Positions 1 through 64,000 of a stretch of DNA of 64,000 bases are shown here, one piece after another. The stretch is from contig NZ_JTAN02000001.1 of the NCBI RefSeq assembly GCF_000949135.2, forward strand, positions 62,001 to 126,000, in the 5' to 3' direction. Made by a program: the position numbers and the translations under genes. Source of the stretch: Burkholderia sp. USMB20. GTDB taxonomy: Bacteria > Pseudomonadota > Gammaproteobacteria > Burkholderiales > Burkholderiaceae. Below the pieces are notes generated by a model, which did no database searches, had not been told where the DNA came from, and saw nothing but the letters and a program-made list of their open reading frames with translations. Each line of letters starts with the position of its first letter. Position 1 is the first letter of the stretch.

Positions 1-243
1 GTGATCCGCCTCGCGAACGACACCGAGTTCGGTCTCGCCGCGTACTTCTACAGCCGCGACATCGGCCGCGTGTGGAAGGTCGCCGAAGCGCTCGAGTACG
101 GGATGGTCGGCGTGAACACGGGCCTGATCTCGAACGAAGTCGCGCCGTTCGGCGGCGTCAAGCAGTCGGGCCTCGGCCGTGAAGGCTCGCACTACGGCAT
201 CGACGACTACGTCGTGATCAAGTACCTCTGCCTCGCCGTCTGA
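1..243 (+). CDS. gabD: Succinate-semialdehyde dehydrogenase, C-terminal part
   Basis: This is the last 80 codons of an aldehyde dehydrogenase whose 5' end lies outside the window. The visible tail contains the typical ALDH C-terminal block [19 protein letters not shown] followed by [15 protein letters not shown], which is the pattern of NADP-dependent succinate-semialdehyde dehydrogenase (GabD). That enzyme oxidises succinic semialdehyde to succinate in the cytoplasm, in the GABA shunt. The catalytic Cys and Glu would be upstream and cannot be checked. The GTG at base 1 is an internal codon rather than a start. A related semialdehyde dehydrogenase is the main alternative. Confidence 0.85.
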
Positions 244-277
244 CGGTTCGGGGCCTGGCGCTTCGGCGACAGGCCCT

Positions 278-303
278 GACCGCCCGGCCGGAACCGGGCG
301 GTC
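278..303 (+). terminator. Candidate terminator hairpin after gabD
   Basis: A 10-bp perfect GC-rich stem (GACCGCCCGG/CCGGGCGGTC) with a 6-nt loop begins 35 bases after the gabD stop. There is no U-tract after it, so it is a stable hairpin and only a possible intrinsic terminator. Confidence 0.4.
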
Positions 304-610
304 ACGACGCGGGCCGGTACCTCCTCTCCGCCGTGCCCGCGTCACCTTGCCGTGCGCGATGTCGGCACGCGTTCCGTGCGCGACGTCGATGCCGCATCGG
401 CCAAACGTCATGCCGTTCGGCAATTTCGTTCAAGTCTCATTTCTCGTTCCGCTGCCAGCCGCTAGATTGAGCGTTCCACCTCGATCCGGTTTGCCTGCGC
501 ATGAACAGTTCCTCCATCCGCCCGACCTGCGTATCCCCCGCGCACCGCGCCCTCGTCGCGCTTCCTCGCACCCGTCCCGGCATCGCGCCCCGCACGAAGG
601 GAGCCCGCAC

Positions 611-1558
611 ATGAGCGTCGGATCAGCCGATCGTCGTACGTGCCCGCCCGAGGAAAAGCGCAGCGGGCCGAGCAATCACCAGCCGTTCAACGTCGTCTAC
701 GACGGGCCCGCGCTCGGCGAGCACCGGATGGACGTGCGTGACCTCGCACCGGTGCTGCTCGCGATCGCCGACCTGTTCTCGTCCGCCAACAAGGAACTCA
801 ATGGCGACCACTCCGAGGTTCGTCTCGAGGTCAGGGGCGGCTTCAAGGCCGGCTCGTTCCATGCAGAGCTGATCTTCGTCCAGTCGCTCGCGAGCCAGAT
901 CCGCGACCTGTTCGCCGGGCCGAACGCCAATGCGTTCAGCAACGCACCGGCAATCCTCGCCGCATTGGGGATCATCGGTGGCGGCGGGCTGATCGGCCTC
1001 ATTCGCACGCTGCGCGGGCGCAAACCGCATCGCACCGAGCCGGACGGAGCGCATGTCAGGATCTGGATGTCGGAGCAGGAATGCTTCGTCGTCGATGAAC
1101 CCATCGTCCGGCTGTATCGGAACCGGGCCGTTCGCGTCAACCTGCAGAAAATGCTCTCGCCGCTCGAACATGACGGCATCGACAGCTTCGGCATCGTCCG
1201 CGACGACATCGTCGAACTCTCGATCGAACGCGACGAACTCGGTACGTTCGCGAGCAGCGACGATCCCGGCGAAATCGTCACCGACACGATCGCACTCAAG
1301 ATGTTGAAGCTCGAATCCGTCGTGTTCAAGGACGGCAACAAATGGCGCGTGCACGACGGCACGTCCGCGTTCTATGCGTCGCTGGACGACGAACGGTTCA
1401 TCGCGAAGATCGATGCCGGCGAGCGCTTCGGAAAGGGCGACGTGCTGGTCGTCGATCTGCGTCAGACGCAGATCGTCACCGACGACGGGCTTCGCAACGA
1501 ATACCGGATCGTCACGGTTCGCGAGCACCGTGCGCCGTTGCAACCGGCGCTGATTTGA
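611..1558 (+). CDS. Conserved hypothetical protein with one hydrophobic segment
   Basis: This encodes 315 residues. The ATG at 611 was chosen over upstream in-frame starts because AAGGGAG sits 7 bases before it and the protein-like sequence begins there. The N-terminal half (NVVYDGPALGEHRMDVRDL, then LFSSANKELNGD and FKAGSFHAELIFVQ) is a pattern I recall from widespread proteobacterial hypothetical proteins, but I cannot name a domain. A Gly-rich hydrophobic stretch at about residues 112-134 could be a transmembrane or membrane-associated helix. The C-terminal half is hydrophilic with alternating strands. It stands alone between gabD and a chemoreceptor. No function is proposed. Confidence 0.75.
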   Translation: MSVGSADRRTCPPEEKRSGPSNHQPFNVVYDGPALGEHRMDVRDLAPVLLAIADLFSSANKELNGDHSEVRLEVRGGFKAGSFHAELIFVQSLASQIRDLFAGPNANAFSNAPAILAALGIIGGGGLIGLIRTLRGRKPHRTEPDGAHVRIWMSEQECFVVDEPIVRLYRNRAVRVNLQKMLSPLEHDGIDSFGIVRDDIVELSIERDELGTFASSDDPGEIVTDTIALKMLKLESVVFKDGNKWRVHDGTSAFYASLDDERFIAKIDAGERFGKGDVLVVDLRQTQIVTDDGLRNEYRIVTVREHRAPLQPALI

Positions 1559-1632
1559 TCTGCGCCCCCCCGTGGAGGTGACGCGCGGGCCGCGCGTCTC
1601 CGCCGTGCCCGCGTCACCTGCCTTGCCCGCCT

Positions 1633-3176
1633 TCAACGAAACACGTTCACCGCATCCACAAGCCGCGTCGCCTGCTGCTTCAGGCTTTCCGACGCCGCCG
1701 CGCTCTGCTCGACCAGCGCCGCGTTCTGCTGCGTGATGTTGTCCAGATGCACGACCGCCTGGTCGACCTGCGCAACCCCGGTGCTCTGCTCGGCCGTCGA
1801 CGAGCTGATCTCCGCGATCAGGTCCGACACGCGCTTCACCTGCGTGACGATGTCCTCCATCGTCTTGCCCGCGCCGTCGACGATCCGTGCGCCCGACTCG
1901 ACCCGCTCGACACTCGCGCCGATCAGTGTCTTGATTTCCTTCGCCGCGTTCGCGCTGCGCTGCGCGAGCGCCCGCACCTCGCCGGCGACCACCGCGAAGC
2001 CGCGTCCCTGATCGCCCGCGCGCGCCGCCTCGACCGCCGCATTCAGCGCAAGGATGTTGGTCTGGAACGCGATGCCGTCGATCACGCCGATGATGTCGGA
2101 AATCTTGTGCGAACTCGCCGTGATGTCGCTCATCGTCGTGACGACTTCGCTCACCGCCCGTCCGCCGCGCTCGGCCGCCTCGCTCGCCGAAACCGACAAC
2201 TGGTTCGCCTGCAGCGCCGTCTCCGCGTTGCTCGATACGGTGGCCGTCATCTCGGCCATCGACGCAGCCGTCTGCTGCACGCTGGTCGACGCCTGTTCGG
2301 TGCGCGCGCTCAGGTCGTTGTTGCCTTGCGCGATCTCGTTGCTCGCGCGTTGTACGTTGTGCACCTGCTCGCTGACGTCGTCGACGAGCCAGCGGAAATC
2401 AGCCCGAGCTGGTTGATCGTGCGCGGCGTCATGCCGATCTCGTCGACGCGGTTCATCGCCACGCCGGTGCGGCTCTCGCCGGTCGCGACGCGCAACGCCT
2501 GGTCGCGCAACTGAATCAGCGGACGCACGATCTGCGCGTCGAGCCACAGTCCGGCCGCCACCGCTACACCGACCGCCGCACCGGCAAACGCCGCGAGCCC
2601 GCCGCCGGTCAGCCCGCACGCCCACCCCGCGCCGACGACGGCCGGCGCCAGCACGCACAGGGTCGAATGAACGCGCGCGCGCACCGACATCGTCTGGAAC
2701 AGCGACGCGACACGCATCAGCCCGGTACGGACGATCAGCCCCTTGTGGAAACGGCGATTGCCGGCCTTGCCTTCGCGGAACGCGCGGTACAGCGCGTCGG
2801 CCGCCGCGATCTCGTCGCGCGACGCCTTGGTGCGCACCGACATGTAACCCGTCGGCTGCCCGTTGCGCATCACCGGCACCGTATTCGAACGGACCCAGTA
2901 ATGATCGCCGTTCTTGCGACGGTTCTTCACGAGCGCGGTCCACGGTTCGCCGTTCTTCAGCGTCGCCCACATGTCGGCGAACGCCTCCTTCGGCATGTCC
3001 GGGTGCCGCACGACGTTGTGCGGCTGACCTTCGATCTCCTCGGGGGAAAATCCGCTGACCTGAATGAACGCGGCATTCGCGTACTTGATGTAACTGTCCG
3101 CGTCGGTGGTCGACATCAGCGTCGCGCCGTCGGGAAAATCGAATTCGCGTTGCGTGACAGGCTGGTTATTGCGCAT
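1633..3176 (-). pseudogene. Aer-like PAS methyl-accepting chemotaxis protein, copy 1 (frame broken)
   Basis: The gene would encode a 514-residue chemoreceptor: an N-terminal PAS domain (about 20-120, with [18 protein letters not shown] at the start and GDHYWVR), two hydrophobic stretches near 185-235, then a methyl-accepting signalling domain with the hairpin-tip motif [20 protein letters not shown]. It would sense redox state or a small ligand at the inner membrane and signal to CheA/CheW. The reading frame breaks at about 2397/2398, where one C present in the neighbouring copy is missing (GCGGAAATC against GCGGAACATC). The two halves read well in different frames. Either the gene is dead or this is a sequencing or assembly error. 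Confidence 0.8.
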
Positions 3177-3596
3177 GGTGTTGGAGTTCCCGGGTTGCGG
3201 ATCTTTGCGTCCGCTTGTGGATTGAACCGAGACCGTCCGCATCGCGGTCGTCCCGCATGCGTTCGATCAGACTCCTGCGCTTTCGGCAAATCCGGCGAAA
3301 ACATTATGCCGGCTTCGGGTAAATATGCATGAATTTCGCATCATCTTGATTCAGCCGAACATTTTGTTTATATGTAAATAAAATCCAGCTTTATCAAATA
3401 CTTGCGCCATCAATCATCTGACTATCCCGGCGCTTGTTCCGACGGGATTCACGAGTCGATCCGGAATCGAGAATGCGAATCTCTCTCGTTTAATTCATGT
3501 AAATCGAAACGAAAATCGGGGATTTCGCCGCCTTGCCCTGATTTGCTTCGCGTTGCCTCGCAGTGGCGGGAGCGCGCTGGCACGCGCGCCCGACGA

Positions 3597-5140
3597 TCAC
3601 CGAAACACGTTCACCGCGTCCACGAGCCGCGTCGCCTGCTGCTTCAGGCTTTCCGACGCCGCCGCGCTCTGCTCGACCAGCGCCGCGTTCTGCTGCGTGA
3701 TGTTGTCCAGATGCACGACCGCCTGATCGACCTGCGCGACCCCGGTGCTCTGCTCGGCCGTCGAACGAGCTGATTTCCGCGATCAGGTCCGACACGCGCT
3801 TCACCTGCGTGACGATGTCCTCCATCGTCCTGCCTGCATCGTCGACCCGCCGCGCCCCCGACTCGACCCGCTCGACGCTCGCGCCGATCAGTGTCTTGAT
3901 TTCCTTCGCCGCGTTCGCGCTGCGCTGCGCGAGCGCCCGTACCTCGCCGGCGACCACCGCGAAGCCGCGCCCCTGTTCGCCCGCGCGCGCCGCCTCGACC
4001 GCCGCATTCAGCGCAAGGATGTTGGTCTGGAACGCGATGCCGTCGATCACGCCGATGATGTCGGCGATCTTGCGCGAGCTGTCGGTAATGTCGTTCATCG
4101 TCGTGACGACTTCGCTCACCGCCTGCCCGCCGCGCTCGGCCGCCTCGCTCGCGGACACGGCGAGCCGGTTCGCTTGCAGTGCGGTCTCCGCATTGCTGTC
4201 GACGGTGGCCGTCATCTCGGCCATCGACGCGGCGGTCTCCTGCACGCTCGACGCGGCCTGTTCGGTGCGCGCACTCAGGTCGTTGTTGCCTTGCGCGATC
4301 TCGTTGCTCGCGCGTTGCACGTTGTGCACCTGCTCGCTGACGTCGTCGACGAGCCAGCGGAACATCAGCCCGAGCTGGTTGATCGTGCGCAGCGTCATGC
4401 CGATCTCGTCGACGCGGTTCATCCGCACGCCGCGGCGGCTTGCGCCGGTCGCGACATTCAGCGCCTGGTCGTGCAGCCGCTTCAGCGGACGCACGATCTG
4501 CGCGTCGAGCCACAGGCCGGCCGCCACCGCCACGCCGACCGCCGCACCGGCAAACGCCGCGAGCCCGCCGCCGGTCAGCCGCACGCCCACCCGGCGCCGA
4601 CGACGGCGGCGCCAGCACGCACAGCGCCGAATGAACGCGCGCGCGCACCGACATCGTCTGCGGCAGCGACGCGATGCGCAGCAGCCCGGTTCGGATGACC
4701 AATCCCTTGTGGAAACGGCGCTGGCCGGCCTTGCCTTCGCGGAACGCGCGGTACAGCGCGTCGGCCGCCGCGATCTCGTCGCGCGGCGCGCTGGTGCGCA
4801 CCGACATGTAGCCCGTCGGCTGCCCGTCGCGCATCACCGGCACCGCGTTCGCGCGCACCCAGTAGTGATCGCCGTTCCTGCGGCGGTTCTTCACGAGCGC
4901 GGTCCACGGTTCGCCGTTCTTCAGCGTTGCCCACATGTCGGCGAACGCCTCTTTCGGCATGTCCGGGTGCCGCACGACGTTGTGCGGCTCGCCGACGAGT
5001 TCGTCGGTCGAGAAGCCGCTCACGTGCGCGAACGTCGTATTCGCGTATGTGATGATGCTGTCCGCATCGGTGGTCGACATCAGCGTGACGTCGTCGGGAA
5101 ATTCGAATTCTTGTTGGGTGACAGGCTGGTTGTTGCGCAT
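3597..5140 (-). pseudogene. Aer-like PAS methyl-accepting chemotaxis protein, copy 2 (multiple frame breaks)
   Basis: This is a tandem paralogue of the preceding chemoreceptor with the same layout: PAS, two membrane segments, HAMP-like linker and signalling domain. It has the same ancestral length of 514 codons. Compared with copy 1 it lacks one C near 4581, lacks another C near 4609, and has an extra A near 3765 (GTCGAACGAGC against GTCGACGAGC). The three shifts split it into PAS, membrane, signalling and C-terminal parts that read in different frames. The signalling domains of the two copies are almost identical, which suggests recent duplication or gene conversion. Errors in a repeated region are the main alternative to true decay. 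Confidence 0.8.
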
Positions 5141-5686
5141 GCAGGGCTCCGAAAGGCGGATCCGGCTGCAGGATCCGCGCAGCGCGAAAATCACGCTCAG
5201 TAGCCGAAAAACGGTTTATCGCTTTACGACGGTCTCGTCCTTACTGTCGGCAAGCTCCGGAAAAACCTTAATCCGGACGCGCGTGAGAGATCGAATTCGG
5301 TCATCGGCATGATTTCGATCAAGTCATCCGGCGATAATCACATCCGACGCTTTGCGAAAGTGAACCGATGCTTTATGGAATAACCCCTTGCAACGAGCCA
5401 ATCTACGCAGCCGTTGCGCGCAGCGAAACGACTCTGCCTGGTCTGCTCCATTCGACCGGCATTTGAACTCGATGAAAAAATCCCGGCTGCAATTGAATCG
5501 GCCGCCCCGGAATACGGCACGGCCTGCGCATGACGGCGATAGACACGATCAGGCCGCGCTTTTCCGCGATCGCGACACGATGCGCATTCCGCAAACGCAC
5601 GACATGCACGACATGCGCGGCGCCGCAGCAGGCACGCGGCCGCACCCACCCAACCACACGCAACGCGCTGCACACCGGACCACCGC
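5141..5686. other. Intergenic region upstream of chemoreceptor copy 2
   Basis: These 546 bases lie between the divergent chemoreceptor and acetyltransferase genes. I see no convincing coding sequence here; short open frames on both strands lack codon bias and family signatures. The AT-richer part near 5190-5400 probably carries the chemoreceptor promoter. Confidence 0.4.
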
Positions 5687-6247
5687 ATGACACGCCGCAC
5701 CGCCACCGAACGCGACGCACTCTCGGCACGCCTGCTCACCCGCGACGAACTGCCGCTCGTCTGGACCATCGACCGGCGCGAGAGCATTCATCATCTGTAC
5801 GCGCTGCGCGACGGCGAACTGCAGCTCGTCCCCGACTTCTACGACGTGCGCGGCTGGCCCGACGGCGAAGCCGAGCACTACACGCCGATCCTGCTCGACT
5901 GCCACGATCGCGGCGGCTGGTGTCTCGGCATGTTCGACGGCGCGCGGCTGGTCGCGGCGGTCATCGTGGACGCCGATCCGCTCGGCCCGCGACGCGACAT
6001 GCTGCAGCTGAAGTTCCTGCACGTGAGCCAGGACTGGCGCGGTTGCGGGCTCGGCGAGCATCTCTATCGCGCGGCCCGCGCGCAGGCACGGACGATGGGC
6101 GCCGCATGGCTCTACGTGTCCGCGACGCCGTCGCAGCGCACGATCGACTTCTACCTGCGCCTCGGCTTCACCGTCAGCGCATCGCCCGACCCGGCGTTGT
6201 ACGCGCTCGAGCCGGAGGACATCCACCTGGAAGCGCCGACGGCCTGA
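5687..6247 (+). CDS. GNAT-family N-acetyltransferase
   Basis: This 186-residue protein belongs to the GNAT superfamily, which transfers an acetyl group from acetyl-CoA to an amine. The acetyl-CoA binding signature of motif A is visible as LHVSQDWRGCGLGEHLYRAA at about residues 111-130, with the Q-x-x-R/G-x-G/A loop. Motif B follows as AAWLYVSATPSQRTIDFYLRLGF. The substrate cannot be read from sequence. It is followed 66 bases later by a DUF523 gene on the same strand, so the two may be co-transcribed. Confidence 0.8.
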   Translation: MTRRTATERDALSARLLTRDELPLVWTIDRRESIHHLYALRDGELQLVPDFYDVRGWPDGEAEHYTPILLDCHDRGGWCLGMFDGARLVAAVIVDADPLGPRRDMLQLKFLHVSQDWRGCGLGEHLYRAARAQARTMGAAWLYVSATPSQRTIDFYLRLGFTVSASPDPALYALEPEDIHLEAPTA

Positions 6248-6313
6248 CGCGCGCGAACGCCACCCGCGCGCAACATTTCCGCGCGCCCGACACCGCCCGC
6301 ACGGAGAACGACA

Positions 6314-6841
6314 TTGCAGAACACGCCGCAGCCGCCGGTCACGCCGAAGATCCTCGTCAGCATGTGCGTGCTCGGCCACCCCGTCCGTTACAACGGCTCG
6401 GCGAAAACCGCCGCGCATGAAACGCTCGTACGGTGGCAGCGCGAAGGGCGCCTGGTGCCCGTGTGTCCGGAACTGGCAGGGGGATTGAGCGTGCCGCGTC
6501 CGCCCGCCGAGATCGCGGCAGGCGAATCGGGGCAACGCGTGCTGTCGGGTGCCGCGCGCATCGTCGACGTGCACGGCACCGACGTGACGGCCCCGTTCGT
6601 CGACGGCGCGCACGCCGCGCTCGCGCTGGCACGCGCGCACGACTGCCGCTTCGCGATCCTGGCGGACGGAAGTCCGTCGTGCGGAAGCAGCTTCATTTAC
6701 GACGGGAGTTTTGCGGGCCGGCGGCATGCCGGCGCCGGTGTGACGGCGGCGTTGCTGCGCCAGCATGGCATCGAGGTGTTCGCGGACACCGAGATCGACG
6801 CGCTCGCGGCACGCATCGCGCAGTATTCGCCGGCTGAATGA
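6314..6841 (+). CDS. DUF523 family protein
   Basis: This 175-residue protein has the features I associate with DUF523: an N-terminal ILVSMCVLGHPVRYNG block, a VPVCPELAGGLSVPRPPAE block, and DGSPSCGSSFIYDG in the second half. The repeated Cys-containing blocks suggest a metal or sulfur-related role, but the molecular function is not known to me. The start is TTG at 6314, supported by GGAGA ending 6 bases upstream and by the alignment of the first conserved block close to the N-terminus. It follows the GNAT gene on the same strand and ends one base before a strong terminator. Confidence 0.8.
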   Translation: MQNTPQPPVTPKILVSMCVLGHPVRYNGSAKTAAHETLVRWQREGRLVPVCPELAGGLSVPRPPAEIAAGESGQRVLSGAARIVDVHGTDVTAPFVDGAHAALALARAHDCRFAILADGSPSCGSSFIYDGSFAGRRHAGAGVTAALLRQHGIEVFADTEIDALAARIAQYSPAE

Positions 6842-6880
6842 CGAAGTGGCCGGCACGACGAACGCGTGCCGGCCACTTCG
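6842..6880. terminator. Bidirectional terminator hairpin between convergent genes
   Basis: A perfect 16-bp inverted repeat (CGAAGTGGCCGGCACG and its complement) with a 7-nt loop sits directly after the DUF523 stop and before the convergent pcaF stop. It is well placed to end transcription from both sides. Confidence 0.75.
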
Positions 6881-6943
6881 CTGGATGAGTCGGGAAAGGG
6901 AACACGGCGAAGCAGCGCCTGCGCGCTTCGCCGCATCGCGCGA

Positions 6944-8146
<1,203 letters not shown>

Positions 8147-8223
8147 CAGTGTCTCCGGTCTCATGCAAGCTGGGAAGTGAGTGAAACGCGCCCCTTGCTT
8201 TGCCCGCCGGGATGCGCTTAAAT

Positions 8224-8257
8224 GTTCTATATACGAACATAAGATCGTGTATCGAAC
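8224..8257. promoter_or_regulatory. Tandem IclR-type operator candidates between pcaF and its regulator
   Basis: GTTCTATATACGAAC (8224-8238) is a palindrome with GTTC/GAAC arms. A second, weaker 15-mer, GATCGTGTATCGAAC (8243-8257), follows at 19-bp phasing. The spacing of about two helical turns and the GTTC-N7-GAAC shape fit the binding sites of PcaR/PobR-type IclR proteins. Assignment to the adjacent regulator is inference. Confidence 0.55.
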
Positions 8258-8372
8258 GTCCAACGCATCATAGGGAGTGCGGGGACGACCTGTCAAGCGC
8301 CCGGTCCGCCGTGCGGTTGGCGTGTCAGGCCCCATGCGCTATCTTCTCGGCTGCACGACAATCCGACCGTTC

Positions 8373-9161
8373 ATGACAACCGAAGACATCCAGACGAAAC
8401 CGGGCGACTCCTATGTGCAGTCGTTCGCGCGCGGCCTCGCGGTGATCCGCGCATTCGACGCCCAGCGCCCGGAGCAGACGCTCACCGAGGTCGCCTCGGC
8501 CACCGGGCTCACGCGCGCCGGCGCACGCCGGATTCTGCTGACGCTGCAGACGCTCGGCTACGTCGAGGCGGACGGCCGGCTGTTCCGGCTCACGCCGAAG
8601 ATCCTCGAGCTCGGCTTCGCGTATCTCACGTCGATGCCGTTCTGGAATCTCGCCGATCCGGTGATGGAGCAGTTGTCCGCGCAGATCCACGAAAGCTGCT
8701 CGGCCGCCGTGCTCGACCGCACCGAGATCGTCTACGTGCTGCGCGTGCCGACCCGCAAGATCATGACGATCAACCTGTCGATCGGCAGCCGCCTGCCCGC
8801 GTACTGCACGTCGATGGGCCGCGTGCTGCTGGCGGCGCTCGACGACGCGGCGCTCGACGAAACGCTCGCGCAGAGCGGCATCCGCGCGCATACGCCGCGC
8901 ACGATCACCGACATCGGCGAACTGAAGGCGACGATCGCACAGGTGCGCCAGCAAGGCTGGGCCGTGGTCGACCAGGAACTGGAAGTGGGCTTGATGTCGA
9001 TCTCCGCGCCGATCCGCAACCGGCGCGGGCAGGTGATCGCCGCGATGAACATCAGCGGCAACGCGCAGCGGCACACCGCGAAGCAGATGGTGAAGGAGTT
9101 TCTCGGGCCGCTGCAGCAGGCCGCGCAGACGGTGTCGGAACTGGTCGCGCGGCGCGGGTGA
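8373..9161 (+). CDS. pcaR: IclR-family regulator (PcaR/PobR type)
   Basis: This is a 262-residue IclR regulator. Residues about 12-70 form the winged HTH (SYVQSFARGLAVIRAFDAQR, then LTEVASATGLTRAGARRILL). The C-terminal part is the effector-binding domain, with LPAYCTSMGRVLLAALDD and SISAPIRNRRGQVIAAMNIS. The ATG at 8373 is preferred because it places the HTH near the N-terminus as in the family; an in-frame start at 8277 would add an unrelated leader. It is divergent from pcaF, with operator-like palindromes between, so it probably activates pcaF in response to beta-ketoadipate. The pca assignment is by context. Confidence 0.75.
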   Translation: MTTEDIQTKPGDSYVQSFARGLAVIRAFDAQRPEQTLTEVASATGLTRAGARRILLTLQTLGYVEADGRLFRLTPKILELGFAYLTSMPFWNLADPVMEQLSAQIHESCSAAVLDRTEIVYVLRVPTRKIMTINLSIGSRLPAYCTSMGRVLLAALDDAALDETLAQSGIRAHTPRTITDIGELKATIAQVRQQGWAVVDQELEVGLMSISAPIRNRRGQVIAAMNISGNAQRHTAKQMVKEFLGPLQQAAQTVSELVARRG

Positions 9162-9222
9162 GCGGTGACTTCGCGTGCCGGATCGGCAACACGATCATTC
9201 GCGGATAGCGCGGATATAAAGA

Positions 9223-9242
9223 CGGGCGGCATAAGCCGCCCG
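9223..9242. terminator. Hairpin between regulator and transporter genes
   Basis: CGGGCGGC-ATAA-GCCGCCCG forms an 8-bp stem with a tetraloop, between the convergent IclR and MHS transporter genes. It lacks a strong U-tract. Confidence 0.5.
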
Positions 9243-9387
9243 CTCAACCCTCAGACTCTGCTTGCAACGCCCTTCTCTCGGAACGCGGAGCCCCCTCCGC
9301 ATCGCTCAATTTAGGGATGCGGCACAGCCCCGTCAATTTGACGAAAACGAAATTGCACCGCGTCGCTTCGGACAGCGGCATCCCGCA

Positions 9388-10719
9388 TCAGTCCATCGAC
9401 TCGCGCGCCGTCTCGCGCAGCATCGCGACCGCGATCAGCGACAGCACCACGCACGCGGCCACGTAGCCGGCCGGCGCGAGCTTGCTGCCCGTCGTCTTCA
9501 CCAGCCAGGTCGCGATCAGCTGCGCGGTGCCGCCGAAGATCGTCACCGCGAGCGCATACGCGATCGAGATGCCCGTCGCGCGTACGTGGCGCGGCAGCGA
9601 TTCGCACATCAGCGCCATTTCGGATGCCGACCCGAGCGAATAGAACAGCAGCATCAGCGCGGTCAGCGGCAGGATCACCGACAGCGTCGGATGATGGTTC
9701 ATCAGCCAGAACGCCGGGAACAGCAGCAGCACCAGCACGCCGCGCCCGACGAAGATCGGCAGGCGCCGGCTGCCGAGGCGGTCCGACAGCCAGCCGAACA
9801 GCGGACACGTCACCAGCATCACGCAGCCCGACGCGACGCCGACGAACATCGACAGCTTCATCGGCAGCCCGAGCGTATGGATCGCATAGGTCGGCATGTA
9901 GAAGGTCAGGATGTAGGTCGACACCGTGCCGCCCATCACCGTCAGCATCAGCAGCAGCACCGTGCGCGTGTGCTGCGAGAACAGCTCGCGCAGCACGCCG
10001 CGTTCGATCCCGTGATGGTTGTCGCCGGGCGCATCGTCCGCGAGCCGGCGGCGCAAGTACATGCCCACCGGCGCGATCAGCACGCCCACGAGGAACGGCA
10101 GGCGCCAGCCCCAGCCCTCGAGCGCGTCCTTCGTCAGCGTGTTCGACAGCAGCGCCGCGAAGCCCGAACCCATCAGCGCCGCACCGCCCTGCGTCGCGAG
10201 CTGCCAGCTCGCGCGGAACGCGCGGTGCGACGTGCCGCCCTGCTCAATCAGCGTGGACGTCGCCGCGCCGAACTCGCCGCCCTGCGAGAAGCCCTGCATC
10301 AGCCGCGCGAAGACCACCAGCAGCGGCGCGGCCACGCCGACCTGCGCGTAGGTCGGCGCGATCGCGATCAGGCCGGTGCCGAGCGCCATCAGCATGATCG
10401 TCAGGTTCAACGCGGCCTTGCGGCCCTTGCGGTCCGCATAGACGCCGAGCACGACGCTGCCGAGCGGCCGCGTGAAGAAACCGGCGGCGAACGTCGCGAC
10501 CGACAGCAAGAGCGACGTGGTCGGATCGCTCGACGGGAAGAACAGCTTGCCGATCAGCACCGCGAAAAAGCCGTACACGGTGAAATCGAAGAACTCCAGC
10601 CAGTTGCCGATCACGGCCGCCGCGATCGCGCCGCGCTTCGTGACGGCCGGCGCGCCATGCGCATCGGTTGCGGCGGCGCCCGTCGACGCGGGGTGCAGCG
10701 CGAGATGGTCTTTCTGCAT
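9388..10719 (-). CDS. MFS transporter, metabolite:H+ symporter (MHS) type
   Basis: This 443-residue inner-membrane transporter has about 12 hydrophobic segments. The N-terminal GNWLEFFDFTVYGFFA and the loop GVYADRKGRKAALNLTIMLM are typical of the MHS subfamily (ShiA, KgtP, CitA and ProP relatives), which import carboxylates or other metabolites with protons. GWLSDRLGSRRLP is the second-half equivalent of the MFS loop motif. The start has GAGGAGAG just upstream. It lies 63 bases after an M20 amidohydrolase gene on the same strand, so a likely job is importing an amide or acyl-amino acid for that enzyme. The substrate is unknown. Confidence 0.85.
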   Translation of the reverse strand: MQKDHLALHPASTGAAATDAHGAPAVTKRGAIAAAVIGNWLEFFDFTVYGFFAVLIGKLFFPSSDPTTSLLLSVATFAAGFFTRPLGSVVLGVYADRKGRKAALNLTIMLMALGTGLIAIAPTYAQVGVAAPLLVVFARLMQGFSQGGEFGAATSTLIEQGGTSHRAFRASWQLATQGGAALMGSGFAALLSNTLTKDALEGWGWRLPFLVGVLIAPVGMYLRRRLADDAPGDNHHGIERGVLRELFSQHTRTVLLLMLTVMGGTVSTYILTFYMPTYAIHTLGLPMKLSMFVGVASGCVMLVTCPLFGWLSDRLGSRRLPIFVGRGVLVLLLFPAFWLMNHHPTLSVILPLTALMLLFYSLGSASEMALMCESLPRHVRATGISIAYALAVTIFGGTAQLIATWLVKTTGSKLAPAGYVAACVVLSLIAVAMLRETARESMD

Positions 10720-10782
10720 CGTTCGTCTCTCCTCTCAATGCGGCCGGAAGCGCCGGCCGCTCGTCGCGTGCCGCCGCCGGGG

Positions 10783-11973
10783 TTACTGCCCGAGGTAACG
10801 CTCCACGAGGCGCGTCCAGAACGCCGCGCCGATCGGCAGGTTGCGATCGTTGAAGTCGTACTTCGGGTTGTGCACCATGCAGCCGTCCTCGCCTTCGCCG
10901 TTGCCGAGCCGCACGAACGAGCCGGGCCGCTGCTGCAGCATGAACGCGAAATCCTCGCTGCCCATCAGCAGGTCGGCCTGCTCGACCACATGCGCGTCGC
11001 CGACCAGTTCGCGCGCGACCTGCGCGGCGAAATCCGTTTCGGCATCCGTATTGACGACGACCGGATAGCCTTCGATGTACTCGACGTGCGCGGTCGCGCC
11101 ATAGCTCGCGGCCTGCGACTCGGCGAGCTCGACGATGCGGCGCTTGAGCAGCGCGCGCACGTCGGGGCTGAACGAACGCACGCTGAGTTCGAGACGCGCG
11201 CCGTTCGGGATCACGTTGTTCGCGGTGCCCGCGTGCATCGAGCCGACCGTGACGACCGCCGGCTGCGACGGGTCGACGTTGCGCGCGACGATCGTCTGCA
11301 GCGCCATCACGATGCTGGCCGCGACGACCACCGGATCGACCGTCAGGTGCGGCCGCGCCGCGTGGCCGCCGACGCCCTCGATCGAGATGATCGCCTTGTC
11401 GCCGGCCGACATGAACGGGCCGCGCCGCGTGAGGAACACGCCGGGCGCCGCGCCCGGATGGTTGTGCATGCCGAACACCGCATCGCACGGAAAGCGCTCG
11501 AACAGGCCGTCGTCGATCATCTTCTTCGCGCCGCTGTCGACGCCGTGCTCTTCCGCCGGCTGGAAATACAGGTGCACGGTGCCGGAGAAATTGCGCGTCT
11601 TCGCGAGGTGTTGCGCGGCACCGAGCAGCATCGTGGTGTGGCCGTCGTGGCCGCACGCGTGCATCTTGCCGTGCGTGCCGCTCGCATACGGCAGGCCGGT
11701 CGCCTCGAGGATCGGCAGCGCGTCCATGTCCGCGCGGATGCCGATGCTGCGCGTGCCGTCGCCCGCGCGCAGCGTGCCGACCACACCCGTCTTGCCGACC
11801 CCGCGCGTCACCTGCCAGCCCCACTGCTCGAGCTTGTCCGCGACGAGCGCCGCCGTTTCGTGCTCCTCGTACGCGAGTTCCGGGTGGCGGTGAATGTGAT
11901 GGCGGATCTCGCGCAGCCCGCCGGCGGCGGGCATCAGATCCTCGATTTCGGTGAATCGGGCGTCGGTGGTCAT
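10783..11973 (-). CDS. M20-family amidohydrolase (hippurate hydrolase-like)
   Basis: This 396-residue metal-dependent amidohydrolase belongs to the M20D group (hippuricase, N-acyl-L-amino-acid and IAA-amino-acid hydrolases). Visible markers are GIRADMDALPI, MHACGHDGHTTMLLGAA (Cys and His ligands), YFQPAEEHGVDSGAKKM (catalytic Glu pair), GVGGHAARPHL in the lid domain and LLMGSEDFAFMLQ. It would release an amino acid from an N-acyl or N-aroyl conjugate in the cytoplasm. The ATG at 11973 was chosen because AGGAG lies 8 bases upstream; an in-frame start 42 bases earlier lacks this. It is probably co-transcribed with the downstream transporter. Confidence 0.85.
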   Translation of the reverse strand: MTTDARFTEIEDLMPAAGGLREIRHHIHRHPELAYEEHETAALVADKLEQWGWQVTRGVGKTGVVGTLRAGDGTRSIGIRADMDALPILEATGLPYASGTHGKMHACGHDGHTTMLLGAAQHLAKTRNFSGTVHLYFQPAEEHGVDSGAKKMIDDGLFERFPCDAVFGMHNHPGAAPGVFLTRRGPFMSAGDKAIISIEGVGGHAARPHLTVDPVVVAASIVMALQTIVARNVDPSQPAVVTVGSMHAGTANNVIPNGARLELSVRSFSPDVRALLKRRIVELAESQAASYGATAHVEYIEGYPVVVNTDAETDFAAQVARELVGDAHVVEQADLLMGSEDFAFMLQQRPGSFVRLGNGEGEDGCMVHNPKYDFNDRNLPIGAAFWTRLVERYLGQ

Positions 11974-12015
11974 CAAGCGGCTCCTGCTGATCGTCAGCGT
12001 GTCAGCCGCACGCAA

Positions 12016-12578
12016 ACGGTGCGTGCGGGAAAGCGAGCCACTATAGCGAGCCGATATCGGTTCAATAAGATGCGGAATTTTTCACCGCGATAAGCTTTAT
12101 TAATCAGGGTTAACGCGGGCAAAGGTCGCCGGCATGTGATCTTCGATTAGATATGGATACGACTTTCGATTAGATGCGGATACGGGTACCCAACACCGGC
12201 CCGGTACGCCCGCAGTACATGGCGTATCCACATCTAATCGAAAACGGCTTTGAGCCCGCCCGGGAGGCTACTTCACATTCCCGCCCGCAAGTCAATAGGC
12301 GGCCCGATGGGAGATCGAACCGGGTATTCCGAACGCTCCGTTCGCAGAATTCGCATAGCCTCTTTGAAAGGTCCCGCCGCGGCCGGCGCGAACGGCGCGA
12401 GCGGAGCATCTTGTCCAGCAGGGTCTGCCTGTCTCTAGGTCGCCTAAGAACGAGGCATATAAGGCCACAACCCGCCCGGCGCCTCCCGATCGCCTTGCGT
12501 GCCGGCATCGATCCAGCACGCCACGACAGCGGCGCTCAATCCCGGGGCGGTCATTCCGAGCACTCCCCCTGTACTCGA
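12016..12578. other. Intergenic region at the chromosome/accessory boundary
   Basis: These 563 bases hold the promoter side of the amidohydrolase gene and a cluster of three related 20-bp repeats (listed separately). No open frame shows coding bias, and I see no tRNA. The character of the sequence changes from ordinary chromosome to orphan genes across this stretch, so it may be an island edge. Confidence 0.4.
12142..12242. repeat. Three-copy 20-bp repeat, two direct and one inverted
   Basis: The motif TTCGATTAGATNNGGATACG occurs at 12142-12161 (NN = AT), at 12165-12184 (NN = GC) and inverted at 12223-12242 (NN = GT on its own strand). The direct pair is phased at 23 bp. The inverted copy is 38 bp beyond the second. 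The match is exact outside the two variable bases. Such arrangements occur at recombinase attachment or arm sites and at operators; here there is no complete recombinase gene beside it. Confidence 0.8.
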
Positions 12579-13094
12579 TCATTTGGCTCGCCTTAGCACG
12601 ACCTCACCCGAGCCTCCTCCCCCCGAGGCTGCCGGCGTGGTCCACCTGAGTTCGTCTCCCGAGAGGACAAACGGCCTGCGCTGCTCAACCCCGTTCCAGT
12701 TTGGAAATGTGCTTGTGTCGATGCGAAAGGTGATGGTTTTGTCTGCTTCGTTTACGACGTACGTACCAAAGTGGGCGATCGAACCTTGCACCACGGCGCG
12801 GTATTCCTCTGCACTGCCTTTCATGCGATCGTTGGATACATACTTGGGTAGATCGCTGCGCGAATTCACCAGTGCGTAGTGACCATGGCCGTCAAAAATC
12901 ACGAGCCCGTGCGGATTGGGTCCGTACATGGGTGTGCGGCTTCCGTCCGGGCGGACAGTGTCGACCGAGACATATGTCCATGCGCCGGCCAGTTGCTGGT
13001 CCACTGACTGTTGACTTAACGCAACGCCCGATTGAAGCGTCAGTACCAGAAGCCCCCATCGCGAAGCGGTGATGACGATGCGGATTTGATTCAC
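12579..13094 (-). CDS. Exported lipocalin-like domain protein
   Basis: This encodes 171 residues from a GTG at 13094, chosen because AGGAGG lies 4-5 bases upstream. Residues 1-28 look like a Sec signal peptide (ITASRWGLLVLTLQSGVALSQ). The mature part reads LAGAWTYVSVDTVRPDGSR, then YGPNPHGLVIFDGHGHYALV, then TFRIDTSTFPNWNGVEQRRP. This strand pattern with a GxW start resembles the lipocalin-like domain I know as Lipocalin_5. The ligand and role are unknown. It stands alone on the minus strand at the left end of the accessory region. Periplasmic location is inferred from the signal peptide. Confidence 0.65.
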   Translation of the reverse strand: MNQIRIVITASRWGLLVLTLQSGVALSQQSVDQQLAGAWTYVSVDTVRPDGSRTPMYGPNPHGLVIFDGHGHYALVNSRSDLPKYVSNDRMKGSAEEYRAVVQGSIAHFGTYVVNEADKTITFRIDTSTFPNWNGVEQRRPFVLSGDELRWTTPAASGGGGSGEVVLRRAK

Positions 13095-13530
13095 GGCCCC
13101 TCCTCTCGCAAAGCGACCCATTGCGACAAATATAGAATGTGCGCAACGAAAGGCAGAGGAAATCGCCGCCGCTCCGAATGCTCGGTGCGCGTGCAAACGT
13201 GTCCGCGCGACGACCGCGTCCCCCTCGCTAAGTACCGGGCCGATACTTGCATCCGCCGGCCATGTGGATTGCCACGGCGAAGTTCAATCTGTCTCTAGAC
13301 GCCTGCTCAGACATTACCCGCTGCGCGTCGACCTGGAGGGTTTCGGGTGCGGCGTGGCCCGGAGTCTGGGCCACTGCGGAATACCATCTGGTTCCGCGCC
13401 GCTCATGGCCTACAGATTTCTGGCGCGCAAGCTGCACTTGGGCTGCATGGCCTGCAAACGTGGGCCGGGAAAAACGGCGGGAGGCCTTCGTGGTCCAGCA
13501 ACTCAAGGGCAAGCGAATATTTGCACCGTC

Positions 13531-14157
13531 ATGCGCTGGCTACGCAGCTATACGGGCCAAGCCCACTCCTTCACGTACCCCATGCAGCTCAAAGCAACTC
13601 GAGAAGCCCACGCTGGAACCGTCGACGCACTGGTTTCTTTCATGAATGACTGCCAGTTCGGCGCCTCAGACCTGACGGCCGCGACCGTTTCGCTCGCGCT
13701 CGAATACGTCTATCAACCCCACCCGCGCTTCTGGCGGGACTTCAACGTGGCATTCCTTGTCCGGGCGCTCACGCTGTGCGTTCGCGATTGGCGCGCCGCC
13801 GTCAATAGCGCCGGTCATGCCTCAGGAGGCGCCACAAGGCTGCTCGCGGACGTCGAGGAATACGTGCGCGTCAACGCGTTCGACGAAGCAAATGCCGAAA
13901 TGCTGAGGACGTTGCCGGTCCACATGCGACCGACCGACGGAGCCACCGCGTTCGAGTGGCTTTCCGCGCAACTGGCCAGGAACGGAATGATGGAGGAACT
14001 CAATTTCGCGCGGCGAGACGGCGATGTCTGCGGCGACGGCGCGCTCGATGCGCTGCATTGCATCGAGGAAGCGGCAGCCGGGCGACACATCGAGAGGACG
14101 GGGACGCTCATCGCTCGAGTGTATCGCGACGCAGTGGTGAAGGAGCATGCGGTGTGA
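13531..14157 (+). CDS. Unknown orphan protein (parent of a broken copy at 17,784)
   Basis: I do not recognise this protein. The open frame extends upstream to 13264, but the first 90 codons look non-coding, so ATG 13531 is a cautious choice; 13582 is also possible. No ribosome site decides it. The C-terminal 105 residues are charged and helical, with DEANAEMLRTLPVHM, LDALHCIEEAAAG and a VYRDAVVKEHAV end. That same segment reappears, frameshifted, at 17784-18099, after an oxidoreductase/LysR block. No membrane segments or signal peptide are visible. Confidence 0.5.
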   Translation: MRWLRSYTGQAHSFTYPMQLKATREAHAGTVDALVSFMNDCQFGASDLTAATVSLALEYVYQPHPRFWRDFNVAFLVRALTLCVRDWRAAVNSAGHASGGATRLLADVEEYVRVNAFDEANAEMLRTLPVHMRPTDGATAFEWLSAQLARNGMMEELNFARRDGDVCGDGALDALHCIEEAAAGRHIERTGTLIARVYRDAVVKEHAV

Positions 14158-14308
14158 GCGTCGTCCGGCTCGTAAGTGGGACAGTTTGCTGGGCGCGAGA
14201 ATGCGATCGTCACGCCGATTGGATTGCGCGTCACCCCTGACCTCGATTGGAATTGCGCCCACCGCTTCGCACATACCTGACATATCTGGACCAAACACAC
14301 CCACCGAT

Positions 14309-14824
14309 ATGATTCAATTCACGGAAGAGCAGATAGCTGCCAGAGAGCTCCGAAACGCCGCATACCACGAAGCGGGCCACAAAATGCTCTACGAGCGCTT
14401 CGGCGGCGCTGGCGACGCAGTCGTGTGGAAAAACGAGAGTGGTAATCCTGAGGAAAGGGCGTGGCTTGGCCAGTTCCGTCCCCGCACCTGCCCCGAGGAG
14501 ATGCGCAGAACGGCGTTGAACCATGGGTTTCCCGCTGCCGAGCTACCTGAGAATTGGATGGTGCTCGTCGGCATGGCAGGCCTGTTGGCCGAGGACATCC
14601 TGAGCGGCGAGACGGATGATACGGGCGCCATGGCGGATACCCTGTTTCTCAGAATTTCCTTTGGAGAGGCATCGCCCTCCGACCTCGCGCACATGGGCGT
14701 CACGGATATCGAAAACTGCGGACTGAGCTATGAGGTGGTCGACGAAGCCGTGCGGATGCTGCGCGAGGGATGGCCGGTCGTGCAGAAAGAAGCCGAGTAT
14801 TTGATAAAAGCCGTGGCAAGCTGA
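14309..14824 (+). CDS. Stand-alone M41-like zinc protease domain protein
   Basis: This 171-residue protein has AAYHEAGHKMLYERFGG, with HEAGH at residues 20-24, and then GMAGLLAEDILSGETDD followed by TGAMADTL. The order HEAGH, G-x-x-AEd and TGA-x-x-D matches the peptidase domain of FtsH (M41), where the later Asp (here Asp110) is the third zinc ligand. There is no AAA ATPase domain and no membrane segment, so it is a protease domain on its own or a derived regulator. ATG 14309 is chosen because the conserved domain starts soon after it; an upstream in-frame start would add a low-quality leader. It lies 151 bases after the orphan gene. Confidence 0.6.
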   Translation: MIQFTEEQIAARELRNAAYHEAGHKMLYERFGGAGDAVVWKNESGNPEERAWLGQFRPRTCPEEMRRTALNHGFPAAELPENWMVLVGMAGLLAEDILSGETDDTGAMADTLFLRISFGEASPSDLAHMGVTDIENCGLSYEVVDEAVRMLREGWPVVQKEAEYLIKAVAS

Positions 14825-14869
14825 CCCGCGTGCGACGGAATTGTGTGAGTCAACACCCGCCTGCGCCAT

Positions 14870-15090
14870 GTGATGCGGCGATTTTTCCGGCTGGCTGGCC
14901 ATGTGATCGGCGCGAACCATCCCGTAATCGCCGAAAAGTTGCGACGCGCGAGCTCGTATTGGCCCGCCACGCCCAGGAAACGCGCTCTCGCTCGCGGAGC
15001 CAAACTGACGACGGTGCGCGATAGCCTGCGTCATGCATCGATTTCGACCACCACTGTTTGCCTGCGAGCGACGGACCGGCCAGATAAATC
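14870..15090 (+). pseudogene. Remnant of a tyrosine recombinase (phage-type integrase) C-terminus
   Basis: The + strand reads RRFFRLAGHVIGAN, then AEKLRRAS, then ARGAKLTTVRDSLRHASIST. This matches the C-terminal part of Burkholderia-type phage integrases, where the pattern is normally ATPHWMRHTHASHALARGAE, then LTTVRDNLRHASISTTSIYL. The HTHAS box is replaced by unrelated residues and the catalytic Tyr position has become Cys (TTTVCLR). No N-terminal catalytic domain precedes it. It is a dead fragment and evidence that a mobile element was once here. Confidence 0.7.
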
Positions 15091-15265
15091 AGGCGTTCGC
15101 AGCACGATAGTTGGCCTGCCCGCATCGACCTATTTCTCTGTTCGACCCGAAGCCGCCGTTCGAGCCGCCAGAGCTTCCGTCCGCGCCGGTCCCTCACGAG
15201 CAACGGTTTCGCCTTTGTGGAACGTTTATCGATTGACGGCCAGGCGATCGCTCAACGGCCCAGGC

Positions 15266-15691
15266 TTACTGATTAAACCCTGCCTGGCGCAGCGCTTCCT
15301 CAGCGGCGTCGTGGTCTTGAGCCGATGTTCCGCCAGAAACGCCGATGCCCCCGACCAGACGCCCTTCGTGAAAGATCGGGACGCCGCCACCGACCGGCAT
15401 CAGCCGCGGATGGTGCGCCAGCGGGGCAACGGCGGGCTCGGCCATGTACTGATTCCATTGGTGCGTGGCCATGCCGAACGACGCGGCGGTCCATGCTTTG
15501 TCGATGGCGACGTCAACAGTCAGGAACGGGGCGGCATCCGCACGCTCGAACGCGCGCAGGTGACCGCCTGCATCGGTAATCGCGATTGTCGCGGCGAATC
15601 CTCGCGCGGCGCACGCGCGGCGGGCTTCGGCCATCAATGCTTGTGCGGCTTCCAGGCTAATTGTGGTCGTGTTAATGATTGGCGATGTCAT
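15266..15691 (-). CDS. GlcG/HbpS family protein (DUF336)
   Basis: This 141-residue protein fits the GlcG/HbpS family: ISLEAAQALMAEARRACAARG at the N-terminus, ITDAGGHLRAFERADAAPFL, KAWTAASFGMAT, and the Gly-rich GGGVPIFHEGRLVGGIGVSG followed by AAEEAL near the end. Members bind haem or small cofactors or accompany oxidoreductase genes, and a precise role is rarely known. The start has ATG at 15691. It lies 28 bases after the oxidoreductase gene on the same strand, so the two form an operon transcribed away from the divergent LysR gene. Confidence 0.8.
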   Translation of the reverse strand: MTSPIINTTTISLEAAQALMAEARRACAARGFAATIAITDAGGHLRAFERADAAPFLTVDVAIDKAWTAASFGMATHQWNQYMAEPAVAPLAHHPRLMPVGGGVPIFHEGRLVGGIGVSGGTSAQDHDAAEEALRQAGFNQ

Positions 15692-15719
15692 GATGGTTTC
15701 CGTTGTCAGAAGGGGTTCA

Positions 15720-16730
15720 CTAGTTGGCGACGACGACCTTGCCGATCATGTTGCCGGCTTCGACCAGCGCATGCGCTTCGGTCAGACCTGCGGCGTTGAT
15801 GCCGTCAATGCGTCGGGTCAGGGTGTGTTTTAGCCGCCCCTGATCGACCAGTTGCGCCGCGCGGCGCAGCAATGCGTGTTGTCGTGCAATGGTGCCGGTG
15901 CTAAACATCGCGCGGGTGAACATCAGTTCCCAGTGAATCGAGATGGATTTTCCCTTGAACGGACCGATGTCCAGACCCACCGGGTCGTCGATGAGGGCGA
16001 ACTGGCCTTCCGGGCGCAGCACGGCAGCGATCTGAGTCACATAGGCGGCGCTGTTGTTCAACCCGGCAACATGGGTGACATGCTCGATACCGAGCGCGGC
16101 TAATTGCGGCGCCCAGGGTTCATGGTGATCGAGGACGTGATGGGCGCCATGTGCCAGCACCCACTCGCGGGTTTGCGGCCGCGAGGCCGTGCCGATGACC
16201 GTCACACCAGTCAATTCGCGCGCCAGTTGCGTCAGGATCGAGCCCACACCGCCAGCTGCGCCGATGACGAGCAGCACGTTGTGGTCGGTCGGGTCCGCCG
16301 CCTGAACGCGCAGGCGGTCGAACAGCAGTTCCCATGCGGTGATCGTCGTCAGCGGCAACGACGCGGCTTCGGCGAAGTCCAGTGAGTTCGGCATGGGGCC
16401 GACGATGCGTTCGTCCACGGCGTGCAGTTCGCTGTTGCTGCCGGGCCGCGTGATATCGCCGGCGTACCAGACACGGTCGCCTGCCTTGAAGCGCGTGGCC
16501 AGCGGACCGGTCGCGCGAACGATTCCCGTCGCGTCCCAGCCGGCGATACGGGCACCGCCTTCCGGAATATCTCCGCCGCCCCGGATCTTGGTATCGACCG
16601 GGTTGACCGATACCGCCTTTACTTCCACCAACAGATCGTGGTCGCGCAGTTCCGGCGTGGGCAGCTCGATATCGTGCAGCGCCTGCGGGTAGCTGATGGG
16701 GTGGTTCTGATAGAAGCCGATGGCTTTCAT
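15720..16730 (-). CDS. Zinc-type alcohol dehydrogenase-like / quinone oxidoreductase family protein
   Basis: This 336-residue protein is a medium-chain dehydrogenase/reductase. It has the GroES-like N-terminal domain (VEVKAVSVNPVDTKIRGGGD, AGDRVWYAGDITRPGS) and a Rossmann domain with VIGAAGGVGSILTQLA at about 160-175. It lacks the usual structural-zinc Cys cluster, which fits the NADPH:quinone reductase-like branch often annotated zinc-type alcohol dehydrogenase-like. It would reduce a quinone or enone with NAD(P)H. The ATG at 16730 has GGAGA upstream; another in-frame ATG lies 15 bases earlier. It precedes the HbpS-like gene and is divergent from a LysR gene that probably controls it. Confidence 0.8.
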   Translation of the reverse strand: MKAIGFYQNHPISYPQALHDIELPTPELRDHDLLVEVKAVSVNPVDTKIRGGGDIPEGGARIAGWDATGIVRATGPLATRFKAGDRVWYAGDITRPGSNSELHAVDERIVGPMPNSLDFAEAASLPLTTITAWELLFDRLRVQAADPTDHNVLLVIGAAGGVGSILTQLARELTGVTVIGTASRPQTREWVLAHGAHHVLDHHEPWAPQLAALGIEHVTHVAGLNNSAAYVTQIAAVLRPEGQFALIDDPVGLDIGPFKGKSISIHWELMFTRAMFSTGTIARQHALLRRAAQLVDQGRLKHTLTRRIDGINAAGLTEAHALVEAGNMIGKVVVAN

Positions 16731-16827
16731 ACACAGGGTCTCCAAGAGTGATTGAGACCATGTTATCTTTCATCGATATGCGGATAAATACCAGTTTTTC
16801 CCAAACAATTTCGTCATTTCAGCGAAA

Positions 16828-17766
16828 ATGATACGACTCGATGACGTTCAGATCTTCGTGCACACGGTGGACTACGGCAGCTTCTCGGAGGCGGCACGCC
16901 AGCTGAATATCGCGCCAGCTCACGCGAGTGCATCAGTTCAGCGGCTCGAAAAAGCATTGGACACGCGCCTGTTCACTCGTTCGACGCGCAGCATGCAGCT
17001 GTCGGAAGCTGGCGAGCGCTACCTGCCGCATGCGCGGGTCATGATTGGCGCGCTGGAGCAAGGCCAGCAGGCCCTGGAAAGCGGCCGGGGGGCGCTGTCC
17101 GGCCCGCTGCGGCTGTCCGCCCCATCTGACTTTGGGCGAAACCTGCTATTGCCGTGGCTGGATGAATTTCAACACCAGCACCCGGGTTTGTCGCTGCACC
17201 TCAAAATGAGCGACCGCGCGGCCGACCTCATCCGCCAGCCGTTGGATGCCGTCGTGCGCTACGGAGCGCTACCCGATTCGTCTCTGCTGGCCTTGAAGCT
17301 GGTCGACAACAACCGGCGGGCATTGTGCGCCGCGCCGTCATACCTCAAACAACATGGCGCACCGGCCAAAGTTGATGACCTGCGGCGACACAATTGCCTT
17401 CGGTACGTCTGGAGCGAGCAGCTCCATGAGCGCTGGCGATTTACCCCACCTGGAGGCGAGCGCACCGTGGCAGTCACGGGCAATCGCGTCAGCGACGATG
17501 CCGATGCCGTTCGTCGCTGGGCGGTAGCCGGGGAAGGCCTTGTCTACAAGTCGCGACTAGACCTCATCGACGATCTGAAGGCAGGCCGGCTAGTGGAGAT
17601 ATTTCCTCCCGAGGACTGTGAGCCTGCGCCGCTGCACCTGATTTGCGCCCACCGCGCGCAACTGACGCCCGCGATTAACCAGTTGCATTTCTTCCTACGC
17701 GAGCGCTGCTCGGCGTTGCTTGCCAGTCATCCATATGGGGGCACTCAGGCTGTACTCGCGACTTAA
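16828..17766 (+). CDS. LysR-family transcriptional regulator
   Basis: This 312-residue LysR protein has the N-terminal winged HTH (MIRLDDVQIFVHTVDYGSFS, then LEKALDTRLFTRSTRSMQLSEAG) and a substrate-binding domain with LSGPLRLSAPSDFGRNLLLP. The sequence fits the LysR group that controls oxidoreductase genes. It is divergent from the quinone-oxidoreductase/HbpS operon across 97 bases, the classic LysR arrangement, so that operon is its probable target. Its stop is followed within 20 bases by the broken copy of the orphan gene from 13,531, which marks a rearrangement edge. Confidence 0.85.
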   Translation: MIRLDDVQIFVHTVDYGSFSEAARQLNIAPAHASASVQRLEKALDTRLFTRSTRSMQLSEAGERYLPHARVMIGALEQGQQALESGRGALSGPLRLSAPSDFGRNLLLPWLDEFQHQHPGLSLHLKMSDRAADLIRQPLDAVVRYGALPDSSLLALKLVDNNRRALCAAPSYLKQHGAPAKVDDLRRHNCLRYVWSEQLHERWRFTPPGGERTVAVTGNRVSDDADAVRRWAVAGEGLVYKSRLDLIDDLKAGRLVEIFPPEDCEPAPLHLICAHRAQLTPAINQLHFFLRERCSALLASHPYGGTQAVLAT

Positions 17767-17783
17767 TTGACCGCCTAGGTTGC

Positions 17784-18099
17784 TCTCGGACATCGGCGAG
17801 TACATGCGCGTCAGCACGTTTGATGAAGCCAATGCAGAAATGCTGCGTGCACTACCGAGCCACAGCGACCGACAGATGGAGACACCGCATTCGACTGGAT
17901 TTCGGCTGAGTTGACGAGAAAAGGAATGACGGTGGAACTCGAGTTCGCTCGACGAGACAGGGATGTCTGCGGTAACTGGGCGCTAGACGCGTTGCATTGC
18001 ATCGAGGAAGCAGCAGCCGGCCGGTCCATCGAGAGGACCGGAATGCTCATAGCGAAGGTGTATCGCGACGCAGTCGTGAAGGAGCACGTCGTGCAATGA
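17784..18099 (+). pseudogene. Truncated, frameshifted copy of the orphan gene at 13,531
   Basis: The segment begins LLSDIGEYMRVSTFDEANAE and reads in parallel with the C-terminal 105 residues of the orphan protein at 13531-14157. The frame breaks near 17862-17880: the first half ends MLRALPSH, and the rest resumes in another frame as DGDTAFDWISAELTRKGMTV through ALDALHCIEEAAAG to VVKEHVVQ. The N-terminal half of the parent gene is absent. The two copies flank the recombinase remnant and the HbpS/oxidoreductase/LysR block, so the copy may have come with that block or from a local duplication. Confidence 0.75.
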
Positions 18100-18162
18100 G
18101 CGCCCGCGCGAACCGCCGTCACGTGCCTGAGCTTGCCGCGCCAACATAGGGCGCGACACGAA

Positions 18163-18858
18163 CTATGGAAGAATCATCGACCACCACGCAGGCATCTCGT
18201 CATGTAAGGCCAGTACGGCCCCGTTCTTTACAATGGCGACCGGTCGATGCGTGCCCTGCCCATCCTGCCGATCTGGAGAGTTGTCAAAAAACACGGCGAG
18301 CGGCACGATTTGCAGCGCTTTTTGCGCATTAGTAAAGACGCGCGGAAACCGCGCCTGCTGCACATCGGACGGGACGTCATGTCCTCCACCGCCGACCCGG
18401 TGTTGAACGCGCTGTTGGGCAAGCTGCACATTGTCCAGTCCAACAAAGAACATGATGACGTAGTACCCGGCGGCGACTCCACGTCGCAGTTCGTCAAGTT
18501 TGTGCCCGTACGGATCCGAAAAGACCGTTTCGAAGACGAAGTGGCTTTGAGCGCCCGGAGCCGCAGACAAGAGCAACTCGCGCCGGCGTGTCGCCTCGGC
18601 TTGCGCCTCCCGAGCAGTCTCTACCGTTTGCGGAGCTTGCGGGTCCGTTTGCGCCGCTTCGTTCAACTCACGCTCGATCTCGTCGGCGTTTATATATTCA
18701 GCCCCTAAGGCGTCTTCCAGCATTGGCTCCAGCTTTTTCCGCCAAAGCGTGGTCTTGCCAGCCCCATTGGGACCGGCAATCATGACCATGAGAGATTTGT
18801 CTCCTGCGCCTGCTATAAGCTCGTCAAGGAACAAGTCATAGAGCTGCGCCCCCGTCAA
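18163..18858 (-). CDS. Zeta-toxin-like P-loop kinase
   Basis: This 231-residue protein has the Walker A motif MIAGPNGAGKTTLW (G29-T36), then INADEIERELNEAA and FVFETVFSDPYGHKLDELRR with GYYVIMFFVGLDN, the pattern of zeta toxins and the predicted ABC-type ATPase family COG4185. Zeta toxins phosphorylate UDP-N-acetyl sugars or related small molecules; the substrate here is not known. The start is a TTG that overlaps the upstream HTH gene stop as TTGA, implying translational coupling. It is the last gene of a three-gene operon (TIGR04255-like, HTH, kinase). A non-toxic kinase is possible. Confidence 0.75.
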   Translation of the reverse strand: MTGAQLYDLFLDELIAGAGDKSLMVMIAGPNGAGKTTLWRKKLEPMLEDALGAEYINADEIERELNEAAQTDPQAPQTVETAREAQAEATRRRELLLSAAPGAQSHFVFETVFSDPYGHKLDELRRGVAAGYYVIMFFVGLDNVQLAQQRVQHRVGGGGHDVPSDVQQARFPRVFTNAQKALQIVPLAVFFDNSPDRQDGQGTHRPVAIVKNGAVLALHDEMPAWWSMILP

Positions 18859-19538
18859 CTCAGATCCATCCCGAATTTGTTCGCGTTCTTACGAAGATTT
18901 TCGACGCCCTTCTTCAACGCTTCGCGCTGGCCTGCTCGGTGTTGCCGGGTACGTGCGGTTGGACTGGTGGCTCGCGCCAGTAGCTCATACGCGTGCGCGA
19001 ATTCTCCCTGGTCCAGTTGCTGGCCGCAGAGCATCTGCAGCAGTGTTGTGTCTTTCCCTGGGATGATTTCGACCAGGTATTTCCCGGCCAGCGGCGCGTA
19101 ACTGCTCCATTGCTTGGCGATTTGGTACAACCGCCAGAGTCGGCTACGGTTGGACGAACTGAGCTTCTCCATCCGCTCGGTGCGCATCCATGCATAGATC
19201 GTAATCCGCTCAACCTGCAAGGTCTGCGCGAGCTGCGTGACATTTAAGCCAAATGCCGAGCGCAGTTTTTCCACCATCTCTGCGGGCGTCGTCAGGGCCG
19301 GCTCGGACGGGTGCCCGGCCGAAGCAAGTTGAAGTGGCAGTGGCACCGCCGCGTTGACGCTTGTTCCAAGGTACTGCTGCTGGGAATCGCTAAGACAGAT
19401 CACGACTGTCAGTAGTGCGGTACCGCAGTCAAGAGCCGTTCTCAATTCGCGAACACCCGTGGACCCGGACTGACGCCAGATTGCATCCTGTCCGATCGCC
19501 GAGCTCAATTTCGCGTCGCGCTCGGAGGCATAGATCAT
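18855..19538 (-). CDS. HTH protein, probable antitoxin/regulator of the zeta-like kinase
   Basis: This 227-residue protein has a helix-turn-helix at about residues 88-118 (EKLRSAFGLNVTQLAQTLQV, then ERITIYAWM), an XRE-like pattern. The C-terminal half is helical and ends in a basic segment (RQHRAGQREALKKGVENLRK). The N-terminal 80 residues have no recognised domain. The start at 19538 overlaps the upstream stop as ATGA, with GGAG close upstream, and its own stop overlaps the kinase start. Gene order and coupling suggest an antitoxin and autoregulator, perhaps acting on the repeats at 20417-20467. The pairing is inferred from context. Confidence 0.6.
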   Translation of the reverse strand: MIYASERDAKLSSAIGQDAIWRQSGSTGVRELRTALDCGTALLTVVICLSDSQQQYLGTSVNAAVPLPLQLASAGHPSEPALTTPAEMVEKLRSAFGLNVTQLAQTLQVERITIYAWMRTERMEKLSSSNRSRLWRLYQIAKQWSSYAPLAGKYLVEIIPGKDTTLLQMLCGQQLDQGEFAHAYELLARATSPTARTRQHRAGQREALKKGVENLRKNANKFGMDLS

Positions 19539-20368
19539 TTCGCGTCTCCTTTTGCTTTGTCAGTTTGCCATTCGTCATGCGCCAACGGGCTAATCATGGC
19601 GCGGAACGCAGACGATACGTCCGTATGCATTTGGGTGAACAGTTGATCGACGGTGGCTCGACCGGCGTTGTGTTCCCCGTCTATCCAGCGATCGCTGTCG
19701 ATAACCGCGCACTCGCCGACATTGACATGCACCGATTGGTGCCGAGGCGTCAGCATCCCTTGGAGATCCATAGGCAACGTTGGCACACCGACACCGCGCA
19801 TGAACTGCAGGCGCATTCTGCCAGGCGGAAAAGCGACGTCCACCATCGAAACGTGCAGATCGGGCCCCCGGGCAGCGCCAGGCAGTTCGGGCATACCGGC
19901 GAGGTTCCAAGGCGCATTGACGTAGTCCTCGGGGCGCCGCCCGCGGGTGGGGATCACAAAATCGACATAGCGCAGGCCAAGGCGCGTCACAGTCGTGACT
20001 TGCGCGTCGCCCAGGGCGTCGATGATTTCGAGCCACTGATCGCGGAAGTGCGGTGAGTCTACATAAGACGTGACGGCGTATGTAAGGGAGCCCGGCTGCA
20101 CGCGCACCATGCCGTCTACGTCACTGTTGACCAGGTCATATCCGACAGACTGGGTCGTTCGCGGTGGACCGCCATTCGGGTTGATCTCAATTCCCAAGCT
20201 ATTTGTCTGACTAATAGTTGGAAACCGACTGCCGATTCGTGTCGTGATTGCGTCGCGCAGGTGCTCTGGCGCTGCCGCGGCGCTAGGCAAAAAGCGGACT
20301 TGGGCAAGTACAAAGACTAACGGCGCGTTGGCCCATTGCCCCTTCTGGGGGACGGCGTTGCTACTCAA
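19535..20368 (-). CDS. TIGR04255-like family protein
   Basis: This 277-residue protein has the N-terminal pattern APLVFVLAQVRFLPSAA and a mid-region VTRLGLRYVDFVIPTRGRRP, which I associate with TIGR04255, a family common in defence and toxin-antitoxin neighbourhoods and without a known activity. The start is TTG at 20368; AAGGAG 7 bases upstream supports it. It is the first gene of the leftward operon and shares its promoter region with the multiubiquitin-like gene on the other strand. No membrane segments are visible. I am fairly sure of the family resemblance but cannot assign a function. Confidence 0.6.
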   Translation of the reverse strand: MSSNAVPQKGQWANAPLVFVLAQVRFLPSAAAAPEHLRDAITTRIGSRFPTISQTNSLGIEINPNGGPPRTTQSVGYDLVNSDVDGMVRVQPGSLTYAVTSYVDSPHFRDQWLEIIDALGDAQVTTVTRLGLRYVDFVIPTRGRRPEDYVNAPWNLAGMPELPGAARGPDLHVSMVDVAFPPGRMRLQFMRGVGVPTLPMDLQGMLTPRHQSVHVNVGECAVIDSDRWIDGEHNAGRATVDQLFTQMHTDVSSAFRAMISPLAHDEWQTDKAKGDAK

Positions 20369-20416
20369 GCGGACTCCTTCCGGTTCGTCGATGAACAGAT
20401 TTTACACCGCACTTTA

Positions 20417-20467
20417 CACCTTACACAAAATCTGACAGAATTTCCTCACCTTACACGAAACCTGACA
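20417..20467. promoter_or_regulatory. 30-bp-phased direct repeats in the divergent promoter
   Basis: CACCTTACACRAAAYCTGAC occurs at 20417-20436 and 20447-20466, followed in both by A, a period of 30 bp. Partial copies (TTTACACC) occur just upstream at about 20400-20420. The repeats fill the AT-rich gap between the TIGR04255-like and multiubiquitin-like starts. They look like operator sites that could let one DNA-binding protein control both operons. The HTH protein at 18855 is the obvious candidate, by inference. Confidence 0.7.
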
Positions 20468-20493
20468 TTTTTTAGTCAAAGGAGGCTAAAACC

Positions 20494-20748
20494 ATGTCTA
20501 CCCCGACACATACGACGACCATCATCGTCAACCTCGATCAGGTCCAGGTGCACGAAGCCAAGCTGACATACGCGCAGCTGGTGCACTTGGCGTACCCGCA
20601 GGATCCGCCTGCAGATACCTCCGATATCGTTTATACGGTTACGGTCGATTATCCGGACGGGCAAAGCCTGTCGCTGGCACGGGGCGAAAAGCCCGTACCG
20701 GTTAAAGAAGGGATGGTGTGCCATGTCCGCAAAACCGGCCGTTCTTGA
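20494..20748 (+). CDS. Multiubiquitin-like (beta-grasp) protein
   Basis: This 84-residue protein begins TTTIIVNLDQVQVHEAKLTY and reads IVYTVTVDYPDGQSLSLARG through VPVKEGMVCHVRKTGRS. This is the pattern of the bacterial multiubiquitin domain, here as a single beta-grasp copy. There is no C-terminal Gly-Gly; it ends TGRS, so conjugation may need processing or use another end. AAAGGAGG lies about 9 bases before the ATG. The stop overlaps the next gene start by 26 bases, so the two are coupled. In related operons such proteins act as ubiquitin-like modifiers for an E1/E2-like partner. Confidence 0.75.
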   Translation: MSTPTHTTTIIVNLDQVQVHEAKLTYAQLVHLAYPQDPPADTSDIVYTVTVDYPDGQSLSLARGEKPVPVKEGMVCHVRKTGRS

Positions 20749-21925
20749 TGCAGTGCTCGCTCCGTTCCTCGCTGCGGGGTTGCGAGTGACGGTGCAGGGG
20801 TCGTACTTGCTGTTGCACGACGTGCCAGTTGTCGACGACAAGAAACAGCTTCAGCTCGGCACCCTGATCGCAACGCTCATCTATACCGACAGCCAGGTAA
20901 CACCACCCGCAACGCATCAAGCGTGGTTCGACGGCCCGTTCCCGTGCTTCGCGAATGGCGGCACGATAGAACAGTTGCGACATTCGGACGTCGCTGGGGG
21001 ATTAGTCGCGCCCGAAGTTCCTGCTCGGTTCTACTTCTCCAACAAGGATGACGGCTGGACTGGTTACGCGACGCATTTCGATCAGCTGATGCACTACTGG
21101 CGCATCATCACGGACCAGGCGCGGGTGATCGATCCTCAGTGCACACGCCCTCTCGGGCACGGATCATCACAGGTCGCGCCTCGGACCTCTCCGTTCCGCT
21201 ACCCCGACGCATGCTCCGCTCGCGGCAACTTTGTTATGGCCTCAGAACGCTTAGCCAACTTGCGCATCGCGATCATTGGATTGGGGGGGACCGGGTCCTA
21301 CGTGCTGGACCAGGTAGCGAAGACACCGGTGCGGGAAATCCATCTTTTCGATGGCGACGTGTTCGAACTGCACAACGCCTTCCGGGCGCCGGCAGCAGCG
21401 TGCGAGACGAGTTTTGGCAGCTCCAAAGTCGCCTATTTCGCGCAACTGTACGGTCCAATGCATACTGGAATCGTCGAACATCCTGCGTACGTGACGGAAG
21501 CCAATGTTGGCCTGCTGGCGCAGTTTGACTTCGCTTTCGTCTGTGTCGACAAAGGCCCAGCGCGGCGGCTGATCTGCGCCAACCTCATCGCCCAAGGCGT
21601 GCCTTTCATCGACTGTGGCATGGACATGTCCCTCTCCGCAGCCCAGCAGATCTTCGGAACTTGCCGCGTCACAGTGGCCACACCCGGTCGAAACGGGCAT
21701 TTCTTTGATCGCGCTCCCACTATGGAAGACGCTGGCGATGCGCTGTACGACCAAAACATCCAGATCGCGGATGCGAATGCGCTCAACGCCATCCTGGCCG
21801 TCATGCGGTGGAAGCAGCATTTCGGCTTCTATGCGATGAACTGGGACTGGCACCAGTTGGAGTTTGTCATCAGCTCAATGGCGTTGGCTAAAGCAGAAAG
21901 AACGGAGGGCGAGGATGCGAATTGA
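20723..21925 (+). CDS. E1-like ThiF adenylyltransferase with DUF6791-like N-terminal domain
   Basis: This 400-residue protein has two parts. Residues 1 to about 165 resemble the DUF6791 region of bacterial ubiquitin-like operons, thought to be E2-like. Residues about 175-395 are a ThiF/E1 Rossmann domain: LRIAIIGLGGTGSYVLDQVA (G186-G191 nucleotide loop), HLFDGDVFELHNAFRAPAAA (Asp210, Asp212 and Arg221) and FAFVCVDKGPARRLI. It should adenylate the C-terminus of a ubiquitin-like protein. Cysteines at about 285, 298 and in GTCRV are candidates for thioester transfer; I cannot tell which. It overlaps the modifier gene upstream and the zinc-protein gene downstream. Confidence 0.8.
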   Translation: MSAKPAVLDAVLAPFLAAGLRVTVQGSYLLLHDVPVVDDKKQLQLGTLIATLIYTDSQVTPPATHQAWFDGPFPCFANGGTIEQLRHSDVAGGLVAPEVPARFYFSNKDDGWTGYATHFDQLMHYWRIITDQARVIDPQCTRPLGHGSSQVAPRTSPFRYPDACSARGNFVMASERLANLRIAIIGLGGTGSYVLDQVAKTPVREIHLFDGDVFELHNAFRAPAAACETSFGSSKVAYFAQLYGPMHTGIVEHPAYVTEANVGLLAQFDFAFVCVDKGPARRLICANLIAQGVPFIDCGMDMSLSAAQQIFGTCRVTVATPGRNGHFFDRAPTMEDAGDALYDQNIQIADANALNAILAVMRWKQHFGFYAMNWDWHQLEFVISSMALAKAERTEGEDAN

Positions 21926-22376
21926 CCGCGTCACGCCGGAACTGGTAGAGCTCGCACCTCGCGTGCTGGAACCAGGGCGGCTCTATATTAGCGAGAAGTA
22001 TCGTGCCGCCGTGCACCTCTGCTGCTGTGGATGCGGGGAAAAGGTGGTGACGCCTCTCTCCCCCGCAGAATGGCGCATCGAGCTTAGAGAGGGGCGAGTT
22101 TCCATGCGTCCGTCGATTGGAAACTGGTCAATGGCCTGCCAGTCTCATTACTGGATTCGTAATAACAGGGTGGTCTGGAGCGGACAGATGTCCAAGAGCC
22201 AGATCAGGGCAGTTTTTGAACGTGATCGTCGGGACTTGCAAGCGATGCATCGCAGCGCCCAAGAGCCGCGAATCGAGGACCGGAATTCCTCACTTCCCCC
22301 GCCTGTCAGCCCGAAGCAGGAACGCATTAGCTGGCGTTCATGGCTGAAGCAGTTTTGGCATTGGCTCACTCGCTAA
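21915..22376 (+). CDS. DUF6527-like zinc protein of the ubiquitin-like operon
   Basis: This 153-residue protein has HLCCCGCGEKVVTPLSPAEW (His34, Cys36, Cys38, Cys40), MRPSIGNWSMACQSHYWI (Cys75, His78) and NRVVWSG. This is the pattern I know as DUF6527, a family repeatedly found beside DUF6791/ThiF and multiubiquitin genes. The Cys/His set probably binds zinc. Reported or proposed roles for such partners are ligase-like or deconjugating activity, which I cannot decide here. The C-terminal tail is Pro-rich and ends in a Trp-rich amphipathic stretch (SWRSWLKQFWHWLTR). The start overlaps the E1-like stop by 11 bases. Confidence 0.7.
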   Translation: MRIDRVTPELVELAPRVLEPGRLYISEKYRAAVHLCCCGCGEKVVTPLSPAEWRIELREGRVSMRPSIGNWSMACQSHYWIRNNRVVWSGQMSKSQIRAVFERDRRDLQAMHRSAQEPRIEDRNSSLPPPVSPKQERISWRSWLKQFWHWLTR

Positions 22377-22673
22377 GCTGGCGCTTTACAACGGCACGAA
22401 GAAGCAATGCGGACAACCGATCGCGCGAGTTCAGCCGGCTGCTCCGAGCCTCAAGGGGCTTGAGAAAAATCGCGGTCTGGTGCGTACGATGCAAGACGTT
22501 ACAGTCGAATCAGCAGGCAGCGCTGAATTTTGGAGGCACCGGAACTTCAACCCCGTTTGGCGCCGGACGGAGCAGCATTGTGTATTGTCAAGTCGCGGTC
22601 GGAACATCGATTGCGAATTGGCGCTCGAGAGGTTGGAGGCAGCCACACGTGTTGGTCAACATGCGGACAGAGA
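22377..22673 (+). other. Gap inside the defence-like island
   Basis: These 297 bases separate the DUF6527-like gene from the next gene. One short open frame (about 22489-22686) overlaps the next start by 13 bases, which could indicate coupling, but its 65-residue product matches nothing I know. It may be a degraded gene. I do not call it. Confidence 0.3.
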
Positions 22674-23231
22674 ATGCAAACAATAGCGTGTCTTGGCTGG
22701 GGTTCTCTCGTTTGGGATACGCGAGAGCTCCCCATTCGAAATGGATGGTTTAACGACGGTCCCCTAGTACCTGTCGAATTTCTTCGTCAGTCGAAAGACG
22801 GAAGAATCACGCTGGTTATTGATGAAGGTGGGCCGCCCGTCCGCGTGCTGTGGGCGCTGATGGAAGCGACGAACATTCAAGACGCATGCCGTGCGCTGGC
22901 TGAGCGAGAGGGGATGCCCGAGAAGAACTGGTCGAAGCATGTCGGAGCGTGGGTACATGACGACGCGCCGCCGATCGTGATGCCAGCACTAGGCCAATGG
23001 GCACAAGCTTCCGGGATCAACGGAGTAGTATGGACGGCTCTGCCGCCGAAGCTGGACACCCGAGACGGGTATCGCCCGACCTCTGATGAAGTGGTCGCGT
23101 ACCTTGCGTCTCTCGAAGGGCAGCAGCGCGAGGTTGCAGAGCGGTATGTCCGCAAGGCGCCACGCCAGATTGATACTCCCTTCCGTCGACGCATCGAATC
23201 CGTTCTTCACTGGACCGCCAGCGACGAATAG
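22674..23231 (+). CDS. Unknown protein starting with a LGWGSL motif
   Basis: This 185-residue protein begins MQTIACLGWGSLVWDTRELP and continues GPLVPVEFLRQSKDGRITLV. The opening strand-loop with GSL resembles the entry motif of gamma-glutamylcyclotransferase-like folds (YGSL), but I cannot confirm that family. The middle is ALAEREGMPEKNWSKHVGAW and the end YVRKAPRQIDTPFRRRIESV. No membrane segments are visible. ATG 22674 is the first start that gives the conserved block; its ribosome site is weak. It may be a cargo gene of the same island on the strand of the ubiquitin-like operon. Confidence 0.6.
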   Translation: MQTIACLGWGSLVWDTRELPIRNGWFNDGPLVPVEFLRQSKDGRITLVIDEGGPPVRVLWALMEATNIQDACRALAEREGMPEKNWSKHVGAWVHDDAPPIVMPALGQWAQASGINGVVWTALPPKLDTRDGYRPTSDEVVAYLASLEGQQREVAERYVRKAPRQIDTPFRRRIESVLHWTASDE

Positions 23232-23402
23232 CGCTTTACGTTAGTCTTTGCTCTGTAAACGTCACCATCCGGGCCGTTTGGCAACGCCGCCACGAACGAC
23301 CACCTGCGACCGTCCATAGGAACCAAAATCTGGCTATATCCCCTTCATTTTCTCCCCAATTAGTCGTTATTAGCTTGTCGACTCATGATGGGGAGAAAGT
23401 AG

Positions 23403-23966
23403 TTGCAAAAGGACACGACCGATAGCCTTGCTACGTCCAGCGCGCAAACTTACGACGTGCTCAATAACTGGGAACTCGGAACCTCGGCTGTTAGTTTCGT
23501 CATGGTGTTCGCACTTCTCGTTGTGCTGCCGGGATATGACCTGTACGAGCACGTCCTGCCGCCATCATGGCGCGGCACGGCCAACGGCGTGCTCGGAGGT
23601 GCGATAGGTGTTTTTGCATTCATCGCATCCAAGCTTCGGGACGATGAACGGTTACGCCTGACTGTGCTTGGCAAAGAGCCGGCGTCAAAGGAGCACGTCA
23701 GTTATCTGCGCAATCGCCTGTTGTCGGGGATCCCATCCGGTTTCGTACTGTCGGCCCTGCTTGCCGCCTATCTTCCCAATTCGACCGATGCGCTACTTAC
23801 CGCGGCCGGCATCGTTGGAGGAGCGTCTAGCACACTGCTCTCAACTGTAGCGTCTGCCGTAGAGACATTCGCCGCCAAGTTGGGAAATCCTCGGAAGCCA
23901 GCATCCACCTCACGTTCATCTCGTATTGTGAGACAGCGCCACGGTGGCTCAGGTCAGAAGCGGTAG
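23403..23966 (+). CDS. Small membrane protein, function unknown
   Basis: This 187-residue protein starts from TTG 23403, supported by GGGGAGA about 8 bases upstream; there is no better ATG. Hydrophobic segments are at about residues 27-45 (SAVSFVMVFALLVVLPGY), 60-77 (NGVLGGAIGVFAFIASK), 110-128 (IPSGFVLSALLAAYL) and 135-155. The C-terminal 30 residues are basic and Ser-rich. This looks like a four-pass inner-membrane protein. In a defence-like island such proteins are often effectors, but there is no direct evidence of that. It is not obviously co-transcribed with its neighbours. Confidence 0.55.
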   Translation: MQKDTTDSLATSSAQTYDVLNNWELGTSAVSFVMVFALLVVLPGYDLYEHVLPPSWRGTANGVLGGAIGVFAFIASKLRDDERLRLTVLGKEPASKEHVSYLRNRLLSGIPSGFVLSALLAAYLPNSTDALLTAAGIVGGASSTLLSTVASAVETFAAKLGNPRKPASTSRSSRIVRQRHGGSGQKR

Positions 23967-24098
23967 GTTCATAGACGAGCGTCATGGATCCATCGGAACA
24001 CCATCGCCCGACTGAAATCACTGCTGCTACGGAGCCGCCGTTGTAGCCTCGTCTCCCCCGGAATCAATAATCGAAGCCTTTCAATTTACAAGAATTCT

Positions 24099-24956
24099 AT
24101 GTACCTCTACTTTCCCCCTCCCGCGAATTGGCAAGACTTCCAGACCCTTGCGGCACGTGCGGTATGCAATATATGCGACGAACCGACGGTACATGAATAT
24201 GGCCGTCAGGGACAACGTCAGCATGGTGTAGATGTGCACGGCGAGATGTACGACGGTCGGCAGCTGGGGTTGCAATGCAAGGAGATGAAGCCAGGCAAGA
24301 AATTGACAAAGGCCCTTATTGAGAAAGAGGCAGCGCTGGCACTTTCATTTCGCCCATCGCTCGATCTTTTCATTGTTACCACTACGCTGCCGAACGACAC
24401 AGAAGCACATGATGCAGTAGGCGAGCTAAACGCTTCAAAGGCGTACAGCTTCAAGATCGCTTACTGGAGTTGGGACCATTATGTCGATGTTCTCAACCGA
24501 TCCTCACAGTTGGTAGATTCAACCTACAAAGCCTATGCGGCAGGATTGGGCTATGACCAACAGCGTGCTCATTTGATCGCCCTCCACGAAGCTTTCGATC
24601 GGCCGTGTTTTGTGGACGATTTCGCGCATGAGCTAAGCAATACCGACTTTATGGAAGCCATGTCAGATATGCGACTTTTCTTGAAATCAGGACTTTTGCG
24701 CGACAGATTGTCTAACCAAATCATTTCCACTACATACGCCTTAACGATGCTGCCAAAAGGACCGGAGCGGGATCTTACGACGCACCTCCTGAAGAGTATC
24801 GACGACATCAGGAATAATGCCATCAAAGATCACACTGGTAACGTACTCGACGCGCAGAAGGCTCCCTTTTACAACGCCCTTCGTAAGGCTTTGATCGTGC
24901 GGCTCAATGCGGCCTTGGACGCCGGAGGGCTGCCGACGGTAAAACTTCGGTACTGA
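24099..24956 (+). CDS. Restriction-endonuclease-like (PD-(D/E)XK) protein
   Basis: This 285-residue protein begins WQDFQTLAARAVC and has EYGRQGQRQHGVDVHGEMYD, then GRQLGLQCKEMK. Asp45, Gln59 and Lys61 fit a D...QxK nuclease core of the kind seen in Mrr-like or STAND-associated nucleases. The following FRPSLDLFIVTTTLPNDTEA also fits that domain. Residues about 140-285 are helical and unrecognised. This suggests a DNA- or nucleic-acid-cleaving effector. Base composition is visibly more AT-rich than the chromosomal genes, consistent with transfer. It has its own AT-rich upstream region (23967-24098), so it may be expressed separately. Confidence 0.65.
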   Translation: MYLYFPPPANWQDFQTLAARAVCNICDEPTVHEYGRQGQRQHGVDVHGEMYDGRQLGLQCKEMKPGKKLTKALIEKEAALALSFRPSLDLFIVTTTLPNDTEAHDAVGELNASKAYSFKIAYWSWDHYVDVLNRSSQLVDSTYKAYAAGLGYDQQRAHLIALHEAFDRPCFVDDFAHELSNTDFMEAMSDMRLFLKSGLLRDRLSNQIISTTYALTMLPKGPERDLTTHLLKSIDDIRNNAIKDHTGNVLDAQKAPFYNALRKALIVRLNAALDAGGLPTVKLRY

Positions 24957-25241
24957 GCGCTTTCATGGCGAATGATTGATGATGCGCGGCTCACCCTGGG
25001 CTGCGCCTCTGCACCGTTTCTCCGCTCGACCACGTCAGGTCATTCTGGGTATGCTGATGAGCGACTGGCCACGTCTGCAGCGGAACCAGGGTAGCCGAAA
25101 ACGAACCCTCGCGACGAATCTCGGGCAGGCGAGCGGCACTACGCGACATCTCCTCGAGTAAGCGAGGCACAGAATAAGCGAACAGGTATTACGTAATGGT
25201 ATCGGCGTACCCGCTGCTTCACTCATTCCTGGCGCGGGCGG

Positions 25242-25480
25242 TCATTCCTCGAACTGACGAATTGTCGCGTTGTACGCGCGCGCTGCCATCTCTTCCAATG
25301 GCAGCTTGCGCTCGACTTCAGATAGAATTTCCACGCCCCAAGGACCATCGAAGACCGTCGCCTGAACCGCTTTGATGAATCCCTTCACGTCAAGAACGCC
25401 TTCACCGGGCAAGCGACGCTTGTGACAGGTGTCCATCCACAGCGTCTCGATTGCATAGCGGTCAGCGTCGTCGAGCTCAG
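25242..25480 (-). pseudogene. C-terminal fragment of a sugar phosphate isomerase/epimerase
   Basis: The minus strand reads ELDDADRYAIETLWMDTCHK, then LPGEGVLDVKGFIKAVQ and FDGPWGVEILSEVERKLPLE to the stop. This is the C-terminal end of a xylose-isomerase-like TIM-barrel protein of the sugar phosphate isomerase/epimerase family, whose last strand typically has GPWGVEILS. About two-thirds of the gene is missing. It stops abruptly at about 25,480 where an M24-peptidase fragment begins on the other strand, showing a chimeric junction. Confidence 0.75.
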
Positions 25481-25744
25481 TTGACGACCAACATGGAACT
25501 GCTGCGCCCGGCCATGACGCTCCGGGAATTCGCTGAACGCAACTGGAACATGCCGGCCGCGTATCGAAAGAACCGCTACAGCTGCCTCGCGCACGGCATC
25601 CGCATGGTCGACGAGTATCCGTCTGCTGCGTACGGCATCGAATGGGAACGCGGAGGATACGACGGCCGATTCGAAAGCGGGATGACGCTGTGCGTCAAAA
25701 GCCACATCGGCGCGGATCGCGCTTGTATAGCGATCAAGCTGTAG
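25480..25744 (+). pseudogene. Fragment duplicating the dddP-like gene at 32,421
   Basis: This 265-bp segment is about 90 percent identical by eye to 33,326-33,590 of the dddP-like gene. It encodes QLTTNMELLRPAMTLREFAE through CLAHGIRMVDEYPSAAYGIE to GRFESGMTLCVKSHIG. The metal-ligand Glu is changed to Lys (CVES to CVKS) and the HGIG motif to HGIR. It has no start of its own and lacks the rest of the gene. It is an inactive duplicate joined to the epimerase fragment. Confidence 0.85.
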
Positions 25745-25834
25745 TGGTGAGAGAGATTCGCGATTCGCGTCGAGTACGGAAGGCATCCGTTGCACGCCAA
25801 CCATCAAAATTCGGCTTGTTCGTCGTCCGGCCCG

Positions 25835-26836
25835 CTACCGACGGAGTGCAACACTGACATCGAGCCACCCGCGCATCATCACGCTGACCTCGTCGCTCAG
25901 CCATTGACGGAACAGTCGGTATTCCTCGCGCGGCTGCGCATTCCGGTGCGTGATCAGATAGTGATGGCGATCGCGAAACACGAGCACGTCCTGCACCGGA
26001 CGCACGAGAACGCCGTCATCGATCTGCCGGTGCACGAGGTGATGCCAGCCCAGCAGCGTCCCCTCGCCTGCTTCGGCCTGCGCGACGAGCAGGCGATAGT
26101 CGTTGCTTTCCAGCGACTTGTTCTCGATCAGCGTGTCGGTGCCGTCGCTTTGCTGGAACCAGTTGCGCCACACGCGCCAGTCGACGTGCTCGCACACCTG
26201 CGCGCGGCCGAGCATCGACAGGTTCAGGGTCGGGCACGACAACAGGTCGAGCGGCTTCAGCGACCGGCCGTGAAAATGCCGCTCGTGAAACGACGGGCCG
26301 CACACCGGATACACGATGTCGTGAAAGAGCGGCTCGGCTTCGAATTCCGGCTCGCGCGGCGGGTTCTTCGTGATGATCACGTCGGGCTCGATGAGCCCGT
26401 CGAGTTCCATGAAGTGCTCGGTGACGATCACGTGGAGCTGGATGTTCGGAAACTGCTCGCGAAACGCGGGCAGCCGCGACGAAAGCCACAGCGCCGAGAA
26501 CGTATGCGACACGCAGATCATCAGCGCGTGCCTGTCGGTGCGGCGCACCGCCTCCGCCGCCTCGGCGATGTTCATGATCGACAGGTACGACGCGTTGTAG
26601 AGGACGCGCCCCGCATCCGTCAGCGCGATATGCCGGCCGGTGCGCTCGAACAGCGCGACGTCGAGCGAATCCTCGAGCTCCTTGATCTGCCGGCTGATCG
26701 CCGCCTGCGTGACGCACAGCACCTCGGCCGCCTGGGTGAAGCTCTCGTAGCGCGCCGCCGTCACGAAGCATCGCAGCGCGCGAAGCGACGGCATCTGCGC
26801 GAGAAGTCGGTCGGCAAACAATTGCTTCTTCAACAT
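25835..26836 (-). CDS. LysR-family transcriptional regulator (GcvA-like)
   Basis: This 333-residue regulator has the LysR winged HTH in the MPSLRALRCFVTAARYESFT and LEDSLDVALFERTGRHIALT region, which fits the GcvA/AmpR-like branch (SLRALR start). The effector domain follows with VDWRVWRNWFQQ and AEAGEGTLLGWHHLV. ATG 26836 is used; an internal ATG before SLRALR (42 bases later) is an alternative. It lies near the gene fragments related to the dddP-like gene and upstream of the betaine genes, so it may once have controlled that set. No target can be named. Confidence 0.8.
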   Translation of the reverse strand: MLKKQLFADRLLAQMPSLRALRCFVTAARYESFTQAAEVLCVTQAAISRQIKELEDSLDVALFERTGRHIALTDAGRVLYNASYLSIMNIAEAAEAVRRTDRHALMICVSHTFSALWLSSRLPAFREQFPNIQLHVIVTEHFMELDGLIEPDVIITKNPPREPEFEAEPLFHDIVYPVCGPSFHERHFHGRSLKPLDLLSCPTLNLSMLGRAQVCEHVDWRVWRNWFQQSDGTDTLIENKSLESNDYRLLVAQAEAGEGTLLGWHHLVHRQIDDGVLVRPVQDVLVFRDRHHYLITHRNAQPREEYRLFRQWLSDEVSVMMRGWLDVSVALRR

Positions 26837-27456
26837 GGCTTTCACTCTCAAAACGGAGGTCGGACGCTGCGTCGACGCACCCGTCGACGACAGTCCCGCC
26901 GGTTGCTCGCGCGGGTCTCGTCGCAAACCTTTCAATTATTCGATCAGTGCAGCTTGTGCGTCAGCCGGGCGGCTGGCAAGAGCGGCTCGGCCGCCGCCAC
27001 GGCGTCACGATGACGCCATTCTCGATCCATTGTGCACCGCATCGCCATATCGGAATCGACGAGAGCGACGGCAACGCGCACGTCGAATCGTCACGTCCGT
27101 CGGTTGCGCCGCCACGTCGTGGCGTCGTGGCGTCGTAGCATCGTGGCGAGCAGCCGGGCGCAGCGTCGTTTGTCTCGTCGCGCACAGCGTGATCGGCCGG
27201 CGCGGTGCGGCATCGCGATCGATCTGCAGCGCACCGCAGACACATAGCCATCGCGGCGCCTCTGCTAGCGCGGGCTGCCATTCCGACGACCTCACCCAGA
27301 AACTCGCCGTCTGGCTCAATGAGAAAAATGCAGACAAAGCCGAACTCGATGTAACTTGCCCGGGTGGGTGAAGTCCGATGAAAACCGGCCCCCACCCGCT
27401 CCGCACCCTGGCGCTGCCGCATGCCGAGCCGGCACGAGCCGCCTCATTCCCCGCAG
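26837..27456. other. Intergenic region between LysR and the GlxA-type regulator
   Basis: These 620 bases contain only open frames with no family signature. The tract 27110-27260 is rich in short CGTCGT/GTCGTGGCGTCGTGG-like repeats. No terminator or RNA gene is evident to me. It probably holds the LysR promoter. Confidence 0.35.
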
Positions 27457-28434
27457 TTATCTCGGCGCGCGGCGCTCGACGATAGGCGCATGGCCGAATT
27501 CCTTCCGATACGCCTTGCTGAAAGTACACGCCGACGGAAATCCGCAACGTGCCGACACATCACCGACGAAATCGTTGCCGCGGCGCAGCAGGTCCCGTGC
27601 GTGCCGAAGGCGAATGCTCCGATAATAGCCGCGCGGCGACACATTTAGAAATTCCTTGAACACCCGCTGCAACTGCCGTTCCGACAGCCCGACCAGTCGC
27701 GCGATCTCAGGAAACGAAAGCGGCTCCTCGACGTTGGCTTCCATCAGCTTCACCGCTTCGACCAGGTCCTCGCGCGTCGATTCGAGACGCGCACACACCG
27801 GTATCGGCTGCGGTTCATTCATGCCGCGCAGCCGGTTGACGACGAGATGCTTCGACACGTCGACGACGAGATGCGGACCGAAATCGCTCGACATCAGCGT
27901 GAGCATCATGTCCATCGGCGCGATGCCGCCCGTACACGTGATCCGGTCGCGATCGATCACGAAGAGCTCGTCCGTGATCTCGACACCGGGAAACTCGGCA
28001 CGCAGCGCGTAGAGGTCGGCCCAGTGCGCCGCGCACCGGTACCGGTCAAGCAGGCCTGCGGTCAGCAGCGCGTACGCACCACTACACAGCGCGCCCATCG
28101 CGATCCGACGTTCGGCGAGCGCGCTCAATGCGTGCCGTGTACGCGCGTCGACCATCTCGCGGATCCGCGTACCGCCGCACACGATCATCACGTCGGGCAG
28201 CGGACCGGAAAGGTTGAGCGCCTGCGTGGGCCGCATCGCGATGCCGTTGCTGGCTTCGACAGGGTTGCCGTCGATGGAATACACCGTCCAGCGATAGTGC
28301 TCCGTACGGTCGACGTAGTTCGCCACGCGAAGGGCCTCGATCGCGTGGGTAAACGCGATCATCGAATACGACGGCAGCGTGAGAAAGCCAAAATGGCGCG
28401 GTCGTGAGGTGAGGAAAGCCGGGGTATCGGACAC
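27457..28434 (-). CDS. GlxA/GbdR-like AraC-family regulator
   Basis: This 325-residue protein has an N-terminal DJ-1/PfpI-like domain (HFGFLTLPSYSMIAFTHAIE, ALCSGAYALLTAGLLD) and a C-terminal AraC double HTH (VEEPLSFPEIARLVGLSERQ, VSARCGFPSACTFSKAYRK). This architecture is that of GbdR and CdhR, regulators of betaine and carnitine catabolism. It starts with GTG at 28434, 91 bases after the gbcB stop and on the same strand, so it may be the last gene of the gbcAB operon. Its probable role is activation of betaine-to-sarcosine genes by betaine or dimethylglycine. Assignment to GbdR itself is by context. Confidence 0.75.
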   Translation of the reverse strand: MSDTPAFLTSRPRHFGFLTLPSYSMIAFTHAIEALRVANYVDRTEHYRWTVYSIDGNPVEASNGIAMRPTQALNLSGPLPDVMIVCGGTRIREMVDARTRHALSALAERRIAMGALCSGAYALLTAGLLDRYRCAAHWADLYALRAEFPGVEITDELFVIDRDRITCTGGIAPMDMMLTLMSSDFGPHLVVDVSKHLVVNRLRGMNEPQPIPVCARLESTREDLVEAVKLMEANVEEPLSFPEIARLVGLSERQLQRVFKEFLNVSPRGYYRSIRLRHARDLLRRGNDFVGDVSARCGFPSACTFSKAYRKEFGHAPIVERRAPR

Positions 28435-28525
28435 GGTGGCAATGCCGGAAGGACGACGGATCGACTGGCGTCGGGCAGTGCGCGCCGATCCGGATCGGGA
28501 TCAGCGCGCATTGGGACAACCACCG

Positions 28526-29677
28526 CTACAGATCGAGTACGAGATCCGACGTGGGACGGCTGCAGCACATCAGGCGCAGCCCCTTGTCGATTTCCCGCTG
28601 ACGGATACCGCCGTTGTGCTGCATGTCGACCGTGCCTTCGAGCACCGCGGTCTTGCAGGTTCCGCAAATGCCCTGGCTGCACGACGACGGCAGCGCGACG
28701 CCGGCCTTGCGCGCGGCCGACAGCACCGTCTCCGCGCCGCTCATCGGAAAGGTCTTGCCCGACTTCGCAAGGCGCACCGTATATGTGCGGACGCCCGCCT
28801 CCGCCGCCTGTTGCGCCGCGTCGGCCGCGTCCGCGGCAGGCTCGACCGTTTCGGCGAAGTTGAAGCTTTCCTGGTGATAGCGGGCGGGATCATGACCGCC
28901 TTGCGCGAGCAGCGCCTTCGCGGCGTTCATGTAGCCCGCCGGGCCGCACGTGAAGACTTCGCGGTCCCGATAGTCGGGAACGTGCCGTTCCAGCAGATCG
29001 AGGCTGAGCCGGCCGGTCGGCCCGCTCCAGCCCGGCTCGGCCCCCGTCGCCTCGCAAATATGGATCACCTTGAGATGGTCGGCTTCCGCGCTCAGCCGCT
29101 CGAGCTCGTCGCGAAACACGATGTCGTCGGGCGTTCGCGCGCTGTGCACGAAGACGATGTCGCGATTCAGCCCGAGGTCGATCGCCGCTCTCGTCATCGA
29201 CATCAGCGGCGTCACGCCCGAGCCGGCGGACAGGTAAAGCACCTTCGCGGCCGGCCCGGAGGACGGCGTGAAAATGCCGGACGGTCCGAATGCACGCAGC
29301 TCGACACCGGGCTTCATGTTCGCATGCAGCCAGTTCGACATCACGCCGCCCGGCGTGCGCTTGACCGTGATCGACAACGTGTACGGCCGAGTCGGCGGCG
29401 ACGACACCGTATAGCAGCGGCTGACCGGCACGCCGTCGACGTCGGCCGACACCGTGATGAACTGGCCGGGCTCGAAGCTGAACGGGCGCCCGTCTTGCGC
29501 GCTGAACACAAAGCTGCGGACGTCGTGCGTCTCGTCGCGCACGCGGCAGCACACCAGCGTCTTCTGTTCGCTGCTGTCCCACTGGACGTCCACGCGTTCC
29601 CAGGTAGCGGGGTCCGAGAAACGATCGGTCGCCGCGGCGGCCGGATCGGCCACGCAAAAGTTCTCTCTGACTGTCAT
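28526..29677 (-). CDS. gbcB: Glycine betaine demethylase reductase component
   Basis: This 383-residue hybrid reductase has a ferredoxin-NADP reductase part (FEPGQFITVSADVDGVPVSR, CYTVSSPP, LYLSAGSGVTPLMSMTRAAI, FTCGPAGYMNAAKALLA) and a C-terminal 2Fe-2S ferredoxin with SSCSQGICGTCKTAVLEG and LMCCSRP. This matches GbcB, which passes electrons from NAD(P)H to the Rieske oxygenase GbcA so that glycine betaine is demethylated to dimethylglycine and formaldehyde. ATG 29677 lies 8 bases after the gbcA stop, so translation is coupled. Gene order gbcA-gbcB matches the known operon. Confidence 0.85.
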   Translation of the reverse strand: MTVRENFCVADPAAAATDRFSDPATWERVDVQWDSSEQKTLVCCRVRDETHDVRSFVFSAQDGRPFSFEPGQFITVSADVDGVPVSRCYTVSSPPTRPYTLSITVKRTPGGVMSNWLHANMKPGVELRAFGPSGIFTPSSGPAAKVLYLSAGSGVTPLMSMTRAAIDLGLNRDIVFVHSARTPDDIVFRDELERLSAEADHLKVIHICEATGAEPGWSGPTGRLSLDLLERHVPDYRDREVFTCGPAGYMNAAKALLAQGGHDPARYHQESFNFAETVEPAADAADAAQQAAEAGVRTYTVRLAKSGKTFPMSGAETVLSAARKAGVALPSSCSQGICGTCKTAVLEGTVDMQHNGGIRQREIDKGLRLMCCSRPTSDLVLDL

Positions 29678-29685
29678 GACGATAC

Positions 29686-30945
29686 TCAGATGCCGTGAGC
29701 CTTCAGGCGCGCGTCGTACCACCGCGCGAACTGGTCGAGCGCGCCTTCGGTGTACGTCGAGTACGGGCCCGGGACATACGCGGGATCCTGCGTCCCGCTA
29801 TGCGTGATCGCGACGAGGTCGGCGTCCTGCCGCGTCGTGGCGTCCCACACTTCGGTCAGCGTCTTGACGTCGTAGTCGACGCCTTCCACCGCATCCGCAT
29901 GAACGAGCCACACCGTGCGCACCACCGTCTTGTCCGGCGCGATCGGCAGGATGTACGCGACGACCGCGTGATCGCTCATCACGTGCGTCCACGAATGATG
30001 GGTCCACATGTGCACGTCGCCGAGATCGCGACGCGGCAGATCGCCGAGCAGCTTCGTGCACGCGACCTTGGTGTCCATCGTCTGCGATTCGCACGCGCCG
30101 GCAATCACGAGCCGCTGCGAGCGGAAATTCGTCTGGACGCTCTCGTCGACCGATTCGAACGCCTCGCAGATATAGCCGTCCTCTTCCCACTCCTTCTTGC
30201 GCGCGGCATTGTGCTCGAGATACGCGTCGTAGTCGCGCAGCGATTCCTCGCTCTGGCCGTCCGGGCAGAAACCGAAGTCGTGCGCGAGGAACGATTGCGT
30301 GAGCTCCGGGTGCGTACCGCCGCAGTGGTAGCACTCGCGGTTGTTCTCCATCACGAGCTTCCAGTTGCCGTTCTCGACGATGGTCATCTCGTGCGCGATC
30401 TTCGTGCGCTGCATGTCGTGCGGCGCGAAGCGCGGCGTCATCACCGACTCGAGCTTCGAGAAATCCTCAGGCGCCTCATCGGCGAGGCAGACGAACACGT
30501 GCGCGCCGACCACCTTCACGTGCACCGGGATCAGGCTGCGGCACTTCGTGTCGAAATCCTTGCCCATGTGCGTCGCGTGCTTGAGGCTGCCGTCCAGATC
30601 GTACGTCCACTGGTGATACGGGCAAACCAGCATGCCGACGGTGGCCTTCGTCGCGCTCTTCATCAGACGCGCGCCGCGGTGGCGGCACACGTTGCGGTAC
30701 GCACGGATGTTCTCGTCGTCGTCGCGCACGATCAGGATCGACGACTTGCCGATATCGACCGCGTAGACGTCGCCCGGCTCCGGCACGTCGGCCGTCACCG
30801 CGACGAAGATCCACATCTTCTCGAAGAACACCTCGACGTCCGTCTCGAACACATCCTGCCGGCCGAGAAGCCCGGCCGGCAGCCCGTGTCCGGGCTTGCG
30901 GCTGTCGAGCAGTTCGCGGTGGCTCTTGAGCGGAATGGCAGACAT
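29686..30945 (-). CDS. gbcA: Glycine betaine demethylase Rieske oxygenase
   Basis: This 419-residue ring-hydroxylating-type oxygenase has the Rieske 2Fe-2S motif CRHRG and CPYHQW (Cys87, His89, Cys108, His111). The mononuclear iron site is in NWKLVMENNRECYHCGGTHP (His207, His212). The sequence matches GbcA and relatives acting on quaternary amines such as betaine, choline-type compounds or stachydrine, more than aromatic dioxygenases. It acts with GbcB, the adjacent downstream gene. It is divergent from a LysR gene across 273 bases, which may hold its promoter. An alternative is a related demethylase with another N-methyl substrate. Confidence 0.85.
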   Translation of the reverse strand: MSAIPLKSHRELLDSRKPGHGLPAGLLGRQDVFETDVEVFFEKMWIFVAVTADVPEPGDVYAVDIGKSSILIVRDDDENIRAYRNVCRHRGARLMKSATKATVGMLVCPYHQWTYDLDGSLKHATHMGKDFDTKCRSLIPVHVKVVGAHVFVCLADEAPEDFSKLESVMTPRFAPHDMQRTKIAHEMTIVENGNWKLVMENNRECYHCGGTHPELTQSFLAHDFGFCPDGQSEESLRDYDAYLEHNAARKKEWEEDGYICEAFESVDESVQTNFRSQRLVIAGACESQTMDTKVACTKLLGDLPRRDLGDVHMWTHHSWTHVMSDHAVVAYILPIAPDKTVVRTVWLVHADAVEGVDYDVKTLTEVWDATTRQDADLVAITHSGTQDPAYVPGPYSTYTEGALDQFARWYDARLKAHGI

Positions 30946-31218
30946 CGTACTCCTCCAATGGGGCTGATTTTCGCTATGCTTTTTTCAAACTTTGAGCGAA
31001 GTATTGGAGGGGCAATTTCACCCGTCAACGCGCTATATTTTCCCGTTCGCATTACTTTATGTTATGCGAGGCCGCCGACGCGCCTGCCCCCTTGGTTAAC
31101 CCGAATCCGTGCGACGGAAACTCGCAATTCGGGACCCGTCCGCATCGCAACGTCGGCGACTGACCGGTACAATTTGGAGACAGACGATTCGCCCCGGTCG
31201 CACGAAAAACAGACTCAA

Positions 31219-32139
31219 ATGACGAAAGGAACAAAAGGATATCGGCGGATCGTCCCGTCGCTGACTGCCCTGGTCGAATTCGAAGCGGTCGCCCGCCTCG
31301 GCAGCTTCACTCACGCGGCGGCCGAACTCGGCGTGACGCAGGCGGCGGTCAGCCGGCAGGTGCGCTTTCTCGAGGAAACGCTCGACGTGCGCCTGTTCCA
31401 TCGTCTGCACCGTTCGATCTCGCTGACCAACGAAGGCGAAATGCTCTATCTCGCGGTCGCGGAGTCGATGCAGCGGATCGCCGGCGCGTTCGACCGCCTG
31501 TCGACGGGCGCCGACCAGCAGGAGCTCGTGCTCGCGTCAACGGCACCGTTCGCGCAGTTCCGCCTGCTGCCGAGGCTGCCCAAGCTCAAGCACCTGAACC
31601 CGCCATTGAAGCTGCGGCTGACGACCCAGATGTTTACGGCGGACCTTCGTCATGTGGAAGTCGACGTCGCTGTGCGCTACGGCGACGGCAAGTGGGTCGA
31701 CGGCACGTCGATCTTCCTGTTCGATGAAGAAGTATTCCCCGTCTGCTCACCGAGCTTCCTCGAAGAGAACGGGATGCCGAATTCGCTCCAAGCGCTCACC
31801 GAGCTTCCGCTCATCGAGTCCGACTCGACGTACGAAGGCTGGATGGGCTGGGAATCCTGGTTTCGCTCGGTCGGCTACCGTCCTCCGAAGCTCAACTACA
31901 CGCTGCGTTGCAGCCTCTACACCGACGCCGTGCAGGCCGCGCGATACGGGCAAGGAATTGCACTCGGCTGGAGCCGGCTGGTGCATGACCTGCTCGCCAC
32001 CGGCGAACTCGTGCGCATTCCGATTACATCGTCCAAGCCAAGCGATGCCTACTTCGTCATCGTGCCGCATGGCCGCTCGATCACGCCCGCAGTCACCCAG
32101 TTGATCGACTGGTTGCGCGAAGAACTTCCCGTTCGCTGA
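31219..32139 (+). CDS. LysR-family transcriptional regulator (GcvA-like) next to dddP-like gene
   Basis: This 306-residue LysR protein begins with RRIVPSLTALVEFEAVARLG and the HTH region SFTHAAAELGVTQAAVSRQV, followed by the effector domain (APFAQFRLLPRLPKLKHLNP). The ATG at 31219 gives the family-typical N-terminus. An upstream in-frame extension is only antisense to gbcA and has no coding support. It is divergent from gbcA and 281 bases upstream of the dddP-like gene on its own strand, so either or both may be targets. Confidence 0.8.
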   Translation: MTKGTKGYRRIVPSLTALVEFEAVARLGSFTHAAAELGVTQAAVSRQVRFLEETLDVRLFHRLHRSISLTNEGEMLYLAVAESMQRIAGAFDRLSTGADQQELVLASTAPFAQFRLLPRLPKLKHLNPPLKLRLTTQMFTADLRHVEVDVAVRYGDGKWVDGTSIFLFDEEVFPVCSPSFLEENGMPNSLQALTELPLIESDSTYEGWMGWESWFRSVGYRPPKLNYTLRCSLYTDAVQAARYGQGIALGWSRLVHDLLATGELVRIPITSSKPSDAYFVIVPHGRSITPAVTQLIDWLREELPVR

Positions 32140-32420
32140 ATACGGCCTCGCCGGCCATCTTCATCGCGTCGCGAACCGCGCGGCGTCGCTCCGTGTCGTC
32201 CGCATTCGCCCCGCCAGTCAGGCGGTACTGGTCAGGCGATGCCGTCGCGCATACTGTTCGTGTTCGCATAATTTAAATTAATGCGAGCGTGAAAATATAG
32301 CGCGTTGACCGGCCTTTTCGGCGTTTCGATACTGATTCAAAGGACCCGCTGGCGCCCGGAGCGGCAAGCGCGTCGCTGCCACGAGTCCGGACGGATCCAT
32401 AACGACGAACTGGAGGAGCA

Positions 32421-33662
32421 ATGTCAGCGGTAAGCACGCTTCATGCGGCGACAACGATGCAAACTGACGGTACCGCCAACGTTCCGAACGACCTGATGGA
32501 GCGCGTACGCGCGTATCGCATCGAGCGGGTCAGGAAAGAACTCGTTCAGCGGGGCTGTCCGGCCATCATCCTGTACGACCCGGTCAACATCCGCTACGCG
32601 ACCGACACATCTAACATGCAGATCTGGACCGGCCGCAACCCGACGCGCTATGTGATCGTGTTTGCGCACGGGTCCGTCATCGGTTTCGAATTCCACAATT
32701 GCGAGCACGTTTGGAACGGCAGCACGCTCGACGTCGAGTTGCGCGGCGCAACCTGCTGGAATTACTTCAGCTCGGGCCCCGAATCGACGCGCAAAGCCCG
32801 GCAATGGGCGCGGGAAGTCGCGGACCTGCTGCGCCGGCACGCGCCGTCGGAGATGCGCATCGCGGTCGACCGACTCGATCCCGAGGGCGTCTACGCGCTG
32901 CAAGAAGAAGGTGTACGCGTCGCCGACGGACAGGCGCTGATGGAACACGCGCGCGCCGTGAAATCGCCGGACGAACTCGAGCTGATCAAGGCCGCCGTCG
33001 CGGTCTGCGAGCAGGGCATCCAGCGCATGCACGACGTGCTGACCCCGGGGATGAGCGAACAGGATCTGTGGGCGCACCTGCATTACGAGAATATCCGCCT
33101 CGGCGGCGAATGGATCGAAACGCGGCTGCTCGCGTCGGGGCCGCGCACCAATCCGTGGATGCAGGAATGCAGCGCACGGATCATGAAGCAAGGCGAGCTG
33201 ATCGCGTTCGATACCGATCTCGTCGGTCCGTTCGGCTATTGCGCCGACATTTCCCGGACCTGGACGGTCGGCCACGTTCGTCCAACTGACGAGCAGCGCC
33301 GGCTCTATGCCGCCGCTTACACGCAGTTGACGACCAACATGAAACTGCTGCGCCCGGGCATGACGTTCCGGGAATTCGCTGAACGCAGCTGGAACATGCC
33401 GGCCGCGTATCGAAAGAACCGCTACAGCTGCCTTGCGCACGGCATCGGCATGGTCGACGAATATCCGTCGGTTGCGTATGGCATCGATTGGGAAAGCGGC
33501 GGATACGACGGCCGATTCGAAAGCGGGATGACGCTGTGCGTCGAAAGCTACATCGGCGGAGAAGGCGGCGAGCAAGGCGTCAAGCTCGAGCAGCAGGTTC
33601 TGCTGACCGACACCGGCTGCGTTCCGCTGTCGACGTTCCCGTTCGAAACGAACTGGCTGTAG
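32421..33662 (+). CDS. dddP: DddP-like M24-fold DMSP lyase
   Basis: This 413-residue protein has the M24 (aminopeptidase P/creatinase) fold. FDTDLVGPFGYCADISRTW supplies Asp264, Asp266 and Asp276; His340, Glu375 and Glu390 complete a dinuclear metal site. Tyr335 and Asp346 are also present. From memory, DddP of marine Roseobacters uses Asp295/297/307, His371, Glu406/421, with Tyr366 and Asp377; every residue lines up at a constant offset of 31. That strongly supports a DddP-type enzyme that cleaves dimethylsulfoniopropionate to DMS and acrylate, over a creatinase or Xaa-Pro peptidase. ATG 32421 follows GGAGGAG. Substrate use in this organism is untested. Confidence 0.75.
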   Translation: MSAVSTLHAATTMQTDGTANVPNDLMERVRAYRIERVRKELVQRGCPAIILYDPVNIRYATDTSNMQIWTGRNPTRYVIVFAHGSVIGFEFHNCEHVWNGSTLDVELRGATCWNYFSSGPESTRKARQWAREVADLLRRHAPSEMRIAVDRLDPEGVYALQEEGVRVADGQALMEHARAVKSPDELELIKAAVAVCEQGIQRMHDVLTPGMSEQDLWAHLHYENIRLGGEWIETRLLASGPRTNPWMQECSARIMKQGELIAFDTDLVGPFGYCADISRTWTVGHVRPTDEQRRLYAAAYTQLTTNMKLLRPGMTFREFAERSWNMPAAYRKNRYSCLAHGIGMVDEYPSVAYGIDWESGGYDGRFESGMTLCVESYIGGEGGEQGVKLEQQVLLTDTGCVPLSTFPFETNWL

Positions 33663-33676
33663 ACGCTTCGGCAACG

Positions 33677-33708
33677 CGACCGCCGGCTGCGTCCGCAGGC
33701 GGCGGTCG
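33677..33708 (+). terminator. Terminator-like hairpin after the dddP-like gene
   Basis: CGACCGCCG and CGGCGGTCG form a 9-bp stem around a second inner stem (CTGCG/CGCAG). The hairpin begins 15 bases after the stop. There is no long U-tract. Confidence 0.5.
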
Positions 33709-34396
33709 TCGCAGCGGCGTGGTCGACCAACAGTGGGACTACCACGTAACGGGGCAGGCTCCCGAGGTGCTTTCCCCATCGTGCTCCGGCTATTTCGGTT
33801 GCGCGTGCAACTTCCAGCGCACGTCCGAATACCTGTGGACACTGCGGCGTCTGTGCCAAGGTGGCGGCCATTCAGTCGCCTGCCGCTACCACCTTCCTGG
33901 CCGCAAGCTCCGTCTACGAAGCGGTTGATCAAGCTGCGGCAGACCGCGCCCAGCAGCGCCGCGGTGCACATCTGGCTGAACCGGCAGTACTCGAACGCCT
34001 CGCATACGACCAGTTCCTCGATGCCGCGCAGTGGGATCTCGCGGGTTGAGAGCCGTCAGTTTTTCAACGGGCGGAGGACACAATCCTCTCCATCGAACGC
34101 GTGTGGTGTTGCCGGCGGTTCGGCGGTCCGCGGAATTATCTCCTCGCCGGTCGGCGGGCGCGAGTAGATCCGCCGATCCCACACCAGCGCCGTGGCCGCC
34201 CCTAGTCTTGCGCAGTCTGCACATCACCGAGCTCGGCGCTGCGAAAAACGGTCACGTATGTGAACAGCGGCGGCTGCATCGCCGCACTGGCCCAAACTCG
34301 AAACGCGACGTTGTCGCAACACGCACCTCGCAGCTGCGCCGGGTGGTATCGCACTGGGCGACTGCGCACCATCCGTGTGTATGCCAATGTCGCGGC
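33709..34396. other. Gene-poor region between dddP-like and HxlR genes
   Basis: About 690 bases hold no gene I can support. The minus strand near 33,950-34,050 has a stretch reading STREIPLRGIEELVVCEAF and continuing FSQMCTAALLGAVCRS, which looks protein-like but short and unplaced. It may be a remnant of a lost gene. Confidence 0.3.
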
Positions 34397-34777
34397 CTAG
34401 CTGCCTTTGGGCGGACGTCCCCGAGAAGGCGGCTTTACCGGCAGGCTCCGGCCGTACTCATTCCACCAAAGCGTGAGTGCTTCCATTGTGGGCCCAAGCC
34501 CGCGAGCCTTTTGGGTGATCTCGTATTCGACCCGGGGAGGTACCTCCGCGAAAACAGTCCGGGATACCAGACCGTCTGCTTCAAGTTCACGAAGCTGCGT
34601 CGTCAGCATGTGTTGGGTGATACCAGGAATCGCTTTCCGCAGTTCTCCGAAACGGTACACGCGCTGGTTGAGTAGCCACATGATTTCTAACTTCCACTTG
34701 CCAGAAAGCAGCGCAAATGCCCGACGCATTTCGTCATGCATATTTATCTCGCAACTTTCCTCAGTCTGGTTTTTCAT
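34397..34777 (-). CDS. HxlR-family transcriptional regulator
   Basis: This 126-residue winged-helix protein fits HxlR: AFALLSGKWKLEIMWLLNQR, then FGELRKAIPGITQHMLTTQL, RELEADGLVSRTVFAEVPPR and VEYEITQKARGLGPTMEALT. HxlR proteins sense reactive aldehydes, quinones or redox state and often repress an adjacent oxidoreductase. It is divergent from a DoxX-like gene and an SDR gene with 93 bases between, so these are the probable targets. No Cys sits in the usual sensing position near the N-terminus beyond Cys9. Confidence 0.85.
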   Translation of the reverse strand: MKNQTEESCEINMHDEMRRAFALLSGKWKLEIMWLLNQRVYRFGELRKAIPGITQHMLTTQLRELEADGLVSRTVFAEVPPRVEYEITQKARGLGPTMEALTLWWNEYGRSLPVKPPSRGRPPKGS

Positions 34778-34870
34778 ACTAATAGACAGTTAATCATCCT
34801 ACTTGATGGATTTCATATTAGACGACATTCTTGACGAAAGTCTCCATGGATCGACACTAGGAACTCTCTC

Positions 34871-35281
34871 ATGATTGCGCACTACGCATACTGGATCACC
34901 ACAACACTCCTATCGCTGCTTTATCTGACGTCTGCAACGTTGTACATCGTCAAACGGGACTGGGTACGGCAGACGCTTGCTGCACTGAACTATCCCGCCC
35001 CTTACCTCGTGCCTCTCATGATCGTCGTGAAGATCCTCGGGCCGTTGGTGATTTTGTCACGGATCAGTGTGCCGTTGAGCGACCTAGCCTATGCCGGCAT
35101 CTTCTTTCATCTTCTCTTATCCGGTTCGGCACATCTCGGCGTGCACAAGTTGAAGGGAGCAGTACCGGCTGTCATCGGTCTTGCGCTTTTGATCATTTCA
35201 TTCGGCACACAAAATGCCGCAAGGGAAGTTCCCTCACCCTATGGCGAGGTCGCAATTACACAACTTGCCACGGTCATCTGA
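34871..35281 (+). CDS. DoxX-like membrane protein
   Basis: This 136-residue protein has four hydrophobic segments (about 8-28, 45-65, 73-92 and 96-113) and the DoxX-like pattern LLYLTSATLYIVKRDWVRQT, then LNYPAPYLVPLMIVVKILGP. DoxX-family proteins are small inner-membrane proteins of uncertain activity that often travel with oxidoreductases and HxlR regulators. It is 12 bases upstream of the SDR gene on the same strand, forming an operon with it. The function beyond membrane association is unknown. Confidence 0.75.
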   Translation: MIAHYAYWITTTLLSLLYLTSATLYIVKRDWVRQTLAALNYPAPYLVPLMIVVKILGPLVILSRISVPLSDLAYAGIFFHLLLSGSAHLGVHKLKGAVPAVIGLALLIISFGTQNAAREVPSPYGEVAITQLATVI

Positions 35282-35293
35282 AAGGACGAAGTC

Positions 35294-36037
35294 ATGTCAC
35301 GACTCAATGGAAAGATAGCAATCGTCACGGGTGCAGGTCGCGGCATCGGTCGCGCAACGGCCAAGCTATTCGCATCAGAGGGTGCCAAGGTGGCCGTCCT
35401 ATCGCTCACACCTGCCAATGTCGATTCTGTTGTAGCCGACATCACTGCCGCCGGGGGCACAGCGCTCGGTGTGCCATGTGACATAAGCGACGCTGCACAG
35501 ATCCACGCTGCCGTTGAGAAAGTGGTCACAACTTACGGTGGGATTGACATCTTGGTGAACAACGCCTTCGATCCTTCAGTCGTCGCATCTCCAATCATCG
35601 AATTGTCCGTGGAGCAACTGCAACGCAATTTCGACACTGGACCGATAGCCGCGCTGCGGACAATGCAAGCGTGCTATCCACATCTGAAGGCCAGCGGCAG
35701 TGGCCGCGTCATCAATTTCGGTTCGCCCGCAGCCGCCTTGGGGATGACGCCCTATGGTCCGTACAACATGGCAAAGGAGGCAATCCGCGCTTTGACTCGC
35801 ACCGCGGCTCGCGAGTGGGGGGGCGACAAGATCACCGTAAACAATATCCAACCTGTTGCTGACACGTGGGGTGCCGGGGCTGACACTCCCCCGGCAACCA
35901 ATGCGCTTGGGCGGCACGGCTCGCCCGAAGATGACGTTGCGCCTGTCGTGCTTTTCCTCGCCAGCAAGGATGCGCAATACCTGACCGGCTATACGCTCAC
36001 TCCGGACGGCGGCATGGTCATTGACAGCGCACGTTGA
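35294..36037 (+). CDS. Short-chain dehydrogenase/reductase
   Basis: This 247-residue SDR has the cofactor loop GAGRGIGRATAKLF, the NN(A) motif in DILVNNAFDPSVVASP, and the catalytic Ser/Tyr/Lys with NFGSPAAALGMTPYGPYNMA (Tyr and Lys in YNMAK). LTGYTLTPDGGMVIDSAR is the typical end. The absence of a clear acidic residue after beta2 suggests NADP use. AAGGA precedes the ATG. It is probably co-transcribed with the DoxX-like gene and controlled by the divergent HxlR protein. The substrate is unknown. Confidence 0.85.
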   Translation: MSRLNGKIAIVTGAGRGIGRATAKLFASEGAKVAVLSLTPANVDSVVADITAAGGTALGVPCDISDAAQIHAAVEKVVTTYGGIDILVNNAFDPSVVASPIIELSVEQLQRNFDTGPIAALRTMQACYPHLKASGSGRVINFGSPAAALGMTPYGPYNMAKEAIRALTRTAAREWGGDKITVNNIQPVADTWGAGADTPPATNALGRHGSPEDDVAPVVLFLASKDAQYLTGYTLTPDGGMVIDSAR

Positions 36038-36328
36038 GACGATAAGCGATGCGCCATTATTGAAACGGCCCGACCGCGCATCGCACGATCACAGCAAAGT
36101 TGCGCGATCGTGATTCCGCACTCACGAAGCGTGAATCTAGAAGCTCCTCGATCTGGTCGATTTCGCCGCGGCGGTCTCGCCGCGGCGGCCTAGGACAAGC
36201 AGGTTCGAGTTGCTGCACAGAACTATTGCCAAGAACAGTGTCAACGCCTGAAGGATCGGGGCAATCTTGAGGCCCCTCTCTGTTGCAGATCAGTTGCAGG
36301 AGCAGGGGTGGCGTACGCGACCAGCGCC

Positions 36329-37126
36329 TTACAATAACTTCGCGACGATCCTTTTGGCCGTTTCATGCAACCGTTCGGCGACTTCGGGCAGCGAGCGAGT
36401 ATGCATGCGCTGTGTCGGGCCGGTCACGGCGAGCACACCAATTAACCGGTCACGTTCGTCACGCACGCCAACTGCCAGCGCGAACAGACTTTCCTCGAGT
36501 TCGTCGTCAACCACTGCATATCGCTGCTTGCGCACTTTGTGCAGCGACCGGATCAGCGCGGCGCGATCCGTGATAGTTCGGCTCGCGAGCAACGGTAAGG
36601 TTTCCGGCAATACCGATGAGATCTTCTCGTCGGTCATTTCGGCCAGAATGATCTTGCCGGTCGCGCTCGCGTGCAGTGGAAAATCGCGAGCGACGTAGCC
36701 AGGTGACAGCGTAATCAGGCGCGATCCCGACGCCTCCGCGATAAGGTCGAAATCGACGTCACCGTTGACCACTGCATAGCCGATCATTTCGTTGAGCTCT
36801 TCGGCCAGCGCCTTGAGGATTGGCTGTACGCGGCTAATAATGCCGGCGTGTGGATCGGCCAAACGCCCAAGACGCGCGAGTCGCCAACCGAGCTTGTACT
36901 TGTTGTCGGCTCGTTCGACGAAGCCCGTCTGCTCGAGGCTGAGCAAGAGACGAAATGCTGTCGGACGTGACATCCGAACGCATTTCGCGAGTTCCGTGAC
37001 CGTAATTCCTTGTGGATGCAGACCGAGCTCTGTGAGCAGCACGGTTGCCTTGATCACTGATTTGTTGATGAGATCAGGCGCCTCCGATTCTATCGACTGC
37101 TCGCCCGTTTCGATGTTCACGGCCAC
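36329..37126 (-). CDS. IclR-family transcriptional regulator
   Basis: This 265-residue protein has an N-terminal winged HTH (LINKSVIKATVLLTELGLHP, ITVTELAKCVRMSRPTAFRL, VERADNKYKLGWRLARLGRL) and a C-terminal IclR effector domain (DFPLHASATGKIILAEMTDE, VDDELEESLFALAVGVRDER). It starts with GTG at 37126. It lies 162 bases after the MFS transporter gene on the same strand, so it may regulate it. Its ligand is unknown. Confidence 0.85.
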   Translation of the reverse strand: MAVNIETGEQSIESEAPDLINKSVIKATVLLTELGLHPQGITVTELAKCVRMSRPTAFRLLLSLEQTGFVERADNKYKLGWRLARLGRLADPHAGIISRVQPILKALAEELNEMIGYAVVNGDVDFDLIAEASGSRLITLSPGYVARDFPLHASATGKIILAEMTDEKISSVLPETLPLLASRTITDRAALIRSLHKVRKQRYAVVDDELEESLFALAVGVRDERDRLIGVLAVTGPTQRMHTRSLPEVAERLHETAKRIVAKLL

Positions 37127-37288
37127 TGTGGCTTATCACCTTACTCTGCTATCCGGATCGACCCACGCCAGTCGGTATGGGCAAGGGCATGTAGTCTACT
37201 ACACGGGATTGCAGGGGTCGGGCCGGCAGCGGCCAGCGCCGACTTGTTGGAACGCGGCGGCGCTCGCCGTTGTTCACAAACCGAATGG

Positions 37289-38632
37289 TCAGCCTGCGGA
37301 CACCTCGCTCAGTAGCTTGCCTTTCGTCTCGGGTGCAAGCAACTGGGACACGACGCCGCCGAACAGGCTGATCCCTGCGGCAATGAACATCGCGACCACA
37401 ATGCCGAGCGACTGAATCGTGATCGGCAGGACGAACGTACCGAACGCCGCGCCTACACGCGAGGCAGCCGTCGCGAATCCGACGCCGACACCTCGTACCT
37501 CGGTCGGGAATACTTCACCGGGGTACACACCGGTCAGCGCGGTGGAAATCGCATTCACGAACGAGAACGTCAGGAAGGCGACCATGATCACCGTGGTCGA
37601 ACCGTTGGAAAAGAGTCCGACGATCACCAGTGCAACGGTCGAAATCCAGAATGGCGGAATCGCCAGATTGCGGCGCCCAACGTGTTCGACCAGCCACGCG
37701 GCGACGATCGTGCCGAGGACCGCGATTCCGTTGAGCGCGAGACCCCCAGTTAGGCCGTCGTGCAAGCCGAGCTGGTTGAGCACGACCGGAATGAACGTGC
37801 CAATCGCAAAATACGGCGTCACGTTGCAGATCCAGAAGACTGACACGAAGATAGTGCTTTTGATACAGTCGGGCGCGAACAGTCGACCGAAGCCGGCCTT
37901 ACCCGCGATGCGATGCACGAGCAGGTCCCGCTGCTCGGCCTCTTCCATATATGCCGCAGCGAGCTCCATCGCCTCTGCCCTGCGTCCTTTGCTCATCAGC
38001 CAGTGTGGGGATTCTGGCGTGCCGAAACGCATTAGGAGAACGATCAGCGTGGGTATCGTGCTCAACCCGAGGATCATGCTCCAATCTGCCGCGGCCGACA
38101 TCGTCAGTACCCAGCCAAGCGCATATGCGACCAGATAGCCGACATACCAGCCAATTTCCTGGGTTGCCAGCAGCCTGCCGCGCAGTCGCGATGGTGCGAA
38201 CTCGGCCAACATTGGCCAACCGATCGCATAGTCCGCACCGATCGCAACACCCATAATAAATCGCACTACGAATAGATGCCACGCCTCATGGACGAAAAAC
38301 TGCGCAATGGAACCGCACAGGAAAATCGCCAGATCGATCGTAAACATCGGCCGCCGACCAACCTTGTCCGCAAGGTAGCCGCCCAGTGGGCCACCGAAGA
38401 AGATGCCAATCAGCGTCGATGCGCCAATCAGACCTTGCCATGCGAGGGACAACTTCAGGCTTTCGGTGATCGCCGGCATGACAATGCCGATGCCGCCGAG
38501 GATGAAACCATCGATGAACATCCCGCCCGAAATCAGGACAGTCAGTTTGACGATGAACTTGCGCTGCCTCTCGGACATTGATTGCGACGGCTGCGCCGTC
38601 GCAATAAAGGCCCGCGAAGTGAGTTTTGACAC
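37289..38632 (-). CDS. MFS transporter (sugar/aromatic acid porter-like)
   Basis: This 447-residue transporter has about 12 hydrophobic helices, with GGPLGGYLADKVGRRPMFTI as the loop motif between helices 2 and 3, and RFIMGVAIGADYAIGWPMLA. PGEVFPTEVRGVGVGFATAA matches the equivalent of the PETKG-type region. This places it in the sugar-porter/aromatic-acid-type MFS group. The start is GTG 38632, because AAGGAGA precedes it and it fits the usual N-terminal length; an upstream in-frame extension is not supported. Its neighbour is an IclR regulator. The substrate cannot be read. Confidence 0.8.
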   Translation of the reverse strand: MSKLTSRAFIATAQPSQSMSERQRKFIVKLTVLISGGMFIDGFILGGIGIVMPAITESLKLSLAWQGLIGASTLIGIFFGGPLGGYLADKVGRRPMFTIDLAIFLCGSIAQFFVHEAWHLFVVRFIMGVAIGADYAIGWPMLAEFAPSRLRGRLLATQEIGWYVGYLVAYALGWVLTMSAAADWSMILGLSTIPTLIVLLMRFGTPESPHWLMSKGRRAEAMELAAAYMEEAEQRDLLVHRIAGKAGFGRLFAPDCIKSTIFVSVFWICNVTPYFAIGTFIPVVLNQLGLHDGLTGGLALNGIAVLGTIVAAWLVEHVGRRNLAIPPFWISTVALVIVGLFSNGSTTVIMVAFLTFSFVNAISTALTGVYPGEVFPTEVRGVGVGFATAASRVGAAFGTFVLPITIQSLGIVVAMFIAAGISLFGGVVSQLLAPETKGKLLSEVSAG

Positions 38633-39142
38633 GGTGACGTCTCCTTGTCTCCTGGATCCCCGCAAGGCATGTTATGGATCGGCAACCCGAACGGCTTCGA
38701 CGGGATGAGATTGCACGACTGACGCGAGCTTTTTATCTCATTCGACGTTCACATTTTGAACGTCGCGTTCATGATACCGCAGATCTCTCGCATTGCAGTA
38801 GATCAAAATTCAGTGCTACATCGGGCATGTTGTCATAGCCCCCAGTGGGCACTGCACATAGACCTAAACCCACACATCCCGACGCAGCAAAGCGTCACTG
38901 GACGAGTCGAACATTGGATTGCGGCGCATTACTTGAGCCCCTGCTCCCACAGTGGATCTTCCGCTCAGGACTGGCGCACCGAACGACGCAAGTGCAGGTT
39001 CATGAAGCAGTTGCAAGAACCCTGCTGCTGCAATGCGGGCGCCATCGGCAGAGTCGCCATCCGCGCCTCACCTTAAAGACGAAGGCGGAAGTGTAAAATT
39101 CAATCATTGCCAATAGCTGCATCGAAGCAGATGGGAGCAGTA
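38633..39142. other. Intergenic region between MFS transporter and TetR genes
   Basis: About 510 bases with a divergent-promoter layout. Short open frames near 38,760-39,096 have no recognisable family and are probably not genes. AT-rich segments near 38,730-38,830 and 39,080-39,110 could be promoters. Confidence 0.35.
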
Positions 39143-39814
39143 ATGAAGGAGATATCCAGCCGGCCAGCGAGATCGTCGTCGAAACGACGTACCCAAGCCG
39201 AACGAAGCGAAACGACTCAGCGGAAGGTCATCGCATCCGCGATCCGGCTTTTGCAGAAGGTCGGCTTTCAGGAGACGAATCTGCAGGAAATTGCGCGGGG
39301 TGCGAAGGTCACGCTCGGTGCCGTACAACATCAGTTCGGGACAAGAACCGCACTGATGGAACGGGTAGTCGATGAGGTGATGCAGCCGCTTGGCGAACTC
39401 GGAGCGGTATGGCCCGATGAGGGACTCCAATTTCCTCTTGAGGAGCGCGCGAGCCGGTTCGTGCATTCGGCTTGGGACAGCGTGTATGGACCACCGAGCT
39501 ACGTTGCCGCGTGGAGTCTTTTTTTTGGGTGCAAGACGTCGCCCCAACTATTCAAACGAATTAACGAGCATCGAGCGAAGCACGACCCTTCATTTTTTGC
39601 GCATTTCGTGGCCGTGTTTCCCGAAATCGCAAGAACTCATCCAGAACCCGAGCAGTTCGCTGCGGTAATCTTTGCCGCGCTACGCGGATTGTCGATTATG
39701 CGGCTCTTCGAGACCAATGAGGAAGCAACCGAAAAACAACTGCAAGTAGTCGTCCAGATGATAGTCGACGCCGGTAAATCCGGCGTCGCTAGCAACAATA
39801 CAGATGGGACTTGA
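39143..39814 (+). CDS. TetR-family transcriptional regulator
   Basis: This 223-residue protein has the TetR HTH at about residues 30-75 (TTQRKVIASAIRLLQKVGFQ, then LQEIARGAKVTLGAVQHQFG), followed by a helical ligand domain. ATG 39143 is chosen because GGGAG lies 5 bases upstream; earlier in-frame starts lack this. It is convergent with the amino-acid permease gene, so its target could be elsewhere. The ligand is unknown. Confidence 0.8.
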   Translation: MKEISSRPARSSSKRRTQAERSETTQRKVIASAIRLLQKVGFQETNLQEIARGAKVTLGAVQHQFGTRTALMERVVDEVMQPLGELGAVWPDEGLQFPLEERASRFVHSAWDSVYGPPSYVAAWSLFFGCKTSPQLFKRINEHRAKHDPSFFAHFVAVFPEIARTHPEPEQFAAVIFAALRGLSIMRLFETNEEATEKQLQVVVQMIVDAGKSGVASNNTDGT

Positions 39815-39889
39815 CCTGAGTTACCCCAAGCTGCGGATCGTCCGAACAACTCCGGACGACCACGAATCGCGTCCGGCCAGCGATTCGAT

Positions 39890-41290
39890 TCAGGAAACGT
39901 CAATCGCAACGGTCGTCGATTTCGGAGAAATAACTCGATATGCCCCATAGACGATGGCGATCCAGACTGGTATCGCCAAAGCGGACATCCGGATTCCTGG
40001 CGTCATCAACATAACGACGACTACAATCACCATCGCCAACAGACAGACGTAGTTCGACAACGGAGAGAGCGGCGCTCGGAAGCGTGCAGAGATGCCTTTT
40101 TTCTTGCTCGCATTCCGAAAGCCTATATGAGCGATCACGATGACAACCCACGTGATCACAAGGGCCGCAACGATGAGCGACATCAGCAATTCGATTACCC
40201 CCGCCGGCGCAACGTAGTTCAGCAGGATGCACAGCGCGGTCACGATACCGGGATAGACGATCGCACGAACCGGCACACCGCGCTTATTGACCTGCATTAG
40301 CGACTTCGGTGCGTTGCCTTCGAGCGCCATGCCGTACAGTAGACGGCTGCTGCTATAGACCATGCTGTTGTAGACAGAAAGCGTTGCGGTGAGAATCACG
40401 AAATTCAAGAGATTCGCAGCAAGATGCTCACCGATTCCGGAAAAGACGAGTACGAACGGGCTGCTGCTATAGGTACCCCCGCCGGCCTTGAGTTGCGCGA
40501 CCAGGTCGTTCCACGGCGTCAAGGACAGTAGCACAACCATCGAGCCGATGTAGAACACGAGCACGCGATAGACCAGTTGGTTAATCGCCTTCGGAATCAC
40601 CTTGCGCGGTTCATCAGTCTCTGCTGCGGCAAAACCCAGCATCTCGACGCCGCCAAAGGCGAACATGATGAACGCAAAGGACATTCCGAGCCCGGAAATT
40701 CCGTTCGGCAAGAATCCGCCGTGCGTCCAGAGGTTGCTCAGGCTCTGATTCGGGTTGTGAGTCGTCACGAGGAGGTATCCGCCGGCAGCAATCATCGCCA
40801 GTACCGCGGCGATCTTAATCAACGCGAACCAGAATTCAAACTCGCCGTAGATTTTGACGTTGATGAAGTTCGCTGAATTGATCAACACGAAAAACACCGC
40901 CACAGTGATCCAGGTGGGAATTCCCGGCCACCAGAATTGAATGAACTTCCCGACCGCGGTTAGTTCGAGCATTCCGACGAGCACGTACAGTGCGATACAG
41001 TTCCAGCCGGACATGAAACCCGCAAAGTGCGAAACATAACGGTTCGCGAAATAGCTGAACGATCCGGCCGTCGGCTCTTCGACCAGCATCTCGCCCAGGA
41101 ACCGCATGATGAAGAAGATAATGAGGCCGCCGATGGTATAGCCCAGGATCACGCCCGGACCAGCAAGCTCGATGATGCCCGCAGACCCGAGAAAGAGTCC
41201 GGTTCCGATGGTTCCACCGAGGGCGATGAGCTGAATGTGCCGGTTCTTGAGTCGGCGTTGAAGATGTCCTGACGAGGAGGCGTTATGCAT
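39890..41290 (-). CDS. Amino acid permease (APC family, AroP/GabP type)
   Basis: This 466-residue permease has 12 predicted helices and the APC signature at its start: RHIQLIALGGTIGTGLFLGS, then AGPGVILGYTIGGLI and FLGEMLVEEPTAGSFSYFAN. GFAAAETDEPRKVIPKAINQ is the conserved loop after helix 6. It imports an amino acid or amine with protons. GGAGGAAAGG lies directly upstream of ATG 41290, and that GGAGG would be inside the coding region if the ATG 12 bases earlier were used, so 41290 is preferred. It is followed by no co-directional gene but preceded by the cupin and oxidase genes on the same strand. Confidence 0.85.
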   Translation of the reverse strand: MHNASSSGHLQRRLKNRHIQLIALGGTIGTGLFLGSAGIIELAGPGVILGYTIGGLIIFFIMRFLGEMLVEEPTAGSFSYFANRYVSHFAGFMSGWNCIALYVLVGMLELTAVGKFIQFWWPGIPTWITVAVFFVLINSANFINVKIYGEFEFWFALIKIAAVLAMIAAGGYLLVTTHNPNQSLSNLWTHGGFLPNGISGLGMSFAFIMFAFGGVEMLGFAAAETDEPRKVIPKAINQLVYRVLVFYIGSMVVLLSLTPWNDLVAQLKAGGGTYSSSPFVLVFSGIGEHLAANLLNFVILTATLSVYNSMVYSSSRLLYGMALEGNAPKSLMQVNKRGVPVRAIVYPGIVTALCILLNYVAPAGVIELLMSLIVAALVITWVVIVIAHIGFRNASKKKGISARFRAPLSPLSNYVCLLAMVIVVVVMLMTPGIRMSALAIPVWIAIVYGAYRVISPKSTTVAIDVS

Positions 41291-41305
41291 CCTTTCCTCC
41301 ATTAC

Positions 41306-41635
41306 TCAGTTGGTCACAAAGAAGAGCTTCGCTTTGCTACCGAAGTACTTCACGGTAGCCCCCTTCGAGAGCTCGATAACGTCCCCGGCATTGCCTTGAA
41401 CCCGGGCGCCATCCGATGATTCGACTCCGAACGTGCCCTCGAGAACGAGGATCACTTCGTCGTATCCGAGCGTCTTTGGCTCGCAAACAGCTTCATCCCA
41501 GGCCCCGAATCCGCACGGCAATGCCGCGCCTTCGTTGTCGCCGATCGCCCATGAGATCTCCGCGATGCCATCGGTTGCTCCGCCACGATCCGCAGTCGCG
41601 ATGGCGTTACCCTTAATCAATCTAATGCCCTTCAT
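41306..41635 (-). CDS. EutQ-like cupin protein
   Basis: This 109-residue single-domain cupin reads KGIRLIKGNAIATADRGG, then DEAVCEPKTLGYDEVILVLE, then GTFGVESSDGARVQGNAGDV and IELSKGATVKYFGSKAKLF. This matches the cupin family annotated as ethanolamine utilisation EutQ-like. Its job may be binding a small amine or metal. It lies 15 bases upstream of the permease gene and 62 bases after the DAO-type oxidase gene, so the three form an amine-catabolic operon. ATG 41635 begins the conserved domain; upstream ATGs would add an unsupported leader. Confidence 0.7.
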   Translation of the reverse strand: MKGIRLIKGNAIATADRGGATDGIAEISWAIGDNEGAALPCGFGAWDEAVCEPKTLGYDEVILVLEGTFGVESSDGARVQGNAGDVIELSKGATVKYFGSKAKLFFVTN

Positions 41636-41697
41636 TTGGATCGTCTCCGTAGTAATGCTTAACAAACAGTCAACCATCGTTCATTCATTCGTGAAAC

Positions 41698-43023
41698 TCA
41701 CTCCTCTCCCCGCCCTCGCCAGGTGTCCCATGAAATCGTCAGTCCGATTCCGACGTCGCGAATGGGCCGCGGGGGAATATAGTTGGCCGTGCCTTGCGCG
41801 AGAAAATCATTAATCAAGGGGTTCTCTCGACCGAGCGCAAGATCCGCAATGAGCATCCCTGCAGCCGTATGGCGAACAATGCCGGAACCGTTGCAGCACG
41901 ACGTCGCGTAGACGTTATCGGAAATCTGCCCGAAAGCCGGCGCATGGTTCTGCGATATCGCAAGCCAGCCCATCCAGAAATGCTCGATCTCCACTTCACC
42001 TAGTTGGGGGAAACGGCGGCTCAACAGCCGTTCGTGGGTTTTTCGCGCCAGCTCGCGACGTGAATCCGTCGTGCGCAACGTCGGCGAATGTTCGAATCCT
42101 TGGCGGATCATCAATCGCTTGTCTCGTGTCAAACGAACAGTCGAACCGGCAACACCATGTGCCGGCGTAATTCCCCAAGAACTGTCGTAGCCCATTTTCA
42201 CGATTTGCTCATCCGATAGACGCCTGGACAGACTCGCGAACAGCAGCACGGGGATCTGACGCTCCTTGTAGACCCCGAACGATTGCGAGAACGCGTTGAC
42301 TGCCAGGATCAGCTTTCCGAAACGAACGCGACCGCGGGCGGTTTTGACATACGGCGATTGACCAGTGAACTCCACTTCCGTAACCGGTGACTGCTCAAAC
42401 AGCTCGACGTTGGCCGGAAGGCTGTCCGCGAGGCCTCTGACCAATGCGGCCGGATTCAGGAGATAGGTTCCAGGGGTATAGATGGCGTCGCCGTAATACT
42501 GCGTTCCGAGGCGCGCCCCGAGCTCCGACCGTGTCAGCCACTCATATGGTTCGCCCCATGCCTCGAGGTTGGACGCATACGTCTTCAGCGCGCTATCGGC
42601 AACCGCAGGGGTCACGGCCGCGTGGTATCGACCGCGTCGCTCCCAGTCGCAGTCGATGTGGTGCTCGAGGATCAGGCGATTGAGTTCGTCGAGCGCATAA
42701 CGTCCGATTCGAATTGCACTGCGTCCTTCCTCGATAGATTTTTCCGACACGGCCGACGCGTGCGGCAGATCGATAGCGAAGCCAGAGTTGCGCCCCGACG
42801 CGTTTTCGCCCACTTCGCCCGCCTCGATCACTGCAACGGAGTCAGATGGATTCTGCGTGGCCAACGCCCTTGCTGCCGCAAGACCGGCATATCCAGCACC
42901 CACGATGACCCAGTCGAACTCGTGATCGCCAAACAACGGCGTCCGGCTCTTGCGGGTGGGCAATAAAGCACTCCACCCGTTGGTCTGATCGTCGGCAGGG
43001 ACTCTGTCAATGTGACGCGGCAT
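41698..43023 (-). CDS. FAD-dependent oxidoreductase, DAO type (amine oxidase-like)
   Basis: This 441-residue flavoprotein has the dinucleotide-binding motif FDWVIVGAGYAGLAAARALA near residue 36 and the DAO-family ENASGRNSGFAIDLPH block, as in gamma-glutamylputrescine oxidase and related amine oxidases. The C-terminal CCNGSGIVRHTAAGMLIADL region completes the FAD site. It would oxidise an amine or N-substituted amino acid to an imine with O2 or an acceptor. It is first in an operon with the EutQ-like cupin and the permease, suggesting uptake and oxidation of one amine. The precise substrate is unknown. Confidence 0.8.
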   Translation of the reverse strand: MPRHIDRVPADDQTNGWSALLPTRKSRTPLFGDHEFDWVIVGAGYAGLAAARALATQNPSDSVAVIEAGEVGENASGRNSGFAIDLPHASAVSEKSIEEGRSAIRIGRYALDELNRLILEHHIDCDWERRGRYHAAVTPAVADSALKTYASNLEAWGEPYEWLTRSELGARLGTQYYGDAIYTPGTYLLNPAALVRGLADSLPANVELFEQSPVTEVEFTGQSPYVKTARGRVRFGKLILAVNAFSQSFGVYKERQIPVLLFASLSRRLSDEQIVKMGYDSSWGITPAHGVAGSTVRLTRDKRLMIRQGFEHSPTLRTTDSRRELARKTHERLLSRRFPQLGEVEIEHFWMGWLAISQNHAPAFGQISDNVYATSCCNGSGIVRHTAAGMLIADLALGRENPLINDFLAQGTANYIPPRPIRDVGIGLTISWDTWRGRGEE

Positions 43024-43270
43024 GATCTAGGTATAAACCCTGAAAAACCATTTCAAATCAATCGTCTACGACGATCCATAACCGCAGTCTAGATGATCAT
43101 TTTACGTGTTGCAATACTTGTTTAATGTTTTTGCGACGACCGATTCGCTTGCGGATAAAGGCTCTGCCCCGAATTTTGGGGAGATTGATGGCCGAAATGC
43201 CCTGTACGCGACGAGGCGGGCTGGTACAGTGCCGCCCCCATGTCTCAGATTCGCCGATGAGCTCGTCAGA

Positions 43271-43915
43271 CTATTCCGCATCAGGCTGCCGTCCCGGAGA
43301 CGCGTCGATGAACGCAGGCAGCTCCATCGAATGTTGGTAGATCCGGTGTAACGTCGGGTATCGGGAGGTATCAATCTCGAATCGATGCGCATTGAAGACC
43401 TGCGGCACGAGAGCAATGTCCGCGACCGTAGGCTTATCGCCATAACAAAACGCTCCGGTTCGCGGATCGTTCGTAAGCCGCAACTCGAATGTTTCGAAGC
43501 CTGCTTCGATCCAGTGCCGATACCACGCACGTTGTGCTTCGTCGCTGATTTGCAGCACCCCCTTCAAATATCTCAGAACGCGCAGATTGTTCAACGGATG
43601 GATTTCGCATGCGATTTGCAGCGCGAGCCCTCGCACGTGCGCACGCGCCGCGGGCTCCGGCGGCAACAGCGGCGGCGTCGCGTGCCGCTCCTCAAGATAT
43701 TCGATGATGGCGAGCGATTGCTGCATCACTACCTCATCATCGACGAGGGTCGGCACAAGCGCGTCCGGGTTCACTCGCCGATAGTCGGCCGAGAGTTGCT
43801 CGCCCCCGCCACGGACTAGATGTACCGGCAAGTAGTCGTAACCAAGCCCCTTCAGATTCAAGGCGATGCGTACGCGAAACGATGCAGAACTGCGGAAGTA
43901 ACTATAGAGCTGCAT
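43271..43915 (-). CDS. maiA: Maleylacetoacetate isomerase
   Basis: This 214-residue zeta-class glutathione S-transferase begins MQLYSYFRSSASFRVRIALN, with the SSxxxRVR motif at the active site. It continues NPDALVPTLVDDEVVMQQSL, and IEYLEERH. It isomerises maleylacetoacetate to fumarylacetoacetate with glutathione, the step between homogentisate cleavage and FahA. The matching hpd, fahA and tyrB genes are 2-13 kb away. It is a single gene on the minus strand here. Confidence 0.9.
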   Translation of the reverse strand: MQLYSYFRSSASFRVRIALNLKGLGYDYLPVHLVRGGGEQLSADYRRVNPDALVPTLVDDEVVMQQSLAIIEYLEERHATPPLLPPEPAARAHVRGLALQIACEIHPLNNLRVLRYLKGVLQISDEAQRAWYRHWIEAGFETFELRLTNDPRTGAFCYGDKPTVADIALVPQVFNAHRFEIDTSRYPTLHRIYQHSMELPAFIDASPGRQPDAE

Positions 43916-44015
43916 AAGCCATTCAAATCTAAAGCGAACTCAGTCAGGGACTAATACGGCACACGTCGGCCCAGTCGCAGGTCACCGCGACCGGCCTTTA
44001 ACACAGGAACCGCCG

Positions 44016-44873
44016 TCAACTTCCCGCAGCTCGTTCGGCGGATTCCAGAGTGTTCACGAGAAGCATCGTGATCGTCATGGGGCCCACACCTCCCGGAACC
44101 GGCGTGATATGACCCGCCACCTCGCTCACGGACGCGTAGTCGACATCGCCGCACAACTTGCCCTCATCATTTTTGTTCATCCCGACATCGACGACCGTCG
44201 CACCAGGCTTCACCATATCGGCGGTCAGGACATCCCGCTTCCCGACGGCTGCGACAACGATATCTGCAGACTTCGTGTGGTAGCCCAAGTCCACAGTCTT
44301 GCTGTGGCAAACGGTCACCGTCGCGCCGGCCTCCAGCAACATCAGCGCCATCGGCTTGCCTACAATGTTCGAGCGACCGATAACGACGGCATGTTTGCCC
44401 GCGACCGGAATCTCGTAGGCCTCCAGCATCTTCATCACGCCATATGGCGTACAAGGACGGAACTTCGCCTGTCCGGTCATCAAGGCGCCTGCGTTGGCCA
44501 CATGAAAGCCATCGACGTCCTTTTCCGCCGCGATGGCTTCAATCACCTTGTGGCTGTCTATATGGGCAGGCAGAGGGAGCTGAACAAGGATGCCGTGAAT
44601 ACTGGGGTCGGCATTCAATTCTTCGATACAAGCTAGCAATTCCGCTTCCGAGGTCACAGCCGGGAGGCGATCAAGCCGCGAATAGATTCCCGCCTGCTCG
44701 CAGGCCCTTACCTTGTTTCTCACGTACACGGCGCTTGCCGGGTCATCCCCGACGAGCAACACCGCCAGCCCGGGCGTGACGCCACGCGCCGTCAATGCTG
44801 CGGCACGGCTCGAGACCTCTTCCCGCAGTTGTTTCGACACCGCTACACCATCGATCACTTTTGCCTGACTCAT
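44016..44873 (-). CDS. folD: Bifunctional methylene-THF dehydrogenase / methenyl-THF cyclohydrolase
   Basis: This 285-residue enzyme has [20 protein letters not shown], with Tyr50 and Lys54 of the active site, [30 protein letters not shown], and [20 protein letters not shown] for NADP. It interconverts 5,10-methylene-, methenyl- and 10-formyl-tetrahydrofolate. It fits the neighbourhood: sarcosine oxidase delivers methylene-THF and PurU releases formate from formyl-THF. This is probably a second, catabolic folD copy. ATG 44873 has AGGTG upstream. A palindrome-like operator lies 34 bases before the start (44907-44920). Confidence 0.9.
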
Positions 44874-44906
44874 AGTCACCTCACACACTTTCGCTTCCGG
44901 CACATT

Positions 44907-45027
44907 GGACATATCTGTACATAATACAAGATGCGGACGTTACCATGCGATCTAAGCTTATTCCACAGGGTTTATTTTCCTATTGATACGCGCGCCACTT
45001 GGATGTAGTCTCCGTACAGATATGTCC
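44907..45027. promoter_or_regulatory. Divergent operator pair GGACATATCTGTAC / GTACAGATATGTCC
   Basis: A perfect 14-bp inverted pair lies in the folD/FolB-like divergent region: GGACATATCTGTAC at 44907-44920 and GTACAGATATGTCC at 45014-45027. Each copy is itself nearly palindromic around ACAGATATGT. A related site, GTACAGAACTGTCC, is found at 47901-47914. The second copy overlaps the possible ATG at 45022, so it could block translation-start access or transcription. A single regulator is implied. Confidence 0.7.
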
Positions 45028-45411
45028 ATTACTGACCACGAAGCACCTGGCGTCGCCATGATCGATACCGCCCATTTGTCGAAGGATTTGTCGGTCGAAT
45101 GCCGCCGGTTATTTCTGCGGGGTTGCCGGGCAGCGACGAATGTCGGGCATGCGACGAAGCCGCTTGTCAACGTTGAAGTCTGGGTGCCGTATGAACATTC
45201 GACCTCGCAAGACGACGACCTTGCTGGCGTCGTGGACTACGGCATCATGCGCGACGCCGTGCTCAAGGCTGACAGCTCAGCGATCGATCGATTCATCTCG
45301 ACCACGCTCGACCAGCTCGCAACGCATCCGGTAGTTCGCGCGCGCGTCGAGGTCATTGACCAGCGAAGCGGAAAAGTAATCGCCGATGGCTGCCGGTTGA
45401 TCGTTCCCTGA
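45022..45411 (+). CDS. Dihydroneopterin aldolase (FolB)-like T-fold protein
   Basis: This protein of up to 129 residues shows the FolB/T-fold pattern: HLSKDLSVECRRLFLRGCRA, then NVEVWVPYEHST, then DLAGVVDYGIMRDAVLKADS and VRARVEVIDQRSGKVIADGC. FolB-type enzymes cleave dihydroneopterin in folate synthesis, but other T-fold members act as epimerases. The ATG at 45022 lies within an operator copy, so ATG 45058 (117 residues, closer to usual FolB length) is a real alternative. It is divergent from folD, which supports a folate role. Confidence 0.6.
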   Translation: MSITDHEAPGVAMIDTAHLSKDLSVECRRLFLRGCRAATNVGHATKPLVNVEVWVPYEHSTSQDDDLAGVVDYGIMRDAVLKADSSAIDRFISTTLDQLATHPVVRARVEVIDQRSGKVIADGCRLIVP

Positions 45412-45512
45412 CCCAGACCAAGCGTCCATGCGGCGCTTGCGAATTCGAAGGGGCGAGAAGCTCGCAACCTCAAGTGCTGCCCAGATTTGTACCTTTTTAT
45501 CGAAGGATTTCT

Positions 45513-46703
45513 ATGTTCTCGAATGTTCAGCCCTTTTCCGGCGACCCGATCCTCGGGCTCATGGAAAAGTACGCGCACGATCCGCGCGCACAAAAGGTCA
45601 ACCTCGGTGTCGGCATCTATTACGACGAGGCGGGGCGCATCCCCGTTCTGCCTTCCGTTCGCGAAGCAGCGTCTCGCATCTTCGAAGCAAACGCGCCAAC
45701 TTCCTACCTGCCGATCGAAGGCGATAAGGTGTATCGCTCCTACGTCGGTGCGCTTCTGTTCGGGGAGCAAGCTGACTCGCTTCGCGACTCGCTTGCAATC
45801 GTGCAGTCAGTCGGTGGAAGCGGAGCGCTCAAAGTGGGCGCCGATTTCCTGCGCCACCACTTCCCGACGAGCACGGTGCATGTGACGGATCCGACCTGGG
45901 ATAACCACATCGGCATCTTCGAAGGCGCAGACTTCACCGTCGGCCGTTACCGCTACTACGACGCAAAGTCGAAAGGACTCGATTTCCAGGGAATGATCGC
46001 GGACCTGCGCAATCTCAAACCGCGCGACATCGTCCTTCTACACCCCTGTTGCCACAACCCGACCGGCGTCGATCCTACCCGCGAACAGTGGCAAGAAATT
46101 CTCGACGTCGTTGAAGAGCGCGACTTGATCCCGTTCGTGGACATCGCCTATCAAGGCTTTGCTGCCGGCCTGGAGGAGGATGCGTTCGTGGTCCGCGATC
46201 TCGCACGCCGGCGCGTCAACTTCCTCGTCAGTAGTTCGTTCTCAAAGATCTTTTCGCTCTATGGTGAGCGTTGCGGTGCTTTGACCATTCATTGCGCAAA
46301 CTCGGCGCAAACCGCGAACGTGCTCGGGCAACTCAAGTTCACGATTCGCCGAAATTACTCTTCGCCCCCGACGCACGGGATGCGCTTGATTTCGACCGTG
46401 TTGTCGGACAACACCCTGCGCAAGCAATGGACCGACGAACTGGAAGCGATGCGAACACGCATTGTCACGATGCGCGAGAAGCTCCACGCGTCGCTAACAC
46501 AAGCAGCGCCAGATCGCAACTTCGATCACATCGTCAAGCAGCGCGGCATGTTTGCGTATACCGGCCTCAGCACGCAGGAAGTTGCGGCGCTCCAAACCGA
46601 TTTCGGTGTGTATGCCGTATCGACTGGGCGCATCTGTGTGGCAGGGCTGAACGAGAACAATGTCGAATATGTGGCAGACGCATTCGCTAAGGTGTCCAGG
46701 TAA
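45513..46703 (+). CDS. tyrB: Aromatic amino acid aminotransferase
   Basis: This 396-residue class I aminotransferase begins MFSNVQPFSGDPILGLMEKY and has LHPCCHNPTGVDPTREQWQE and the PLP lysine in VNFLVSSSFSKIFSLYGERC. This is the Asp/Tyr aminotransferase (AspC/TyrB) pattern. Given the hpd, maiA and fahA genes nearby, conversion of tyrosine to 4-hydroxyphenylpyruvate is the likely role. AAGGA is 5 bases before ATG 45513. A strong terminator follows 105 bases after the stop. Aspartate activity cannot be excluded. Confidence 0.85.
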   Translation: MFSNVQPFSGDPILGLMEKYAHDPRAQKVNLGVGIYYDEAGRIPVLPSVREAASRIFEANAPTSYLPIEGDKVYRSYVGALLFGEQADSLRDSLAIVQSVGGSGALKVGADFLRHHFPTSTVHVTDPTWDNHIGIFEGADFTVGRYRYYDAKSKGLDFQGMIADLRNLKPRDIVLLHPCCHNPTGVDPTREQWQEILDVVEERDLIPFVDIAYQGFAAGLEEDAFVVRDLARRRVNFLVSSSFSKIFSLYGERCGALTIHCANSAQTANVLGQLKFTIRRNYSSPPTHGMRLISTVLSDNTLRKQWTDELEAMRTRIVTMREKLHASLTQAAPDRNFDHIVKQRGMFAYTGLSTQEVAALQTDFGVYAVSTGRICVAGLNENNVEYVADAFAKVSR

Positions 46704-46807
46704 GACCTGATTCCCCCAATCCTCCAACGTCTGTCATCGGAACAATGGCAATGGCCCTGAGAGGCCGGCCATTTATCGACCCTACATCGGTGCGAGAGCC
46801 GATTTGA

Positions 46808-46843
46808 GCGGCACGGACGCTATGTCCGTTGCCGCATTTTTTT
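46808..46843 (+). terminator. Intrinsic terminator after tyrB
   Basis: GCGGCACGGAC pairs with GTCCGTTGCCGC (one bulged T) around a 5-nt loop and is followed by ATTTTTTT. This is a classical intrinsic terminator, and it ends 2 bases before the convergent TetR stop. Confidence 0.85.
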
Positions 46844-46845
46844 GC

Positions 46846-47475
46846 TCAGAGCTTGATGCCGCTCAATACCTCAAGGTACCGCGGCGCCACGCGCGTGCGC
46901 ACCGCCTGACTTTCCTTGATGCCGGTCAGGTAATACCCGAGCTGATGGAAATAGAGGATCTTCGCGCGGATCAGGCTATCCGGCTTCGAATGCCCCATGT
47001 CCTGAAAAATCTTTTGCAGGTGCGCGATACGCTCACGATCGATACGCGCTACCTCTTTTGCGACGGCCGCGTCTTTGCGCGCCCACTCCCGCATAGCCAT
47101 ATCGAATTCCGACGAAAATTGCCGCTCGTCGATAAAGAGGTTCACCAACTGCCGCAAGCGCGCCTTCGCGAGCTGCTCGCGCTCCTTCGGATTCGAATCA
47201 TCTGGCTGCACTAGCGCCCGCAGTGTCCGGTCGTTCACCTCGGTCCAGTACTCGATCAGAGCATCGAGCAGCTCCTGGCGATTCTTGAAGTGCCAGTAGA
47301 AGCTGCTCCGGCTGATCTCGAGCATCGCCGCAAGCGGTTCGACCTTGACGGCATCAACGCCCTGCTCGATCAGAATCGCCCTCGCCGCGTCAAGCCAAAC
47401 GGTACGGTCAACGACTGGGCGCGCTGCCTTGGTCATCTTCCTGGTCGGCTTCTCATTCACTTTTTCCTGCTGCAT
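46846..47475 (-). CDS. TetR-family transcriptional regulator
   Basis: This 209-residue protein has the TetR HTH at about residues 25-70 (WLDAARAILIEQGVDAVKVE, then PLAAMLEISRSSFYWHFKNR) and a helical ligand domain. It is convergent with tyrB and divergent from the binding-protein gene. The near-palindromic sites at 47591 and 47901 lie in its upstream region, and the same motif recurs at folD, so it is the best candidate for the regulator of this cluster. ATG 47475 is used; a longer frame to 47514 and a later ATG are possible. Confidence 0.8.
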   Translation of the reverse strand: MQQEKVNEKPTRKMTKAARPVVDRTVWLDAARAILIEQGVDAVKVEPLAAMLEISRSSFYWHFKNRQELLDALIEYWTEVNDRTLRALVQPDDSNPKEREQLAKARLRQLVNLFIDERQFSSEFDMAMREWARKDAAVAKEVARIDRERIAHLQKIFQDMGHSKPDSLIRAKILYFHQLGYYLTGIKESQAVRTRVAPRYLEVLSGIKL

Positions 47476-48069
47476 TCGTAACTGGTCCAAGTTGATTGCG
47501 GTCAAGCATAGCATTCCCGGTTGTCACCCGGCCTCATGCAGAGACATCACCGCTCTCTGCTCTGCCCCTGTTTCGCACTCTCCCACAAAGCAGATATGTC
47601 GCTCCACGGATCGGACGTGACGGCGCCCGACAATGGACAGGATCGCCCATTAACACAACGATCTCGCGACGGTGTTCCGACACGGTGGTGACACGCCGCT
47701 CGATCGTATGCGTCCAGTGCACAAGCAACCTCGAAATTCTTACGAGGAAACTGCCTCGACTTCCCGTGAATTCTAGGCTTTTACGCTCGCCGATGCTACC
47801 TCAGACTCACCTAGTTACCGAAGGATACCGCAGGGGCGTAAACCACTACGCTTTGTTCGCCGAAAGACGTTGATCAAAGATATTGAAATACTTATCTTAC
47901 GTACAGAACTGTCCATTGTCTGTTTGTGGCGCCATTTGCGGAGGTTTGGTCGCAGCGCATCAACTCGCAGGCATGCTCGTCCAGTTCCACTGACCGGATT
48001 CCCACATCGCTTGCCACGCATCGTGTGGAAGGTCTCTTTACATAGACATACCCTGCAAAGGTGAACCAC
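47476..48069. promoter_or_regulatory. Divergent regulatory region with operator-like sites
   Basis: This 594-base gap between the TetR gene and the binding-protein gene contains CAGATATGTC at 47591-47600 and GTACAGAACTGTCC at 47901-47914. Both match the folD/FolB-like operator at their core. No gene is evident in the stretch. Confidence 0.5.
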
Positions 48070-49200
48070 ATGCAAATGGCAACGAAAAACGCGCTCGCTC
48101 TGGCCTGCATGGCTGCTGTCACGGCCCTCGCTCACGCGGACCAGACCGTGACCATCGGATACGGCGGCCCGCTCACCGGGCAGGTTGCACACGTAGGCAA
48201 GGACGCAGAAAACGGTGTCCGCCTGGCTATTGACGACGCAAACGCCGCCGGCATCAAGATCAAGGGTGTACCGGTGCATTTCGTCCTTGACGCTCAAGAC
48301 GATGCAGCCGACCCGAAAACGGCTGTCGCCATCGCTCAGAAATTCATCGACGAGAAGGTGAATGGCGTCGTCGGCCACATCACGTCCGGAGCAACGATCC
48401 CGGCATCGAAGGCGTATTCGAATGCCGGTATCCCGCAGGTGTCGCCGTCCGCGACCAATCCGATCCTCACTCGACAGGGTTTCGCGACGGCCTTCCGTGT
48501 CATCGGCGACGATAGCTACGTTGGTCGTGCAATCGCCCAATACATGGCGAAGACGAAGGGCTACAAGCGTGTGGCCATCGTCGACGATCGGACCGCATAC
48601 GGCCAAGGCCTCGCAGACGTCGTAGCGAACGAATTGAAGGCCGCCGGCGTAGAGGTCGTGGATCGACAATACGTGTCGGACAAGACGATCGATTTTCGCG
48701 GCATCTTGACCTCCATCAAGTCGAAAGATGCGCAGGCCATTTTCTACGGCGGTGTCGACGCGCAGGCAGGCCCGATGCGTAAGCAGATGACCAGTCTTGC
48801 GATGAAGACTGCGCTCGTCGGCTCGGCGATCGAAACCGAAAAGTTCATTGAACTCGCGGGCTCCGGAGCCGCGGAAGGCACCGTGTCGGCAGAATCCGGC
48901 CAGCCGCTCGAAAGCATGCCGAAGGGCAAGTCGTTCGAGCAGAAATTCAAGAAGTACGGGTCGGTAGTGCTCTTCGCCCCGTACTCCTACGATGCAACGT
49001 GGGCGCTCATCAACGCAATGCGACTCGCGAACTCGACGTCACCTGCAGATTACCTGCCGGCGATGAAAAAGGTCGATTTCGACGGCGTGACCGGGAAAGT
49101 CGCCTTCGACGACAAGGGCGACCTGCGCGCCGCGAATGTCACCCTGTATGAAGCGAAGGGCGGGAAGTTCGCCCCGATGACCACGATCTCGCTCAAATGA
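48070..49200 (+). CDS. Branched-chain amino acid-type ABC transporter binding protein
   Basis: This 376-residue periplasmic binding protein has a Sec signal peptide (MATKNALALACMAAVTALAHA) and the LivJ/BraC domain: TVTIGYGGPLTGQVAHVGKD, NGVVGHITSGATIPASKAYS, and VAIVDDRTAYGQGLADVVAN. It captures a branched-chain or related amino acid, possibly tyrosine in this context. No permease or ATPase gene is adjacent, so the transporter partners must be elsewhere. ATG 48070 has AAAGGTGA upstream and is preferred over the in-frame GTG at 48061. Operator-like sites precede it. Confidence 0.85.
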   Translation: MQMATKNALALACMAAVTALAHADQTVTIGYGGPLTGQVAHVGKDAENGVRLAIDDANAAGIKIKGVPVHFVLDAQDDAADPKTAVAIAQKFIDEKVNGVVGHITSGATIPASKAYSNAGIPQVSPSATNPILTRQGFATAFRVIGDDSYVGRAIAQYMAKTKGYKRVAIVDDRTAYGQGLADVVANELKAAGVEVVDRQYVSDKTIDFRGILTSIKSKDAQAIFYGGVDAQAGPMRKQMTSLAMKTALVGSAIETEKFIELAGSGAAEGTVSAESGQPLESMPKGKSFEQKFKKYGSVVLFAPYSYDATWALINAMRLANSTSPADYLPAMKKVDFDGVTGKVAFDDKGDLRAANVTLYEAKGGKFAPMTTISLK

Positions 49201-49271
49201 ATCGTTCCCGCTTTCAATAAATACAACCAAGCATCTCAATCACTTCATCGACGATTAATTTGGAGATCCTA

Positions 49272-50318
49272 ATGAAAATGAAAGTTTTGGCTGCCGCTTT
49301 GCTCTGCAGCAGTTCCGCCTTTGCCCAGTCGTCGGTCACGCTCTATGGGTTGATCGACGCCGGCGTCACCTACACCAACAACGTCGTGACACCGACTGGC
49401 CACGGGTCGGAAGTGCAATTCGTTTCGGGGTCCTCCCAGGGTAGCCGGTGGGGCCTCAAGGGGACGGAAGACCTCGGCGGCGGACTCAAGGCAATCTTCG
49501 TGCTGGAAAATGGCTTTGACGTCGGCAATGGCCAATTGGGTCAGGGCGGCCTCATGTTCGGTCGCCAAGCGTTCGTCGGGCTCAGCAATAGCTGGGGCAC
49601 GTTGACGCTGGGCCGTCAGTACGATTTTATCGGTGACATCCTGCCCGCCTACGCGATCGGCGCGAACACTCCGGCCGGCTTGCTCGCGTGGAGCCTGCCC
49701 GCTTATGCAGCTGGCGGTTACACGCTCGATAACCGTGTCTGGGGCGACGAGGTCAACAACTCGGTGAAGTATCAATCGCCGACCTTTGGCGGCTTTAGCT
49801 TTGGCGCGATGTATGGCTTCGGCAACGTCGCCGGTTCGATGGGGACGAACAGCTCCAGCAACTTCGTCGTGAACTACGACAATGGCCCGTTTAGCGCATC
49901 GCTCGCGTACATGTCGATCCATAATGCGACCAGCACCGCAAACTCGCGAGAAATCGCCGGTGGCGGGGCGTACAACATCGGCAAGGCCCGGCTGTTCGCT
50001 CTGGTGACGGACGTTCAGTTGTCGAGCGGGACGAAGGCGCGCGCCACGACCTACGAGGGTGGCGCGAGCTATCAGGTCATTCCGGCGCTGTCGTTGGCCG
50101 GCGGCTTCCAGTATCAGCACCGCAACAACGGTGTCGGCAGCGCAAATCAGCTGGTTCTCAGCGCAGACTACTTCCTGTCGAAGCGCACCGATGTCTATCT
50201 GGTTGGCGCGTTGGCACATGATCACGGGTTCGGAGCACAAGCACAGGCTGCACTCGGCGATCCGTCCAGCACTGACGCCCAAACCGCGGTGCGTATCGGG
50301 ATCCGCCACAAGTTCTAA
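49272..50318 (+). CDS. Trimeric outer-membrane porin (Burkholderia type)
   Basis: This 348-residue beta-barrel porin starts with a signal peptide (MKMKVLAAALLCSSSAFAQ) followed by SSVTLYGLIDAGVTYTNNVV, the typical start of Gram-negative porins of Burkholderiales. VSGSSQGSRWGLKGTEDLGG is also conserved, and it ends in the required terminal Phe (RIGIRHKF). It would give substrates passage through the outer membrane, in line with the binding protein encoded 71 bases upstream. GGAG is 6 bases before ATG 49272. Confidence 0.9.
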   Translation: MKMKVLAAALLCSSSAFAQSSVTLYGLIDAGVTYTNNVVTPTGHGSEVQFVSGSSQGSRWGLKGTEDLGGGLKAIFVLENGFDVGNGQLGQGGLMFGRQAFVGLSNSWGTLTLGRQYDFIGDILPAYAIGANTPAGLLAWSLPAYAAGGYTLDNRVWGDEVNNSVKYQSPTFGGFSFGAMYGFGNVAGSMGTNSSSNFVVNYDNGPFSASLAYMSIHNATSTANSREIAGGGAYNIGKARLFALVTDVQLSSGTKARATTYEGGASYQVIPALSLAGGFQYQHRNNGVGSANQLVLSADYFLSKRTDVYLVGALAHDHGFGAQAQAALGDPSSTDAQTAVRIGIRHKF

Positions 50319-50335
50319 CGCGTCGGCTTAAACGT

Positions 50336-50361
50336 GCGCGCCGCACGAAATCGCGGCGCGC
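50336..50361 (+). terminator. Hairpin after the porin gene
   Basis: GCGCGCCGC pairs with GCGGCGCGC around an 8-nt loop, 18 bases after the porin stop. It is a perfect 9-bp GC stem, without a U-tract. Confidence 0.55.
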
Positions 50362-50440
50362 TGTCGCGGCAGATGCATCGCTATTGTCGACCAGGCAATC
50401 GCGCTCGAACGAGCACACGTCTGATGCTGCGAGTCCCTAG

Positions 50441-50893
50441 CTATTCGCTGTGCTTGCCCGATAGTGCATCGTATCGATGTTGAGCGTCCAGCACATCCTC
50501 GATTTGAGTGACCGCCCATGCAATCAGAGGCTCGACTGCCTCCGCCAGGGACCGCCCCAATTCGGTGAGTGAATATTCGACCGCAACTGGCGTACTCGCA
50601 ATCACCTGGCGACTCACGAGGCCGTCGCGCTCGAGTCGCCGCAAGGTTTGACTCAACACCTTCTGAGAAACACCCTCGATTTCGCGCCGAAGCTGGTTGA
50701 AACGCGTCGGGCGACATTTCAGCAATCTCACTACAAGCAGTGCCCATTTGTCGGCCAGTCGCTCGAATACCAATCGCGCAGGACATCCCTCCTGATAGAC
50801 GCTAAAAGCCTCGGACCGGTCGGCACTCGTCTGAGCATCAGCGGGAGTCAGTTCCCGCAGCTCGGTTTCCTCAGGGTAACTAGGTGACATCAT
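50441..50893 (-). CDS. HxlR-family transcriptional regulator
   Basis: This 150-residue protein has the HxlR winged helix: RLVFERLADKWALLVVRLLK, then RPTRFNQLRREIEGVSQKVL, SQTLRRLERDGLVSRQVIAS and VAVEYSLTELGRSLAEAVEP. ATG 50893 has AAGGAA upstream. It is divergent from a flavodoxin-like reductase gene with 84 bases between, so a redox or quinone-responsive repression of that gene is likely. Cys38 in QEGCPARLVF sits just before the first helix, at the position where HxlR-type sensors carry a reactive Cys. Confidence 0.85.
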   Translation of the reverse strand: MMSPSYPEETELRELTPADAQTSADRSEAFSVYQEGCPARLVFERLADKWALLVVRLLKCRPTRFNQLRREIEGVSQKVLSQTLRRLERDGLVSRQVIASTPVAVEYSLTELGRSLAEAVEPLIAWAVTQIEDVLDAQHRYDALSGKHSE

Positions 50894-50977
50894 GGTTCCT
50901 TCTTGTCCGCGGTGTTGCCAGTCGCTACCATTCGCCGCTTTCATCCCGCCGTTTTCCATATCTCAACAGGAGCAGTC

Positions 50978-51532
50978 ATGGCGAACGCCATCGTTGTCTA
51001 CTTCTCCGGCTACGGTCATACCAAGCGCGTCGCCGAAGCAATCGCCGAAGGGGCGAATGCACATCTCGTTGCAGTCGACCAGGAAGGCAATGTCGACGAG
51101 CAAGGCTGGGCAGCGCTCTCCGATGCCGATGCGATCATCTTTGGCGCGCCGACCTATATGGGTTCGGTGCCCTGGCAATTCAAAAAATTCGCCGACGCCA
51201 CCTCGAAGAAGTGGTACACGCGTGAATGGCAAGACAAGGTCTTCGGTGGCTTTACCAACAGCGCCAGCTACAACGGTGACAAGCAGGTCACGTTGATCTA
51301 TCTGCAAACCCTCGCATCCCAGCACGGTGGCGTATGGGTCAGCCTTGGGCTGTTACCTTCGAACGCGAAATCCTCGTCTCGACAGGACGTCAATAACCTG
51401 GGCGGCTCCGTCGGTGTACTGGCTCAATCACCGGCCGACGCTGGTCCAGACGAGATGGCAGCCGGCGATCTCGAAACGGCGAAACTGTATGGCGCCCGGG
51501 TCGCCGATGTCGCGCGCCGCTTGCATGGCTGA
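50978..51532 (+). CDS. Flavodoxin-like NAD(P)H:quinone oxidoreductase (WrbA-like)
   Basis: This 184-residue protein reads NAIVVYFSGYGHTKRVAEAI, with the FMN phosphate loop, then DADAIIFGAPTYMGSVPWQF and GGFTNSASYNGDKQVTLIYL. It fits flavodoxin-like NAD(P)H-dependent reductases related to WrbA, which reduce quinones by two electrons. It lies divergent from an HxlR regulator. AGGAG is 6 bases upstream of ATG 50978. It is convergent with the CoA-transferase gene. Confidence 0.8.
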   Translation: MANAIVVYFSGYGHTKRVAEAIAEGANAHLVAVDQEGNVDEQGWAALSDADAIIFGAPTYMGSVPWQFKKFADATSKKWYTREWQDKVFGGFTNSASYNGDKQVTLIYLQTLASQHGGVWVSLGLLPSNAKSSSRQDVNNLGGSVGVLAQSPADAGPDEMAAGDLETAKLYGARVADVARRLHG

Positions 51533-51592
51533 CGGCCAATAAGCAACACGGACGGGCCCGCCCTGACGAAGCGTTCGATGCGTGGAGCGCCA

Positions 51593-53620
51593 TCACGATT
51601 GGCCCGGCCCCATCCGTCCTTCCCGCAGCATGGCAAGATTGTCGATTGCTTCCGACTCACTTTCGAACATATAAGGTGCAAGCTTGCGTCGAGACAGCGC
51701 ATCGCCCAGTTTCGCGCGCATGAAGGCGCTCGTGGTAAACCGGGTCACGCTCGAGTAATAGCGTTCAACGCAGGTTTGCACCATCTCCGAATAAAGCTCT
51801 TCGAGGTCTCGATCCAGCACGAAGCCTTCGTAATTGACGATCGCCTGAACGCGGTTGCCCGAGGCAGCGATTGGCCTGCAAACGTCAGAGACTTTGGCAA
51901 AAATCGATTCAATCAATTTGGAGCTTCTGATCTCGAGTTGCGCGAAGTTCAGATACAGCACGTTCTTTGCTACGTCGTAAGCGAACCGTTCATCAAACTG
52001 GAGATCGATTAGCAGCTTGCGCAGGTACATCGGCTCTTCGCGGAAAATCCGCGGATCCATCAACCGCGGGCCATCTACACGCGGTCGAAAAGCCATATGA
52101 GCCAGTACGTCGCGCTCGAGGTCGATGCCCGGGGCAAGTTCCGTCAGCACAAGACCGTCCGGTGTCAGCTCGAACACACATCGTTCGGTGATATACAGCA
52201 CCTGCTGGTTCTGTTCGATCGCGTGTTTCCCCGAGAAGGTCCGGTGCTCGACCATATCGACAAACTTCCTGGCACAGGCGTCACGATCGATCCGCAGCCC
52301 TTCCGCTGTGACCGCAATCCCAGAGTACCCAGTCATGAAGCTACCAGTGAAGACTACCTTCTTCGCGCTCTGGCTAATGTTGATGAACCCACCCGCGCCA
52401 GCGAGCCGCGTCCCGAACTTCGAGACGTTTACGTTGCCTTCGGCATCGACCTGCGCGAGGCCAAGTACGGCGACATCGAGTCCCCCACCGTCGTAGAAAT
52501 CGAACTGGTACGGCTGATCGATGATCGCGTGCGGATTGACGGCCGCGCCGAAATTGAGGCCTCCAGCGGGAATACCGCCAATGACGCCCGGTTCGGCGGT
52601 CAGCGTGAACAGATCCGAAATTCTTTCTTCGGCCGCAACTGCTGCGACACCCTCGGGCATCCCGATGCCGAGATTCACGACGCTGCCTGCATGGAGTTCC
52701 ATCGCGGCCCGGCGCGCGATGACTTTGCGCGTATCAAGCGGCATCGACTGGGTGCCGGACATACTCACCCGCAACTCACCCGAGTAGGCCGGATCGTAGT
52801 TGGTCGCAAATGTCTGCTGATGCTGCTCCGGTGGCGCCAGCACGACGCAGTCGACGAAAATCCCCGGTATCTTCACCTGCCTCGGATTGAGCGCACCGCG
52901 GGCTGCGAGCCGCTCGACCTGGACGATCACGAGCCCGCCGCTGTTGCGCGCAGCCATAGCGATCGACAGCGTTTCCAAGGTCAGCGCCTCCCGTTCCATT
53001 GAAACGTTGCCGTCCGGATCCGCGGTGGTGCCACGCAGAATCGCGACGTCGATGGGAAACGTCGGATAGAACAGGTATTCTTCGCCGCGCACCTGCATGA
53101 TCGACACGAGTTCTTCTACCGTGCGCGCGTTGAGCCGACCGCCGCCGTATCTGGGATCGACGAATGTGCCGAGACCAATACGGCTCAGGTGTCCCGGCTT
53201 TCCAGCTGCGATATCGCGAAACAGATGCGCGATCACACCCTGCGGCAGGTTGTACGCTTCGATCTGCTCGTCGAGCGCGAGTTTCTGTAGCTTGGGAACG
53301 AGCCCCCAATGGCCACCGATCGCCCGCTTGATGAGCCCAGGATGTCCAAAGTGATTGAGGCCCCTTGTCTGTCCGTCGCCCTGCCCGGCTGCGTACACCA
53401 ACGTGAGCGCCGCAGGCTTCTGCTCGACGGGTACGTCAGCGTCGAGATACAGGGACTCTAGAGCGACCGCGACCGCCTCGGGAAAACCTATCCCGACGAA
53501 TCCACCGGTCGCGACGGTCGCACCCGGTCGAATCAGCCGCACCGCATCGGTCGCCGACACACACTTGCTGCGCTCGCCGTCAGGGAATGCGGCGAATGAT
53601 CCGGGCGTTCTCTCGCTCAT
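51593..53620 (-). CDS. Fused acetoacetate/acyl-CoA:CoA-transferase with C-terminal extension
   Basis: This 675-residue class I CoA-transferase combines the alpha part ([20 protein letters not shown], then [20 protein letters not shown]) and beta part ([20 protein letters not shown]) in one chain. The catalytic Glu343 is in [16 protein letters not shown]. Fused enzymes of this type are usually about 520-530 residues; here about 150 extra residues follow, including [20 protein letters not shown] and [15 protein letters not shown]. It would activate acetoacetate from the FahA reaction. It is the last gene of the long leftward operon, 10 bases after the dehydrogenase. Confidence 0.8.
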
Positions 53621-53630
53621 CGCTACTCCG

Positions 53631-54413
53631 TTATCGTGCCGTCCATCCGCCGTCCACCGGAAGCGCGATGCCAGTGATCGAATCCGCCGCCGACGAACAC
53701 AGGAATCGCACCGTGTCGCCGATCGCATCCGCTTCGGCAAATCGCCTGTTCGGCTGGGTGGCAAGGATCACCTCCCGAACGACGCGATCCTCGCTCATGT
53801 TGTGTGCCTTTGCCTGATCCCGGATCTGTCCGTCGACAAGCGGCGTCCTGACGTAGCCAGGGCAGATCGCGTTGCATGTGATCGGCGTTTCTGCAACTTC
53901 GAGCGCCACCGTCTTCGTCAAACCCAACACCCCATGCTTGGCCGCGACGTACGCGGACTTGAACGGTGAGGCAACCAGCCCGTGCGCAGAGGCGATGTTG
54001 ACGATGCGGCCCCACTCACGGGCTTTCATCCCAGGCAGCGCGGCGCGGATGGTGTGGAAGTTTGACGACAGGTTGATTGCCAGAATCTGTTCCCACTGGA
54101 CAACTGGAAACTCATCGATGGGCGCAACGTGCTGAACCCCCGCGTTGTTGACAAGAATATCGACAGCCCCGAGCTCGCGCTCCGTGTCCGCAACCATCGC
54201 GGCAATCTCGTCCGCATTGCTCATGTCAGCTCGCTTGTACAGCACCGGTACGCCGAACTCACTCGACATCGACGCGCACAGCGGCTCGACATCGCCGGCC
54301 TGACGAAAGCCGTTCAGGACGATGCCTGCGCCACCTTCCGCCAACCTTCTCGCGACGGCGAGCCCAATGCCACTCGTCGAACCGGTCACGATCGCCACCT
54401 TCCCCTGGATCAT
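53631..54413 (-). CDS. bdhA: 3-hydroxybutyrate dehydrogenase
   Basis: This 260-residue SDR has [20 protein letters not shown], the NNAG motif in [20 protein letters not shown], and [20 protein letters not shown] with the catalytic Tyr and Lys in YVAAK. FSDR-type sequence [10 protein letters not shown] and [20 protein letters not shown] are typical of D-3-hydroxybutyrate dehydrogenase. It interconverts acetoacetate and 3-hydroxybutyrate with NAD. It lies between fahA (23 bases upstream) and the CoA-transferase, consistent with handling the acetoacetate made by FahA. Confidence 0.8.
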
Positions 54414-54436
54414 CTGCACGTTCCTCCGCACGACCG

Positions 54437-55723
54437 TCAGTTGCCAACCGCTGGAAGAACCGTGCCGCGGCATTCGCCGAAGCCGATCCGGCGAAAACCA
54501 TCGCGATGGCAATACGCCCGCAAGATGACCGTGTCGCCGTCGAGGAGGAACCCGCGTGTCTCGCCGTTCGAGAGTACGATCGGCGACATCCCGCCCGTTG
54601 TGAGTTCGAGCAATGAACCGGCTGCATCAGGCGTCGGACCGGAAAGCGTCCCGGTGCCCAGAAGATCGCCGTCTTGAAGGTTGCAGCCGTTCACGGTGTG
54701 ATGTGCGACGAGCTGCGCCACGGTCCAGTACGCATCGCGATAGTTCGAGCGACTGATGCAATCGCCGGCGTGATCCGCGGCACGCATCTTCTCCGTCTGA
54801 AGCCATACCTCAAGTTCGATCGAAATCGCGCCTCGCTCACGGTTGCCGGCCGAATCCAGATAAGGAAGCGGATCGGGATCTCCGAGCGGGCGCTGGTACG
54901 TTTCACGGAACGGTTCGAGCGCGTCGAGCGTCACCATCCACGGCGATACCGTCGACGCAAAGTTCTTGCTGAGGAACGGTCCGAGCGGCTGATACTCCCA
55001 CGGCTGAATATCGCGCGCGGACCAATCGTTGAACAGAGTGAGCCCGAAAACATGCTCGTCTGCCTCGACGATTGGAACCGGCTCGCCAATCGCGTTCGGA
55101 CGAGACACAAAAATACCCAGCTCCAGCTCGTAATCGAGTTTCTGGGTCGGGCCAACCGTCGGCACGGACACTCCAGGTACCAGCGTCTGACCGCGCGGCC
55201 GTCGGAACGTATGGCCGAGGTCCGGCGAACTCACACCGATCGACGATGCACGACCGTGATACCCGATCGGAACCCACTTGTAATTCGGCAGCAGCGGGTT
55301 GTCGGGGCGGAACTGCTTGCCGACATTCGTGGCGTGATAAACGCTGGTATAGAAATCCGTGTAGTCGCCAATCGTGCACGGCAGCCCCATTACGGCTTCC
55401 GACATAGGAACGAGCGCAGCGCGAAACCGCGCCTCGTCTGGGCTTCCGATGCGAAGCCCGAACGAAATCGCATCACGCAACACTTGCCTTTCAGTGCGCG
55501 GCCGCCGCATCAGTTCGTGAATGTCGTCGGTTCGAACCAAGCCTGCGCGCTTCAGATCGAGCACCTGATCACCGATCGCGACGCCGACATGCCAGTCGAT
55601 CTCGCCGGCACGCCGGAATCGCCCGAACGGCAAATTCTGAATCGGGAAGTCCGTCGTCGGGTCGTTGGCCGCTTCCACCCAGCTACGCAAAGCCGGATCG
55701 TGCGTATGGTCGACGTGTGTCAT
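54437..55723 (-). CDS. fahA: Fumarylacetoacetase
   Basis: This 428-residue hydrolase has DYTDFYTSVYHATNVGKQFR, the N-terminal active-site region, PLLPNYKWVPIGYHGRASSI, and DYELELGIFVSRPN with the metal-binding Glu pair, then FGLTLFNDWSARDIQPWEYQ. It splits fumarylacetoacetate to fumarate and acetoacetate, the final step of tyrosine degradation. ATG 55723 overlaps the upstream VOC gene stop by 4 bases, so the two are coupled. Confidence 0.9.
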   Translation of the reverse strand: MTHVDHTHDPALRSWVEAANDPTTDFPIQNLPFGRFRRAGEIDWHVGVAIGDQVLDLKRAGLVRTDDIHELMRRPRTERQVLRDAISFGLRIGSPDEARFRAALVPMSEAVMGLPCTIGDYTDFYTSVYHATNVGKQFRPDNPLLPNYKWVPIGYHGRASSIGVSSPDLGHTFRRPRGQTLVPGVSVPTVGPTQKLDYELELGIFVSRPNAIGEPVPIVEADEHVFGLTLFNDWSARDIQPWEYQPLGPFLSKNFASTVSPWMVTLDALEPFRETYQRPLGDPDPLPYLDSAGNRERGAISIELEVWLQTEKMRAADHAGDCISRSNYRDAYWTVAQLVAHHTVNGCNLQDGDLLGTGTLSGPTPDAAGSLLELTTGGMSPIVLSNGETRGFLLDGDTVILRAYCHRDGFRRIGFGECRGTVLPAVGN

Positions 55724-56265
55724 TTCGACTGTCCGAGTTCGTTCGCGTGAAGGAATGCTGCATGCTTCGGCGCCCGCTTGGTCCTGGACCATTCCTCCAG
55801 CATGTCCCATTTCACCGCATCGAGTTTGCGGATCATCGCCTCTTCATCGGGGTCCGGACACGCGAGTTCGACGCGATGCCCGTTCGGATCGAAGAAGTAA
55901 ATCGAATGGAACGCGCCGTGATCCGTGACGCCTAGCACATCGATGCCATTCGCTTCGAGATGTGCCTTGAACGCGAGCAACTCTTCGCGGTCCTTCACAC
56001 GAAACGCGATGTGCTGCACCCAGGCGGGCGTGTTCGGATCCCGGCCCATCTCGGGTTGAGTCGGCAACTCGAAAAACGCAAGAACGTTACCGTTCCCCGC
56101 GTCCAGGAAGATGTGCATGTACGGGTCCGGTGCTTTCGTCGACGGCACAAAGTCTTCGGCGATCGCCAGCACGAAGTCCATGTTGAGCATCTTCTGATAC
56201 CAGAGAACCGTTTCCTTCGCGTCTTTGCAGCGATACGCTACGTGATGGATGCGGTCGATCTTCAT
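55720..56265 (-). CDS. VOC-family (glyoxalase/dioxygenase fold) protein
   Basis: This 181-residue protein has two VOC modules. Possible metal ligands are His8 (RIHHVAYRC), Glu66 (LAFFELP), His85 ([10 protein letters not shown]) and Glu133 (GHRVELACP). The four-ligand His/Glu/His/Glu pattern is that of glyoxalase I-like proteins; type I extradiol dioxygenases use His/His/Glu. It overlaps hpd and fahA by 4 bases on each side, so it is an integral part of the homogentisate module. Its reaction is unknown. It could act on a pathway intermediate. Confidence 0.75.
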
Positions 56266-57353
56266 TCCTGGACTCCGGCGCTCAGTACACCGCGCTGAAT
56301 CTGGTCACGTTCGAGCGACTCGAACAGTGCCTTGAAGTTGCCTTCGCCAAAGCCTTCGCGGTAGTCGCCCTTGCGCTCGATGAATTCGAAGAATACCGGT
56401 CCCAGCAGCGGCTGCGAGAAGATCTGCAGCAGCAGTCTCTTCTGACCGCCCTCGGTCGTACCATCGAGCAGCAGGCCCCGGCTTTGCAGTTCGGCGACGT
56501 TCTCGCCGTGACCCGGCAACCGGGTTTCGATCCCTTCGTAGTAGAACTCGTTCGGAGCGGTCATGACCGGGATGCCGGCCATCTGCAGACGATCGACGGC
56601 ATCGAAGATATTGTCGGTGAGGAGCGCGATATGCTGGATACCCTCACCGTTGAACTGCATCAGGAACTCCTCGATCTGGCCGCCGCCTTGCTTCGCTTCC
56701 TCGTTGAGCGGAATGCGAATCATCCCGTCCGGCGCGGTCATCGCCTTCGACGTGAGACCGGTGTACTCGCCCTTAATGTCGAAGTAGCGGATCTCACGGA
56801 AATTGAACAGCTTCTCGTAGAAGTCGGCCCAATAGCTCATGCGGCCACGGTAGACATTGTGCGTCAGATGATCCACGATCTTGAAGCCATGGCCTACCGG
56901 ATGCCGATCGACGCCGGGCAGAAATTCGAAGTCGATGTCGTAGACGGATTTGCCATCCTCGAAGCGGTCGATCAGATAAAGCGGTGCACCACCGATACCC
57001 TTGATAGCCGGCAGGCGCAATTCCATCGGACCAGTGGGAATTTCGACAGGCTGCGCGCCCAGTTCGATTGCCCGCTTATACGCGTGATGCGAGTCCTTTA
57101 CGCGGAACGCGAGACCGCATGCAGACGGGCCGTGCTCGGCAGCAAAAAACGCTGCCTGACTGCTCGGCTCACGATTGATGATGAAATTGATGTCGCCTTG
57201 GCGGTAAAGCGACACATTCTTCGAGCGATGGCGCGCCACTTCGGTGAACCCCAGTTTCTCGAACAGCGGCTCCAGTACGCCAGGCGTCGGCGACGCGAAC
57301 TCGACGAACTCGAAGCCCATCAGACCCATCGGATTTTCGAAAAGATCAGCCAT
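56262..57353 (-). CDS. hpd: 4-hydroxyphenylpyruvate dioxygenase
   Basis: This 363-residue enzyme has the HPPD pattern: [60 protein letters not shown] and [20 protein letters not shown]. The iron ligands His162, His241 and Glu323 align with the known bacterial HPPD ligands. It converts 4-hydroxyphenylpyruvate, O2 to homogentisate and CO2. It begins 96 bases after soxG, and its stop overlaps the VOC gene start. A homogentisate dioxygenase gene is missing from the window. Confidence 0.9.
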
Positions 57354-57449
57354 GATTAGTCATCCAAATTACAAAAAGTTGATGAATTTCCAATACGAGG
57401 CACGGTGCCACCCGGCACGTGCCCCACTCCGTTGACACTCAATGGAGTA

Positions 57450-58043
57450 TCAAGCAGCCGGCTCGAGAAACTCCTCTGCGGCGTCCAGCATCCACTTGAC
57501 GACGAATTCGACATATCCGATATCGAAATAGATGACGTAGTCACCGCCGCCCCGATGCATCAGCATCGCCGGCAGCCCCGCGAACCGCGTGGTGACCGCA
57601 CGATCCGCCGGAAAGCTGGCTGGATTCATATCGATCGAACACCCTTTCGAAATGAACGCCTGGGCTTCGCGCCCCGTCACAAGGAAGGCCACCCGACTAT
57701 CGGATACCAGCGTGACCGTGGCAAATTGTCCGGCCAGCGCCTCGGTCAGTGCGGACAGGTGCTTTTCCTCGGCGGCAAGTGCGCAAAAACACAAGTATTC
57801 ATTCGGCCCCGTCCATGCGATTCGCACATCAGCACCAACGGACGTTCGCTCCGCGGCCGGAAGATCGGCGCCCAGACACGTGGCGACCTGTGACCGAAAC
57901 GCGTCGTCCGCCGTTCGCCCCTGCACTCGGATGATGCCCGCGAGCGGCAGCTCCGAAATCTGAAGGTTGTCCGCCCGAATCGGAAAGACGTTCGAATCGA
58001 CAAACTGTTGTGAGACTGTCGAACGGGCAATCAGCTTATCCAT
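57450..58043 (-). CDS. soxG: Sarcosine oxidase gamma subunit
   Basis: This 197-residue protein matches the gamma subunit of heterotetrameric sarcosine oxidase: LAGIIRVQGRTADDAFRSQV, then DVRIAWTGPNEYLCFCAL and RAVTTRFAGLPAMLMHRGGG. It lies at the end of soxB-soxD-soxA-soxG and overlaps soxA by 8 bases. The four subunits together demethylate sarcosine to glycine, H2O2 and 5,10-methylene-THF. The gamma subunit is structural. Confidence 0.9.
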   Translation of the reverse strand: MDKLIARSTVSQQFVDSNVFPIRADNLQISELPLAGIIRVQGRTADDAFRSQVATCLGADLPAAERTSVGADVRIAWTGPNEYLCFCALAAEEKHLSALTEALAGQFATVTLVSDSRVAFLVTGREAQAFISKGCSIDMNPASFPADRAVTTRFAGLPAMLMHRGGGDYVIYFDIGYVEFVVKWMLDAAEEFLEPAA

Positions 58044-61035
58044 TGAGGCGCTCCCCTTTCGGATCGAAATGCGCGGTCGGTACGACCCGCGCGGCGATGA
58101 TTTCGCCCTTCGCGTAGATGTTCACCGTTTCGCCCATGCGCGCAGTGCCGTTACGAAGAATGCCAAGACCGATTGCCCTATCGAGCATCGGACTCATGCA
58201 TGCCGTTGTCACGTAGCCATGCGATGCAGTCGGGATCCTTCGTTCTGCCGTTTCGACGAAATGGCCGCCGACCGGCAGTTTTACCTTCGGATCGACCGAT
58301 TCCAGGCCGATGAACTCGAGACGGTTGTCCGCCTTGTCGGCCGGGCGTAGCAGCGATCGCTTGCCGATGAAATCGTCAGCCTTCTTCTCGATAACTTTCG
58401 CCCAACCGATGTCGAGCGGGTTCGAATTCCCGTCGGTATCCGCGCCAACGTGTAGGTAACCCTTCTCGGTCCGCATGACCTCAAGTGCCTCGATGCCGTA
58501 CGGAGTCATGCCGTACGGCTTCCCCGCCGACGCGACGAGATCCCATAGCGATTTGCCATAGCGACTCGCGATCGAGATTTCATACGTAACTTCGCCGGTG
58601 AAGCTTGCACGAAGAATCCGAACCGGCACACCTGCGAACGTCCCGGTACGGAAGTGCATGTGCGGAAAACGTTCAGCCGAGAAATCGATATCGGATTCAA
58701 TCTGCATCAGCACGTCGCGCGCCTTGGGACCAGATACCGTCACGTTGGCCCATTGCGTCGTCACGTTATTGACGTGCACACGCAACTCGGGCCATTCGCA
58801 TTGCGCGTATTCCTCGAGCAAAAGTGCCACACGCGCAACGGCACCGCTCGTCGCATGCACGAGATAGTGGTCTTCGGCCAGCCGAACCACCACGCCGTCA
58901 TCGATCAGCACGCCGTTTTCGTTCGTCAACATCGCGTAGCGCGCGAAACCTGGCTTCAGTGACGCGAGGTTGTTCACGTACACACGGTTCAGGAAGGTAG
59001 CCGCATCGGGACCTCGGACCTCGATCTTGCCAAGTGGCGAACCATCGAACATGCCGACACCGTTGCGCACCGCAAGGACCTCGCGACGCGTTGCCGCCAC
59101 GATATCTTCCTGGCCGCGCGGGTAGTAGTCCGGCCGGCGCCACCCATAATCGCCGAACCGAGCATTCGCTGCACGATGCGACGACACCGACGGAAGCGTC
59201 TGCCAGGGGGCATAAAGCTCGCCGACCGTGTTGCCTGCGAAGGCACCGATCGTCACCGGCTGATACGGCGGGCGGAAACGTGTCGTCCCGACCTTGACGA
59301 TCGGCTGGCCGCTGAGCTCGGCCATGATCGCGAGAATGTTGAAGTTGCTCGATTTCCCTTGATCGACGCTCATCCCGCCCGTCGTATAGCGCTTGACGTG
59401 CTCGACCGAACGGAAGTTTTCGCTCATCGCCAATTCGATATCGGACACCTTGACGTCGTACTGGAAATCGAGCCATTGCTTGTCGGTGCGCGCGCTCTGC
59501 GTATACCAGTACGGTTCGATGTTCGATGCCTCGCGCTCCGCGGCGTGCGTCTTCGGCTCCTCGGCGGTTGATATCACCTCGACGCCGAGATCGCGCACCG
59601 CAGCTTCTGCAGCCTCGATGCCGGATTTGACGCACAACGCCAACGCGAAATCACCATTCGCGGCACCAATCACGCGAACGGCTTGCGCGCAAGAAAGCGG
59701 TACGAGGCACGCATTGGCCTCGTTGTATTGCAGCGTCCCGCCTGCCTGACTATACAAATGGATGGTCGGTGTCCACCCACTCGACATCGCGACCAGATCA
59801 CACTCGACGGTGGTAACATCGTCGCCCAGCTTGCCAGCGCCGAGGTGCTTCGACAGTTTCAGCCCTTTGACTTTTCGCTTGCCGACGACGTCGCGAATAC
59901 CATAGCCGACATGGTGAGCAATACCGAGTCGATTCAACTCGGCGACCCACCGGTCCGAGACACGCGCACGGGTATCGACGACACAGATCGATTTGACGCC
60001 GACCGCATGCAGGTCGAGCGCGGTCTGGTAAGCATTGTCGTTGTTCGTCGCAATGACGATCCGCGAACCGGGGACGACGCCGAAGGCGTTCACGTATGCT
60101 CGAACAGCCGATGCCAGCATGATGCCCGGACGGTCGTTATTGGCAAACACGAGCGGACGCTCGATTGCGCCGGTCGCGAGAATGACCGAGCGCGCCCGGA
60201 TACGCCAGAGGCGTTCCCGCACGCGGCCGCTCTGGCCGTTCGGCCCGAGATGATTTCGGACACGCTCGGCAGCGGCGAGCACGTTGTTCTCGTAATAGCC
60301 ACTCACGTTGGTACGACACAGCAATGTCACGTTCGGAAGTTGCCGGAGCTGGGCGACCGTTTTCTCCACCCACTGCACGCCCGGCACCCCATCGACATCG
60401 AAGCGTTCCCCGGTAAGGGCACCGCCGAACTGCTCCCGATCGTCCACCAGCAACACCCGCAAGCCGGTACGGCCCGCGACGAGTGCGGCTGACAACCCTG
60501 CCGGGCCGCCACCAACGATCAGCAGATCACAATGCACATTGCGCTTCTGGTACTTCTGCGCATCCGGCACCTTGGGTGCTTTGCCGAGACCGGCGATATG
60601 GCGCACGATGCGCTCATAAAAATGCCAGCTGGGCCAAATCATCGACTTGTAATAGAACGACGCCGGAAACAGCTTCGCAAAGCAGTCCATGATCCCCAGG
60701 ACATCGCGCCTCGCATTCGGCCAAGCGTTTTGGCTCGTCGCTTGGAGTTCCGGATACAGCGGCATCATCGTGGCTCGAACGTTCGGTTCGTCGAACTGGC
60801 CCGACTCGAGTTGCAGCAGGCCGTTAGGTTCCTCGACCGAGCATCCCATGATGCCGCGAGGCCGATGCAGCTTGAAGCTGCGACCGACGATATCGACCTC
60901 GTTCGCGAGCAAGGCCGCAGCGAGCGTGTCACCTTCCAGCCCCTCATAGGACCGACCATCGAACGTGAAGCGCACCTTACGGCGCAGCTCGTTCGCAAGT
61001 CGTCCGTACACGGGCACACGATTACGCGACTTCAT
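58036..61035 (-). CDS. soxA: Sarcosine oxidase alpha subunit
   Basis: This 999-residue subunit has an N-terminal 2Fe-2S-like domain (VRFTFDGRSYEGLEGDTLAA, IMGCSVEEPNGLLQL), an FAD/NAD part with DLLIVGGGPAGLSAALVAGR at about residue 175, and a C-terminal aminomethyltransferase (GcvT-like) domain binding tetrahydrofolate (FDGSPLGKIEVRGPDAATFL, SLLRPADKADN). This is the usual layout of the large sarcosine oxidase subunit. ATG 61035 has GGAGG upstream and overlaps soxD by 14 bases. Confidence 0.9.
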   Translation of the reverse strand: MKSRNRVPVYGRLANELRRKVRFTFDGRSYEGLEGDTLAAALLANEVDIVGRSFKLHRPRGIMGCSVEEPNGLLQLESGQFDEPNVRATMMPLYPELQATSQNAWPNARRDVLGIMDCFAKLFPASFYYKSMIWPSWHFYERIVRHIAGLGKAPKVPDAQKYQKRNVHCDLLIVGGGPAGLSAALVAGRTGLRVLLVDDREQFGGALTGERFDVDGVPGVQWVEKTVAQLRQLPNVTLLCRTNVSGYYENNVLAAAERVRNHLGPNGQSGRVRERLWRIRARSVILATGAIERPLVFANNDRPGIMLASAVRAYVNAFGVVPGSRIVIATNNDNAYQTALDLHAVGVKSICVVDTRARVSDRWVAELNRLGIAHHVGYGIRDVVGKRKVKGLKLSKHLGAGKLGDDVTTVECDLVAMSSGWTPTIHLYSQAGGTLQYNEANACLVPLSCAQAVRVIGAANGDFALALCVKSGIEAAEAAVRDLGVEVISTAEEPKTHAAEREASNIEPYWYTQSARTDKQWLDFQYDVKVSDIELAMSENFRSVEHVKRYTTGGMSVDQGKSSNFNILAIMAELSGQPIVKVGTTRFRPPYQPVTIGAFAGNTVGELYAPWQTLPSVSSHRAANARFGDYGWRRPDYYPRGQEDIVAATRREVLAVRNGVGMFDGSPLGKIEVRGPDAATFLNRVYVNNLASLKPGFARYAMLTNENGVLIDDGVVVRLAEDHYLVHATSGAVARVALLLEEYAQCEWPELRVHVNNVTTQWANVTVSGPKARDVLMQIESDIDFSAERFPHMHFRTGTFAGVPVRILRASFTGEVTYEISIASRYGKSLWDLVASAGKPYGMTPYGIEALEVMRTEKGYLHVGADTDGNSNPLDIGWAKVIEKKADDFIGKRSLLRPADKADNRLEFIGLESVDPKVKLPVGGHFVETAERRIPTASHGYVTTACMSPMLDRAIGLGILRNGTARMGETVNIYAKGEIIAARVVPTAHFDPKGERLNG

Positions 61036-61342
61036 GCATACCTCCGGTGATCGTCTCGCCCGCTCCACCATGCCGTGAATCGGTATCGAACGTGAAGACA
61101 CGCACCAGTGCGTGGCTGACAGTATCGCGTTCGATGCCGAACCATTGCCGACAACCGAACGTGTGGCGCCAGCGCTCGCGGGCATTGCCGCGCGTGTTGT
61201 CCCGCGTGAATAGGTAATCGGCCCATTGCTCATCCGACAGGTTCTGCGGCGCCGCAGGCCGCACGCGATCGTACGGGCCGCCGAACGTGAATTCGTCTTC
61301 GTCGCGTGTACTCCCGCAATACGGGCACGGAATGCGTAACAT
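61022..61342 (-). CDS. soxD: Sarcosine oxidase delta subunit
   Basis: This 106-residue protein reads LRIPCPYCGSTRDEDEFTFG, then RPAAPQNLSDEQWADYLFTR, then GCRQWFGIERDTVSHALVRV. The CPYCG and later Cys/His residues form the zinc site of the sarcosine oxidase delta subunit. It is 12 bases after soxB and overlaps soxA. Confidence 0.9.
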   Translation of the reverse strand: MLRIPCPYCGSTRDEDEFTFGGPYDRVRPAAPQNLSDEQWADYLFTRDNTRGNARERWRHTFGCRQWFGIERDTVSHALVRVFTFDTDSRHGGAGETITGGMHEVA

Positions 61343-61354
61343 GGTTCTTCTCGC

Positions 61355-62605
61355 TTAGTGGTCGACGCCGGCAGCAGCGGCTTCATTGACGAAGCGGCCT
61401 GTTGCAAAGCGTTCCATGCCGAATGGCTCGATAAGGGGATGCGGCCGATCATTCGCGACCGTATAGGCGAGCGTCTCGCCGCCGACCGGAATGGCTTTGA
61501 AACCGCCCGTGCCCCAGCCAGTGCTGATGTAGAGCGCGGTCACCGGGGTCTTGCCGAGAATCGGGCTCGAATCTGGCGACAGATCGACGATACCCGCCCA
61601 TTGGCGCATGAGCTTCAGTCGGCTGAACGAGGGGAACAGGTTCAGCGCCGCGCTCAGCGTGTCTTCGAGTGCGGGCAGCGTTCCACGCTGGCCGTACGAC
61701 GGGTAGGCGTCGGCCCGGCCGCCGATCAGGATCTCGCCGCGGTCGGACTGGCTGACGTAGCAATGGACGAGCGGCGACACGACCAACCCGTCCAGGACGG
61801 GTTTGACTGGCTCGCTGACCATGGCCTGCAGCGCGACGCTGGTGATCGGCAATGAAAGGCCGGCCATCTTGCCCATCACGGACGAATTGCCCGCGACCGC
61901 GATGACGACCTTGTCAGCTTCGATATAGCCAAGCTTGGTTTCGACGCCGCGAATCCGGCTTCCGTTCATGCGCAGCCCAGTCACCTCGCAGTTCTGGACG
62001 ATGTCGACGCCGAGGTTGTCCGCGCCCCGCGCGTAGCCCCATGCGACCGCGTCGTGTCGAGCCACGCCCGCGCGACGCTGGATGAATCCGCCCAGGATCG
62101 GAAAACGGGCGCTCGGGCTGGTGTCGAGCGCCGGCATGTACTCCCGGATCTGGCTCAGATCGAACATCTCGGCGTCGATACCCTGCAGCTGAATCGAGTT
62201 CGACCAGCGTTCGAGGCCATCCATCTGATGCGGATTGTGCGCGAGCGTCAATGCGCCGCGCTGGCTCAACATGATGTTGTAGTTGAGCTCCTTGCTCAGG
62301 CCTTCATACAGCTGCAGCGATCGCTCGAAAAAGTTCGTGCTTTCCGGGTAGAAGTAGTTCGACCGGATGGCGGTGGTATTGCGCCCGGTGTTCCCGCCGC
62401 CCAGCCAACCCTTTTCGAGAACCGCGACGTTTGTGATGCCGTGGTTCTTCGCAAGGTAATAGGCGGTGGCAAGCCCCTGCCCGCCACCACCGACGATGAC
62501 GACGTCATATCGTGATTTCGGTTCGCGAGAGTGCCACGCCGGCGTCCAGTTGCGATGGCCGGTCAGCGCGTGCTTCGCGAGTGACCAGAATGAATAGTGT
62601 TCCAA
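61355..62605 (-). CDS. soxB: Sarcosine oxidase beta subunit
   Basis: This 416-residue flavoprotein has YDVVIVGGGGQGLATAYYLA for FAD and VARHDAVAWGYARGADNLGV, with His184 as the probable covalent FMN site. It carries out the oxidation of sarcosine. The start is TTG 62605 (LEHYSFWSLAKHALTG), with AGAGG 7 bases upstream; the longer frame to 63,103 continues into antisense of purU and is not real. It lies between purU (23 bases before) and soxD. Confidence 0.9.
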   Translation of the reverse strand: MEHYSFWSLAKHALTGHRNWTPAWHSREPKSRYDVVIVGGGGQGLATAYYLAKNHGITNVAVLEKGWLGGGNTGRNTTAIRSNYFYPESTNFFERSLQLYEGLSKELNYNIMLSQRGALTLAHNPHQMDGLERWSNSIQLQGIDAEMFDLSQIREYMPALDTSPSARFPILGGFIQRRAGVARHDAVAWGYARGADNLGVDIVQNCEVTGLRMNGSRIRGVETKLGYIEADKVVIAVAGNSSVMGKMAGLSLPITSVALQAMVSEPVKPVLDGLVVSPLVHCYVSQSDRGEILIGGRADAYPSYGQRGTLPALEDTLSAALNLFPSFSRLKLMRQWAGIVDLSPDSSPILGKTPVTALYISTGWGTGGFKAIPVGGETLAYTVANDRPHPLIEPFGMERFATGRFVNEAAAAGVDH

Positions 62606-62628
62606 GCGAGACCTCTTGCGCGTATCGA

Positions 62629-63501
62629 TTACAGAACGACGGTGCGATGGCCGTTCAGGAAAATGCGTCCCTCGCTGAACAGTCGGACGGCTTGCGCCAG
62701 TGCCACCGCTTCGCTGTCGTGGCCCACGAGCACCATGTCTTCCGCACTGTACGTGTGATCGATCGCCTTGACCTCCTGGACGATGATCGGCCCTTCGTCG
62801 AGGTCGCTGGTCACGAAATGCGCGGTCGCCCCAATGACTTTGACACCGCGATCGTGAGCCTGATGGTACGGGCGCGCACCTTTGAAACCAGGCAGAAACG
62901 AATGGTGAATGTTGATGGCACGACCTTCGAGCTTGCGGCTCATGTCGTCCGACAGGATCTGCATGTAGCGCGCAAGCACGAGCAGTTCCGCACCGGTGCT
63001 CGCGAACAGGTCGAGAATCTGCGCTTCCTGCTGCGGCTTGGTATCCGACGTGATTGGAAAATGATGGAATGGGATCCCATACCACTCGACCAGACTGCGG
63101 CAATCGTTATGGTTCGATACGACGCCGACGATGTCGATCGCGAGCGCCCCGGCACGCCATTTGGTCAACAGCAGATTCAGACAGTGGTCATACTTCGAGA
63201 CGGCGATCAGAACCTTGGGGCGATAGTCGGCAGCACGGATCGTATATTCCATCTCCAGTTCCTTCGCGAGAACCGACAACTTCGTCCGCAGGTCGTCGAC
63301 CGAGCCTTTCAGCACGTGATCGTCGAACACCATGCGCGCAAAGAATTTTTCGGTTTGCGGGTCACCGTAATGAAACGACTCCGTGACGAAGGCACCCTGC
63401 TCGTACAGCAGGTTCGACACTTTCGCAAGAATGCCCAGACGGTCAGGGCATTCGAAGGTGAACAGATATTCGGACGACTTGTGCGCGGCAGGTGTGGACA
63501 T
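62629..63501 (-). CDS. purU: Formyltetrahydrofolate deformylase
   Basis: This 290-residue protein has an N-terminal ACT domain (YLFTFECPDRLGILAKVSNL) and a formyltransferase-like hydrolase domain with AINIHHSFLPGFKGARPYHQ and TSDLDEGPIIVQEVK. It hydrolyses 10-formyl-THF to formate and THF. This regenerates free THF for sarcosine oxidase, with FolD making formyl-THF from methylene-THF. ATG 63501 has AGGAAA upstream. It is the first gene of the long leftward operon. Confidence 0.9.
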   Translation of the reverse strand: MSTPAAHKSSEYLFTFECPDRLGILAKVSNLLYEQGAFVTESFHYGDPQTEKFFARMVFDDHVLKGSVDDLRTKLSVLAKELEMEYTIRAADYRPKVLIAVSKYDHCLNLLLTKWRAGALAIDIVGVVSNHNDCRSLVEWYGIPFHHFPITSDTKPQQEAQILDLFASTGAELLVLARYMQILSDDMSRKLEGRAINIHHSFLPGFKGARPYHQAHDRGVKVIGATAHFVTSDLDEGPIIVQEVKAIDHTYSAEDMVLVGHDSEAVALAQAVRLFSEGRIFLNGHRTVVL

Positions 63502-64000
63502 GAGAATTTCCTGATAACAAATCAAAAATCGGACGCACCGACGACGTTAGCCAGTGATTCGGGCACTACAGTGGCCGCTGACCAGCAGAACAAATCACTT
63601 GCACCGACGAGACCGGCGAATGCAGATACTCGACCGCTGCGTCCAGCAAGGTGCCGAACGTGTCGATCATTCAACAGCCACTCCAACAAACTGGCCCTTT
63701 CAATCACCGCTGAGCTACTTGTCTGGCTCCCCGGTCAGGCCAAGCGTCGTACTTTCTGAACGACTCGTAGCGCGATCCACCGAACAAACATTACGCCCTT
63801 ATTGTTTGTTGGCGAGCCAATCTACGTGCAAAGCGTGCCCATCGACTTCGCGAGACCGCATGCGACTGTGGCAAGTATAAGAGCGGCCGGGTTCATGTAC
63901 AATAAATATTTAACGTTACATGTTTATCGCAAACCCTCGGTTGACCCCCGACATCCTTTCCGCGAAGCTTCCCGCGATACACTTTGCCCTGACGAATGTA
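63502..64000. other. Upstream region of the purU-sox-hpd operon
   Basis: These 499 bases hold no supported gene. The stretch 63894-63922 is an AT-rich imperfect inverted repeat (CATGTA ... TACATG, with AATAAATATTTAA between), which may be a promoter/operator of the operon or of a gene beyond the window. The region immediately before purU has TAACAAATCAAAAATC, a possible promoter element. Confidence 0.4.

Follow-up and report, generated by a model that had tools for sequence, protein, structure and literature searches.

A putative three-gene controller cassette facing a Bub-like conjugation operon across shared direct repeats

Within a 64-kb stretch of DNA (the window), six genes arranged as two operons that diverge from a common intergenic region are best explained as one locus, in which the three leftward genes would make up a new cassette controlling a Bub-like conjugation operon; their kinase gene follows the conjugation genes from locus to locus. 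We give this reading a probability of roughly 60%. The six-gene block, its recurrence, the repeats common to its two sides and the exchange of neighbours are seen in the sequence itself. The two gene groups, one like a kinase-bearing stress switch and the other like a bacterial form of ubiquitin tagging, occur together in some bacteria and share a single set of intergenic DNA signals, so that both are probably switched on in common. For many bacterial ubiquitin-like pathways, the conditions of activation and the targets are still being worked out, and this locus offers a TIGR04255-HTH controller family with a specific predicted operator, which is directly testable.

Gene layout and families

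The coordinates that the first-pass annotation gave for the six genes, their overlaps and the 125-bp gap with its phased repeats were all confirmed in the window (Table 1). Overlaps measure 4 bases at both junctions of the leftward operon, and 26 and 11 bases at those of the rightward one. The DUF6791-ThiF protein scored 102.5 against DUF6791 (cut-off 25), 53.8 against ThiF (28.1) and 616 bits against PRK06153.1-3 (340). The HTH protein of the window matched no family above its curated cut-off and gave weak HTH matches within residues 78-143; HTH_23 is matched by 13 of 18 members of its family (E up to 0.1), and the presence of the HTH gene tracks the operator motif across loci. The TIGR04255 family is described by NCBIfam as "sporadically distributed"; we found no function for it in the full-text literature searched, from which the family name is absent.

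Table 1 Features of the divergent locus, in window coordinates.
Feature	Position	Strand	Remarks
Zeta-type P-loop kinase	18163..18858	-	leftward gene 3; Pfam Zeta_toxin 33.9 bits, cut-off 22.3
HTH protein	18855..19538	-	leftward gene 2; putative DNA-binding regulator
TIGR04255 family protein	19535..20368	-	leftward gene 1, TTG start; NCBIfam 132.2 bits, cut-off 30
Shared divergent promoter region	20369..20493	.	125 bp
Candidate operator core, four repeats spaced 12-7-12	20399..20437	-	20399-20407, 20411-20419, 20418-20426, 20430-20437
Weak candidate promoter, TIGR04255 operon	20399..20428	-	TTGTGT-18-TAAAAT, read by eye
Candidate sigma-70 promoter, multiubiquitin operon	20413..20441	+	TTTACA-17-CAGAAT, within operator array
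Candidate second operator pair, 12-bp register, multiubiquitin side	20448..20467	-	20448-20456 and 20460-20467
Multiubiquitin, single ubiquitin-like domain, 84 aa	20494..20748	+	Pfam Multi_ubiq 30.9, cut-off 24.5
DUF6791-ThiF, 400 aa, E1-like adenylating enzyme with N-terminal domain	20723..21925	+	
DUF6527 protein, 153 aa from ATG	21915..22376	+	83.5 bits, cut-off 23.6

Shared repeats and the operator pattern

The gap between the operons is rich in repeats. TTACAC occurs in it four times, as compared with a mean of 0.14 and a maximum of 2 in 500 shuffles, and the sequence at 20417-20446 is directly repeated at 20447-20476 (30 bp, 77% identity). The repeats form an operator-like array with a register of 12-7-12-18-12 bp. 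When the gaps of seven loci were aligned (those of L004 and L006 being identical), 49 of 132 columns were invariant, and neither the CTCCT at the ribosome site of the leftward operon nor the repeat cores varied in any of the seven; the second operator pair was also conserved. The multiubiquitin promoter candidate is weak when taken alone, as a scan of 4.7 kb found 3 sites where 1.5 were expected by shuffling, and the leftward candidate was missed by the sigma-70 promoter scan.

The pattern TGTMAA-N6-TGTMAA, at 20401-20418, occurs once in the 64 kb and in none of 100 shuffles. We surveyed it in 125 non-redundant loci (1.06 Mb); in referring to the counts, it should be considered that the pattern was picked after 11 promoters outside the close group had been read. 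All 24 sites found sit 13-96 nt upstream of a conserved, HTH-partnered TIGR04255 start on the same strand. The exact pair is present in 20 of 35 loci with TIGR04255 and HTH and absent at 15, including L005, L044, L058 and L059, while none was found at 56 TIGR04255 loci without HTH or at 26 ubiquitin-like loci without TIGR04255. The 12-bp register recurs at TIGR04255-HTH loci that have no ubiquitin-like genes. In a held-out family sample, at least two half-sites were present in 4 of 6 HTH-linked loci and in 0 of 19 others (Fisher p 0.0012); in a phylum-wide held-out sample, two half-sites were found in 0 of 5 remote HTH loci and 1 of 22 others. As the sites found are confined to TIGR04255 loci with HTH, TIGR04255-HTH is a conserved pair and probably autoregulated.

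Recurrence of the two halves

The same divergent six-gene block is found in six of the eight loci of the E1 scan and is broken in a seventh (L001-L006, L008); in the genome of L007, a close relative of the conjugation operon, no TIGR04255 gene was found. The block is also present in two far relatives (G208, G148), where E1 identity is 43% and TIGR04255 identity 35-37%, and where the flanking open reading frames differ in size, the comparison being one of sizes and not of sequences. Among 399 genomes of the order, TIGR04255 was found in 34, DUF6791 in 11 and both in 3, and in all three, one of which is the starting genome, the two are adjacent and divergent. Assuming a mean genome size of 3.9 Mb, chance would give about 0.003 such adjacencies. 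In the phylum sample, the two families occur together only in the starting genome. On the E1 tree, the triads fall in a clade of 11 that comprises nine triads, one WYL locus and one HTH-protein-kinase locus, and at least two label changes are forced. Kinase-type triads are few and confined to one region of the tree, so that shared descent explains part of the linkage.

Exchange of the third gene

The third gene of the TIGR04255-HTH operon encodes a zeta-type kinase at 11 loci and an unnamed protein, here called CDL, at 23; no locus has both. The multiubiquitin/DUF6791-ThiF/DUF6527 operon adjoins 10 of the 11 kinase-type loci as against 0 of the 23 CDL loci, a split that also holds when the window is excluded. 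With the six genes lying under one repeat array, this bears out, at the level of sequence, the earlier proposal that they are one regulated unit. The first-pass annotation had also held that independent occurrence of the two halves in most genomes would count against that proposal. Such independence is in part what the wider families display: the triad is missing at 8 of 11 DUF6791 operons of the order sample, and the ubiquitin-like operon is absent from the fetched stretch at 26 of 36 TIGR04255-HTH pairs. The exchange hints at a joint action of kinase and conjugation and, with the kinase present beside the conjugation operon and CDL without it, yields a short list of candidate substrates.

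Walker A K35, D59, E110-T111, R150, R154, R170 and R173 of the kinase are invariant in eight sequences down to 35% identity, and by motif D59 would correspond to zeta Asp67. In one genome (G281), the kinase-type triad is present and a DUF6791 gene was not found.

Relation to Bub and other known systems

A DUF6791-ThiF profile built from 13 sequences matches the E1 part of Citrobacter BubCD (PDB 9ea4, 9ea5, 9ea8, 9eae, 9eav) with E 1.2e-10 at profile positions 171-302, a likeness of the adenylation part that covers the E1 part only. Residues 16-162, the DUF6791 portion, occupy the place of the BubCD N-terminal part, which we take to be E2-like; the two did not align. The multiubiquitin family profile matches the solved chain 9cd2_A to its last residue (E 4.2e-18), a chain of the ZDHYS365 multi-ubiquitin domain protein that presumably comes from Gong et al. 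2025; the window protein has one ubiquitin-like domain. A ubiquitin-like protein gene adjoins the E1 gene, as is expected of a Bub member. For DUF6527, the best hit among solved structures, "ms66" at E 0.077, was not convincing; the CCCGC and CxSH of this protein, conserved in an alignment of 12, are likely a metal site. By its E1 and ubiquitin-like matches, the rightward operon can be called Bub-like and may be a Bub operon.

Most ubiquitin-like operons of this kind have other neighbours, often regulators. By domain matches, the same position in relatives is taken by WYL, by HTH with an IrrE-peptidase (M78), or by a GHKL kinase with weak wHTH-like genes, and these occupants point first to transcriptional control. 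According to the main text of Chambers et al. 2026 (PMC13373217), Bub operons carry CapW, CapH+CapP or CapK+CapS controllers, each of which has a domain look-alike beside relatives of the window operon. As there, an operon for E1-like and ubiquitin-like proteins has at its promoter the gene of a DNA-binding controller, which in the window is a predicted one. However, the putative controller of the window (TIGR04255, HTH and zeta-type kinase) is unlike the Cap types described there, and that main text holds no occurrence of "zeta toxin" or "TIGR0". Where the CapS operator consists of TTAA palindromes, the window repeats are direct and 12 bp apart, and where known Bub controllers comprise one or two genes, a three-gene operon ending in a kinase is found here. 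Up to E 1, none of the three leftward proteins matched a WYL, IrrE-peptidase (M78) or GHKL+STAS domain.

The epsilon/zeta and PezAT systems share with the window a Zeta_toxin family kinase with its motif residues kept. In PezAT, as at the window, an HTH gene lies upstream of the kinase gene. The window differs from both in its extra TIGR04255 gene, its divergent conjugation operon and its lack of an epsilon-type match: up to E 1, the two neighbours of the kinase gave no Pfam or NCBIfam match to epsilon- or PezA-type antitoxins, remote fold kinship being possible.

Proposed mechanism and alternatives

In the controller reading, the HTH protein would bind direct repeats of approximately (A/G)TGT(A/C)AA(A/C/G)(T/C), set in a 12-bp register immediately upstream of the operon that encodes it, and this binding would repress. 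The usual third gene of the pair would have been replaced by the zeta-type kinase in this lineage. As the repeat array would span the promoter of the conjugation operon, one regulator may set expression of both sides. TIGR04255 might be the sensor and the kinase a signal relay, at a guess, and the output would presumably be defence.

A toxin-antitoxin system appears rather unlikely to us. In such a system, HTH and/or TIGR04255 would hold a toxic kinase in check, and ubiquitin-like tagging of the kinase or of its partners would restrain or free the kinase. The kinase motif is retained in 8 of 8 aligned sequences, and zeta toxicity in PezT depends on a conserved Asp for phosphoryl transfer, according to PMC3062530; the 10/11 versus 0/23 split and the 4-base overlaps would fit as well. 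The partner genes, however, lack an epsilon-type family match up to E 1, several same-position neighbours elsewhere are regulators, and the G281 triad, in a genome without a detected DUF6791 gene, indicates that holding the kinase does not always require conjugation. A variant that we consider unlikely makes the kinase and the ubiquitin-like pathway one effector, both fired by the TIGR04255-HTH switch, with conjugation of the 84-residue protein gating the kinase or the kinase product triggering conjugation. If true, this would be a bacterial growth-arrest or abortive-infection system under a ubiquitin-like tag.

Two independent defence-island modules that share an intergenic region by chance and have been inherited and transferred jointly are, in our judgement, quite improbable. 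Each half is indeed found without the other, and G+C is lower around the genes (0.57-0.60 at 18-24 kb) than at 12-18 kb (0.59-0.62) or from 26 kb (0.62-0.67), but the same orientation recurs at 43% E1 identity among flanking frames of differing size, the repeats are conserved across both promoters and the kinase/CDL split follows the conjugation operon. That TIGR04255 and the kinase belong to the conjugation machinery itself, be it as substrate receptor, substrate or modifying enzyme, and not to its control is very improbable, as most multiubiquitin/DUF6791/DUF6527 operons examined do without the three leftward genes and presumably still work, and 26 of 36 TIGR04255-HTH loci stand without adjacent conjugation genes. 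The kinase's tracking of the conjugation operon would nonetheless suit such a machine, as would the rightward operon, in which no separate E2, E3 or protease gene was recognised from the open reading frame list and Pfam.

Two observations weighing against the controller reading should also be considered: tracking of the conjugation genes by the kinase is not required of a pure controller, and the third gene of the sister modules differs from the zeta-type kinase.

The six-gene locus and its recurrence

The first-pass annotation had proposed that two divergent operons, a leftward triad (TIGR04255, HTH and zeta-type kinase genes) and a rightward operon for ubiquitin-like conjugation (multiubiquitin, DUF6791-ThiF E1-like and DUF6527 genes), form one regulated unit. 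On the window sequence we confirmed all six genes together with coordinates and overlaps, as well as the 125-bp gap with repeats between the operons, which contains TTACAC four times (mean in shuffles, 0.14) and a direct repeat of 30 bp. For five of the genes, family matches over curated cut-offs support the name (Zeta_toxin kinase, TIGR04255, Multi_ubiq, DUF6791 with ThiF, and DUF6527), while the HTH protein gave only weak HTH matches.

A scan of a species-genome collection with short-peptide patterns from the E1-like protein, which detects close relatives only, yielded eight loci. Six of these (L001-L006, from Ralstonia, Paraburkholderia, Cupriavidus and a Vitreoscilla MAG) have the complete six-gene block with its divergent arrangement, the proteins being 57-87% identical, and each of their genomes has a TIGR04255 gene. 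L007 holds the ubiquitin-like half alone, in a genome that yielded no TIGR04255 gene. The last, L008 from Paraburkholderia caledonica, is a broken block with frame-split kinase and HTH genes, in which the TIGR04255 end adjoins the later portion of the E1 gene and the promoter and multiubiquitin gene are missing; this may also be an assembly error close to the contig end.

In the order sample (399 genomes), TIGR04255 was found in 34 genomes (41 places) and DUF6791 in 11. Both families occurred in three genomes, always as an adjacent, divergent pair, for which the chance expectation is about 0.003 (assuming 3.9 Mb per genome). Two of the three, G208 and G148, were previously unknown and also have the HTH and kinase genes, with identities of 43% for E1 and 35-37% for TIGR04255. 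By contrast, the triad is absent at the remaining 8 of the 11 DUF6791 operons of this sample. Among 398 phylum-wide genomes (DUF6791 in 8, TIGR04255 in 30), the starting genome was alone in having both, and none of nine DUF6791 plasmid records examined, of 128 matched, has the triad. We conclude that the six-gene locus is real, conserved and uncommon.

In the conjugation half, the DUF6791-ThiF adenylation site is intact, with G186, G188, G189, D210, D212, R221, K235 and D276 invariant in 13 sequences, and the DUF6791-ThiF profile finds Citrobacter BubCD. The sole cysteine that is invariant across the E1 alignment is C274, within the adenylation domain; C75 occurs in 12 of the 13 sequences, and S106 is invariant. 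The C terminus of the ubiquitin-like protein is (R/K)S in 12 of 13 sequences, RA in the other one and diglycine in none, and the profile of this protein matches the solved chain 9cd2 as far as the chain's final residue.

Putative operator array

The repeats are among the best-conserved parts of the gap in seven close loci. Reading toward TIGR04255, they are GTGTAAAAT, GTGTAAAGT, GTGTAAGGT, TGTCAGAT, GTGTAAGGT and TGTCAGGT, spaced by 12, 7, 12, 18 and 12. Like repeats lie just upstream of TIGR04255 in TIGR04255-HTH loci without any ubiquitin-like gene, four of which (L074, L145, L147, L148) keep the identical 12-7-12 register. For the half-site TGTMAA, observed and expected counts are 15 and 1.8 in nine triads that adjoin the conjugation operon, 31 and 2.8 in 14 other TIGR04255-HTH loci, and 1 and 2.3 in 16 HTH-free TIGR04255 loci. 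The window holds a single copy of the strict pattern TGTMAA-N6-TGTMAA (0 in 100 shuffles), and 125 non-redundant loci (1.06 Mb) hold 24; all 24 sites lie on the TIGR04255 strand, 13-96 nt upstream of its conserved start, with an HTH gene present. The pattern marks 20 of 35 TIGR04255 loci with HTH as compared to 0 of 56 without.

It should be noted that the motif was fixed after 11 promoters of other TIGR04255-HTH loci had been inspected and, therefore, a later family sample is the fair test: at least two half-sites were present in 4 of 6 HTH-linked loci versus 0 of 19 others (p 0.0012). No signal was seen in the phylum-wide sample, in which the HTH relatives were all remote (0 of 5 versus 1 of 22 others). 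A candidate multiubiquitin promoter, TTTACA-17-CAGAAT, lies inside the array; the TIGR04255-HTH array therefore spans the conjugation operon's start region.

Exchange of the third gene and of the promoter-side neighbour

In 34 of 36 TIGR04255-HTH loci, the third gene encodes either the zeta-type kinase (11 loci, window included) or an unnamed protein, CDL (23 loci), never both within the stretch fetched per locus. The conjugation operon adjoins 10 of 11 kinase-type loci and 0 of 23 CDL loci, some being scored on 1.5 kb each side only, which is enough to reveal the operon in known triads. With the window excluded, the counts are 9 of 10 versus 0 of 23 (Fisher p 2.6e-7) and, for genomes reached via TIGR04255 with the starting genome excluded, 4 of 5 versus 0 of 21 (p 0.0003). 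All eight kinase sequences compared keep the residues that phosphoryl transfer is expected to need.

We also surveyed 23 ubiquitin-like operons without triad for recognised genes on their promoter side, some with a small intervening gene (see table). One report (PMC13373217) describes WYL (CapW), HTH plus peptidase (CapH+CapP) and GHKL plus wHTH (CapK+CapS) controllers of bacterial ubiquitination-like (Bub) operons, with CapW or CapH+CapP at 219 and CapK+CapS at 59 of 544 operons; genes resembling these types by domain match also stand beside relatives of the window's conjugation operon. On the E1 tree (23 rows), the triad lies within a supported clade of 11, alongside L067 (WYL) and L007 (HTH, kinase), and its label needs three changes, at least two of them forced. 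Different regulators have thus replaced one another in this position.

Features and their loci or coordinates (frequencies among the 23 operons without triad, unless stated)
Feature	Frequency	Loci or coordinates
Zeta-type kinase, HTH, TIGR04255 (-)		window 18163-18858, 18855-19538, 19535-20368
Multiubiquitin, DUF6791-ThiF, DUF6527		window 20494-20748, 20723-21925, 21915-22376
Candidate multiubiquitin promoter		window 20413-20441
Nearby ORFs		window 22611-23231, 23403-23966, 24099-24956, 25790-27013
Broken block		L008:6529-8823
WYL protein	4/23	L066, L067, L105, L109
M78/IrrE peptidase, with or without recognised HTH gene	6/23	L061, L064, L093 (score below cut-off), L096, L107, L108
1,124-aa UvrD-M78-nuclease fusion or 62-64% identical relatives	3/23	L062:8862-12236, L063:8978-12361, L094:8936-12319
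UvrD, past an insertion sequence	1/23	L113
GHKL ATPase and weak MarR-like match	1/23	L065
HTH, protein kinase, gene with weak TPR matches	1/23	L007:909-4256
XRE	1/23	L106
Ribbon-helix-helix	1/23	L112
Sigma factor and UvrD	1/23	L110
RES	1/23	L097
No recognised gene over a cut-off	3/23	L060, L095, L111
TIGR04255 gene downstream of multiubiquitin operon		L112:7173-9346
CDL module	23 loci	L045, L046, L068-L076, L114, L115, L120, L123, L129, L144-L148, L156, L160

Interpretation

Linkage, shared array, neighbour exchange and third-gene exchange are established as far as sequence comparison goes, and at that level linkage and array bear out the idea of one regulated unit. The HTH protein would bind the repeat array and repress transcription, with release by stress; TIGR04255 would act as sensor and the kinase as either a relay or a second effector, and the locus would serve in defence. 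That a toxin is restrained by conjugation, as also proposed, is hypothetical, and is still alive because the kinase is tied to the conjugation operon. The terms TIGR04255, DUF6791 and DUF6527 were not found in the literature searched.

Other observations

G+C content is 0.51-0.60 over 18000-26000 of the window (minimum at 24 kb) versus 0.62-0.67 from 26 kb on, and the block may lie within an acquired island; the four nearby ORFs gave no Pfam match over cut-off. TIGR04255-HTH-CDL is a recurring three-gene module. Its CDL protein has about 275 aa in most cases, and the sequences inspected share an (H/Q)xC(D/N)L motif; six scanned had no Pfam match over a cut-off, and the two of these also compared with NCBIfam had none there either. 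An HTH partner is missing at most of the TIGR04255 genes fetched (50 loci; L077-L087 and others). Where their flanks are long, one or two small genes follow, which is a second type of TIGR04255 module; ten ORFs scanned behind such genes had no Pfam match.

The divergent HTH gene of L007, followed by the protein kinase and TPR-like genes, is possibly another controller cassette. The 1,124-aa fusion (M78 peptidase, UvrD helicase and PD-(D/E)XK nuclease), with relatives in two more genomes, is encoded immediately upstream of the multiubiquitin gene on the same strand. On two Rhodobacterales plasmids (L107, L108), a gene for a HipA-domain protein, accompanied by an HTH gene of its own, lies past the HTH and IrrE pair adjoining the multiubiquitin operon, and on a Rhizobium plasmid (L112) a TIGR04255 gene with two unlike partners lies just downstream of that operon.
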